This document shows positions 1 through 44,544 of a stretch of 44,544 nt of DNA, in pieces. This DNA is from Lysobacteraceae bacterium. GTDB lineage: Bacteria; Pseudomonadota; Gammaproteobacteria; Xanthomonadales; Ahniellaceae. The stretch is from contig JAJTHZ010000112.1 of assembly GCA_021299185.1 (NCBI GenBank), forward strand, positions 1 through 44,544. Reading direction: 5' to 3'. The position numbers were made by a program, and so were the translations under genes. The first letter of the stretch is position 1. Every line of letters begins with the position of its first letter. The notes under the pieces are model-generated. The model had not been told where the DNA came from, did not search any database, and saw only the letters and a program-made list of their open reading frames with translations.

Positions 1-6
1 GACTCC

Positions 7-840
7 TCAGGGACTTGCGTGGGCGACGATGCGCTGCGCGAGGCGCTGCGGCTGCGCCAGCATCGGCGCGTGCCCGCCTTCGAGCCATTCCAGCACGGTG
101 CCGGGGGCGGCGGCCACCATGCGCTGCTGCAGCGCCGGGCCGACCGCGCGGTCGGCACGCGTGCCGAGGTAGACCCGCGGCACGCGGCCGAAGCGTTCGT
201 CGCTCAAGGCCACGGGAGTGGCCAGCGGCGGCACGGGTTCGGGCCGGTGGCGCGCCACGAGGCGCGCGGCGGCGTCGGCGCCGCAGTCGGCGCAGAACAC
301 CGCGACCCGCCCGGCCGCGTCGATGCTGGCCGGCGAATAGCGCGCCGGATCGTCCTGCCGCCAGTGGCGGCCGACCTCGCTCTCGGTGTCGGTCTGCGAG
401 AGCGCGTACAGGCTCTCGCCGCTGCGCGGCAGGTAGCCCGCGACGTAGACCAGGCGCGCGATGCGTTCCGGCGCGCGCTCGGCGACGGCCGAGATCACGA
501 TCCCGCCCATGCTGTGGCCGACCAGCACCACGCGGCCGTCGGCCGGCAACGCGCGCAGCACGGCGTCGACATAGGCATCGAGGCTGGCCGCCTCGGGCGG
601 CGTCGGGTCGTCGCCGTGGGCCGGCAATTCCACCGCGACGGCGTCGAACCCGGCGCGCGCGAGTTCGCGCACCACGCCGTCCCAGGCCCAGGCGCCCATC
701 CAGGCGCCGTGCACCAGCACGATCCGTGGCGCGGGATCCGGCCGCGTCGCGGCGCAGGCGACCAGCAGCGGCAGTGCGACGCACAGCAGGAGCAGGCCGC
801 GCACGCAGCGCGGGACGATCGAGCGCATATCGCGTTTCAT
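7..840 (-). CDS. alpha/beta-hydrolase lipoprotein
   Basis: Predicted membrane-anchored esterase or hydrolase of 277 residues. The N-terminus is a lipoprotein signal peptide with lipobox LVAC (Cys29). The hydrolase core starts at about residue 39 with VLVHGAWMGAWAWD, a form typical of the plant SABP2/methylesterase-like branch. The nucleophile elbow is GHSMG (Ser110) and the catalytic His is probably His257 in EGGHAPM. I chose the ATG at 840 because GGAGG lies just upstream inside the end of the preceding gene. A longer in-frame start at 870 would overlap that gene and hide the signal peptide. It follows the DJ-1 gene by one base, so the two are probably co-transcribed. The substrate is unknown. 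Confidence 0.85.
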   Translation of the reverse strand: MKRDMRSIVPRCVRGLLLLCVALPLLVACAATRPDPAPRIVLVHGAWMGAWAWDGVVRELARAGFDAVAVELPAHGDDPTPPEAASLDAYVDAVLRALPADGRVVLVGHSMGGIVISAVAERAPERIARLVYVAGYLPRSGESLYALSQTDTESEVGRHWRQDDPARYSPASIDAAGRVAVFCADCGADAAARLVARHRPEPVPPLATPVALSDERFGRVPRVYLGTRADRAVGPALQQRMVAAAPGTVLEWLEGGHAPMLAQPQRLAQRIVAHASP

Positions 841-841
841 C

Positions 842-1612
842 TCAGCCTCCCAGCGCTTCGACCACGGCACGGGCGGTTTCCTCGCCCGAGAAGTTCTGCT
901 GGCCGGTGACCAGGTTCCCGTCGCGCACCGCGAAGCCGCGCCAGCGGCCGGCCTGGATGTAATTGGCGCCCAGTGCCTTCAGCCGGTCCTCGATCCGCCA
1001 CGGCATCAGGTGGCGGTCGCGCGGCAGCAGGCCCGCGGCCCACACGGCCTCGTCGGCGAAGTCCTCTTCCACGTTGGCGAAGCCAGTGACGGTGCGACCG
1101 CGCACCAGCGGCTGGCCGTCCGGGCCGCGCGCGAAGGCGAGCACGGCGGTGCCATGGCACAGCGCGCAGGCGATGCGGCCGTCGGCGAGGAAGGCCTCGA
1201 AGCTGCGGTGCAGGGCGGTCTCCGCTTCGAAGGCGAACATCGGCGCCTGGCCGCCGGCCACCACCAGCGCGTCGTAGTCGGTCGGCGACAGCGCCGCCAG
1301 CGGGCGCGTGTCCTCGACCAGGGCGCGTAGCGCAGGCGTGTGGATGAAGCCGCGGCTGATCAGGTCGGACGCCGAGTAACCGCTGGGATCATCGGGGTGG
1401 CTCATCGCGTCGCCCTCGCAGCGGCCGCCGCGCGGGCTGTACACATCGACCTGATAGCCTTTTTCGGTGAACACGTACCAGGGGTGGGTCAGTTCCGACC
1501 ACCAGAAACCCACCGGCCAGCCGGTGACGCTGGACGTGGCGGGGTTGGCGATCACCAGCGCGATGCGCTTGGCCGCGTCGCGGTGGACGATGTTGGGGTC
1601 TTCCAGGCTCAT
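842..1612 (-). CDS. DJ-1/PfpI family protein (type 1 glutamine amidotransferase-like)
   Basis: 256-residue protein of the DJ-1/PfpI superfamily, most like the Hsp31/glyoxalase-III-type branch. The nucleophile is Cys152 in the elbow ALCHGTA, and a glutamate near residue 40 (WWSEL) sits where the family has its acidic partner. The region around DALVVAGGQAP (residues 114-124) is the typical strand and turn before the elbow. Relatives act as chaperones, deglycases or methylglyoxal-detoxifying enzymes; which applies here cannot be read from sequence. It heads a minus-strand pair with the lipoprotein hydrolase and is divergent from a LysR regulator about 100 bases away, a likely control arrangement. 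Confidence 0.85.
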   Translation of the reverse strand: MSLEDPNIVHRDAAKRIALVIANPATSSVTGWPVGFWWSELTHPWYVFTEKGYQVDVYSPRGGRCEGDAMSHPDDPSGYSASDLISRGFIHTPALRALVEDTRPLAALSPTDYDALVVAGGQAPMFAFEAETALHRSFEAFLADGRIACALCHGTAVLAFARGPDGQPLVRGRTVTGFANVEEDFADEAVWAAGLLPRDRHLMPWRIEDRLKALGANYIQAGRWRGFAVRDGNLVTGQQNFSGEETARAVVEALGG

Positions 1613-1710
1613 CGGCGGCTCCGGGGTGGCGCGCCGCAGTCTGGACGGGTCGGTGGCGGCGATAAACCGCGCGCGCCGGGATTCTGTGTTGACGCGAAAG
1701 GCAACAATCG

Positions 1711-2640
1711 ATGACGCTGGAGCAACTGCGGTTCCTGGTGCGCGTGGTGCAGGCCGGCAGCTTCACCCGTGCGGCGGAGGTGCTCGGCACGCGCAAGAGC
1801 CACGTCAGCCGGGTGATCGCGCAACTCGAGACCGACCTCGGCGCCAAACTGATCGAGCGCACCACGCGCCGGCTCGGCACCACCGAGGTCGGGCGCGAGG
1901 TGTTCGAGCGCGCGCTGGCCATCCTCGGCGCGGTGGAGGACACCGAACTCGCCGTGCAGCAGGCGCAGGCTGCGCCGCGCGGCGTGCTGCGCCTGACCTG
2001 CGGCGTCGAATTCGGCGAACTCGCGGTCGGCGGCTGGGTGCGCGAGTACCTCGCCGCCTTTCCCGAGGCCGCGGTGGATGCCGAATACACCGCGCGCGTG
2101 GTCGACCTCAGCCACGAGGGGTTCGACCTTGCGATCCGCATCGGGCCGCTGGCGGAATCGCGCCTGGTGGCGCGCCGGCTCGGCGCGCTCGACTACGGGC
2201 TGTTCGCCTGTCCGCGCTATCTCGCCGCGCATCCGGCGCCGCAGATGCCGGTGCAACTGGAGCAGCACGCGCTGGTGATGTTCAGCGCCGGCGCGCATCG
2301 CCGCGGCTGGGTGCTGGCCGGTCCGGATGGTGGGGAAGTGCGCATCGAGGGGCCCGCGCGCTGGCGGGTCAACCACGGCTTCGCGGTGCGCGATGCGCTG
2401 CTGGACAGCCTCGGCATCGGCCTGCTGCCGCTGCTGCTGGCCGCCGACGCCGTGCGCGACGGGCGGCTGGTGCCGGTGCTGCCGGCGTGGCGGCCGGCAC
2501 CGGCGGACGTGCACGCGGTCTACCTCGGCAACCGCTTCCTGTCGCCCAAGGTGCGCGCCTTCGTCGAGATCGCGCAGCGCCGCTTCCCGGAGGCGGTGGC
2601 CGGCGCGGAGGATGCGGTGCGCGCCTGCCTGCCGCGCTGA
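1711..2640 (+). CDS. LysR family transcriptional regulator
   Basis: 309-residue LysR-type regulator. The N-terminal winged helix-turn-helix spans residues 1-60 (MTLEQLRFLVRVVQAGSFTRAAE, then the recognition segment RKSHVSRVIAQLE). It is followed by the periplasmic-binding-protein-like effector domain, with the SHEGFDLAIRIGPL segment near residue 138. The first ATG fits the family start exactly. The gene is divergent from the DJ-1 gene, so by the usual LysR logic it probably controls the DJ-1/hydrolase pair; this is inferred. AACAAT lies two bases before the ATG, but I could not place a convincing promoter. Confidence 0.9.
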   Translation: MTLEQLRFLVRVVQAGSFTRAAEVLGTRKSHVSRVIAQLETDLGAKLIERTTRRLGTTEVGREVFERALAILGAVEDTELAVQQAQAAPRGVLRLTCGVEFGELAVGGWVREYLAAFPEAAVDAEYTARVVDLSHEGFDLAIRIGPLAESRLVARRLGALDYGLFACPRYLAAHPAPQMPVQLEQHALVMFSAGAHRRGWVLAGPDGGEVRIEGPARWRVNHGFAVRDALLDSLGIGLLPLLLAADAVRDGRLVPVLPAWRPAPADVHAVYLGNRFLSPKVRAFVEIAQRRFPEAVAGAEDAVRACLPR

Positions 2641-2695
2641 TTTGCGACGGCCCGCGGCGCGGGAAGGCCGCCACGACGGCCCGCATGCAACCCCG

Positions 2696-3031
2696 TCACT
2701 CGTAGCGGCGGTCGAAGCGGATCACCTCACCGTTCGCGCGCACCAGCTCGCGGGCGTAGAACTCCTTGGTCAGGTCGTCGTCGACGAAGCCGCGCACGGT
2801 CACGCGCTCGCCGGTATCGAACGACACGATGTTGGGTCCGATGTAGACGTCGATCCGGCCGCTGGCATCCGCGATGCGGAACTCGTCCTCGTCGAGGATG
2901 CGTTCGACCGTGCCTTCGATGGTGGCGGTGGTGCCGCGCACCAGGTCGGCGATCGGCGTCGGGGTTTGCGCGGTGGCCACGGCCGCGACGGGCAGGGCCA
3001 GAACGGTGGCGATCAGCAGGTGGCGCTTCAT
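2696..3031 (-). CDS. YgiW/BOF-family periplasmic OB-fold protein
   Basis: 111-residue protein with a signal peptide (residues 1-22, cleavage probably after VATAQ) and one small OB-fold domain of the BOF (NirD/YgiW/YdeI) type. Typical features are TIEGTVERILDEDEFRIADASG, the DVYIGP strand and VTVRGFVDDD. Family members are periplasmic stress-tolerance proteins. In enterobacteria and Pasteurellaceae ygiW lies beside qseBC, and here it is the last gene of a minus-strand group starting with a QseB/QseC-like pair, which supports the call. GGAGGA stands seven bases before the ATG. It could also be filed as a generic DUF5666-like OB protein. Confidence 0.75.
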   Translation of the reverse strand: MKRHLLIATVLALPVAAVATAQTPTPIADLVRGTTATIEGTVERILDEDEFRIADASGRIDVYIGPNIVSFDTGERVTVRGFVDDDLTKEFYARELVRANGEVIRFDRRYE

Positions 3032-3046
3032 GGGATTTCCTCCGTT

Positions 3047-3196
3047 TCAGTCCAGGGCGATCAGCAGGAGCAGGACGAACACGATGCCGCCGGCCAGCAG
3101 CCAGCTGCGCGGCAGTCGGATCTCGGTGTCCTGCCGGAGCCAGTCCCCGAGCCTGGGGCGGTCGCGGCGGCTGGACTCGTGTGGATGGATGTCCAC
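3047..3196 (-). CDS. 49-residue single-pass membrane protein
   Basis: Short gene starting at GTG 3196 and ending at TGA 3047-3049. The first 30 residues are polar and charged (MDIHPHESSRRDRPRLGDW...) and are followed by one hydrophobic segment, about residues 32-48 (WLLAGGIVFVLLLLIAL), predicting an N-in tail anchor. A strong ribosome binding site, GAGGAG, lies seven bases before the GTG. It sits 15 bases before the YgiW-like gene and about 100 bases after the histidine kinase on the same strand, so it is probably in that operon. I recognise no family. The ribosome binding site is buried in a hairpin (see 3199-3241). Confidence 0.65.
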   Translation of the reverse strand: MDIHPHESSRRDRPRLGDWLRQDTEIRLPRSWLLAGGIVFVLLLLIALD

Positions 3197-3198
3197 GG

Positions 3199-3241
3199 CC
3201 TTGCTCCTCGTTCGGCCCGCGTCATTGCGGGTGGAGCAAGG
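3199..3241 (-). promoter_or_regulatory. hairpin sequestering the ribosome binding site of the 49-residue gene
   Basis: On the minus-strand transcript CCTTGCTCC (3241-3233) pairs perfectly with GGAGCAAGG (3207-3199), which contains the Shine-Dalgarno of the GTG at 3196. Inside the 9-bp stem a second helix, CCCGC/GCGGG (3231-3227 with 3220-3216), can form. No T-run follows, so a terminator is less likely than translational control. Confidence 0.6.
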
Positions 3242-3299
3242 CTAGGGTGGATTGCTGACGCCGGCCTGACGGCGCGACGCCGGCCGCGTGCGGGGCGCC

Positions 3300-4646
3300 T
3301 CAGTCGGCGGCGGCGCGAAAGCGCAGGCTGAATTCGGCGCCACCCTGTGGCGGATTGCGCGCCTCGACCGCGCCGTCCTGCGAGGCCATCGCCCGCCGCA
3401 CGATCGAAAGCCCGAGTCCCGCGCCGCCTGGCGCGGCCTGCGGTCCGCGCTGGAACGGCTCGAAGATCGCCTGCTCGTGTCCGGCGGGCAGGCTCGGCCC
3501 GTCGTCGCGCACGCGCAGCAGCGGGCTTGGGCCCGCTTCGATGGTGATCGCGCGCCCGCCGTGCAGCACGGCGTTCTCGACCAGGTTGCCCAGCGCGAGT
3601 TCGACCGCCGCGGGAGCGGCCCGGGCGGCGGCGCCGCGTGGATCGGCATGCAGCGACAAAGTCGCGCCCTGCACGTGCGCGAACGGCGCGAGCTGGGCGG
3701 CGACGCCGGCTGCGATGTCGGCGAGGTCGATCGCCGTCGTGCCTGGCGCTGCGATGTCCGCGGTCGCGGCGGACAGCAGTTGCTGCACGGTGCGCGTCAA
3801 CGCACGGATGTCGCGTGCCAGCGCGTCGGTGGCGGGACCCGGCGGCAGCGCGTCGATGCGCGCGGCGAGCACGGCCAGCGGGGTGCGCAGGGCGTGCGCG
3901 GCCTCCGCGGAACGCCGACGCTCCGCCGACAGCGCGGATTCGAGGCGCTCGAGCGCGCGGCCCAGCGCGTCGACCAGGTCGGCGACTTCATCGGGCACGG
4001 TGCCGCCCGTCGGCGGTGCCGGATTCGCCGCGCCGGGGTGCAAGGCGCGCGCCCAGGCGGCGGCGGCCATGACCGGTGCCATGGCCCGTCGGACCAGCGT
4101 GGCGCTGGTGCCGATCAGCAGCAGCACCACCGGCACCAGGGGCAGTGCGACGTGGGTCGCCAGTTCGTCGAGCAGCGCGCGCAGCAGCCAGCGGTCCGGG
4201 TCGCCGGTCATGCCGACGACGAGGCGCAGCGATTCGCCATCGTGGTCGATCGCGCGGGCGGCCACGCGCAGGCGGCGACCGGCGTGGGTCAGGTCGGCAT
4301 CGATCGCCGCGCCGTCCTGCAGCCAGGCGCGTTGCAGCGGCAGCAGGTCGGAATTCGCACTCGCCACCGTCGCGCCGGCAGCGTCGACGAGGACGAAAGC
4401 GTAGTCCGACGGGTGTGCATCGAAGGGTGCGCGCCGGTCGGCAGCGATGCGCAGGCCGGCGCCGTCGCCTGCGATGCCCGCGGCGAGCGATTCCACCTGC
4501 CGCTGCAGCGCGGAGCGCGCGAGTTCTTCGGGCTGGCTCGCATAGCGGAGCGCGACCGCGGTGAGGTTCACCAGGGCGACAGCCAGCGCGATCAGCGCCA
4601 GGCGCCGCGCGAGGAGCCGACCGAGGGAGTTCGTCGAAGCCGTCAC
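3300..4646 (-). CDS. QseC-like sensor histidine kinase
   Basis: 448-residue inner-membrane sensor kinase. There are two membrane segments (about 12-33 and 167-185) around a periplasmic sensor of roughly 130 residues. A HAMP-like linker follows, then the DHp helix with phospho-acceptor His251 in AAHALRTPLAVL. The catalytic domain shows the N box NLVENAVLHG (Asn358), the G1 box RDDGPSL (about 380) and the G2 box GGAGLGLSIV (about 407-416). Its start overlaps the response regulator stop by four bases (ATGA), so they form one operon. Size, layout and the neighbouring YgiW-like gene point to the QseC/PmrB-like branch. The signal is unknown. Confidence 0.9.
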   Translation of the reverse strand: MTASTNSLGRLLARRLALIALAVALVNLTAVALRYASQPEELARSALQRQVESLAAGIAGDGAGLRIAADRRAPFDAHPSDYAFVLVDAAGATVASANSDLLPLQRAWLQDGAAIDADLTHAGRRLRVAARAIDHDGESLRLVVGMTGDPDRWLLRALLDELATHVALPLVPVVLLLIGTSATLVRRAMAPVMAAAAWARALHPGAANPAPPTGGTVPDEVADLVDALGRALERLESALSAERRRSAEAAHALRTPLAVLAARIDALPPGPATDALARDIRALTRTVQQLLSAATADIAAPGTTAIDLADIAAGVAAQLAPFAHVQGATLSLHADPRGAAARAAPAAVELALGNLVENAVLHGGRAITIEAGPSPLLRVRDDGPSLPAGHEQAIFEPFQRGPQAAPGGAGLGLSIVRRAMASQDGAVEARNPPQGGAEFSLRFRAAAD

Positions 4647-5332
4647 GGCCGCTTGCCGGCTTCGCCCGCGGGCGCCAGCATCCAGCCCACGCCGCGCACG
4701 GTGACCACGGTCAGCGGTGCGTCGGCGGCCTCCAGCACCTTGCGCAGGCGCGACACCGCGGCTTCCAGCGCGTTCGGCCCGACCACCTCGTCGAAGCCGT
4801 ACACGGCCTGCTCGAGTTGCGCGCGCGGCACCACGCGGCCGCTGCGGCGCAGGAGTTGCCCCAGCACGCCGATCTCGCGGCGCGCCAGCGGCAGTCGCTC
4901 GCCGTGCAACGTCGCGTTGCGCGTGGCGGTGTCGAGCATCAGCGGGCCTTCCGACAGCGCGGGTCCAGTGCGCGCACCCGGGCGCCGCAGCACGGCCCGG
5001 CAGCGGGCCAGCAGTTCCGGGATCTCGACCGGCTTGACGAGATAATCGTCGGCCCCGGTATCGAGGCCCGCGACGCGGTCGTGCAGTTCGCCGCGCGCGG
5101 TGAGCAGCAGGACCGGCGGGCCGTCACCGCGTCGCCATTCGGCCAGCAGCGCGAGACCACTGCCGTCGGGCAAGCCGATGTCGAGCACCACGAGGTCGTA
5201 CGCCGCGCCGGCGGCCGATCGCCGCGCCTCGGCGGCACTTCCGGCGCAGTCGACCGCGAAGCCGCCGCGCGCAAGGCCGGCGGCCAAAGCTTCGGCGAGA
5301 GGTGGATGGTCTTCGACCAGCAGCAGGCGCAT
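4643..5332 (-). CDS. OmpR-family response regulator (QseB-like)
   Basis: 229-residue response regulator. The receiver domain starts [10 protein letters not shown] and has phospho-acceptor Asp51 ([10 protein letters not shown]), Thr78 and Lys100 (LVKP). The winged-helix DNA-binding domain spans about 125-220 and ends [12 protein letters not shown] took the ATG at 5332 because the receiver fold begins there; a longer in-frame start at 5407 adds non-homologous residues. It is the first gene of the QseBC-YgiW-like operon. CATACT (5344-5339) ends exactly six bases before the ATG, so the transcript may be leaderless. The upstream 127 bp is shared with the divergent SEC-C gene. Confidence 0.9.
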
Positions 5333-5459
5333 CGCCGCAGTATGCCGTCGAGGTCCCGCGTGGCGGTCGAGAGTGTGTGATCGCGCGCGCGTGGCGGCCC
5401 GCCGCAAGACCCGCGGTCTCCCGCTGGTCGCAGGTCGCGATGTTCACTACCCTTGGCAC

Positions 5460-6197
5460 ATGTCCCGCCTTTCAGACCAGGAAATCGAACGCCTCGACGG
5501 CTACCTCGCCGAACACTGCGAGCCGGCCGGTGGCCTGGCGTCCATCGAATCGCTGGACGGCTTCCTCAGCGCCGTGGTGGTCGGACCGGAGCCGATCCAG
5601 CTCGGAGAATGGATGGACTTCGTCTGGGGCCCGGATCATGCGTTCGCGGATCAAGCGACCGCCGGGGAGATGGTCGCGCTGCTGATGCGCGCCTACAACG
5701 CCGTGGTCGATCGCGTGGCCGACCCTGCGTCCGCGGACGAGCCGACCGGTGAAGTGCTGCCGCTGGTCGCAGTGCCGTCGTTCGACGCCGACGAACCGGG
5801 CGAGGTGCTGGACCCGGACGACACCAGCATCCCGGTCGGCGCCGCGTGGTCCTACGGCTTCCTGCTCGGCCGCGAACTCCGCGAAGCGGCGTGGGAGGAC
5901 CGCGTCGACGACTTCGAGGGACTCGACGACGCGTTGATGGACATCGACGACCTGATGCTTGGCGTCGGCGAACCCGAGCCAGACGCAGGACCGGAGGACG
6001 AACCGCTCACGCTGGCGGAGCGCCTGCAGGTCGTGCAGGGCATCCCCGGCTTGCTGCACACTCTGTACCAGGACGTGCTGGAGCAGGCCGCACCGCCTCC
6101 CGAGCCGTACCGCCGCGAATCGCCGAAGGTCGGGCGCAACGATCCCTGTCCCTGTGGCAGCGGGCGCAAGTACAAGCTCTGCCACGGCGGAAACTGA
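5460..6197 (+). CDS. UPF0149/YecA family protein with C-terminal SEC-C zinc motif
   Basis: 245-residue acidic cytoplasmic protein. Residues 1-200 match the UPF0149 (YgfB/YecA) helical fold ([42 protein letters not shown]). The last 20 residues are a SEC-C metal-binding motif, [19 protein letters not shown], with Cys230, Cys232, Cys241 and His242. In SecA and YecA this motif binds zinc or iron and contacts the ribosome. The ATG at 5460 begins the conserved region and has no Shine-Dalgarno. TACCCT lies six bases upstream, so a leaderless transcript is plausible. Confidence 0.85.
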
Positions 6198-6239
6198 CCG
6201 CGCGCCACCGCACGGCCGTCCCTCGGTGCGCGAACCCGC

Positions 6240-6245
6240 TATGCT
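6240..6245 (+). promoter_or_regulatory. possible -10 element for the 48-residue basic protein
   Basis: TATGCT stands 32 bases before the ATG at 6277. AGGAG (6260-6264) lies between them as a ribosome binding site. I see no clear -35 at the right distance, so this is a weak call. Confidence 0.3.
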
Positions 6246-6276
6246 GCGAGGGATGCCCTCAGGAGCGCGCGCGACC

Positions 6277-6423
6277 ATGGCTGCCCCCAACTACAAGTTC
6301 GAAAAGCGCCAGCGCGACCTCGCGAAGGCGAAGAAGCAGGAAGAAAAGCGGCAGAAGAAGGCCGCCCGCAGCGGCCAGGCCGCGCCGCCGGCCGAACCGG
6401 CGGCGGAGCCGGGCAAGCGCTGA
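6277..6423 (+). CDS. small basic protein, 48 residues
   Basis: Short lysine- and arginine-rich protein. It opens MAAPNYKFEKRQRDLAKAKK, continues as a strongly charged helix (QEEKRQKKAARSG) and ends in a disordered Ala/Pro/Glu tail. Small proteins with this start are common in xanthomonads and relatives, which supports a real gene; their function is not known to me. AGGAG at 6260-6264 lies 12 bases before the ATG. It follows the SEC-C gene by 79 bases in the same direction and probably has its own promoter. Confidence 0.7.
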   Translation: MAAPNYKFEKRQRDLAKAKKQEEKRQKKAARSGQAAPPAEPAAEPGKR

Positions 6424-6653
6424 GCGTCGAATCCGGTTCCCGGATTCGCCCAGGCAGACCCGGACGGGCCAGGCGCGCCACCCTGCGACACCGGGCCGGA
6501 CGGCGCGACCGCCCATCGGCCCCGCGGCACCGCTGGCCCTCGACTGCCGGCCCGGGTGAGGGAGCCGCGGGCCGTCCTGCGATGGCAGACGGCAACCCGA
6601 GGTGCCGGATCCACCGGCGCGCCCTCGCCCCCTTTCCACCGAGCCTGCCGACC
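6424..6653. other. intergenic stretch before the TIG-repeat gene
   Basis: 230 bases with no supported gene. The TIG-protein frame is open upstream to 6582, but the signal peptide begins at 6654. No terminator or promoter stands out. Confidence 0.5.
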
Positions 6654-9600
6654 ATGCCATCGATCGCTTTGCCTGCGTTGATCCGCGGCGTTCGCCGCGC
6701 CAGCGTCCTGCTGCCGTTCCTTTGCCTGATGGCCCTGCCGGTGCAGGCGCAGGATGCCGATGGGGACGGCTTGTCGGACTTCTTCGAGACGCAGATCGGC
6801 AGCAACACCTCGCTGGCGGACACGGACGCCGACGGCGACGACGACTGGCTGGAGTACTACCGATGCCGCAGCCCACTGTTGGCTGCCGATCGTGGGCCGC
6901 ACCGGTGCGGCTTCGGATCCCCGCCCAGCACGCCGCCCAGCGAGCGCGCCGTGGTCTGGAGCGAGACCGGCCCGATCGCCGGCATGAGCTGCACGCGGTT
7001 CGTGGGCGCCACCGACGCGGCGCAGTGGCCGAACACCTACCTTTGCACGCGTCATTTCCTCGGCTTGCGTTGGTCGACCACCGGGTCCATCTCCGGCATG
7101 GCCTGCGTGGTCGTGCAGAATACGTTGGACCCCGCGTGGTCCGGGACCAACCACCAGATCTGCCGCACGACCAGCAGGCCGGTAATCCAACCCGAAGGGG
7201 GCGGCACGAATTTCGAGGGGTGGCCCAATGACGCGCTCATCTGGCCTCTGCAGTCCGCCCCGCCGTTCGGGCCCGAGTCCTGCACGCGGATCACGAATGC
7301 GAACAAGTCGTCGGGCTGGAACAACTACTTCTTCTGCTTCAAGGACACGTTGACCGCCTTCGAGTCCGCCACCTGCCTCAACTGCGACAGCGACGAAGTG
7401 TCGACGGGGCCCGTGCTGGAGATTCGCGAGACCACGATCATCGGCCAGTCCGTCGAGACCGACGCGTTCTCGGAGACCTACTCGATCGGCGGCCAGCGCT
7501 GCGTCGCGTTCGACGGGCGGTCCGACCGCTGCCGCTTGCCGGCGGCTTCGTTCGCGAACCTCGGCGGTCGCCACCTGTTGCGAATGGGCACCCGATACAG
7601 CGTCGCTTTCGCGTTCGCGCCGCCGCGCCTCGACGCCGTGACGCCCTCGACCGGCGTGGCGCCCGGTACCACGCTGACCCTCGATGGCGTGCGTTTCGGC
7701 TACGGCAGCCCGGTGGTCACGGTCGGCGGCATCAAGTGCGCGGTCCGGCCGCCGGTTCGCAACACCCGCATCCAGTGCACGATGCCCGCCATTCCGCCGG
7801 GGCCGGCGCAGGTCAGCGTGCTGGTCGGCGGCCAGTTGTCGAACGCGCGCACCATCAACGTCGTGCTGCCGCCGCCGACCATCGACACCGTGGCGCCGGT
7901 CGGCGCGGTGCCCACCCAGGGGGGCGGCGTGCTGCGCGTGACCGGCACCAATCTCGACGTCCATCCAGTCACGATCCAGGTCGGCAGCGTCGCCTGCCCG
8001 CTGATCCCCGCGTTCGCGTCAGCGACCGAACAGCGTTGCACGATTCCCGCCGGGCAGGGGCGCGCGGTGGCGGTTCGGGTGGACGTCGGCTCGCTCGGGC
8101 GCGACACGACGCTCGACTACGATGCGCCGGTGATCGACAGCATCCAGGGTCTGGATGGTCCCACCGCAGGCGGGACCACCATCCGCCTCGTCGGTCGCAA
8201 CTTCGGCAATGGCCTCGCGGTCACCGTTTTCGTGGGGAACGCAGGCCGTTTGCCGGTGGTCGGTTTCAGCCAGACGCACGTCGAATGCCGGCTCCCCGCG
8301 GGGCGCGGCGCGGCGGTGCCGGTGCGGGCAGTCGTCGCGGGCCAGCCCGGCAACGAGCGCCCGTATCGCTACGGCGCCCCGGTGGTGCTCTCGGTCGATG
8401 GCCAGGGTGGGGCGACGGTGGGCGGCAGCGTCGTCACCATCAACGGCACCAACTTCGGCGCCAGCGCGGCCGACCTGGAGGCCACGATCGGCGGCCGGCC
8501 GTGCAGCACCGCGTCCAGCACAGGCTCGGTCTCACACGTGCAGTTCACCTGCACCTTGCCGCCCGGGCAGGGCGGTGCCGAAACCGTGCGCGTGGTGGTG
8601 GCAGGACAGCCGAGCAATGTCGACCGCAGCTATGCGTATGCGCCGCCGGTGCTGGCCACCGTGGGAGGCGCCGGCGGTCCGACCCGCGGCGGCACGCGGG
8701 TATCGCTCGCGGGCACCCATTTCGGCGTCGACCGCGCGGCGTTCAGCGCGACCATCGACGGCCGCACCTGCACGGTGCCGGCCGATGCGCCGTTCTCGCA
8801 CACCGCGACGGAGTGCGTGCTGCCACCCGGTGAGGGCACTGCGGCGTCGGTCCGCCTGACCGTCGGCGGCCAGCCGAGCAACGAACTGCCGTACAGGTAT
8901 GCCTCGCCACGCATCGACGGCGTGCTCGGCCAGGACGGGCCGACCGCGGGCGGCAGCGTGGTGACCCTGGTCGGCGAGAACTTCGGCCTTGGCGGCACCG
9001 GATTCTCCGCGCGTATCGGGGGACAGCCCTGCACGACGTCGGGGGCCGGCGCCGGCGTGGCGCACGACGAGGTGCGGTGCATCCTGCCGGCGGGCCAAGG
9101 CGATGCGGTGCCCATCGAGGTGACGGTCGCAGGCCAGCCGAGCAATGTTTCCAGCTATCGCTACGGCGCGCCGCGCATCGACAGCATCGTGGGGCAGGGT
9201 GGATCGACCGAGGGGGCAGCCTGATCGACGTGCAGGGCGCCAATTTCGGCCTCGGCGGACCGGGACTGCAGGTCACGGTCGGCTCCAGTCCGTGCGTGAT
9301 TCCAGACGGCCAGTCGACCTCTCACACGCTGCTGCGGTGCACGCTGCCGCCCGGCCAGGGCGCCTCGGTCCCCGTGCAGGTGCGGGTCGGCACGCGGCCG
9401 AGCAACTTCTCGCTGTATCGATACGGGGCGCCGCGGATCGACGAGGTGCGCGACCAGGGCGGACCGACGAGCGGCGGCGGCATCGTGACCGTGGTCGGCG
9501 CGAACTTTGGTGCCGGCGCGATGGCGCCGATCGTCACCTTCGGCACTTCGGCGTGCACCTTCGCCGGCGTCGGCGCGTCCGTCTCGCACACGGCATTGCG

Positions 9601-10747
9601 CTGCCGGCTGCCCGCAGGCCAGGGCGCGGCGCTGCCGGTGACGGTCGAACTCGATGGCCAGGCCAGCAACGTGCGCACATATCGATATGGCGCGTCGGTG
9701 GCGACGATCGCGGCCGGCACGCGGCTGCCGACCGCAGGCGGCGGCACGCTGCTGATCGAAGGCAGCAACCTCGGCCTGTCCGGCACCGTCACCGTCGCCG
9801 GCGTGGCCTGCGCCCCAGGCGGCGACGGCGCGCATTCGCATACCCGGATCCAGTGCAATGCACCGCCGGGCAGCGGCCTCGCCCAGCCGGTCGTGGTCGA
9901 CATCGGCGGCCAGCAGGCGAACCTTCAGGTCGACTATCGGGCGCCCGCGATCACGCTGGCGGCGCCGCTGGGCGGCCCCACCGCCTGGGGTGGCACGCTG
10001 ACGATCGACGGCAGCGATTTCGGCGCCGCCACGCTGGCCCGTCCGCGCCGCGTCGAAGTCGGTGGCGTCGAATGCCCGCTGGTCGCCGCCGACCATGCGC
10101 GCATCACGTGCACCTTGCCTGCGGGCGAGGGCGCCGGTCGCGTGTTGCGCGTGGTGGTGGACGGCCAGCAGTCGAATGCGCTGACCTTCGACTACGAGCC
10201 GCCGCGCCTGGTCGACCTTTCGCCCGGCGCGATGCCGGTGCAGGGCGGCCTCGACCTCGAGATCGTCGGCGACAACTTCGGCCTCTCGCCGACGGTCACG
10301 ATCGACGCGCTGCCGTGTACGCCACTGGCCGGCGGAGTGCCGCATGAGCGCGTGCGCTGCCGCGCGCCTGCGCGCACCAGCGGCACCGGCTTGGTGCGCG
10401 TGCGCGTCGGGGGCCAGGACAGCAACGGGCTGCCGCTGGACTACGACGCCGCGCCGGTGGTGGTCGCGATCGCCAAGGCCGGTGCGGGCGCCGGTGTGGT
10501 GTCGGCGAACCGACTCGGACTGTCGTGCGCCGTCGACTGCGCGTCGCGCGAAGGGCTGGTGCCCGCCGGGGCACGGGTCGAGTTCAGCGCCACCGCCGCA
10601 CCGGGATCGCGCTTCCTGCGCTGGGAGGGGCCCTGCACCGGGGCCGGGCCGCAGTGCGCTTTCGACGCCACTGCTGACGCCACGGTCATCGCGGTGTTCG
10701 AGGACGTGTTGTTCGGTTCGGGATTCGAGGCGGCCGAAGGTCCGTGA
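6654..10747 (+). pseudogene. large secreted TIG/IPT-repeat protein, frameshifted
   Basis: An exported surface protein of about 1,364 residues if intact. The signal peptide (MPSIALPALIRGVRR... cut near VQAQ) is followed by a calcium-binding DADGDGLSD/DTDADGDDDW segment and a Cys-rich region. About eleven TIG/IPT domains follow, starting near 7620, 7870, 8120, 8375, 8635, 8900, 9165, 9425, 9690, 9940 and 10190. Most repeat a pattern of P.I..V, GG..V.I.G.NFG and C.LP.G.G with paired cysteines. The C-terminus has a 'GAGAGVV...FLRWEGPC' repeat of the Flg_new/InlB-B type and the tail LFGSGFEAAEGP. The first part stops at TGA 9222-9224; homology resumes in the next frame inside TIG repeat 7. Adding one G to the run at 9212-9216 restores the whole reading frame. 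It is either a recent mutation or a sequencing error. Confidence 0.8.
9212..9216 (+). other. frameshift site: G5 run where G6 restores the frame
   Basis: The run GAGGGGGCAGCC lies in TIG repeat 7. One extra G gives ACC GAG GGG GGC AGC CTG ATC GAC GTG, that is TEGGSLIDV, which matches the equivalent line of the other repeats (for example TAGGSVVTL). Confidence 0.8.
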
Positions 10748-10757
10748 GCGCGACGGC

Positions 10758-10785
10758 GGGCCGCGGGCCGGTTGGCCCGCGGCCC
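10758..10785. terminator. strong bidirectional hairpin terminator
   Basis: Perfect 12-bp inverted repeat GGGCCGCGGGCC / GGCCCGCGGCCC with a four-base loop (GGTT). It sits between the convergent TIG-repeat gene and the DUF389 gene. There is no strong T-run, as is usual for such GC-rich DNA. Confidence 0.7.
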
Positions 10786-10808
10786 GTCGGTGATGGTGGC
10801 GCGCCGGA

Positions 10809-12185
10809 TCAGCCCGCCGCGGGCTGCGGCGCCTTCACCTGCGTGCCGACCACCAGTTCCACCTCGGCGTCCGGCAGCCGCGCGACCAGCCAGCGGCGCA
10901 GTCGTTCGAGTTCCTCCGCCGGCGTGCCGTCGGCGTCGACCAACGCGACCAGCACGAACAGACGCTTGCCGCCGTCGACCGTGCTGCGCTGCGCGCCGGT
11001 CACGATGGCGCGTTCGAGGCCGGGCAACTGGGCGTGGATTTCGGTCTCCACCTGCGACAGTTCGTCGATCGCCGCGTTGACCTGCTGCAGCTCGCGCTGC
11101 AGCGCGGCCACCTGCACCGAGCGCGCCTCGACCGCGGCGATCGCGTCCTGCGTTGCGGTGCGGCTGAGTTCGCCGCGCAGCGCGGCGAGGTCGATGCGGT
11201 CGGCATCGACCCGGCGCACGCTGACCTGCGCATCGGCGACGCCGAGGTCGCGCAGGCGGCGGGTGAGCTGCGCGCCGAGGTCGGGCCCGACGTCGCGGCC
11301 GATCACGCTGACCACCAGGCGCCGCGCGCGGGCGTCGATCTCGCGCGCCAGCACGGTGACGTCGGCGCCGTCGGCGCCGACTTCGGACAGCACGCGCTCG
11401 GCGCTGGCGCGGAACGCCTCTTCGCGCACCAGCAGCGCGGCGAGCCAGATGCTGGGCACCAGCGTCGCGACCACGGCGGCGTAGATCAGCCAGCGCGCGC
11501 GCCGGTGCGCCGCGGCGTCCGGGAAGGCGCGCCGCGGCAGGCGCAGCAGGCGGGTGATCATCAGCGTCGCCAGCCCGATGAACACGCAGTTGATCAGGAA
11601 CAGGTAGAACGCGCCGAGGAAGAACGCCGGCTGGCCGGTCGCCAGCCCGTAGCCGGTGGTGCACAGCGGCGGCATCAGCGCGGTCGCGATCGCCACCCCG
11701 GGCAGCAGGGTGCCCTGGCCGCGGCGGGTCAGGCCGATCATGCCGGCCGCGCCGCCGACGAAGGCGATCGCCACGTCCCAGATGCTGGGCGAGGTGCGCG
11801 CGAGCAGTTCCGAGTGCGCTTCGCCGAGTGGTGTCACCACGAAGTAGGCGGTGGAGGCGAGCAGGCTGATCGCGACGAAGATCGCGAGGTTGCGCAGCGA
11901 CTGCCGCACCAGGGCGTGGTCGTCGACGCCGGCCCCGTACCCGATGCCGATGATCGGACCCATCAGCGGCGAGATCAGCATCGCGCCGATGATCACCGCC
12001 GCCGAGTTGACGTTGAGTCCGATCGAGGCGATCACGATCGCGCACACCAGGACCCAGAGGTTGGTGCCGCCGACCTGCGCGTTGTCGCGGATCGCTTCGT
12101 CGATCGCCTTCGGCTTGGCCTGGTCGGCGTGCAGGCTGAGCAGGGCGCGCAGGCTGCGCGGCAGGTCATCCTGGGCTTCCGGCAT
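10809..12185 (-). CDS. DUF389 (TIGR00341-type) integral membrane protein
   Basis: 458-residue multi-pass membrane protein. It has a short cytoplasmic N-terminus, then about six hydrophobic segments between residues 45 and 270. These include the family-typical stretches SAAVIIGAMLISPLMGPI and GVAIATALMPPLCTTGYGLA. A long soluble C-terminal domain (about 285-458) contains a predicted coiled coil (AAVEARSVQVAALQRELQQVNAAIDEL). The biochemical role of DUF389 proteins is not established. I used the ATG at 12185, preceded by GGGGAG; the frame stays open to 12338 without homology. It is convergent with the TIG gene and divergent from the MDR gene. Confidence 0.85.
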   Translation of the reverse strand: MPEAQDDLPRSLRALLSLHADQAKPKAIDEAIRDNAQVGGTNLWVLVCAIVIASIGLNVNSAAVIIGAMLISPLMGPIIGIGYGAGVDDHALVRQSLRNLAIFVAISLLASTAYFVVTPLGEAHSELLARTSPSIWDVAIAFVGGAAGMIGLTRRGQGTLLPGVAIATALMPPLCTTGYGLATGQPAFFLGAFYLFLINCVFIGLATLMITRLLRLPRRAFPDAAAHRRARWLIYAAVVATLVPSIWLAALLVREEAFRASAERVLSEVGADGADVTVLAREIDARARRLVVSVIGRDVGPDLGAQLTRRLRDLGVADAQVSVRRVDADRIDLAALRGELSRTATQDAIAAVEARSVQVAALQRELQQVNAAIDELSQVETEIHAQLPGLERAIVTGAQRSTVDGGKRLFVLVALVDADGTPAEELERLRRWLVARLPDAEVELVVGTQVKAPQPAAG

Positions 12186-12355
12186 GGCGCATCTCCCCTT
12201 TGCTGGGCTGAAGTATGGCCGCTGGATCGCGCCTGTCCATCCGCAACGCCGCCTGAACTCGCGGCCGCGACGGTGCCCGGCAGTGACTTCCGGCCTGCGC
12301 GGATCGACCGCCGCGGCCCCAGATTGGATGCCGGCCATCGACGGAGCACGCGACC

Positions 12356-13456
12356 ATGAAGCGACGCTGGAAAGTGCTGGGTGGACTCGGCGCGCTGGCG
12401 CTGGCGGGTGTGGGCGTGCTGGCCGGCGTGCTAAGCCATCGGGCCGCCTGCCCGGCGCCGCCGCCGCCTGCCGAAGGCACGACCATGCAGGCGTGGATGG
12501 CGCGCTGCTACGGCGCGCCGGACGTGCTGACCTTCGAAACCCTGCCGGTGCCGGTGCTGGCCGACGATCGCGTGCTGGTCCGCGTGCGCGCCTCGGCGGG
12601 CAATCCGCTGGACTGGCACGGCATGCGCGGCGAGCCGCGCATCATGCGCCTGTCGAGCGGCATCGGCGCGCCGGAAGATCCCCGCTTCGGCACCGACTTC
12701 GCGGGCGTGGTGGAGGCGGTCGGGCCGAAGGTGAGCGGCTTCGCGCCGGGGGATCGCGTGTTCGGCGTCGCGCCCGGTGCCTTCGCGCAGTACGTGGTGG
12801 TCAATCCCGCGCGTATGGCGAAGATCCCGGACGGCATCGACTTCGCGCAGGCCGCCGCGGTGCCGGTGGCCGCGGTCACCGCGCTGCAGGCGCTGCGCGA
12901 CCACGGTGGCCTGCGCGCCGGACAGCGCGTGCTGGTCAACGGCGCCTCGGGCGGGGTCGGCACCTATGCGGTGCAGATCGCCAAGGCGATGGGCGCCGAG
13001 GTGTCGGCGGTGTGCAGCACGCGCAACGTGGATCTGGTGCGCTCGCTCGGCGCGGACCGCGTGTTCGATTACACGAAGGAGGACTTCACCGCGTCGGGCG
13101 AGCGCTGGGACCTGATCGTCGACACGGTCTCCAACCACGGGGTGTTCGACCTCGCGCGGGTGATCGCGGACGATGGCGCGCTGGTGGTGGTCGGCAGCAA
13201 AGACGACGAGGCGTTCCTCGGCCCAGCGCGGCGCTTCCTCGTGGCGCTGCTCGCCGATCCCTTCGTCGCGCCGCGGCTCGAAGGCATGCTGGCCGAGGTC
13301 CGCGACGGCGACCTTGCCTACCTCTCGGGACTGATGGCCGAGGGGCGCCTGCGCAGCGCGATCGACCGCACGTTCCCGCTGTCCGCGGTGGACGAGGCGA
13401 TCGGCTATCTGGAAACCGGGCGCGCGCGCGGCAAGGTGGTGATCGAGGTGCCCTGA
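12356..13456 (+). CDS. exported or membrane-anchored MDR oxidoreductase (quinone-reductase-like)
   Basis: 366-residue zinc-independent medium-chain dehydrogenase/reductase. From residue 44 (MQAWMARCYGAPDVL) it matches NADPH:quinone-oxidoreductase and reductase-type MDR proteins. These have a GroES-like domain (with TDFAGVVEAVG) and a Rossmann domain whose dinucleotide motif is VNGASGGVGTYAVQIAKAMGA (about 196-216). No zinc ligands are seen. Residues 1-43 are an unusual extra: a hydrophobic segment after MKRRWKVLGG, then a Pro-rich linker, suggesting a signal anchor. A second ATG at 12485 would give a normal cytosolic protein, but GGAG lies before 12356. If the anchor is used, an NAD(P)H enzyme would face an odd compartment. 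Confidence 0.85.
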   Translation: MKRRWKVLGGLGALALAGVGVLAGVLSHRAACPAPPPPAEGTTMQAWMARCYGAPDVLTFETLPVPVLADDRVLVRVRASAGNPLDWHGMRGEPRIMRLSSGIGAPEDPRFGTDFAGVVEAVGPKVSGFAPGDRVFGVAPGAFAQYVVVNPARMAKIPDGIDFAQAAAVPVAAVTALQALRDHGGLRAGQRVLVNGASGGVGTYAVQIAKAMGAEVSAVCSTRNVDLVRSLGADRVFDYTKEDFTASGERWDLIVDTVSNHGVFDLARVIADDGALVVVGSKDDEAFLGPARRFLVALLADPFVAPRLEGMLAEVRDGDLAYLSGLMAEGRLRSAIDRTFPLSAVDEAIGYLETGRARGKVVIEVP

Positions 13457-13485
13457 GGCGGGTCGAGCCGCACGGCCGCCCGTGG

Positions 13486-13491
13486 TAGCGT
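13486..13491 (+). promoter_or_regulatory. possible -10 element for the VOC gene
   Basis: TAGCGT lies 45 bases before the ATG at 13537. The same hexamer stands before the kinase gene at 33392-33397. I see no convincing -35. Confidence 0.3.
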
Positions 13492-13536
13492 CGCGCTCGC
13501 CGCGGCCACCGCCCGCATTGACGCCCCTCCGCCCGC

Positions 13537-13905
13537 ATGACCGAGCGCGACCTCGCCATCCCCACCCTGCCCGCGCGCTCGCTGCGCGCCACGCTCGCCT
13601 TCTATGCCCGGCTCGGCTTCGAAGGCGAGATCATGGGCGCGCACGACGAATACGCCATCCTCACCCGCGGCGACCTCGAGCTGCACTTCTTCGCGCACCC
13701 CGACGTGGTGCCGGCGGAATCGCACGCCGGCTGCTACCTGCGCGTGGGCGATGTCGACGCGATCTACCGCGCGTTCGCCCGCGCCGCGCTGCCCGGGGCG
13801 GGCATCCCGCGCATGGACGTGATCGGCGACAAGCCCTGGGGCATGCGCGAGTTCGCGGTGGTCGACGAGAACGGCAACCTGCTGCGGATCGGACAGGTGC
13901 TCTGA
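13537..13905 (+). CDS. VOC-superfamily (glyoxalase/bleomycin-resistance-like) protein
   Basis: 122-residue single-domain protein with the paired beta-alpha-beta-beta-beta fold of the VOC superfamily. The first module is IPTLPARSLRATLAFYARLGFE and the second begins CYLRVGDVDAIYRAF. The end DENGNLLRIGQ is the usual final strand. It resembles bleomycin-binding and similar small VOC proteins. Potential metal ligands are few, so it may bind a ligand rather than catalyse. It is a stand-alone gene after the MDR gene, with a weak ribosome binding site. Confidence 0.85.
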   Translation: MTERDLAIPTLPARSLRATLAFYARLGFEGEIMGAHDEYAILTRGDLELHFFAHPDVVPAESHAGCYLRVGDVDAIYRAFARAALPGAGIPRMDVIGDKPWGMREFAVVDENGNLLRIGQVL

Positions 13906-14080
13906 GCCGCGGTCGCGGGCGTCCGCGATCTCCGCGCGGCGGGCGGCGAATCGGCGCGGGCGGTGGTGGCCTCGGCCACGGTCGTGCGCCGCGACGTGGA
14001 CCGGGACCGGCGACTGCCCATCACCCCCGTGCCGCCGTTCGCCTGCAGCGCATCGCAGGCGCTGATCGCAGGTTGCGCGG

Positions 14081-14449
14081 TCAGGGCGATGTCGCCTCGA
14101 AGCCATTCGCGAACAACGCATCGACCACTGGCGGCGCCGGCGCGACGCCGGGCCAGAAGCCAGCGCGGATCGCGTACGGACCTCCGGCCGTGGGGTGCAG
14201 CGGATCGGCGTCGACCTGGCCGATGGTGCCGCGGATCGCGAACGCGCCACCGGTGGACGCGCCACCGCCGCCTGCGATGACACGGCGCGGGACGGCGAAA
14301 ACCGCGCCCTTGGCGACGGCATCGGAGCCACTGCGATCCGGGCCATGGCCTGCCGGCACCGGAGCGCCGCTGGCGCTGCACGCAGCGGACAGCAGCAGTC
14401 CGGCCACGATCGGCACCCACACGGGCATCGCGCGCCGCGCGGACGGCAT
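14081..14449 (-). CDS. small lipoprotein with GGGG-(S/T)GG-F-x-GTIGQ motif and GFE tail
   Basis: 122-residue exported protein. The signal peptide ends in a lipobox-like LLSAAC (Cys24). The mature part carries VIAGGGGASTGGAFAIRGTIGQ and GGPYAIRAGFWPG, a pattern seen in many secreted proteins of environmental bacteria that is thought to be a short beta repeat. It ends LFANGFEATSP, the tail shared by four other exported proteins in this window. Its ATG overlaps the stop of the larger upstream gene by one base (TGATG), so translation is probably coupled. Function unknown. Confidence 0.7.
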   Translation of the reverse strand: MPSARRAMPVWVPIVAGLLLSAACSASGAPVPAGHGPDRSGSDAVAKGAVFAVPRRVIAGGGGASTGGAFAIRGTIGQVDADPLHPTAGGPYAIRAGFWPGVAPAPPVVDALFANGFEATSP

Positions 14450-16284
14450 CACTGGCAGCTCCGGTTGCCGCACTTCACGAAACGCACGTCGCGCTCGTTG
14501 GTAGCGGCGGAGAACGCGCGGTAGGCCACCACCGGCAGGCCGTCCGCGCCGATCGCCAGCGACGGAGCGCCGGGTGCGCTGCTGGTTCCGCCGAGCACCA
14601 GCGTGCCGAGGGTGTTCGCCGCCGTGCATCCGGCATTCCCGCAGCGGACGATCCGCAGTCCCGACAAGCCGGCGCTTTCGATGAATGCGATGGTGGGGAT
14701 GCCGTCGTCGCCGACCGCGATGCGCGTGCTGAACACATTGGAGCCCGCGGCCGAAACGGCGGTGATGGTGTTGCCGCTGCTGCAGTTCGCATTGCCGCAG
14801 CGGGCGAACCTGAGCGTGCTGGTCGAATCGTCGCGGTAGGCGATCACGGCTGCCCCATCCGGCCCGACGGCGATCGAGTTGTTCGAGCCGACGAGGTTGG
14901 CCGGATCGTCCACGGTGACGGTCGAACGGCTGCTGCAGTCGGCATTGGTGCAGCGGGCGAAGCGCAGCAGGCCGTTGGTGTCGTCCCGGTACGCGATCAC
15001 GGGCAGGCCGTCGCCACCGACCGCCATCGACGGCGAGCCCGAATTGGCGACGGCAGCATCGACCGCGATGCGCGCCTGCGCGACGCTGCAGGTCGGGTTC
15101 GCGCAGCGGATAGGGTGCAATTGGCCGGAGCGCTGGTAGGCGACCACGGGCTGCAGGTCGGCGGGTGGCACCACGATGGACGTGCGCTCCTGCTCCACTG
15201 CAGTGTCCAGGGTTCTCAGGTCCACGTTCGTGCAGGCGGCATCCAGGCAGCGGGCGACGCGCAGCTCCAGCGTCGAAGACGCCACATAGCTGATCACCGG
15301 TAGGCCGCCGCTGCCGATCGCGATGGCGTTGAAGCGGCCGGTGCTTCCGGTGGCGTCCAGCACGCGGATCTGCGCCGGCCGTCGGCAGGCCGAATCCACG
15401 CAGCGCGCGAACTTCAGGTCGCCGTCCGTGCCGTCCCAGTAGCTCATCACGGGCAAGCCGTCGGCGCCGATCGCCAGCGAGGGCTCGTCGACCAGGTTCA
15501 CCGGCGGATCGTCGACCACCGCCAGCGAGGCCACGCCGGGCACGGGTTCGCAGGCCACGCCGCCATTGGCATCGACGCCGCGGAAGTATTCGCCGATCGG
15601 GCAGGTGCCACTGATGCGCGCCTGCACCTGGCTGGTGTCGATCTGCGCCAGCCGCACGGCCGCGGGCGCGAGTTGCACCGGGCCGACCGCGCCGGGTGCG
15701 ATCTGCGTCGGGCCGACGCCGCCGGGGGCGATGCCGATCGTGCCGCTGCCGGTGATGGTGCCGCCGGACAGGCCCGTGCCGGCGACCACGCTGGTCACCG
15801 TGCCGCCGCTGTCGTTGTCGATGCCATCGGCGAGCCCCGCCGGCACGCCGGTCAGGCCCGACCAGGGCGCCGCGCTGGCCGCCGTCGCGCGCAGGGCCTC
15901 GGGCGTGGCGCGCACCAGTTGGCGCGGCGCCAGGATGGTGTAGCCGCCGGTGGCCGCGCCGGGGCGCACGCGCAGTTCGAGGAAGCGTTGCTGGCCCGCG
16001 AAAGGCATGGCCCCGAAGTCGAGCGCCAGGGTGAACACGCCCGCCTCGACCGGCACGTCGCCGAAGTCGGGCGCGCAGGCGATCGGCACCGGATTCGACG
16101 GCGAATCGAACAGGCAGACCTGCAGATCGTAGAGCCCGGTGGCCGGCTGGCCCGATTCGGTCAACTGGCCCTGGTAGGTGAAGCTGGTGCCGAGCGGCTG
16201 CGCCGGCGCGGCGAATGGCACTGCGCAGGCGGCAAACCAGATCACGAGGCGTTGGGTCGGACGGGCAGCGTTTCGTGAGGGCAT
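14449..16284 (-). CDS. secreted repeat protein, probable beta-propeller with tail-fibre-like stalk
   Basis: 611-residue exported protein. The signal peptide (MPSRNAARPTQRLVIW... cut near AAPAQ) leads into a domain with FTYQGQLTESGQPATGLYDLQ, common in secreted proteins with tail-fibre-like parts. A glycine-rich linker follows with stalk-like lines (TVTSVVAGTGLSGGTITGSG; PTQIAPGAVGPVQLAPAAV). From about residue 250 there are seven or more repeats of about 50 residues, with consensus S.AIG.DGLPV..YRD....LRFARC.N..C. These are spaced like propeller blades and each carries a cysteine pair. The ATG at 16284 gives the signal peptide. It lacks the GFE tail, but the overlapping downstream gene has one. 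Divergent from the 16455 gene. Confidence 0.75.
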   Translation of the reverse strand: MPSRNAARPTQRLVIWFAACAVPFAAPAQPLGTSFTYQGQLTESGQPATGLYDLQVCLFDSPSNPVPIACAPDFGDVPVEAGVFTLALDFGAMPFAGQQRFLELRVRPGAATGGYTILAPRQLVRATPEALRATAASAAPWSGLTGVPAGLADGIDNDSGGTVTSVVAGTGLSGGTITGSGTIGIAPGGVGPTQIAPGAVGPVQLAPAAVRLAQIDTSQVQARISGTCPIGEYFRGVDANGGVACEPVPGVASLAVVDDPPVNLVDEPSLAIGADGLPVMSYWDGTDGDLKFARCVDSACRRPAQIRVLDATGSTGRFNAIAIGSGGLPVISYVASSTLELRVARCLDAACTNVDLRTLDTAVEQERTSIVVPPADLQPVVAYQRSGQLHPIRCANPTCSVAQARIAVDAAVANSGSPSMAVGGDGLPVIAYRDDTNGLLRFARCTNADCSSRSTVTVDDPANLVGSNNSIAVGPDGAAVIAYRDDSTSTLRFARCGNANCSSGNTITAVSAAGSNVFSTRIAVGDDGIPTIAFIESAGLSGLRIVRCGNAGCTAANTLGTLVLGGTSSAPGAPSLAIGADGLPVVAYRAFSAATNERDVRFVKCGNRSCQ

Positions 16285-16321
16285 GGGCACGGCTCCGGAG
16301 TTCGTCACTGGCGACCGGACC

Positions 16322-16392
16322 CGGAATGCCGCGGACCGGGGAAACCGAACGGCCGCAGCGCGCGTTCGCTTCCCCGCGCGTCCGGCATTCCG
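16322..16392. promoter_or_regulatory. 10-bp inverted repeat in a divergent intergenic region
   Basis: CGGAATGCCG (16322-16331) and its exact reverse complement CGGCATTCCG (16383-16392) lie 51 bases apart. They are central in the 170-bp gap between two divergent exported-protein genes. The arms could be a looping operator pair for a regulator of both genes. Confidence 0.45.
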
Positions 16393-16454
16393 ATCCGCGA
16401 GCCCGCCCGGCATCGACCGCTGCGGCCGCGTCGCACCTTTCCGGGGAGATACCG

Positions 16455-19400
16455 ATGAACCGCCCGCTCCTGCGTGGCCTGCTCCTGTGGGCCTGTCTCT
16501 GGCCCGGCGTCGCGCCGGCGGCGAACTTCCTGGTCCGCAACGCCGGTTCCGGCGCCGACAGCAACACCGCCGACAACGTGTGCAGCACAGCGACGCCGGC
16601 CAACGCCAACACCTGCACCCTGCGCGCGGCGATCCAGCAGGGCAATGCGCTGGCCGGCACGCACAGCGTGACCTTCGATCCGGCGGTGCAGACGATCGTG
16701 CTGTCGGCCTCGCTGCCGCAGGTCACCAGCCGCTTCACCTTCGACGGCAGCAATCCCGCGAATGGCGCCAGCGGCGGGCGGGTGGTGATCGACGGCGGGC
16801 AGGTCAACGGCTGCTTCGACCTGCGTGAAACCTCCACCGCGGTCAGTCCCAACGGCGCGCGTGGTTCGACGGTGAAGAACTTCGTGATCCGCCGCTGCCA
16901 GGGCGCCGGCATCTCGCTCAGCGGGCACGGCTACACGATCACCGGCAACCGCATCGGCACCAATCCTGCCGGCAGCGCCGCTTCGGGTGGCGCCGACGCC
17001 AACACGGGCGACGGCATCTCGGTGTCGGGCACGGTCACGCCGCCGCCGGCCGCGCCCAACATCGCAAGCCTCGTCGCCGACCCGCCGCAGACCTATGGCG
17101 CGATCGCCGCCTATTCGGCCTCCCTGCAGACCATCCTCGCCGCGGTCGCGAGCCCGAACCTCATCAGCGGCAACGTGGTGTCGGGCAACAACGGCGTCGG
17201 CATCGTGCTGTTCGGGCAGGGCACGGTGAACACCATCGTGGCCGGCAACATCGTGGGCCTGAGCGCCGACGGGCTGGCCGCCGTACCCAACGGCCGCGGG
17301 CCGGGCAACAGGGACGGCATCCGGCTTGAGGGCACGGCCTGGGGCAACTTCATCGGCCCCGGCAACCTGGTCAGCGGCAACAGCGGCAGCGGCATCGCCC
17401 TGCAGTCGGGCGCGGTGCTGCTGCCGAACTTCGTCGCCGGCAACCTGGTCGGCCTCGGCAGCGCGCCGACCGACGTCGGCAATGCCGAGAACGGGATCAC
17501 CGTCGATTCGCGCCCCAACGGCAACGCCGATCCCGGGCTCGACAACCCGACCGGGTTCGCCGCCTTCATCGGCCCGGCCAACACCATCAGCGACAACCGC
17601 AGCGACGCCGGCGGCGCCGACTTCGACGTGGTCGCCGCGGACACCTCGGGCGGGCTGCTGGTCACCGGCGCCAGCCGCGGCGTCGAGGTGTTCGCCAACG
17701 TGGTCGGCCTCGCGACCTTCCCGGCGGGCGCGACGCCGCTGGGCCAGTTGCAGTACGGCAACAGCGGCAACGGCATGGTGATCACCGTGCCCGGCGTGCG
17801 CATCAGCCGCAACCTCGTGCTGGCCAACGGCCGCCACGGCATCCTGCTGCGCGGCGCGGCGACGACCGGCACGCGGATCCTCGGCAACTTCATCGGCGTG
17901 TCGGTGCCCACCGGTCTGTCGCCGGTGGTCTCGCTCGGCAACGCCGGCGACGGCATCCACGTCTTTGCCGCCGGCGCCAGCACCATCGGCGGGCCGGCCG
18001 CGAGCGACCGCAACACCATCGCCGCCAACGGCCGCAACGGCATCGCGCTGCGCCAGGGTTCGGTCACCGCCGGCTGGGCCAACCTGATCCAGCGCAACGC
18101 GATCTATGGCAACGCGCGCGGCGGCAGCGGCATCGGCATCGACCTCGAGCGGGTGCCGAACCTGCCGGACGGGTTCAATCCCAACGCGCTGCCGACCAAC
18201 TACGCCAACTTCGACCAGCTGGCGCCGATCCTGTGCGGTGGCGACCCGCTGCCGCCGGAATGCGGCGGCGGCAGCGGGCCCTCGTTCGGTGGCGGCGGCA
18301 CTGCGTTGCGCTGGACCCTGCCGCTGCGACCGCCGCTGTTGTCCTACCCGCTGCGCGTCGAGTTCTTCGCGCTGCCCGCCGACGGCTCCGGCATGAGCTT
18401 CCTCGGCGAGCAGCAGGTGACGGTGGACACGCTCGGTCGTCCGACCGGCGCAGGCTGCAGCAACGGCATCTGCGCGGCCACCGTCGGCGGCAGCACGGAC
18501 ACCAGCGGGCAGTCGATCGTGGCCACCGCCACCGACCTGCTGCTGGCCGACGTGCCGCCGACCGGCGACCAGCCGCCGCAGGCCCTGTCGCCGTCGAACA
18601 ACACCTCGGAGTTCTCGACGCCGGTGGCCGCGGTGCGCGCGCTCGAGGTCGCCACGCCGGCGCCGCTGCCGCCGGCGACGACGCAGACGCCGTACGCGCT
18701 CGCGTTCCAGGCGGTCGGCGGCTCGGGGACGTACACGAACTGGAACGTCGCCGCCGGTGCGCTGCCGTCCGGGCTCGTGCTCGCGCCGGCCACTGGCGTG
18801 CTGTCGGGCTCGCCCACGGCGGCGGGCACGTTCAACTTCGCGGTGCGCGTCACCGACAGCGACGGCGCGCAGGCGACGGGCGGGTACGCGATCACGGTCA
18901 CCGCCTTGCCGGCACTGGCGATCACCACCGCCTCGCCGCTGCCGCAGGCCACGGTGGGCAGCGCCTACAGCCGCACCTTCGGCGCCACCGGCGGCAGCGG
19001 CGGCTACACCGGCTGGACCGTCGGCATCGGCAGCGCGCCGCCGGGGCTGTCGCTGGCTTCCGGCACCGGCGTGCTCGCGGGCACGCCGACCACGCCCGGC
19101 ACCTACGAGTTCATCGTCCAGGTCTCCGACAGCAGCGACAACCTCGCCAGCCGCGGCTACACGTTGAGCGTGGTGCCGGCGCCGGTGCCGTTGGCGATCA
19201 GCACCGCGCCGCCGCTGCCCGCGGCGACCGAGGGCGCGGACTACAGCGTCGACTTCGACGCCACCGGCGGCAGCGGCGTGTATGCCGGCTGGTCGGTCAG
19301 CGCGGGCATGCTGCCGGGCGGCCTCGTGCTGGACGCGGCCACCGGCGTGGCCAGCGGGCGGCCGACCGCGGCGGGCAGCTTCGACTTCACCGTGCGCGTG

Positions 19401-20825
19401 GTCGACGGCGCCGGTGCCAGCGCCACGCGGGCCTACACGCTGGCCGTCGCGGCGGCGCCGCCGTCGCCGCCGGCGCCGCGCTACAGCGTGACGCCGTCGC
19501 GGATCGACTTCGGCGCGGTGCGGGTCGGCACCTCGGCCACCGTGCCGGTGGTGGTGCGCAACATCTCGCGCACCCCGTTCAACCCGGACATCGAGATCAG
19601 CGGCGATCCGATCCTGCTGCTTAACTCCGCGTTCTCCGCCAACGACGGCACCTGCAACACCACGCTGGCGGTCGGGGCTTCGTGCACCATGAACGTCATC
19701 TTCCGCCCGCGCCGCGGCGGCGGGGTGTCGGCTTCGGGCAGTGCGCGGGTGAGCACGCCGTTCATCGGCAGCATCACGACCACGCTCGCCAACCTCGAGC
19801 TGGTCGGCGTCGGTGACGGCCGCCTGGTCGACCTCGGTCCGGCGGGCATCGACTTCGGCACCCAGGTCACCGGCACCACGACCTCGGTCGCGATCTCGAT
19901 CGCCAATCCGACCGGCTCGCGGCTGCGCGTGTCGGGCGGCGCGCTGACCAGCAGCGCGGGCTTCCAGGGGCCGATCTCCGGCTGCGGCGCGACGCTGGAT
20001 CCGGGCGCGTCGTGCAGCATCGTCTATCGCTTCGTGCCCGCCGTGCAGGGCGCGTTCCAAAGCGCGGCGCGCTTGCGCTTCGAGCAGGACTCGGGCCTGC
20101 TGCTGCCCTTGTTCAGCGACACCTTCGACATCCTGCTCGCCGGCATCGGCACCAACGTGGCGCAGGCCACGTCGACCCGCCCGGTGACGCTGGACTTCGG
20201 CCCGGTGCAGGTCGGCCGCAGCGCCACCCTGCTGGTGACCACGCAGAACGTGTCGGCCGCCAACGTCAGCGTCGGCGGCGGCACCTTCCCGTCCGCCGAC
20301 GTCGCCTGGCAGCGCGGACCGGCCTGCGCTGCGCCCACCGCGCCCGGCGGAACCTGCCTGCTCGACTATTCGTTCCTGCCGCGCGAGGCGATCGACTACG
20401 CGATCAACACCGCGCTCACCGTGACCCAGGGCGCGCAGTCGCGGCAGGTCGCCCTGAGCCTGGCCGGGCAGGGCACCGGCACGCTGGCGCGCATCGCGCC
20501 CATGCGCGTCGACCTCGGCCGCGTGCCGGTCAACGGCAGCAGCAGCGCGCAGGTGACGATCAGCAACACCAGCGAGGTCACGCTCGCGGTCTCCAGTTCG
20601 CTCGCCACGCCTTTCGTGCGCCTCGTCGGCTGCGGTGCCTCGCTGGCGCCGGGCGCGAGCTGCACCTTGACCTACCGGCTCGATGGCGCTCCCGAACTGG
20701 TCGGCTTCCAGACCGCCGACGCGCGGATCCGGCTCGAGAACGTCGCCGGCGGCTACCTGCAGCAGTCGGTGGTCACGCTGACCGGCGAAGTGGTCGACGC
20801 CATCTTCGAGGACGGCTTCGAGTAG
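16455..20825 (+). CDS. giant secreted parallel beta-helix protein with PIG and ASH-like domains
   Basis: 1,456-residue exported protein. The signal peptide is residues 1-23 (cut near APAAN). A CSLREA-like start (NTCTLRAAIQQGNALAG) leads into a right-handed beta-helix of about 550 residues rich in GN.I..N/ISGN turns. Three He_PIG-type Ig-like repeats at about 733-1000 carry G.PPG/L.L...TGV..G.PT..G...F.V.V.D. Four ASH/choice-of-anchor-D-type domains at about 1009-1440 carry (I/L)DFG.V.VG....V...N and GASC...Y.F.P. It ends AIFEDGFE. GGGGAG lies before the ATG. The layout suggests a cell-surface or matrix protein; there is no catalytic motif, and some beta-helix proteins are lyases. Confidence 0.85.
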   Translation: MNRPLLRGLLLWACLWPGVAPAANFLVRNAGSGADSNTADNVCSTATPANANTCTLRAAIQQGNALAGTHSVTFDPAVQTIVLSASLPQVTSRFTFDGSNPANGASGGRVVIDGGQVNGCFDLRETSTAVSPNGARGSTVKNFVIRRCQGAGISLSGHGYTITGNRIGTNPAGSAASGGADANTGDGISVSGTVTPPPAAPNIASLVADPPQTYGAIAAYSASLQTILAAVASPNLISGNVVSGNNGVGIVLFGQGTVNTIVAGNIVGLSADGLAAVPNGRGPGNRDGIRLEGTAWGNFIGPGNLVSGNSGSGIALQSGAVLLPNFVAGNLVGLGSAPTDVGNAENGITVDSRPNGNADPGLDNPTGFAAFIGPANTISDNRSDAGGADFDVVAADTSGGLLVTGASRGVEVFANVVGLATFPAGATPLGQLQYGNSGNGMVITVPGVRISRNLVLANGRHGILLRGAATTGTRILGNFIGVSVPTGLSPVVSLGNAGDGIHVFAAGASTIGGPAASDRNTIAANGRNGIALRQGSVTAGWANLIQRNAIYGNARGGSGIGIDLERVPNLPDGFNPNALPTNYANFDQLAPILCGGDPLPPECGGGSGPSFGGGGTALRWTLPLRPPLLSYPLRVEFFALPADGSGMSFLGEQQVTVDTLGRPTGAGCSNGICAATVGGSTDTSGQSIVATATDLLLADVPPTGDQPPQALSPSNNTSEFSTPVAAVRALEVATPAPLPPATTQTPYALAFQAVGGSGTYTNWNVAAGALPSGLVLAPATGVLSGSPTAAGTFNFAVRVTDSDGAQATGGYAITVTALPALAITTASPLPQATVGSAYSRTFGATGGSGGYTGWTVGIGSAPPGLSLASGTGVLAGTPTTPGTYEFIVQVSDSSDNLASRGYTLSVVPAPVPLAISTAPPLPAATEGADYSVDFDATGGSGVYAGWSVSAGMLPGGLVLDAATGVASGRPTAAGSFDFTVRVVDGAGASATRAYTLAVAAAPPSPPAPRYSVTPSRIDFGAVRVGTSATVPVVVRNISRTPFNPDIEISGDPILLLNSAFSANDGTCNTTLAVGASCTMNVIFRPRRGGGVSASGSARVSTPFIGSITTTLANLELVGVGDGRLVDLGPAGIDFGTQVTGTTTSVAISIANPTGSRLRVSGGALTSSAGFQGPISGCGATLDPGASCSIVYRFVPAVQGAFQSAARLRFEQDSGLLLPLFSDTFDILLAGIGTNVAQATSTRPVTLDFGPVQVGRSATLLVTTQNVSAANVSVGGGTFPSADVAWQRGPACAAPTAPGGTCLLDYSFLPREAIDYAINTALTVTQGAQSRQVALSLAGQGTGTLARIAPMRVDLGRVPVNGSSSAQVTISNTSEVTLAVSSSLATPFVRLVGCGASLAPGASCTLTYRLDGAPELVGFQTADARIRLENVAGGYLQQSVVTLTGEVVDAIFEDGFE

Positions 20826-20828
20826 CGC

Positions 20829-20860
20829 CGACGCGCCGGGGCGATGGCGCCCCGGCGTCG
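20829..20860 (+). terminator. hairpin after the beta-helix gene
   Basis: CGACG-CG-CCGGGGCG pairs with CGCCCCGGCGTCG around an ATGG loop: 13 bp with a two-base bulge, starting four bases after the stop codon. It is a probable terminator separating this gene from the lipase operon. Confidence 0.55.
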
Positions 20861-20865
20861 CGCGT

Positions 20866-20899
20866 GGCACTCCCGCGCCGGTTCGGGCGCGGGGGTGCC
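20866..20899 (+). promoter_or_regulatory. hairpin abutting the lipase start codon
   Basis: GGCACTCCCGCGCC (20866-20879) pairs with GGCGCGGGGGTGCC (20886-20899) over 14 bp, including one G-T pair, with a GGTTCG loop. The ATG follows at 20900. The only candidate ribosome binding site (GGGGG, 20891-20895) is inside the stem. It may control translation of the operon's first gene, or be a second terminator. Confidence 0.5.
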
Positions 20900-21790
20900 A
20901 TGGCGGGAGCGATCACCAACCTGGTGTTCCAGGGCGGTGGGGTGAAAGGTATTGCGTACGCGGGGGCGTTGCAGGCGCTCGAGCGGCGCGGGCTGCTGCC
21001 CGGCGTGCGCGGGCTGGCGAGGGCTTCGGCCGGCGCCTTCACCGCGATGCTGGTGGCGGTGGGCTGCGATGCGGCGACCATCGCGCGCATCGCCACCGGC
21101 ACCGACTACCGGTCGCTCGAGGACCACTTCGACCCGCTGCGGCTGGCTACCCACTACGGCCTGTACCGCGGCGAGGCGCTGCACGCGTGGATCGCCGGCG
21201 CCTTCGCCAGCACCGGGCTCGACCCGCGGCTGGACTTCGACGCGCTCGCCGCCGCCACCGGCCGCGACCTGCGCGTGTTCGCCACCGACCTCAGCCACCG
21301 CATGGCGCGCGAATTCTCGGCGCGCGCCACGCCGCGCGTGGCGGTGGTCGACGCGGTGCGCGCCTCGATGTCGATCCCGCTGATGTTTCCCGCGTGGCGA
21401 TTCACCGGCGGCGAGCCCGACGACCATCTCTACGTCGATGGCGGCGTGGTGATGAACTACCCCATCGCCGCCTTCGACGAGGACGCCCCGGCGCACGCCA
21501 CGCTCGGCTTCCGCCTCGTGCCCGGTTCCGCGCCGGTGCCGATCCCGGGGGCGTGGGACCATCCGGCGAGCTACGTGCACGCGCTGTTCGGCGCCATCCT
21601 CGCCGCACAGTCGATCGACGTCGCGGCGCAGCCGCTGGACCGCATGCGCAGCGTGGCGATCGACGACTTCGGCATCGCCGCCACCGATTTCCACCTCATG
21701 GCCGCGCAGCAGCAGGCCCTGTTCGACGCCGGCCGCAGCGCCACCGACGCCTTCCTCGACGCCCGCGCGTCCCGCCCAGGAGCCGCATGA
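20900..21790 (+). CDS. patatin-like phospholipase
   Basis: 296-residue cytoplasmic patatin-fold lipid acyl hydrolase. The oxyanion motif GGGVKG (residues 12-17) is followed by the nucleophile Ser43 in RASAGAF. The usual GxSxG has Ala in place of the first Gly. The catalytic Asp is Asp180 in VDGGVVMNYP. Family members release fatty acids from phospholipids or other acyl lipids. It is the first gene of a five-gene operon and overlaps the P450 start by four bases. Context suggests that it frees the fatty acid used by the following haem enzymes; this is inference. Confidence 0.88.
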   Translation: MAGAITNLVFQGGGVKGIAYAGALQALERRGLLPGVRGLARASAGAFTAMLVAVGCDAATIARIATGTDYRSLEDHFDPLRLATHYGLYRGEALHAWIAGAFASTGLDPRLDFDALAAATGRDLRVFATDLSHRMAREFSARATPRVAVVDAVRASMSIPLMFPAWRFTGGEPDDHLYVDGGVVMNYPIAAFDEDAPAHATLGFRLVPGSAPVPIPGAWDHPASYVHALFGAILAAQSIDVAAQPLDRMRSVAIDDFGIAATDFHLMAAQQQALFDAGRSATDAFLDARASRPGAA

Positions 21791-23010
21791 AGACCGCCCC
21801 GTTCTCGCTCGCCGACCATCGCCCCGGCCGCATCGGCCAGGTCGTGCTGGACCTGCTGATGCGCCGCATCGTGCCCGGGCTGTTCGGACTGCTGCGCGGC
21901 ATCGCACCGGTGTTCCGCGTGCCGTTCACCAACGTCACCCTGGTCACCCGTTTCGACGACGTGCAGGAGATCTGCTCGCGCCACGACGAATTCCCCGTGC
22001 CCTACCAGCGCATGGTCGACCACCTCGACTGGGTGCCGACCTTCCTGCTGGCGATGAAGGACACGCCCGAGTACCGGCAGACCCTGGCCCAGGTGCACGC
22101 GCTGTGGCGCTACGAGGACCTGCCGCGCGTGCGCGCGATCGCGAAAGAGGCGAGCGAGGCCGCGCTGGCGCGCGCCGGCGGACGCATCGACGCGATCCAG
22201 GACGTGATGGTGCCGGTCACGCTGGCGGTGATCGAGCGCTACTACGGCATCCCGGTGCGCGAGGCCGACTTCGCGCCGTTCCGCGACGGCGCGATGTACA
22301 TCGCGGGCTATCTGTTCGGCCCGCAGACCCTGTCGCCGGAGAAGATCGCGACCGCGAAGCAGGCGATCGCCGGCGTGTGGAAGGTGATCGACGAGGCGAT
22401 CGCCGCCGCGCGCGCCAACCCGCTGCCGGAAGACACCATCATCGGCCGCTGCCACGCGCTGAAGATCACCGACGATGCGCATTTGCGCTCCTACCTGATG
22501 GGCATGATCGTCGGCTACCTGCCGACCAACACCAATGCCAACGGCCGCGTGCTCGACGTGGTGATGAACGAGCCGGCGGCGCTGGACGCCGCGCTCGCCG
22601 CGGCAGGGCAGGGCGACTACGACGGCATCCTGCGCGTGGTCCACGAGGCCCTGCGCATGAACTACATCCTGCCCGGCCTGTGGCGCACCACGTCCGAGCC
22701 GCGGGTGATCGGCGTCGGCACCACGCGCGAGCGCACGATCGAGGCCGGGCGCCTGATCTACATCTCGTTCATGGCCGCGATGATGGACCCGCGGCGCATC
22801 GCCGACCCGAAGCGCTTCGACCCGAACCGCTCGAAGGACGTCTACATGGTCTACGGCTACCAGTTCCACTACTGCGTGGGCTGGGCGATCTCGGATGCGA
22901 TGATGATGGAGATCTTCATGGCCATCATGCGCTGCCGTCCGCGCCAGCAGGGCCGACTGGTGATGAACGGCAACTTCCCCTGGAACCTCGTGCTCGAGTA
23001 CGGGGCCTGA
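21787..23010 (+). CDS. atypical cytochrome P450
   Basis: 407-residue soluble P450. The K-helix ExxR motif is Glu287-Ala-Leu-Arg290. The haem-thiolate Cys363 sits in VYGYQFHYCVGWAISDA. It keeps Gly357, His361 and Gly365 of the usual FGxGxHxCxG but has Tyr for the Phe and Gln359 for the second Gly. The I-helix region (about 238-254, MGMIVGYLPTNTNANGR) lacks the usual acidic-Thr pair that serves oxygen activation, as also happens in P450s that act on hydroperoxides (CYP74, CYP8, CYP152 types). There is no ferredoxin or reductase gene nearby. Together these suggest a peroxide- or hydroperoxide-using P450. Confidence 0.85.
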   Translation: MKTAPFSLADHRPGRIGQVVLDLLMRRIVPGLFGLLRGIAPVFRVPFTNVTLVTRFDDVQEICSRHDEFPVPYQRMVDHLDWVPTFLLAMKDTPEYRQTLAQVHALWRYEDLPRVRAIAKEASEAALARAGGRIDAIQDVMVPVTLAVIERYYGIPVREADFAPFRDGAMYIAGYLFGPQTLSPEKIATAKQAIAGVWKVIDEAIAAARANPLPEDTIIGRCHALKITDDAHLRSYLMGMIVGYLPTNTNANGRVLDVVMNEPAALDAALAAAGQGDYDGILRVVHEALRMNYILPGLWRTTSEPRVIGVGTTRERTIEAGRLIYISFMAAMMDPRRIADPKRFDPNRSKDVYMVYGYQFHYCVGWAISDAMMMEIFMAIMRCRPRQQGRLVMNGNFPWNLVLEYGA

Positions 23011-23013
23011 GCC

Positions 23014-23664
23014 ATGGCCTTCATGCAGCAGTCGTTCGAGGGCAAGGCCACGCCGATGACGGTGATCACGCCGATGCGTCCGCGCTGGCGGCCGCTGGTG
23101 TGGGCAATCCTCGCCGTGTTCCGGCACTTGAAGCTCGGCGTGGTCAAGGAACTGGCCTTCATCCACTTCGCGCGCTGGCTGCTGGTCAAGCGCGGGCGCT
23201 TGCCGCACCTCTCGCCGCGGCAGCCGGTGGAGCGGCTGGACGACGACTGGTTCGTGTTCACCACCAACTTCAACGGGCCGTGGGACCAGTACATCGACGC
23301 CTTCGGCATGGTGGGCGGCGTGCGCGGCGGGCTGGACTGGCTGTGGTGGACCTCGCGTGGCTTCCCCGGCGCGTGGCCGATGCGGCCGTTCAAGCGCTAC
23401 ATCCGGTACTTCGAATATCCGCTGGACCTCTATTGCAACGCCTATCCGGGTGCCTCGGTGCGCGACATCGCCTGCGCGCTGGAACTCTCGTCGCGGCTCG
23501 ACGCCTTCCTCGCCGCCACGCCGCCGGACGAGGACGCGGCCGCCTTCGCGCGGCGCTGGTGCGCCTTCCTCGACGCGGTCGCGCCGACCCTGGGCGACAC
23601 CGGTGCGCAGTTGCAGGAGATCCCGTCGCCGCACAGCAAGGTGCCGCTGGAGTTGCGCTCGTGA
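23014..23664 (+). CDS. uncharacterised protein A of the P450/DyP operon
   Basis: 216-residue protein that I cannot assign to a named family. A mildly hydrophobic helix (about 24-60) is followed by FIHFARWLLVKRG and then DDDWFVFTTNFNGPWDQYIDAF (about 76-97). This pattern resembles one strand-helix unit of a ferredoxin-like (dimeric alpha/beta-barrel) domain, the fold DyP peroxidases use. The middle is rich in Trp and Tyr (LDWLWWTSRGFPGAW). It starts three bases after the P450 stop, and its stop overlaps the next gene by four bases (GTGA). It may be an accessory or substrate-handling protein for the operon's enzymes. Real gene: high confidence; role: unknown. Confidence 0.8.
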   Translation: MAFMQQSFEGKATPMTVITPMRPRWRPLVWAILAVFRHLKLGVVKELAFIHFARWLLVKRGRLPHLSPRQPVERLDDDWFVFTTNFNGPWDQYIDAFGMVGGVRGGLDWLWWTSRGFPGAWPMRPFKRYIRYFEYPLDLYCNAYPGASVRDIACALELSSRLDAFLAATPPDEDAAAFARRWCAFLDAVAPTLGDTGAQLQEIPSPHSKVPLELRS

Positions 23665-24248
23665 GCCGCGTGCCCAAGCCGCATTCGTTCCTCACCGCGC
23701 TGTCGCCGATCGACCGCCAGGACGACGCCGGCGGCGCGCGACTGGCCGCGATCCGCGCCGCGCTCGCCGCGCACACGCAGTACGGCAGCCCGTTCCGCGA
23801 GTGCCCGACGGCCCACATGGTGCGCATGCAGGTGATCGACGCGCTCAAGCCCGCGATGGGCGACACCTCGGGCGTGCACCTGCGCTCGGCGTGGCTGCTG
23901 TGCGTGGCCGAGCTCGACGGCGGCGTGGACGACTTCCTCGATGCGCTGTACCGCACCGATCCGGATTTCGTGCATGCGACCTGGGGGCAGTGCACGGGCT
24001 ACCCGCCCTATCGCGGGGCGGTGTTCCTGCGCCGCTACATCGCGCGCTGCCGGATGGGCGGTGAGCTGCCGTATGCGGCGTTTCCGGCCAGCGTGGCGCA
24101 GGTGCAGGCCGCGATCGCGCGCAAGGAGTGCCTCGGGGCGCTCGCCGCCGCCACCCAGGGCCTCGACGATGCCGCGGCGCAGGCGGCCTTCCGCGCCGCG
24201 CGCGGCGAGCTCGAGCGTCCCACGGCCACGCGCCCGGGAGGCCTCTGA
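23661..24248 (+). CDS. uncharacterised protein B of the P450/DyP operon
   Basis: 195-residue protein starting at GTG 23661, which overlaps the preceding stop. No named family is recognised. Residues 51-80 (AHMVRMQVIDALK, then LRSAWLLCVAELDGGVDDFLDALYR) parallel the FIHFARWLLV ... FVFTTNFNGPWDQYIDAF layout of protein A. This suggests related ferredoxin-like domains. The centre has WGQCTGYP and FLRRYIARCRM with two cysteines. It ends two bases before the DyP gene. The first ATG in frame lies far downstream, so the GTG is well supported. It may form a complex with protein A or with the peroxidase. Confidence 0.8.
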   Translation: MSRVPKPHSFLTALSPIDRQDDAGGARLAAIRAALAAHTQYGSPFRECPTAHMVRMQVIDALKPAMGDTSGVHLRSAWLLCVAELDGGVDDFLDALYRTDPDFVHATWGQCTGYPPYRGAVFLRRYIARCRMGGELPYAAFPASVAQVQAAIARKECLGALAAATQGLDDAAAQAAFRAARGELERPTATRPGGL

Positions 24249-24250
24249 CC

Positions 24251-25648
24251 ATGGCCGCACCGGTGCTCGACCTGACCGACATCCAGGCCCAGTTCGGCGG
24301 CTACGACCGGCACTGGCCGGTGGGCCGCTTCTGGTACCTGCGCTGGGAAACGCCCGACGCCGGCCGCGCCCTGCTGGCGCGCCTGCCGCCGCTGGCGCAT
24401 TGCCTGCACCTCGACGATTCCGACACCGCGATCGCGGTCAACGTGGCCTTCACCCATCGCGGGCTGGCCGCGCTCGGCCTCGATCCGACGATGCTGGACT
24501 CGTTCCCCGAGGATTTCCGCCAGGGCATGCGCGCGCGCGCGCCGCTCAACGGCGACACCGGGCCCAACGACCCGCAGTGCTGGGACGACGCGTGGCAGGG
24601 CGGTGGCGTGCACGGTTGGGTCGGTGCCTATGCGCGCAGCGCGCAGGCGCTGGAGGAGTTCGCGCGCGACTTCGAGACCTGGTTGTCGGCGACGCCGCAC
24701 CTGGTGCGCGCGGGCAGCGAGGACGTGTCGCGCTTCTACGCCGATCCCGCGCGGCCGATGCACATCGACGACCCTGCCTCCAACCCGAGCCGCCCGGTGG
24801 TACTGGAGCATTTCGGCTTCCGCGACGGCGTGAGCAACCCGCCGGTCGCCGGCATGCCGCAGGATGGCCCGGCCACCGGGATCGGGATGCTGAACAAGGA
24901 CGGCTCCTGGTCGCCGCTGCCGGCCGGTGAATTCCTGCTCGGCCAGGTCGACGCCGATGGCGAGGTGCCGCCCGGGCCGCAGCCCGAGTCGCTGGCGCGC
25001 AATGGCTCGTTCATGGTGCTGCGCAAACTGGAACAGGACGTCGACGGTTTCCGCGCCTACGTCGCGGGCGTCGCCGCCGGCGCCGGCATCGGGGCCGACG
25101 CGCTCGCCGCGCGCTTCTTCGGTCGCCATCGCGACGGCACGCCGCTGGCCGATCCGTCGACCCTGAACGGCTTCACCTTCGGCGACGATCCGCAGGGGCG
25201 GCGCTGCCCGCTGGGCGCCCACCTGCGGCGCGCCAACCCGCGCGACAGCATGGGGTTCGGCACCGTGCTGGTGGATCGCCACCGCATCCTGCGAAATGGC
25301 ATCACCTACGGCCAGCCGGTGCCGCACGGCGTGCTGCAGGCCGAGGTCAACGGGGACGCCGGCCAGGGCCTGATGTTCATCGCGTTCAACACTTCGTTCG
25401 CCGGCCAGTTCGAGTTCGTGACCCAGCAGTGGCTCAACTTCGGCAACGACCAGAACCAGGGCAACGACCGCGACCCGGTGGTCGGCGTGCAGGTGCCGCC
25501 GGCGCGGTTCGTGGTGCCCGGCGACGGCCTGCGCCCGACCGTGGTCTGCGCCGGACTGCCGCAGTTCGTGCGCCTGCGCGGCGGGGACTACTTCTTCCTG
25601 CCGGGCATCGCGGCGGTGGCGGCGCTGGCGTCCGGGCCGGGGGGGTGA
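24251..25648 (+). CDS. DyP-type haem peroxidase
   Basis: 465-residue dye-decolorising-peroxidase-type enzyme. The distal motif is GFRDG (residues 189-193, Asp192). The proximal haem ligand is His324 in RRCPLGAHLRRANPRD. The distal Arg is probably Arg348 in ILRNGITYG. The segment FEFVTQQWLN near residue 387 is also typical. No Tat or Sec signal is present, so it is cytoplasmic. The length fits the longer DyP classes. DyPs use peroxide to oxidise dyes, phenols and other substrates. As the last gene of the lipase-P450 operon it may share a peroxide or lipid hydroperoxide substrate with the P450. Confidence 0.92.
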   Translation: MAAPVLDLTDIQAQFGGYDRHWPVGRFWYLRWETPDAGRALLARLPPLAHCLHLDDSDTAIAVNVAFTHRGLAALGLDPTMLDSFPEDFRQGMRARAPLNGDTGPNDPQCWDDAWQGGGVHGWVGAYARSAQALEEFARDFETWLSATPHLVRAGSEDVSRFYADPARPMHIDDPASNPSRPVVLEHFGFRDGVSNPPVAGMPQDGPATGIGMLNKDGSWSPLPAGEFLLGQVDADGEVPPGPQPESLARNGSFMVLRKLEQDVDGFRAYVAGVAAGAGIGADALAARFFGRHRDGTPLADPSTLNGFTFGDDPQGRRCPLGAHLRRANPRDSMGFGTVLVDRHRILRNGITYGQPVPHGVLQAEVNGDAGQGLMFIAFNTSFAGQFEFVTQQWLNFGNDQNQGNDRDPVVGVQVPPARFVVPGDGLRPTVVCAGLPQFVRLRGGDYFFLPGIAAVAALASGPGG

Positions 25649-25658
25649 CCGGTGGCGG

Positions 25659-25687
25659 CTGACAGCGCGCCGGCCGGCGGGTAGAGT
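25659..25687 (+). promoter_or_regulatory. sigma-70-like promoter for the diguanylate cyclase gene
   Basis: CTGACA (25659-25664), a 17-base spacer, then TAGAGT (25682-25687). It lies 11 bases after the DyP stop and about 55 bases before the GTG at 25743. Confidence 0.6.
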
Positions 25688-25742
25688 CCTTGCTTTGCGG
25701 GCCCGTGACCCGGGCGGGTCGCCCGCTGCCAGGGGCAACATC

Positions 25743-27506
25743 GTGCACGGCTTGCGGCTGCCGACATCCGATCCTCGCGCGCGCTGGCGCGGCCATGCCG
25801 CGGCGATGCTGTGCGCCCTGCTGGCCCTGCTGGCCGCCGGCAGCGCGCGCGCGCAGGCCCCGGTGCTGGAGGTCGACCGCAACTTCCGCAGCGCGGACCT
25901 GCTGCCGCACCTGGCGCTGCTGCGCGACCGCTCGCGCGAGATGGACATCGCCGCCGCCCGCGCCGCCGCCGCCGAGGGCCGCTTCGAGCGCGCGCGCGAG
26001 GACCAGCGCGGGATGGGCTTCGACGAATCCGCGTGGTGGGCCCGCGCCATCCTGCGCAACACCGGCGACCGCCCGCTGCGGCTGGTGGTGCGGCAGAACT
26101 ACCCGCTGACCGATTTCGTCGACCTGTGGACCGCCGACGGCGTCGGCGGCACGCTGCACGTGGCCACCGGCGACCTGCTGCCCTTCGGCTCGCGGCCGAT
26201 CCGCCACCACGAGTTCCTGGTCCCGATCGACGTGCCGGCCGGAGCCGAGCAGCAGGTCTACATCCGCATCCAGACCGAAGGCTCGCTCAACCTCGGCCTG
26301 TCCCTGCACGCCGCCGACGAACTGCTGGAGGAGATCGCCGGCGCGCAGATGATGTGGGGCGGTTTCTACGGCAGCATCGCGCTGCTCGCGCTGGGTGCGC
26401 TGCTGCTGTTCGTGCTGGTGCGCGATGCCGCGTTCGGCCATTACGCGGTCTACCTCGTCACCTACGGCTGCTACATGGCGGCCTACAACGGCCTGTCCTT
26501 CCAGTACCTGTGGCCGGACAGCCCGCGCCTGGCGAGCCTGAGCCAGTTGATCCTGCTGCCGCTGTCGCTGTTCTTCCTGCTGCAGTTCTCGCGCGCGATC
26601 CTCGGCCTGACCGAGGTCGCGCCGCGGCTGGAGCGCGTCGCGCTGGTGCTGCAGGGCCTGCTGCTGGCCTGCATCCCGCTGGCCTTCGTCGCCTCCTACC
26701 GGCTGGCGATCCAGCCGCTGGCGGCGCTGACCCTGGCCACCATCGCCTTCCTGATCGTGGCCGCGGTGTACGGCGTGCTCGCGGGGCGAGTGGCGGCACG
26801 CTTCTATCTGTCGGGGCTGGGCGTGTTCCTGCTCGGCGTGCTGGTCTACATGCTCAAGACCTACGGCTGGCTGCCGCACAACGCGCTCACCCAGCACGGC
26901 TTCCAGGTCGGCTCGCTGGCCGAGTTCGTACTGCTGTCGGTGGCGCTCGGCGTGCGCATGAACGAGCTCAAGCGCACCGGCATCACCGACACCCTCACCG
27001 GGCTCGGCAACCGCCGCCACTTCGACGACGTGTTCGCCGCCGAGTTCGAGATCGCGCGCTCGCGGCGCCGCGACCTCGCCCTGCTGGTGGTCGACATCGA
27101 CCGCTTCAAGCAGTTGAACGACACCCGCGGGCATGCCGAGGGCGACCGCGCGCTCAGGGCGCTGTCCGCGATCCTGCAGCGGGTCGTGCGCAAGCCCGAC
27201 GCCGCCTTCCGCTACGGCGGCGAGGAGTTCGTGGTGATGATGCCGGGCAGCGGCGCCGACGCCGCGGTGGCGCTGGCCGAACAACTGCGCACGCGGGTGC
27301 AGGCCGAGACCGCCAGCGGGCACGCACTGACGATCAGCGTCGGCGTGGCCGACATGGACATGCGTTCCGCGGCCACCGCCGAGGAAATGTTCCAGCGCGC
27401 CGATGCCTCGCTGTATGCCGCCAAGGCCGGCGGGCGCAATCGCGTCGTGTTGCGCCAGGCCGATCGCGGACGTGCCGTGCCGGGCGAGGGCGCGCGGGCG
27501 TCCTGA
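25743..27506 (+). CDS. 7TM-sensor diguanylate cyclase
   Basis: 587-residue membrane diguanylate cyclase. After a signal peptide (hydrophobic MLCALLALLAAGSARAQ) comes a periplasmic 7TMR-DISM-extracellular-type beta domain (about 60-195). Seven membrane helices follow (about 200-395), then a cytoplasmic GGDEF domain. Its motif YGGEEFV and the upstream DTLTGLGNRRHFD and DIDRFKQLND segments are intact, so it should make c-di-GMP. An inhibitory I-site RKPD sits five residues before GGEEF. I prefer GTG 25743 because AGGGG lies seven bases before it; ATG 25806 is an alternative that keeps the signal peptide. A good promoter precedes it. Confidence 0.88.
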   Translation: MHGLRLPTSDPRARWRGHAAAMLCALLALLAAGSARAQAPVLEVDRNFRSADLLPHLALLRDRSREMDIAAARAAAAEGRFERAREDQRGMGFDESAWWARAILRNTGDRPLRLVVRQNYPLTDFVDLWTADGVGGTLHVATGDLLPFGSRPIRHHEFLVPIDVPAGAEQQVYIRIQTEGSLNLGLSLHAADELLEEIAGAQMMWGGFYGSIALLALGALLLFVLVRDAAFGHYAVYLVTYGCYMAAYNGLSFQYLWPDSPRLASLSQLILLPLSLFFLLQFSRAILGLTEVAPRLERVALVLQGLLLACIPLAFVASYRLAIQPLAALTLATIAFLIVAAVYGVLAGRVAARFYLSGLGVFLLGVLVYMLKTYGWLPHNALTQHGFQVGSLAEFVLLSVALGVRMNELKRTGITDTLTGLGNRRHFDDVFAAEFEIARSRRRDLALLVVDIDRFKQLNDTRGHAEGDRALRALSAILQRVVRKPDAAFRYGGEEFVVMMPGSGADAAVALAEQLRTRVQAETASGHALTISVGVADMDMRSAATAEEMFQRADASLYAAKAGGRNRVVLRQADRGRAVPGEGARAS

Positions 27507-27522
27507 GCGCGGTACGCCGCGC
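27507..27522 (+). terminator. small hairpin after the diguanylate cyclase stop
   Basis: GCGCGG-TACG-CCGCGC, a perfect 6-bp stem with a UACG-type tetraloop, immediately follows the TGA. It is a weak terminator or 3'-end stabiliser. Confidence 0.35.
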
Positions 27523-27537
27523 AATTGATCCATGTCG

Positions 27538-27566
27538 TTGCCGGACGGCGTTGCGGCGGCTAAGGT
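27538..27566 (+). promoter_or_regulatory. promoter giving a leaderless ABC-protein transcript
   Basis: TTGCCG (27538-27543), a 17-base spacer, then TAAGGT (27561-27566). Exactly six bases separate it from the ATG at 27573, and no Shine-Dalgarno is visible. Confidence 0.45.
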
Positions 27567-27572
27567 CCGGAC

Positions 27573-29339
27573 ATGGCCGACCCCGCCAACCCCGCCGGAC
27601 CGCCGCCCGCTCGGCCCGCGCCGGCACTGCCGCGCGGCTCCCTGCTCCGGATCCTGCGCCTCGCCGGCCCGTACTGGATCTCGTCGCGCCGGCGCAAGGT
27701 GCGCGTCGCGGTGATCGCGCTGCTGCTGCTGACCATGGGCCAGGTCGCGCTGTCGGTATGGGGCAACTTCTGGAACCGTGAACTGTTCGATGCGCTGGAG
27801 CAGAAGTCCGTTTCCGGGGTGCTGCTGCAGGTCGGGATGTTCGCGCTGATCCTCGCGGTGTCGATGGCCGTCACGGCCGCGCACCTGATGATCAAGCGCT
27901 GGCTGCAACTGGACTGGCGGCGCTGGCTGACCGAGCACATGGTGCGCCGCTGGATGGAGGACGGCCGCCACTGGCGCCTGCAGTTCACCGCCGGCGAGCA
28001 CGACAACCCCGACGCGCGCATCGCCGAGGACATCCGCATCGCGACCGAGAGCGCGATCGCGCTCGGTCACACCCTGGTGTTCTCGCTGCTCAGCCTGCTG
28101 CTGTTCATCGACATCCTGTGGACCGCCTCTGGCACCCTGCGCGTGCCCGGCACCACGATCGACGTGCCGGGCTACATGGTGCCGCTGGCCTTCGTCTATG
28201 CGATCGGCGGCACCCTGCTGGGCTGGCTGTTCGGGCGCCGCATCGTGCGCACCAGCGACGCACTGCAGACCGCCGAGGCCAGCTTCCGCTACGGCCTGGC
28301 GCGGGTGCGCGAGCACGGCGACGCGATCGCGCTGATGCACGGCGAGCCGCGCGAGCGGACCGGCTCCAGCGTGCGCTTCGCCGACGTGATGCGCGACTGG
28401 GATCGCCAGTCGTGGGCACTGCTCGGCCTGGTGTCGTTCTCGACCGTGTACGGCGCGCTGCTGCCGATGTTCCCGATCCTCATCGCCGCCCCGCAGTACA
28501 TCGGCGGCGCGATGACGCTGGGCGTGCTGATGCAGGCCGCGCAGGCCTTCCAGCGGGTGACCTCGGCGCTGTCGTGGCCGGTGGACAACCTCGGCGAGAT
28601 CGCGCGCTGCCGCACGTCCGCCGAGCGCGTGCTGTCGCTGTTCGACGACATCGAGGCGCTCAACGGGGGCGTCGAGGGGCCGCGCATCGAGCGTCGCGAG
28701 GCGATCGAGCCGCGGCTTTCGGTCGCCGACCTCACGGTGCGCGATCCCGCCGGCCACGTGGTGCTGGAGCATTTCGCCGCCAGCATCGAGCGCGGCGAGC
28801 GCGTGCTGCTGACCGGTGATCCGCTCGCCACCACCAGCCTGTTCAAGGCGATCGCCGGCCTGTGGTCCTGGGGCACGGGCGTGGTCGAACTGCCGCCACG
28901 CGCACGCATCGCCTTCATGCCGCAGCGCCCCTTCCTGCCCGCGGGGACCCTGCGCGAGGCCCTGTGCTACCCGGAGCCGCCGGACACCTGGGACACCGCC
29001 GCCATCCGCTGGGCGCTGGAGTGCGCCGCCGTCGCCTGGCTCGCGCCGCGACTGGACGAGAGCGGCGACTGGGAACAGGTGCTGCCCCTGCGCGCGCGCC
29101 AGCGCCTGGGCTTCGCCCGCGTGCTGCTGCAGCGGCCGAACTGGATCGTGATGGAGGAGGCCAGCGACGCCTTCGACGCGCGCGGCGAGCGCCTGATCCT
29201 CGACATGCTCCGCCACGAGCTGCCCGACACCACGCTGGTGACGATCTCCTTCCACCCCGGTCTCGAGAACCTGCACGACCGCACGATCCGCGTGCAGCGG
29301 GCGCGTGCGGAACCTCCGCCGTCGCCCGCCCCCGTGTAG
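27573..29339 (+). CDS. SbmA/YddA-like ABC membrane protein with degenerate ATPase domain
   Basis: 588-residue protein built like YddA/BacA-SbmA-related ABC exporters. It has an N-terminal membrane domain with about six helices (residues 45-345; family marks NFWNRELFDALEQK and WRRWLTEHMVRRWM) fused to a nucleotide-binding domain (380-575). The ATPase motifs are damaged. The Walker A region reads TGDPLATTS (414-422) with no Gly-Lys-Ser/Thr. The signature reads LPLRARQR where relatives have LSxGEQQR. Walker B reads WIVMEEAS. The Q-loop Gln451 and His561 remain. The protein therefore probably does not hydrolyse ATP and may be proton-driven like SbmA, which lacks this domain. The frame is intact, with no sign of decay. 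Confidence 0.85.
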   Translation: MADPANPAGPPPARPAPALPRGSLLRILRLAGPYWISSRRRKVRVAVIALLLLTMGQVALSVWGNFWNRELFDALEQKSVSGVLLQVGMFALILAVSMAVTAAHLMIKRWLQLDWRRWLTEHMVRRWMEDGRHWRLQFTAGEHDNPDARIAEDIRIATESAIALGHTLVFSLLSLLLFIDILWTASGTLRVPGTTIDVPGYMVPLAFVYAIGGTLLGWLFGRRIVRTSDALQTAEASFRYGLARVREHGDAIALMHGEPRERTGSSVRFADVMRDWDRQSWALLGLVSFSTVYGALLPMFPILIAAPQYIGGAMTLGVLMQAAQAFQRVTSALSWPVDNLGEIARCRTSAERVLSLFDDIEALNGGVEGPRIERREAIEPRLSVADLTVRDPAGHVVLEHFAASIERGERVLLTGDPLATTSLFKAIAGLWSWGTGVVELPPRARIAFMPQRPFLPAGTLREALCYPEPPDTWDTAAIRWALECAAVAWLAPRLDESGDWEQVLPLRARQRLGFARVLLQRPNWIVMEEASDAFDARGERLILDMLRHELPDTTLVTISFHPGLENLHDRTIRVQRARAEPPPSPAPV

Positions 29340-29425
29340 GAGCGAGCGACGCTCGCAATCGTCGCTTCGGCCGCTGGCGGGCACCCCGCTGCTGCCGTCG
29401 CGAGCGCTGCTCGCTCCCGCAATCG
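29336..29425. repeat. inverted pair of REP-like elements
   Basis: The first unit, GTAGGAGCGAGCGACGCTCGC, overlaps the ABC-gene stop; its core is GCGAGC-GAC-GCTCGC (29342-29356). The second, inverted unit has core GCGAGC-GCT-GCTCGC followed by TCCCGCAATCG (29400-29424). Both carry GGAGCGAGC on opposite strands, like the REP pairs of pseudomonads and xanthomonads. They can form a cruciform or transcript end. Confidence 0.6.
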
Positions 29426-29629
29426 CCATCGCGGGCTACCGCAACCACAGGGTCTCGCAGCGCGCGCACGCGCCGCGCCCACCGGGTTCCGGCCACCGGC
29501 GATCGCGCCGGCTTCTTCGTGGCAGCGCTGCGTGCAGCGCGATGGGTGATTGGCGCCTGCGTCCGGTGGGAAGGTTCTCGCGGCACGCGCGCCGCTGCCA
29601 CGGTGCACCGCCGACCGACCCGTGCGGCC
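29426..29629. other. intergenic stretch with no recognised feature
   Basis: About 200 bases between the REP pair and the convergent GH5 gene. I see no supported gene, RNA or clear hairpin. Confidence 0.5.
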
Positions 29630-30733
29630 TCAGTCGTAGCGCCCCGGCAACCAGCCGCGCTCGACCGCCTCGCGGAAGCACCACGCCGGCGTGGTCATCG
29701 TGCGGTAGGACCAGAAGAACCAGCCGCGGTAGCGCTCGAAGGACGAAAGCTGTGCCGCGCCGTAGGCGCGCAGCGCCACGTCCTCGCCGAAACGGTCGAG
29801 CCGCTCCAGGGCGTGGTCCCAGGGCCCGGGCGCCCACAGCGACACGACTTTCAGGTCCAGCCCGAGGCTCCACTCGCCGCAGGCCGCCGGGATGCCGAGC
29901 GTGCGCTGCACCTCGTCCGCCTCGCGCGCCCAGTCGAAGCCGGCCTTGCGCAGGTGGCCCGGGACGTCGAGTTCGAGGTCCGCGCGTTCGAAGCACTGGT
30001 AGCGGTGCAGGTCGTACAGCACGTCCTCGAACGGTGGCGTGTCGAAGAACCCCGCGTACTCGGACGCCGGCCGGAAGCCGTCGTGGAAGACAACGGTCAC
30101 CCGCCCTGGCGGCGCATGCGCGCGGATCGCCCGGTAGCTGCGGCTGTAGAAGTCCTTCAGCAGCGCCGTCGGGATGTCCCAGCGCGGCTCGTTGAGCACC
30201 TGGATGCCGCCCAGCGCCGGATGCGCGCCCCAGCGCGCCGCCATGCGGCCGAGCAGGTGCACCGAGAAGTCGATGTACTCCGGGCGCGCGGGCCAGTCGC
30301 AGACGCCCAGCAGCCCGCCATTGTCGAAGCCGTTCTGGCAGCCGGGCGCGGCGTGCAGATCGAGCAGCACCGACAGGTTGCACGCGTGCGCCCAATCGAG
30401 CGCGCGGTCGACGAACGTGTCGGCGCCCTCGGCGAAGGGATAAGGCGCGGCGCCATACGTCGCATGCCAGGGCACCGGCGGCCCCAGCACCCAGTGGCCG
30501 ACTGGCAGGCGCACGGCGTTGATGCCGCGCGCGGCCAGCCACTCGAAGTCGTCGCGGGTGATGAAGGTCTCGCGGTGCGCGCGCAGGGGTTCCGCCGCGC
30601 CCGTCCCGAGTTCGACGCACCAGGTCGTCTCGTCGGTGGCGGCGAGTCCCTCGAACAGCGCCGGCGCCATCCACTTCTCGAGCACCAGCCAGCCGCCGAG
30701 GTTGACGCCGCGGATGCGCGCCGGCAGGCCCAT
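29630..30733 (-). CDS. GH5-family glucanase (exo-beta-1,3-glucosidase-like)
   Basis: 367-residue TIM-barrel glycoside hydrolase of clan GH-A, most like GH5 exo-1,3-beta-glucanases (opening RGVNLGGWLVLEKWMAPALF). The acid/base is Glu182 in VLNEPRW and the nucleophile is Glu287 in ACGEWSLG. RLPVGHW (75-81) and the DLHAAPG loop (125-131) are further landmarks. There is no signal peptide, so it acts in the cytoplasm or is released by another route. It starts seven bases after the HMA gene with only a weak ribosome binding site, so it is probably translationally coupled. Exact linkage specificity is inferred. Confidence 0.88.
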   Translation of the reverse strand: MGLPARIRGVNLGGWLVLEKWMAPALFEGLAATDETTWCVELGTGAAEPLRAHRETFITRDDFEWLAARGINAVRLPVGHWVLGPPVPWHATYGAAPYPFAEGADTFVDRALDWAHACNLSVLLDLHAAPGCQNGFDNGGLLGVCDWPARPEYIDFSVHLLGRMAARWGAHPALGGIQVLNEPRWDIPTALLKDFYSRSYRAIRAHAPPGRVTVVFHDGFRPASEYAGFFDTPPFEDVLYDLHRYQCFERADLELDVPGHLRKAGFDWAREADEVQRTLGIPAACGEWSLGLDLKVVSLWAPGPWDHALERLDRFGEDVALRAYGAAQLSSFERYRGWFFWSYRTMTTPAWCFREAVERGWLPGRYD

Positions 30734-30740
30734 GCGGGTT

Positions 30741-31010
30741 TCAGGCCGGCCCGAAGCGTCCGATCGCGCAACTCACCACGCTGCGCGCGAAGTCACCGAC
30801 GCCCGAGTCCTCGTCCAGCAGCGGGTAGCCGAGCGCCCTCAGGATCGCCGCACCGGCGGCGATGCGCTCCGGCCCGGCTTCGGCGACGACGACTGCGTGA
30901 TCCTCGGGGCGCACGTCGAGCACCTCGAAGCCGGCTTCGCCCAGCTTGCGGCGGATGGTGGTCGCGCAGCCGCCGCAGCGGATGTTCCGGATCAGGTAGG
31001 TGTGGGTCAT
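30741..31010 (-). CDS. heavy-metal-associated (HMA) domain protein
   Basis: 89-residue soluble protein. Residues 1-65 form a ferredoxin-like HMA domain with CxxC metal site Cys12-Gly-Gly-Cys15 (RNIRCGGCATTI). The Met usually found before the first Cys is Arg. The family carries copper or other soft metals. A C-terminal extension (about 66-89, DEDSGVGDFARSVVSCAIGRFG) has one more Cys. I chose ATG 31010 because GGGAGG lies just before it; an in-frame start at 31082 adds 24 non-homologous residues. It lies between the sigma factor and GH5 genes on the same strand. Confidence 0.8.
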   Translation of the reverse strand: MTHTYLIRNIRCGGCATTIRRKLGEAGFEVLDVRPEDHAVVVAEAGPERIAAGAAILRALGYPLLDEDSGVGDFARSVVSCAIGRFGPA

Positions 31011-31100
31011 GGCGCCTCCCGGGCGATCGGCCACGGCGCAAGCATCGCGTGCCCTCCGCCCGGCCGCCTTGATCGCGGTCATGCCGAGGGCGGGGCCACC

Positions 31101-31643
31101 CTAGACATTGAGCAGGAAGGCCCGCGCCGTGCGCCAGTGGCGCTGCACGGTTCGCAGCGAGACGCCCTTCAGCGCCGCCACCTCCTCGAGTTCGAGGCCG
31201 GAGAACACCCGCAGGGCGACCAGTTCGGCCAGTTCCGGGTCGTCGCGCTCCAGCGTGCGCATGGCGGCGTCCCAGTCGACCAGTTCGGTCCAGTCCTCGG
31301 GTGCCACCGGCTCGCCGCCGACCTCGGGCATGCCGTCGACGTAGAGTCGGATGCGCTCCAGTTCGGCCGCGCGCGAGCGCTTGCGGTCGATCCAGACCTG
31401 CTTCATCGCCGCCGCCGCGATGCGGAAGAAGTGCGTGCGGTCGTCGGCACGCACCACGCTGCCGGCGAGCTTGAGCCAGGTTTCGTTGACCAGCATGGTC
31501 GGCGACAGGGTGGCGCGCGAATCGGCGGCCAGCCGGCGCGCGGCCAGCCCGCGCAGCTCGCGCTGGATGGCCTCGAAGGCGGCATCGAAGGCGGCGCGGT
31601 CGCCCTCGGCGGCGCGGTGGATGAGCTGGGTGATCTCGGCCAT
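31101..31643 (-). CDS. ECF sigma factor (TIGR02999-like)
   Basis: 180-residue ECF sigma-70 factor. Region 2 (about 8-85) includes SPTMLVNETWLKL and THFFRIAAAAMKQVWIDRKRSR. Region 4 (about 125-180) ends with the HTH LELEEVAALKGVSLRTVQRHW. This form is the planctomycete/xanthomonad group often encoded near Ser/Thr kinases. Here a PknB-type kinase gene lies 1.8 kb away on the other strand, and no anti-sigma factor is visible. ATG 31643 starts the conserved region. The normal stop is TAG. Confidence 0.88.
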   Translation of the reverse strand: MAEITQLIHRAAEGDRAAFDAAFEAIQRELRGLAARRLAADSRATLSPTMLVNETWLKLAGSVVRADDRTHFFRIAAAAMKQVWIDRKRSRAAELERIRLYVDGMPEVGGEPVAPEDWTELVDWDAAMRTLERDDPELAELVALRVFSGLELEEVAALKGVSLRTVQRHWRTARAFLLNV

Positions 31644-31983
31644 CGGTCGGCGGCGCGTCGCAGGGCTCGGTGGCGAGCGTAACGCGGCGAGCAGATGGCG
31701 CAAGCCCCACGGCAGGGCCGGTGGTCCGTCGTAGGGTGGCATGTCCCCAGTTACGGGGCTCGCGGCCCGATCGCGACAGCGCGGCCGGTGTCGCCCTGTG
31801 ATCTCCCGTCATCCGGGTGTGCCCATCGCCTCCGCGCGCCGATGGGGCCTTTGTAGCCGGGTCCTGTCGCAAATGCGGATCGGCGTCGTAGATCTTCTCG
31901 AAGCCCTCCCTGCGCGCCACCGGCGTGCGGGGCCGCGACGGCCTGCGCCAACGCCTGCCGGCACCCGAACCGAGGAGATCGAC
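31644..31983. other. 340-bp divergent intergenic region
   Basis: It lies between the ECF sigma gene and the delta-60-repeat gene. The frame of the latter is open far upstream but without homology. GAGGAG (31974-31979) is its ribosome binding site. TGTCGCAAAT and CGTCGTAGAT near 31867-31900 look promoter-like, but their spacing fits no standard rule. Confidence 0.4.
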
Positions 31984-33357
31984 ATGAACTGCTTTCCATC
32001 GCCCATGGCGCGCTGCGCGATCCTGCTCGCCGGCCTTGCGGCGGGCCCGCTGCAGGCCCAGGAGAACATCCTCGACCCCAGCTATTCGGGCGACGGCCGC
32101 CAGACGGTTTCCTTCGACCAGGGCGGTGGCAACAACGATCGCCCGGTCGACGCGATCCGCACCAACAGCCTCATGACGGTGCTGGTCGGCAACGTGACCA
32201 GCGCCGCGGGCAACCGCGTCGGCCTCGTGCGGCTCGACCTCAACGGCAACCTGTCTCCCGGCCTCGGCGTCGACGGCACGCGGATCCTCGACCTGTGCAT
32301 GGACGTCGCGGTGCGTGACGCCTTCTATTCGACCGGCTCGAACAAGATCTACGTGCTCGGCGAAACCATCACCTGCAGCGTGGATGGCACGCGCGACGGG
32401 CGCATCGCGCGTTTGCTGGCCGATGGCTCCCCGGATCCCACCTTCGGCGTGGACGGGGCGCTGAGCTTCCGGCTGCAGGACGGCGAGCAGACCGTTGACC
32501 GCGTGTTCAGCATGCTGGAAGACGCGAGCAACGGCCAGATCGTGGTCGCGGGCAGCGTGGTGTCGCAGGGGCAGGGGCTGGAGCGCCCGGTGGCCGTGCG
32601 CCTCACCGGCGCCGGCGTGAATGCCGTCGTTTTCGGCCCGCACAGCAGCGACAACGGCCGTCTGGTCGACGTACAGCGGGTCCTGCCGAGTGGCTATCTG
32701 TTCCTGTTCCAGCGCGACGGCAACGCCTTGGCCAGGTCCGGCGGTTTCTTCCGCCTCGACATCGATTTCATGCCGGTCGGGACCTTCGGCAGCTTCGGCT
32801 TCGTCGGCATCGCCGACAGCGGCGTGCAGATCGAGGGCGGATGCAGCGCGGATCGGCGCCTCGTGCTGCGCCGGCTCGCGACCACGTTGGGCCACCACTA
32901 CATCCTCGGCGACGATGGATTCCCGTCCAATTCGCTGGCCTACGCCAGCGTGGCAATGGCGGGTGGCGCCGGTCGTGCGCTGCGGTGCGGTGGCCCCGGG
33001 ATCGTCGTCCAGGCCGCGCTGGCCGACGACATCAACGAGGCGGCAAGCGTATACGTCGCGGGCAGCTGCCCGCTGGGCCGGCGCACGGCGATGTGCGTGC
33101 AGCGCCTGCTCAAGCGAATCGAAAGCCCCCTGCTCGACGTCGATCCGACGTTCAACAGCGCCGAGCCAGGCGCCGCGCTGTCGGTCGAGTTCCCGGCGGA
33201 CCAAGCGTCCGAGCCGTCGAGCGAGGCGGTCGTCGTCCAGCGCCGCAACGGGCGCACGCTGCTGCTGGGCTCGCGTCGCTGGAGCGGATCCGACCGCGAC
33301 TTCGCGGCGGCGCAGTTCTTCCGCGCGCCGTCCCTGCTGCGCGATGGCTTCGAATAG
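31984..33357 (+). CDS. secreted delta-60-repeat protein with GFE tail
   Basis: 457-residue exported protein. The signal peptide covers residues 1-26 (MNCFPSPMARCAILLAGLAAGPLQAQ). Delta-60-type repeats follow, marked by LDPSYSGDGRQTVSFD, PDPTFGVDGALSF, LVGNVTSAAG and VVAGSVVSQG-like strands. The predicted fold is a beta-propeller. Six or so cysteines probably form disulphides. It ends SLLRDGFE, the tail shared with other exported proteins here. The strong GAGGAG site fixes the start. It lies between the ECF sigma gene and the kinase gene and may belong to the regulon of either. Function unknown. Confidence 0.8.
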   Translation: MNCFPSPMARCAILLAGLAAGPLQAQENILDPSYSGDGRQTVSFDQGGGNNDRPVDAIRTNSLMTVLVGNVTSAAGNRVGLVRLDLNGNLSPGLGVDGTRILDLCMDVAVRDAFYSTGSNKIYVLGETITCSVDGTRDGRIARLLADGSPDPTFGVDGALSFRLQDGEQTVDRVFSMLEDASNGQIVVAGSVVSQGQGLERPVAVRLTGAGVNAVVFGPHSSDNGRLVDVQRVLPSGYLFLFQRDGNALARSGGFFRLDIDFMPVGTFGSFGFVGIADSGVQIEGGCSADRRLVLRRLATTLGHHYILGDDGFPSNSLAYASVAMAGGAGRALRCGGPGIVVQAALADDINEAASVYVAGSCPLGRRTAMCVQRLLKRIESPLLDVDPTFNSAEPGAALSVEFPADQASEPSSEAVVVQRRNGRTLLLGSRRWSGSDRDFAAAQFFRAPSLLRDGFE

Positions 33358-33367
33358 CGCGCCGGCA

Positions 33368-33397
33368 TTGCCCGCCGCGACTCATCGACGCTAGCGT
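33368..33397 (+). promoter_or_regulatory. promoter giving a leaderless kinase transcript
   Basis: TTGCCC (33368-33373), an 18-base spacer, then TAGCGT (33392-33397). Exactly six bases separate it from the ATG at 33404. Confidence 0.45.
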
Positions 33398-33403
33398 AGG
33401 GCC

Positions 33404-36316
33404 ATGAAGGACCCCCTGCGGGACCGATGGCCGGCGGTGCGCGCCCTGTTCGAGGCGGCCTCCGGGCAGCCGCGCGCGGCGCGCGTCGACTGGCTCGCGG
33501 CGCAGCCGGTGGACGACGCGCTGCGCGACGCGGTGGCGGCGATGCTGGCCGCTGCCGAGGACGAGACGCTGGGGGACACGGATCCGCGGGACGCGGGCGA
33601 ACTCGCCGACGGCCAGCACATCGGGCGCTATCGCATCCTGCGCACGCTGGGGCGCGGCGGCATGGGCGTGGTCTACCTCGCCGAGCAGTCCAGTCCGCGG
33701 CGGCGCGTGGCGTTGAAGCTGCTGGCGGGCGCAGTCGGTGCCGGCGCCCTGGCGCGCTTCCGTCGCGAGGCCGAATTGCTCGCGCGGCTTTCGCATCCTG
33801 GCATCGCGCGGATCGTCGAGGTCGACGCCGACGCCGGCGGCCGCTCGTTCCTGGTAATGGAATACATCGATGGCCGCGACCTTGCGACCCATTGCGCGGA
33901 CCTGTCGCGCGAAGCGCGGCTCGCGCTGCTTGCGGCGGTGGCCGACGCGGTGGAGCACGCGCACGCGCGCGGGGTCGTGCACCGGGACCTCAAGCCGTCG
34001 AACATTCTCGTGGACGCCGATGGCGAGCCGCATGTGCTGGACTTCGGCATCGGCTAGATGGTGGACGAGGGCCATACGCTGACCGAAACCGGCGTCCTGC
34101 TCGGCACGCCCGCCTACATGAGCCCCGAGCAGGCGGCGGGCCAAGGCAAGGTCGACGCGCGCAGCGACGTCTACGCGCTCGGCGTCATCGCCTATGAGCT
34201 GCTCGCCGACCGCCTGCCGCTGCCGGTGGCCGGGCTCACGCCACTGGAAGCCCTGCGCGTGGTCGGCGAAGCCACGCCGCCGCCGCTCTCGCGGCTCGAC
34301 CGCACGCTGGCCGGCGACCTGGAGATCGTGGTCGAAACCGCGCTGGCGAAGGAGCCGGCGCGCCGCTACGCCAGCGCGGGCGCCTTCGCCGACGACCTGC
34401 GGCGGTTCCTCGCGCGCGAGCCCATCCGGGCGCGCCGGCCTGGCCCGCTGCGTCGCCTGCTGCTGCTGGCGCGGCGCCGTCCGGCGCAGGTCGCGGCGGT
34501 CGCGATCGCACTCGTCGGCGTGCTCGGCGGTGCGGCGCTGGCCTTCAACGCCGCGCTCGCCGAGCGCCGCGAGCGCGATCGCGCCGAAGCCGCGCTGGCG
34601 CAGGCCGAGGACGCGATGCAGGCGCTGTCGCGCGTGTTCGCCGCGGGCAACCCCGCGATCGCCGGACGGCCCGAGGTGGCGTTCCGTGACGTGCTGGCCG
34701 CGGCACCCGCGCAACTCGAGAGCCTGCCCGCGCCGGCGCGCCTGCGGGTGCCCTACACGGTCGCGCTGGCGCAGGCGCAGATCGGCGACGAGCGCGCAGC
34801 AGCGGCTGGGTTCGCAGCGGCCGCGCAGCTCGCCGAGACGCTCGGCAACGAACGGGTATGGGCGCAGGCGACGCCGCGCGAGATGCTCTCCGCGCTGCCG
34901 GAATTGGAGCATGGCGCGGCGGCGGAGCGCCTGGATGCCCTGCTTGCCGATCCGCGCATCAACCGGCAGCGGCGCATCCGCGCCGGCCTGGCATTCAAGG
35001 CAGCGGACGTCTCGGCGCTGCGTCTGCAGTTTCGAAGCAGTGCACGCTTGCGCGCCGAGGCGCTGGCGTCCTGGCGCGCTGCTGCCGATGAACCGGCGCC
35101 GATCGACGACCCCACGCTGGCTGCGGAGATCGAGATTGAATCGTTGTTGCAGCAGTTCAGTGCGCTGATGTCAGCCGAGGCGGGCGCGCTGGATACGCAG
35201 GCGTTCCTGCGCACCGTGCAGGCCGCGCACGATCGGCTGGCGGCGCGCTTCGTGCCGGATCATCCCCAACGGGTGGCGCTGACCCTGGTCGCCGATGCGC
35301 TGCCTGATGCACTGTCCGCCCGTCCCGCTTGGCGCCAGCGGCTGCTGGCCGATCTCGAAGCGCAGGTCCCGCGCCTGGGCATCACGCATCCGTCGGTGTT
35401 GGCACGAATCGAAATCGGGGAAGCGTTGCAGTCGCTCATGCAGATCTTCGGCCGCGATCTCCAGCGCTACCGGATCGCCGCGACGCGCGAGATGCCGGTT
35501 GGCAGCCGCCGCCGTCTGCGCTCTCTGCTGCACTCGATCGGCTACGACGTTGAGGAGAGGGCGCATGGAATCGGCGCCGCCGAGGTGTTGGCGACGCGCG
35601 CGCCACTGTGCGAGCGCGCCGTCAGGGCCGACCAGGAATGCTTCTGGTCTGCGCTGATCGCAGCCCAACTGCAGGTTGCCGAAGGCGAATCCGATGTGGC
35701 GGTCGGACTCCTGGCGTCGCTCTCCGTCGGCCTCGAGGGGCTTCCGATCGCATTCGTGCACCAGGTGATGACCAGCGCGGCATCAACCCTGCAACGCCTG
35801 GGGCAGACACCGCAAGCCATGGAGGCTGCCGAGCGGGCGATTGCGGCGCTGCTTGCGGACGACGAACTGACCGAGCCCGCGCGCGACATCTTGCTGATGC
35901 GGGCGGTCTGGCCGCTGCGGCCGGCGGGCTGTGCGCGGGTGCTGGAAGTGATCGGACCGCGCGAGTCGCGTCTGGCGGGCTATGCGCAAGTGGGAGGCGA
36001 CGTGCTCGCCCGCCTGCTGTCAACCTGCGAGGTGCGCGCCGGCCGCGATCCCGACGCCGCCCTGGCTCGGCTCGCGCCGTGGTGGGAACGCGCTGCCGAT
36101 CCGGCGGTCGATCCCGTGATCCGGGTCGAGGTCGTCAACGCGCACCTCGAGATCTTCGACGTGCTGGGCCGCGACGCCGAGTTCGCGCGCTGGGCGGGCG
36201 AGCTGGAGGCGATCGAGCGCTCCGGCCAGGATCTGTCCCTACTTCTCGCCCGCCGCATGCCGTGGGTCGAACGGGCGCGGCGGATGAACGGCCGGATGCC
36301 TGCGCCGCGCGGCTGA
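33404..36316 (+). pseudogene. PknB-type Ser/Thr kinase with TM and repeat domain, interrupted by in-frame TAG
   Basis: About 970 codons in one frame, broken at codon 218 (TAG, 34055-34057). Before it are the glycine loop GRGGMGVVY (83-91), Lys105 (VALKLL), catalytic HRDLKPSN (193-200) and DFG (213-215). After it, in the same frame, come GTPAYMSPEQ, DARSDVYALGVIAYELL, a membrane segment (PAQVAAVAIALVGVLGGAAL) and a long helical, TPR-like exported domain with no other stop. One base change (for example CAG to TAG) explains the break. An ATG follows the TAG directly, so reinitiation could make a split kinase, but the lobes would be separate. It is a pseudogene by nonsense mutation, a read error or a recoded stop, in falling order of likelihood. 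Confidence 0.8.
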
Positions 36317-36412
36317 ACCGGGTTCCGCCCGCTGCCCCACCGGCAGGCGTGTCGCGATCCGCGCTCGGCGTCGTTGTTGTCTGAAACGACCCCTGGACGA
36401 CTGCGAACCCCC

Positions 36413-38338
36413 ATGACGCGAAAACCTGCCCTCGCCGCGCGCGCGGCTGCATTCCACCACCGCGCCGCGGGCGCCATCGCTGCCGGCTTCGCCGCACTGC
36501 TGGCCGCAAGCGCCAGTGGCGTGCCAGCGCACGCCGCGCCGTCGCCGGGTGCGCTGGTCGACGAGCCCTGCGACATCGAGGTCGGCGACCCCGCCATCGC
36601 CGCGCGCCTGCACTGCGCGCGCATGCACGTGCTGCGCGATCCGGCGCGGCCGGCGCTGGGACGCTTCGAGATCGCGGTCGCGATCCGGCGCAGCGCCGCG
36701 CCGAAGCCGGGCACGGCGCCGGTGCTGTTCCTGCATGGTGGCCCGGGCGGCGGTATCACGCGTTGGCTGGGCAGGGGCGGCCGCGATCCCGCGCCCGGCC
36801 ACGATCTTGTCGCCTTCGACATGCGCGGCGGCGGGCGCAGCACGCCGCGAGTCTGCGAGGACGCCGGTGGAGCGCTGATGCAGGCCTCCGTCGACGCCGA
36901 CGGCCCTGCCGCGGCTGCCGCTCGGCGCGAAGCCATCGCGAGCGAGTGCCTGCGCGAGTGGCGTGCGGCCGGGTTCGATGGCACGCAATTCGGCACGGCA
37001 GTGACCGTCGCCGATGCCGAAGCCCTGCGCGAGGCCCTCGGCGTGGCGCGCTGGCTGCTGCTGGGCGAGTCCTACGGCACCACGGTCGCCGCGCACTACG
37101 TGGCCACCCACCCCGACCGCATCGAGGCGGCCGTGCTCGATTCGCTCTATCCGCCGGACGACCTGGTACTGCCGGTGGCCGAGATGCAGGCGCGCCTCGT
37201 CGACCGCATCGGCGCCGACTGCGCGGCCGACCCGGACTGCGCGGTGCGCTTTCCCAAAGTCGGGCGCGCCGCGCTCGCCGCCGTCGTGGCGGACTTCGAT
37301 CGCGCGCCGCTGCGCGTCGGCCGCGGCGCAGGCGCGCTGCTCTTCGACGGCCTCGCCTTGCGGCAGTCGCTCGGATTGGCGGCCGTCGACGAGGCCGGCG
37401 CGCGCGCGATCCCGCTGCTGCTCGACGCCGCGCGGCGTCGCGATGCGCGCTACTTCGAAGGCGCGGCGGCCGCGGTCGGATCGGACAGCGCCGGCGGGGT
37501 GAACCTCGCCGCGCTGCTGGCCACCGACTGCCGCGATCGTGCCCGCCACCACGTCGAAGGCGAAGACGACGGCACCCTGCGCCTGCTCGCCGGCCTGCCG
37601 CCCGGCACCTGCGCTTCGTGGACAGCGCCGGGCGAGGCGCCGCGCTGGCCGTGGGGCACGCCGGTGCCGATGCTGCTGCTCGCCGGCGGCTACGACAGCT
37701 TCCAGCCCGACGCCGCGGCGATCGCCGCGCGCATCGGACCCGCGGCCCGGCTGGTCGAACTGCCGTTCGCCGCGCACGGCGCGCGCGGCGCGGGGCCCTG
37801 CGTGCGCGAGATCGCCGCTGGATGGCTGGCCGATCCGACGCGCGCGCCGGACCTCGATTGCGTCGCCACCATGGTGCCGCCGCCGTTCCTGCGCGAGGTC
37901 GTGCCATTGGCTGGTGTCGCCGCACTCGCCAGTGCGGCCACGCCGTCGCCGTGGGCGATCGTGCTGGTGGCCGCGCTCGTCGTCGCCTTGCTGGCCGGGT
38001 TCGGTGCGCCGCTGCTCGCCCGGCTGCGGCACCGCCCCATCCCGAATCCCGCTGCGTCGCGCGCCGCGGCGCTGGCGAGCGTCCTGCTGCTGCTGGCGAT
38101 CGCGGTGCCCGCGTTCGCGCTGGCCTCGGCAGGCGCTGGAGCGCGCGCGATCGGGATGTTCGGCCTGCCGGCGCCGGCCGGCCACGCGGCCTGGCTGCTG
38201 TGGCCCGCCGCGCTGCTTGCGTTGCTCGCGCTCATGGCCGCGCTGCGCGACCGCCGCTTCGCGGCGGGCATCGCGTCGGTCGCGGTGCTGGTCGCGGTGG
38301 GGGCCGCGGCCGGGATCGGCCTGCTGCCGATGCCGTGA
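36413..38338 (+). CDS. exported alpha/beta hydrolase (proline-iminopeptidase/TAP-like) with C-terminal membrane domain
   Basis: 641-residue protein. After a signal sequence (about 17-42) lies a hydrolase of the prolyl-aminopeptidase/tripeptidyl-peptidase-like group. It has HGGPGGG (109-114), nucleophile Ser220 in GESYG, Asp428 in GGYDSFQP and His455 in AAHGARG. Cysteine pairs suggest a periplasmic location. The unusual part is the tail: four hydrophobic helices at about 514-533, 551-575, 592-611 and 618-637, anchoring the enzyme in the membrane. ATG 36413 is preferred to the TTG at 36374, because the signal sequence starts just after it. The peptide substrate is unknown. Confidence 0.82.
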   Translation: MTRKPALAARAAAFHHRAAGAIAAGFAALLAASASGVPAHAAPSPGALVDEPCDIEVGDPAIAARLHCARMHVLRDPARPALGRFEIAVAIRRSAAPKPGTAPVLFLHGGPGGGITRWLGRGGRDPAPGHDLVAFDMRGGGRSTPRVCEDAGGALMQASVDADGPAAAAARREAIASECLREWRAAGFDGTQFGTAVTVADAEALREALGVARWLLLGESYGTTVAAHYVATHPDRIEAAVLDSLYPPDDLVLPVAEMQARLVDRIGADCAADPDCAVRFPKVGRAALAAVVADFDRAPLRVGRGAGALLFDGLALRQSLGLAAVDEAGARAIPLLLDAARRRDARYFEGAAAAVGSDSAGGVNLAALLATDCRDRARHHVEGEDDGTLRLLAGLPPGTCASWTAPGEAPRWPWGTPVPMLLLAGGYDSFQPDAAAIAARIGPAARLVELPFAAHGARGAGPCVREIAAGWLADPTRAPDLDCVATMVPPPFLREVVPLAGVAALASAATPSPWAIVLVAALVVALLAGFGAPLLARLRHRPIPNPAASRAAALASVLLLLAIAVPAFALASAGAGARAIGMFGLPAPAGHAAWLLWPAALLALLALMAALRDRRFAAGIASVAVLVAVGAAAGIGLLPMP

Positions 38339-38347
38339 TCGGGCCGG

Positions 38348-38366
38348 GGCGCGCTCAGGGCGCGCC
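38348..38366. terminator. hairpin between convergent genes
   Basis: GGCGCGC-TCAGG-GCGCGCC, a 7-bp stem. It overlaps the stop codon of the minus-strand beta-helix gene and lies 10 bases after the hydrolase stop. Weak bidirectional terminator. Confidence 0.4.
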
Positions 38367-39500
38367 GGGCTCGAAGCCGTCGCGGAACACCGGGTCGAGC
38401 GCCTGCAGCTCCAGCGCGCCGACGTCGATGCCGCCGAGCCGGTTGCGCAGCCCGCCGGCCACGTCGAAGCCGTTGAACTGCGGGTAGGCGCCGGGGATCG
38501 GCAGCAGGCCGCGGTCGAGCAGCGGCGAATCGTCGCGCAGTCGGAAGTCGCCGGCCGCGGCGTCGACGAAGCGCGGGTCGCCGGCCACCGGGCGCTCGAT
38601 GGTGCGCGGCAGGCTGCCGATGTCCACCGGCATCAGGCTGTCGCGCACGATCACGCGTTCGCTGCCGTTGGGCGAGACGATCTGGGTGGTGAGGTCGGCA
38701 ATCGGGTTGTCGTGGAAGACGGTGTTGACGATGGCGCTGCTGACGCCGGTGCCGGTGAAGATCGACAGCCCGCAGCCGCGCGGCCCGCCGGTGTTGCCGA
38801 GGCAGCGCCCGCGGGCGAAGGTGCTGTTGGCGACCACGATGCCGCTGCCGTAGGCCGACGGGCTGGAGGTCAATCCCAGCGCGGCATGCCCGAACGCCGA
38901 GTCCGGCGCGTTGTTGAGGTCGAACAGGCTGTTGACCAGCCGGATCATGCCGTTGGCGACGCTGGCGTCGAGTGCGCCGACGAAGTAGCCGCTGTTGCCG
39001 CGGAACACGAGGTTCTCCAGCCACAGTTCGTTGGTCGCGCTGGCCGGCTGCATGAATGCGTTCAGTCCGCCGCCGCGCTGGAAGCCGCTGCCGACGCCGT
39101 TGGCGAAGGTGAGGTTCTCGACGTAGATCCGCGCGCCGGACGTCCTGCCCGCGGGCGGCTGGTGGGCGAGGATCATGATCTGCCGCAGGCCCTGGCCGTC
39201 GAGCACGGTGGCACCGGCGTTCAGCGCGCGCGCGCCGCAGGGCAGGCCACCGCCCTCCGCGTAGCCGCCCACGACCGACAGCCAGCCGGGCTGGGTGTTG
39301 TTGTAGACCAGCGTCGCGTCGACGGCGTAGGTGCCGGCGCGGATGCGGATCTCGTCGTCGCCGGGGGCCTGGGCCGATACCAGGGCCGCGCGCAGTTCGG
39401 CCACGGTGCCGACGCAGAAGGTCGTCGCGCCGGCGGGTGTGCCGGCGCCGAGCACGGCGAACGGGCACCAGAGGGCGAGGGCGAGGCGGGGTCGGTTCAT
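38355..39500 (-). CDS. secreted parallel beta-helix protein with GFE tail
   Basis: 381-residue exported protein. The signal peptide covers about residues 1-25 (cut near AGATT). The opening TFCVGTVAELRAALVSAQ and IRIRAGTYAVDATLVYNN is typical of right-handed beta-helix proteins. PbH1-type turns follow (IYVENLTFANGVG, LWLENLVFRGNSG, IRLVNSLFDLNNAP, IVVANSTFARG, AIVNTVFHDNP). The end GGIDVGALELQALDPVFRDGFEPGAP combines the DVGA.E.Q motif common to this family with the GFE tail shared in this window. It is divergent from the C26 peptidase gene. Surface role inferred; no catalytic site identified. Confidence 0.8.
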   Translation of the reverse strand: MNRPRLALALWCPFAVLGAGTPAGATTFCVGTVAELRAALVSAQAPGDDEIRIRAGTYAVDATLVYNNTQPGWLSVVGGYAEGGGLPCGARALNAGATVLDGQGLRQIMILAHQPPAGRTSGARIYVENLTFANGVGSGFQRGGGLNAFMQPASATNELWLENLVFRGNSGYFVGALDASVANGMIRLVNSLFDLNNAPDSAFGHAALGLTSSPSAYGSGIVVANSTFARGRCLGNTGGPRGCGLSIFTGTGVSSAIVNTVFHDNPIADLTTQIVSPNGSERVIVRDSLMPVDIGSLPRTIERPVAGDPRFVDAAAGDFRLRDDSPLLDRGLLPIPGAYPQFNGFDVAGGLRNRLGGIDVGALELQALDPVFRDGFEPGAP

Positions 39501-39584
39501 GGGCTCTGGCGTCGGCGGGGATGTCCTGTCATACGCAGCATCGCCCCCGCTTCCGCAATGCCGGGGTGGTCCGATCCGACGATG

Positions 39585-39601
39585 CGTGCGACCATCGCAC
39601 G
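39585..39601. promoter_or_regulatory. 17-bp palindrome touching the C26 peptidase start codon
   Basis: CGTGCGA-CCA-TCGCACG, perfect 7-bp arms, ends one base before the ATG at 39602. It lies in the 100-bp divergent gap. It could be an operator or an RNA hairpin at the start site. No Shine-Dalgarno is seen. Confidence 0.45.
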
Positions 39602-40435
39602 ATGCTGCCCGCGACCCACCCGCCGGCCGCGCCCCACGCATCGGACCGCGCCAGCCGCCACCGCCCGCTGATCGGCGTCTCGCCGCGCCTGCTGCGCGAG
39701 GTGCCGCCGCCGCTCGGCTTCCGCGGCAAGACCCTGCAGTACCTCGAGCAGTCGGTCGCGCACTGGGTGATGGAGGCCGGCGCGCTGGCGGTGATGATCC
39801 CCACCATCGAGACCGGCGGCATGCTGCGCCGGGGCGATCTGTCCTCGCACGACATGGCCGCCGCGCTCGACGGCCTGCTGCTGCAGGGCGGCGCCGACGT
39901 CGACCCGGTGCTCTACAGCGAGCCGCAGCGCGCCACCCGCGGCCCGCTCAATCCCGCGCGCGACCGCTTCGAGCGCGACCTGATCCTCGCCTTCGCCGCC
40001 GCCGGCAAGCCGGTGCTCGGCATCTGCCGCGGCATGCAGCTGATCAACGTCGCCTTCGGCGGCAGCCTCTACCAGGACCTGGTCAGCGACGGTGCGACGA
40101 ACGTCGAGCACGTCGACGACGCGGGCTACGACCGCCACCTGCATCCCTTGCGCATCGAGCCCGGCGGCGTGCTGGCGTCGCTGTACGGCGACATCGTGGC
40201 GGGCACGGTCAACTCCATCCATCACCAGGGCGTACGGCGGCTCGCGGAAGGATTCGTCGTCGAAGCGCGCGCGCCCGACGGCGTGGTGGAGGCGATCCGC
40301 TCCACCCGCCACGACTTCCTGCTCGGCACCCAGTGGCACCCGGAGTTCCACGCGCCCGACGACCCGGCCGGCCTGCTGCCGACCGCGCCGCTGCTGGCCG
40401 CGCTGGTCGAGGCCGCGCTGCGCGCGCGCGGGTGA
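39602..40435 (+). CDS. class I glutamine amidotransferase, gamma-glutamyl-GABA hydrolase-like (peptidase C26)
   Basis: 277-residue cytoplasmic enzyme of the PuuD/C26 type. The nucleophile is Cys142 in [11 protein letters not shown], and the catalytic His246 and Glu248 lie in [19 protein letters not shown] (90-102) is the family's oxyanion-side motif. Relatives release glutamate from gamma-glutamyl compounds such as gamma-glutamyl-GABA in putrescine breakdown. No other putrescine gene is present, so the substrate is open. ATG 39602 is chosen because the conserved region starts at [10 protein letters not shown]; upstream codons have no homology. Confidence 0.88.
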
Positions 40436-40442
40436 GCGCGCC

Positions 40443-41525
40443 TCAGCCCAGCGTGGCCAGCGGGCCCGCCCGCGGGACGCCGGCGTCGTCGGTGCGTACG
40501 CGTGGCATCGCGTAGGGATGCTCGCGCGCGACGAACGCCAGCAGGCCCTCGCGCACGCGGCAGCGCAGCGACCACAGGCGGCCTGCGTCCGCGGCCGACA
40601 CCAGGGCGCGAACCTGCATCGCGCGCTCGCTGGTTTCCACCACCTGCACCTCGGCCACGCGGCCGTCCCAGTCCGGGTCCTCCCGGCACAGCGCGTGCAG
40701 TTTCGCGCGCAGCGCGTCCACCGGCGCGCCGGGGTCGGTCCACAGCAGCACCGTGCCCAGCATCTGCGCATTGCGCCGGGTCCAGTTCTCGAACGGCTTT
40801 TCCAGGAACCAGGTCAGCGGCAGCACCAGGCGACGCTCGTCCCAGACCTTGACCACCACGTAGGTGGTGGCGATCTCCTCGACCCGGCCCCAGTGGCCTT
40901 CGACCACCACCACGTCGTCGATGCGGATCGGCTGCGCGAGCGCGATCTGCAGGCCGGCGATCACGTTCGACAGCACCGGCTTGACCGCCAGCGCCACCGC
41001 CAGGCCGGCGAGGCCCGCCGAGGCAAGCAGGCCGGCGCCGACGTGGCGCACGCCGGGGAAGGTCATCAGCGCCGCCGCGATCGCGAGCACCACCACGGCG
41101 ATCCGCACCACCTGCGCGAGGACCCGCAGTTGCGTCTGCACGGTGCGCGCGGCGAGGTTGTCGACCACGTCGACCGGATGGCGGCGCTCGATGCGCTCGC
41201 GCGCCACCGCGGCGAGGTTGAGCAGCAGCCAGGCCAGCCCGAGGATCGCCAGCAGCAACGCCGCGTGGCGCAGCGCGCCGGCGGCGGCGGGTGCTGCGTC
41301 GCCGGCCACGGCGAGCAGGCCCGCGACCGGGGCGAAGACGCGCAGCAGGGGGCGGCGCAGGGCGAGCCGCAGGTCCTCGGGAAGCGCCGGTATGCCGTGC
41401 CATGGCCGCCTGGGCAGCAGGACACGCACCGTGAGCGCCGCAGCCGCGGCCACGGCGATCCCGATCGCGGCGGTCCACGCCGCCGCGACGAAGGGCGCGA
41501 CCCAGTCCGGCCAGCCCGACGGCAT
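40443..41525 (-). CDS. MscS-family mechanosensitive channel
   Basis: 360-residue small-conductance mechanosensitive channel. Hydrophobic helices lie at about 12-35, 58-75, 84-105 and 137-153. The pore helix is [35 protein letters not shown] (161-195), with its Gly/Ala packing pattern. The beta domain follows ([20 protein letters not shown]) and then the C-terminal cage. It releases solutes on hypo-osmotic shock. Its ATG overlaps the trehalose synthase stop by one base (TGATG), so it is co-translated with an osmolyte gene. It is convergent with the C26 gene, seven bases apart. Confidence 0.9.
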
Positions 41526-42904
41526 CACGCCGCCAGCGCGGTGCCCGCGCCGCCACCGCCCTCGAGCGCGGCCACGAAGCGGCGCCACCAGGCCGTGACG
41601 TCGTCCTCGCGCATCGCCGCCATCATCGAGTGCCAGCGGGATTGCCGCTCCGGCAGCGGCATCTGCAGCGCCGCGCGCAGGGATTCCGCCATGCCCTCGA
41701 CGTCGTTGGGGTTGACCAGCAGGGCCCCCGGCATGTTGCGCGCCGCGCCCGCGAAGCGGGAGAGCACCAGCACGCCGGGGTCCGCCGGGTCCTGGCTGGC
41801 GACGTACTCCTTCGCCACCAGGTTCATGCCGTCGCGGTGCGGGGTGACCAGGCCCACCGCCGCGCCGCGGTAGAGCCCGCACAGCTCGGGCTGCGGATAG
41901 CCCCGGTTGACGTAGCGGATCGGCACCCAGTCCGGCTCGCCGAACTCGCCGTTGATCGCGCCGGCCATTTGTTCCAGCTGCCGCCGCAGCCGGCGATAGT
42001 CGGACACGTCCTCGCGCGACGGTGGGGCGATCTGCAGCAGGTCGACCTGGCGTCGCTGCTCCGGCCACGTGCGCAGCAGGTGGCCGAAGGCGAGGAAGCG
42101 TTCGGGCAGCCCCTTGCTGTAGTCGAGCCGGTCGACGCCGATCACGCTGCGCGGCGCATCGGGCCCGCGCGGTGGTGCGGCGCGCGCGGCGGCCTCGCGC
42201 GCGACCGCCTCGACGTCGATTCCGACCGGGAAGGCGCCGACCCGGAAGCTGCGGCGGCCGCCGTGCACGCTGATCATGCCCGACTCGTTCACCTCGCCGC
42301 CGATCTCGCCCATCACGTACTCGCGGAAGGCGCGCACGTAGGACTCGACCTGGAAGCCGACCAGGTCGTATGCGGTGAGCGCCTCGAACAGCTCGCGGTG
42401 CACCGGCAGCATGGTCAGCAGGTCCGGCGGCGGGAAGGGCGTGTGCAGGTAGAAGCCGAGCCGTGCGCGCACGCCCCGCTGGCGCAGCGCGGCGCCCAAT
42501 GGCATCAGGTGGTAGTCGTGGATCCAGACCATGTCGCCGGGCTCGACGAGCTGCACGAGGTGGTCGGCGAACAGCGCGTTGACGCGCTCGTAGGCGGCCC
42601 AGGTGGCGCGCGTGAAGTCGACCAGGCTGGGCCGGAAGTGGAACAGCGGCCACAGCGTGCGGTTGGCGAAGCCGGCGTAGTATTCGGCGTGGTCGCGGCG
42701 ATCGAGCCCGAGCGTGGCATAGGTGATGCCACCCTGGCGCTCGACGTGCAGGTCGGCGCCGGAGCGCGCCACCACCTTGCCGTTCCAGCCGAACCAGAGT
42801 CCGCCGGATTCCTGCAGCGCGCACTTCATGGCCAGCGCCAGTCCGCCGGCGCGGTGCTCGCGCGGCAGCGCGACGCGATTGCTCACCATCACCAGTCGGC
42901 TCAC
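41525..42904 (-). CDS. otsA: trehalose-6-phosphate synthase (GT20)
   Basis: 459-residue GT-B glycosyltransferase making trehalose-6-phosphate from UDP-glucose and glucose-6-phosphate. Landmarks are the start [48 protein letters not shown] and [18 protein letters not shown], all classical OtsA motifs. The start is GTG 42904, overlapping the GH15 stop by four bases, with GGAGGA before it. No trehalose-6-phosphatase gene is visible; it may lie upstream of the insertion sequence. Because the upstream gene is disrupted near its 5' end, transcription of otsA may now depend on another promoter. Confidence 0.93.
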
Positions 42905-44396
42905 AGGAAGTCCTCCCAGCGCCGCGACAGGCGCATTGCGCAGCGGATCAGGCCCACCAGCGGATAGGTCTGCGGGAAATTGCCCCACGGGGCGCCGGTG
43001 GCGGGATCGATGTCCTCCGACAGCAGGCCGAGGCGCGTCCGGCAGGCGAGAACGCTCCCGAACATCGCGCGCGCCTCTTCGACACGGCCGCTGCGGTGCA
43101 GGGCCATCACGTACCAGAAGGTGCACAAGGTGAAGGCCGTGGCCGGGCGGCCGAAGTCGTCGGCGTCGGCGTAGCGGAGGATGTGGTCGCCGCGGCGCAG
43201 TTCGCGCCCGATGCGGTCGATGGTGGCGCGCATGCGCGGATCGTCGTAGGACACCGCGCCCAGTTCGCCCATCACCAGCACGCTGGCGTCCACCCGGCCG
43301 TCCTCAAAGGCGTCGACGAAGCAGCGACGTCGCTCGTCCTAGGCGCGCGCGAGGAGCTCCTCGCGCATGGCCGCGGCGCGCGCGGACCAGCCCGCGGCGG
43401 ACGGCGCGCCGAGCGAATCGGCGATCCGGCCCAGGCGGTCGACCGCCGCCCAGCACAACAGCGCCGAATAGGTGTGGGGCGCGGAGCGGCCGCGGAACTC
43501 CCAGATGCCCGCGTCGGGCGCCCCGAAGGCCGCGTCGGCCGCCGCGCCCACTTTCTCCAGTTGGGCGAACAGCGCGCGGCGGTCCACGCGGTCGAGGCGT
43601 TGGTCGAAGAACAGCTGCTCGAGCGCAAGCACGATGCTGCCATGCACGTCGTGCTGTTCCTGCACCCAGGCCAGGTTGCCGATCCGCACCGGACCCATCG
43701 CCTCGTAGCCGGCCAGCGCGGGCGCGTGGCGTTCGTGCAGCTCGCGCTCGAAGCGGATGCCGTAAACCGGCTGCAGGCGTCCGCCCTGGCGGGTGACGTT
43801 GAGCACGTAGCGCAGGTAATGCTCCATGCTGCGGGTGGCGCTCAACTGGTTGAGCGCGCGCACCACGAAGGCCGCGTCGCGCAGCCAGCAGTAGCGGTAG
43901 TCCCAGTTGCGCTGGGTGCCGGGTGCTTCCGGGATCGAGGTGGTCAGTGCGGCGACGATCGCGCCGGTCTGCTCGAACTGGCACAGCTTGAGGGTGATCG
44001 CGGCGCGGATCACGGCCTCCTGCCAGTCCACCGGGACGTTGATCGAGCGCGTCCAGTCCTGCCAGTAGCCGAGCGTGCGTTCCTCGGCGTCGCGGCAGAA
44101 CTCCGCGATGCCGCGGGCCAGGGTTTCGTCGGGGCCGAGCACGAAGTGCAACGGGCGGTCGAGCACGATGGCGAAGCCGCCATCGAGTGCATCGACCGGT
44201 GCGTCGGTGGTGACGCGCAGCACCGCGTCGCTGCCGTCGAAGCGCGCGTGGTTGCTGCCCGGCGAGCGCGGGCACGGTTCCGCGCCATGGTCGCGCAGCG
44301 GCGACAGACGGATGCGGATCGCCGGGTTGCCCGACAGGGGCTCCACGCGCCGCACCAGCATTGGCGGATGGAACATCCGGTCGTGCTGGCGGAAGC
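42901..44396 (-). pseudogene. GH15 (glucoamylase/trehalase-like) gene, truncated by an IS and carrying an amber codon
   Basis: Remnant of a GH15 enzyme of the kind often next to otsA. Family marks are RNWDYRYCWLRDAAFVVRAL, general-acid region DAGIWEFRGR, and LLSEDIDPATGAPWGNFPQTYP with the general base. Two lesions are seen. At the 5' end homology stops at PRFRQHDRMFHPP (about 44397), where ISL3-type sequence begins, so roughly the first 100-130 residues are missing. At 43339-43341 an in-frame TAG stands where the family has Trp (ARA-stop-DERRRCFVDAF). The frame is open on both sides and the catalytic base lies after the stop. The gene is almost certainly inactive. Confidence 0.85.
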
Positions 44397-44544
44397 GAGG
44401 GGAAAAGTGCCTCTCTTGAAATCCGAGTGGGTAATCTGTCCCCGCCTGAACGGACCGCGGAGCATGCGAAGTGACGACCGGAAAGCTGTTCGAGGCTGCG
44501 CTGGGGGTTGAGGCGCCGTGGTATGTCGCGGGCACGGACTTCGA
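44397..44544 (+). mobile_element. left end of an ISL3-type insertion sequence (runs off the window)
   Basis: It begins at the point where GH15 homology ends, with GGGGAAAAGTGCCTCTCTTG as the probable start of the terminal inverted repeat. A transposase reading frame starts about 74 bases in. Base composition of the first 60 bases is visibly less GC-rich than its surroundings. The right end and the target duplication lie outside the window, so exact borders are uncertain by a few bases. Confidence 0.7.
44471..44544 (+). CDS. ISL3-family transposase, N-terminal fragment
   Basis: GTG at 44471 opens a frame reading VTTGKLFEAALGVEAPWYVA then GTDF, to the window edge. The LFE.ALG...PWYV opening is typical of ISL3-family transposases. 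An ATG seven bases upstream is in a different frame and stops quickly. Only the first 24 residues are visible, so the catalytic part cannot be judged. Confidence 0.72.
   Translation, partial: MTTGKLFEAALGVEAPWYVAGTDF

Follow-up and report, generated by a model that had tools for sequence, protein, structure and literature searches.

Two paired proteins of predicted ferredoxin-like fold accompany a divergent DyP-type peroxidase in bacterial gene cassettes

DyP-type peroxidases use peroxide and have been well studied in vitro; to our knowledge the true substrate and partners of most bacterial members are unknown. Each is composed of two ferredoxin-like domains with the haem in the C-terminal one, and in DyP, as in Cld, it is the C-terminal fold whose cleft holds the haem (PMC7611857). 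The dimeric alpha+beta barrel superfamily (SCOP 3000089, Pfam clan CL0032) is likewise ferredoxin-like and includes the TcmF2 cyclase (1tuw), WhiE-ORFI (9lmn) and ABM proteins. Among cytochromes P450, loss of the I-helix acid-alcohol pair is a mark of the peroxygenases, and CYP152 has Arg-Pro instead (PMC5818669). No description of an operon or fusion combining a DyP and a P450, with or without a barrel protein, was found in the literature searched, mostly that outside subscription journals.

The window, by which we mean the whole stretch of DNA analysed (44,544 nucleotides of a Lysobacteraceae contig), contains an operon in the gene order patatin, P450, A, B and DyP, with junctions that are overlaps or gaps of 2-3 bases; the GTG start of B overlaps the stop codon of A. 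Pfam names the patatin, the P450 and the DyP only, and not A or B. The operon, the motifs within A and B, and the gene that follows are listed below.

20900-21790, + strand: patatin-like lipase, which opens the operon (Pfam PF01734, E=2e-25)
21787-23010, + strand: cytochrome P450 of 407 residues (Pfam PF00067), overlapping the patatin stop, with haem Cys363 and, in place of the I-helix acid, Pro246
23014-23664, + strand: protein A, 216 residues, predicted ferredoxin-like alpha+beta barrel with a C-terminal helix pair
23164-23175, + strand: H51-F-A-R54 of A, in predicted strand 2
23266-23304, + strand: N85-F-N-G-P-W-D-Q-Y-I-D-A-F97 of A, a nearly invariant segment running from where strand 3 ends into helix 2
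23661-24248, + strand: protein B, 195 residues, GTG start, by profile comparison a paralogue of A, with the same predicted fold
23814-23825, + strand: H52-M-V-R55 of B, in predicted strand 2
23916-23945, + strand: D86-G-G-V-D-D-F-L-D-A95 of B, counterpart of the N-G-x-x-D motif of A
24251-25648, + strand: DyP-type peroxidase of 465 residues, of the divergent kind that accompanies A/B (Pfam DyP_N, Dyp_perox_C)
25695-27506, + strand: DISM-type sensor diguanylate cyclase (GGDEF), named by eye from its sequence

Relatives of A and B were collected from 80 loci, giving 81 with the window. Plain BLASTP gave no match between A and B or between either protein and the DyP. An HMM iterated from A alone ended up gathering B proteins, and one iterated from B alone gathered A proteins. 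When 7,906 ORFs were searched, the A-only profile matched the window B (E=5.6e-7) with zero false matches, and it matched 15 B ORFs and otherwise none. The B-only profile listed 67 of the 81 A ORFs at E<10 (median 0.0045) and nothing else; the window A was absent from these 67, and two of them were fused A-B proteins matched through the B half. Comparison of the A-only and B-only profiles by hhalign returned a probability of 96%, E=3e-9 and a score of 62.7 vs a maximum of 25.2 for 20 column-shuffled profiles. Judged by these profiles A and B are diverged copies (paralogues) of one family, and the profile-profile check that an earlier note on this DNA had proposed for the two proteins came out in favour of homology.

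The earlier note had drawn its comparison from two quoted strings, which are present where it had placed them in A and B, and from a shared layout of H-x-x-R followed by N/D-G-x-x-D-x-Y/L-x-DA. The layout occurs in both proteins, as H51-x-x-R54 then N87-G-P-W-D-Q-Y-I-D-A in A and as H52-x-x-R55 then D86-G-G-V-D-D-F-L-D-A in B, with the correction that B has F at the aromatic position. Scanned as a combined pattern, H..R-(15-60)-[ND]G..D.[YLF].DA, it was found in 80 of the 81 A relatives and in none of 7,745 background ORFs (1.24 M residues); of the 80 B relatives, the B of the window was the sole carrier. Because the window B alone among its relatives has the pattern, the exact motif pair is partly the luck of this genome; the underlying layout is real. 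On the sequence comparisons, the real signal sits in the whole-length profiles and not in the motif match. Conservation within the two groups was uneven. An alignment of 41 diverse A relatives had 32 invariant positions, including H51, N85-F-N-G and W90-D-Q-Y-I-D-A-F, with R54 kept in at least 90%. Only two or three positions were invariant among B relatives; R55 was invariant, H52 was kept in at least 90%, and at least one B had no strand-2 His (G272, which reads YLARF).

AlphaFold2 models of the window A and the window B were made singly from A-only and B-only alignments, respectively. The model of A was of middling confidence (pLDDT 75, pTM 0.56) and that of B had a pLDDT of 86.4 and a pTM of 0.66. 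Strands (E) and helices (H) in A were E15-21, H23-37, H43-47, E53-58, E78-84, H90-98 and H101-112 followed by H124-133, E134-136, H147-168 and H175-192, and those in B were E8-17, H26-36, H44-47, E51-61, E73-86, H89-99 and H101-110 followed by H120-130, H145-164 and H170-185. The order beta1-alpha1-beta2-beta3-alpha2-(helix)-beta4 plus a helix pair was common to both models at nearly equal residue numbers, with a short beta4, which spans three residues in A and is reduced to one bridge-type residue (131) in B. The best structural matches listed for A were 9lmn_A (Z 8.4, 111 aligned, 3.0 A) and 1tuw (Z 7.2), and the best listed for B was 1tuw, the TcmF2 cyclase (Z 7.7, 99 aligned, 3.4 A); Z scores of 7-8 are middling and frequent between unrelated folds. 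Those listed by VIA-align for A and B almost all belonged to the dimeric alpha+beta barrel superfamily, and Foldseek agreed. The models therefore predict for A and B the same topology and the same structural neighbours, those of a dimeric alpha+beta barrel of ferredoxin-like type. The suggestion that both are ferredoxin-like domains is borne out at the level of the models, and, judged by their element order and common PDB neighbours, the two predicted folds are not mutually unrelated.

Like the dimeric alpha+beta barrels, A and B have a predicted beta-alpha-beta-beta-alpha-beta arrangement and find their best structural matches there. Unlike them, A and B match no Pfam or PDB family by sequence, they carry an extra C-terminal helix pair, and most B relatives have a hydrophobic hairpin inserted before that pair. 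This extra segment aligns ahead of the C-terminal helices and is absent from the short-form B of the window; 67 of 75 B relatives were long, and 66 of the 67 contained a strongly hydrophobic stretch, a possible link to the membrane. Given the tandem A-B and B-A fusions, it is plausible that two ferredoxin-like units, as a dimer or in tandem, close one barrel. Searches with A and B as single sequences and as profiles against Pfam, NCBIfam, PHROGs and PDB sequences gave nothing significant, and 40 relatives of each searched against Pfam, NCBIfam and PDB gave scattered weak matches only. The A/B family is without a Pfam, NCBIfam or PDB entry. What seems to be new is the family, together with its near-obligate association with a single kind of DyP; the fold itself is a known one.

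The window DyP passed the cut-off for Pfam DyP_N and Dyp_perox_C and matched PDB 8re3 at E=1.5e-54, and in the alignment to 8re3 the distal Asp (GFRDG), the proximal His (GAHLR) and the distal Arg are in place. A DyP gene was located downstream of A-B in 77 of the 77 loci in which the contig continued, the other four of the 81 being contig ends, at a median of 11 nt from the B stop to the first DyP-matched codon. In an even selection of 398 genomes of the phylum, with a DyP clade cut-off of E<1e-10, A/B occurred in 27 and this kind of DyP in 29, every one of the 27 being among the 29 (hypergeometric 7e-40, a value that ignores relatedness). In a second set, drawn from the class and comprising 274 genomes, four carried A/B and the same four carried the DyP (4/4). 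The EfeB/YfeX-like DyPs were commoner, accounting for most matches in 53/200 genomes, and belong to a separate branch, the A/B-linked DyPs clustering apart from them in the DyP tree. Two genomes (G524 and G604) had the DyP only, and their unlinked DyPs fall inside the long-branched A/B-linked group, so this clade may not be exclusive to A/B. The association of A/B with this kind of DyP is near-obligate. Members of the A/B family occur in Pseudomonadota, Planctomycetota, Verrucomicrobiota, Acidobacteriota and one cyanobacterial MAG.

The cassette took the form of separate genes, of B-A fusions and of single chains with a P450, an A-type domain and a DyP, two of them with a detected B-type domain. 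A and B were encoded as one A-B chain in a Nevskia MAG and a Caulobacter MAG (L058 and L075) and in the reverse order, as one B-A chain beside the DyP, in five loci (L088, L173, L174, L175 and L176). Ten genomes or plasmids (L087, L090, L091, L092, L165 and L167-L171) carried the P450, the A-type domain and the DyP, in this order, on a single polypeptide of 1,410-1,644 residues, stop to stop, including Pararhizobium (L090), Sulfitobacter (L091) and Novosphingobium aromaticivorans (L092, WP_011907039.1). Approximately 300 residues separate the P450 from the A-type domain in these chains, which is the expected place of a B-type domain, and an A/B profile detected one in two of the ten (L168 and L169). 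A P450-B-A-DyP layout is shown for these two chains and would be the likely reading of the other eight. The proposal in the earlier note that A and B partner the DyP is upheld by operon order, genome co-occurrence and gene fusion; co-occurrence and fusion demonstrate a shared pathway, not physical contact.

TPR-containing genes preceded the single chains of L087, L090, L091 and L092, two of them annotated as a SARP regulator or guanylate cyclase. On rhizobial plasmids, an A-type domain was fused to a DyP (L095:5767-8763 and L096:6064-7752) next to genes for an endonuclease/exonuclease/phosphatase and a DNA/RNA non-specific endonuclease. In some cassettes a catalase-like gene replaced the P450, namely L088 (8884-10077), L097 (4771-5766), L163, L174-L176, L179 and L180. 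The label is tentative and comes from the annotation of a single record; the best Pfam match of these proteins was PF00199 at E=0.01, under the cut-off, and they matched no PDB chain. In L174 the DyP and the catalase-like part were one ORF of 911 residues.

A P450 was present in 58 of the 81 loci. It was not found beside some cassettes, for example L007 and L094, and is therefore not essential. The haem-thiolate Cys was kept in 57/57 cassette P450s, and the I-helix acid associated with O2 activation was Pro in 55 of the 57, the I-helix register of the window P450 having been set by a second PDB alignment. Like CYP152, the cassette P450 has a disrupted I-helix acid-alcohol pair and a haem Cys; unlike CYP152, with its Arg-Pro, it has Pro-Thr in the form GxxPT and so retains the Thr. 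The window P450 was considered as a CYP152 peroxygenase and rejected as such, with the Thr kept and the CYP152 Arg missing; its nearest NCBIfam models were TIGR04515 and CYP119. Because the I-helix acid is lost, as the acid-alcohol pair is in CYP152, we infer that the cassette P450 may well use peroxide, which is a reasonable reading of the helix and not a claim of CYP152 membership. Use of O2 may nevertheless persist in some P450s that lack the acid. Two neighbouring P450s with Ala at the acid site (L063:8702-10111 and L051:1212-3134) may be unrelated P450s. Apart from A, B, the DyP, the P450 and the patatin, no further gene family recurred in the flanks examined, so that a redox partner was not among the recurrent neighbours.

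We consider it rather probable that the A/B pair is a heterodimeric non-haem barrel and that its members are fixed subunits of an oxidative complex with the divergent-clade DyP and a P450 or catalase-like protein. A and B would presumably bind each other to form the barrel, which would dock the DyP, as the constant haem part, with a second haem part that is a P450 or elsewhere the catalase-like protein. The complex would run on peroxides, a peroxide-driven two-haem system being suggested by the peroxide use of DyPs, the loss of the acid in the P450 and the lack of a recurrent redox partner. Substrate might be held by the barrel pair, or passed by it from one haem site to the other, and would perhaps be lipid hydroperoxides freed by the patatin. 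This choice of substrate is a guess from one oleate hydratase neighbour and the patatin, which was found in 6 of the 81 cassettes, in the same position in the window and in five Kordiimonadaceae-type cassettes only (L002-L006). The wider view that A/B are a new family forming the non-haem core of a modular "DyP + second haem enzyme" machine, in which the barrel couples the two haem centres, is held more tentatively and at somewhat less than even confidence. A divergent kind of DyP has a dedicated and conserved barrel pair, usually together with a P450 seemingly unfit for ordinary O2 activation, and natural single-chain forms such as WP_011907039.1 make the system concrete and testable.

Several other readings bear on the relation of A and B to haem and to the DyP. 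The earlier note had regarded A and B as possible cofactor-free relatives of DyP, and of this the broad fold class stood while common descent is unsupported. A and B resemble the DyP-type peroxidases (TIGR01413, PF21105/PF20628) in fold class and are encoded next door and sometimes in one chain, but they have one ferredoxin-like domain per protein and DyP has two. Comparison of A, B or A+B with a DyP profile by hhalign gave a probability of 0.1-0.3%, hmmscan gave no DyP match for either protein, and neither the GxxDG distal motif nor the DyP proximal-His motif was seen when the two sequences were read by eye. Membership of the DyP family is unsupported on these grounds, and on the models the kinship of A/B to DyP holds at the level of fold class only. 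An origin of A and B as ferredoxin-like domains of DyP that broke off or were duplicated and lost their haem is very unlikely given the hhalign result, even with fold class and operon in common; DyP chains were also not among the 50 matches listed by Foldseek and VIA-align, an absence that in itself excludes nothing. Because both motifs are missing, A and B probably lack haem. A role in binding or delivering haem, as a chaperone or a third haem site like the IsdG/MhuD, Cld and HemQ branches, would agree with the presence of IsdG (1xbw) and MhuD (4nl5 and 6ds7) among the structural matches listed and with the His conserved at strand 2 in both A and B. We regard it as quite improbable, if a little less so than descent from DyP, in view of the missing motifs, the loss of the strand-2 His in the G272 protein and the position of the haem in DyP and Cld, where the C-terminal fold holds it in a cleft (PMC7611857).

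A conserved operon acting in one pathway, for example that of a single secondary metabolite, without any physical complex is also unlikely, although operon conservation alone cannot discriminate and the P450, catalase-like and patatin parts are variably present. Against it, single-chain fusions recur in different genomes and A/B were never seen without this kind of DyP in the sampled genomes. A stronger competitor, which we still judge to be the less likely account, is that A and B are cofactor-free alpha+beta barrel enzymes (oxygenase, isomerase or cyclase) acting on the product of the DyP or the P450, with an active site made of H51/R54 and the NFNGxWDQ loop and with the TcmF2 cyclase and ABM-type oxygenases as models. 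The closest folds are such enzymes, and the number of invariant positions in A, from sequences of several phyla, exceeds the expectation for a mere scaffold. The invariant H51 and NFNGxWDQYIDAF of A could make up a catalytic site, or one for metal or haem, instead of a surface for binding. However, B has the same fold and belongs to the same cassette with almost none of this invariance, function cannot be read from fold, and the fusions with the two haem enzymes point to a structural part as well. The reading of A as a cofactor-free enzyme ranks close behind that of A and B as subunits of a non-haem barrel.

Other features of the window were also recorded. The nucleophile elbow of the patatin is R-A-S-A-G, vs G-A-S-A-G in the Kordiimonas homologue (L005). 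The diguanylate cyclase at 25695-27506 probably has its true start further in and is a possible regulator; in L004, L005 and L006, homologues with 41-43% identity lie ahead of the patatin on its upstream side. Three window ORFs, 16182-20825, 31735-33357 (+) and 38355-39947 (-), have a DGFE tail at or near their end, reading IFEDGFE, LLRDGFE and VFRDGFEPGAP, which judged by eye could be a C-terminal sorting tag.
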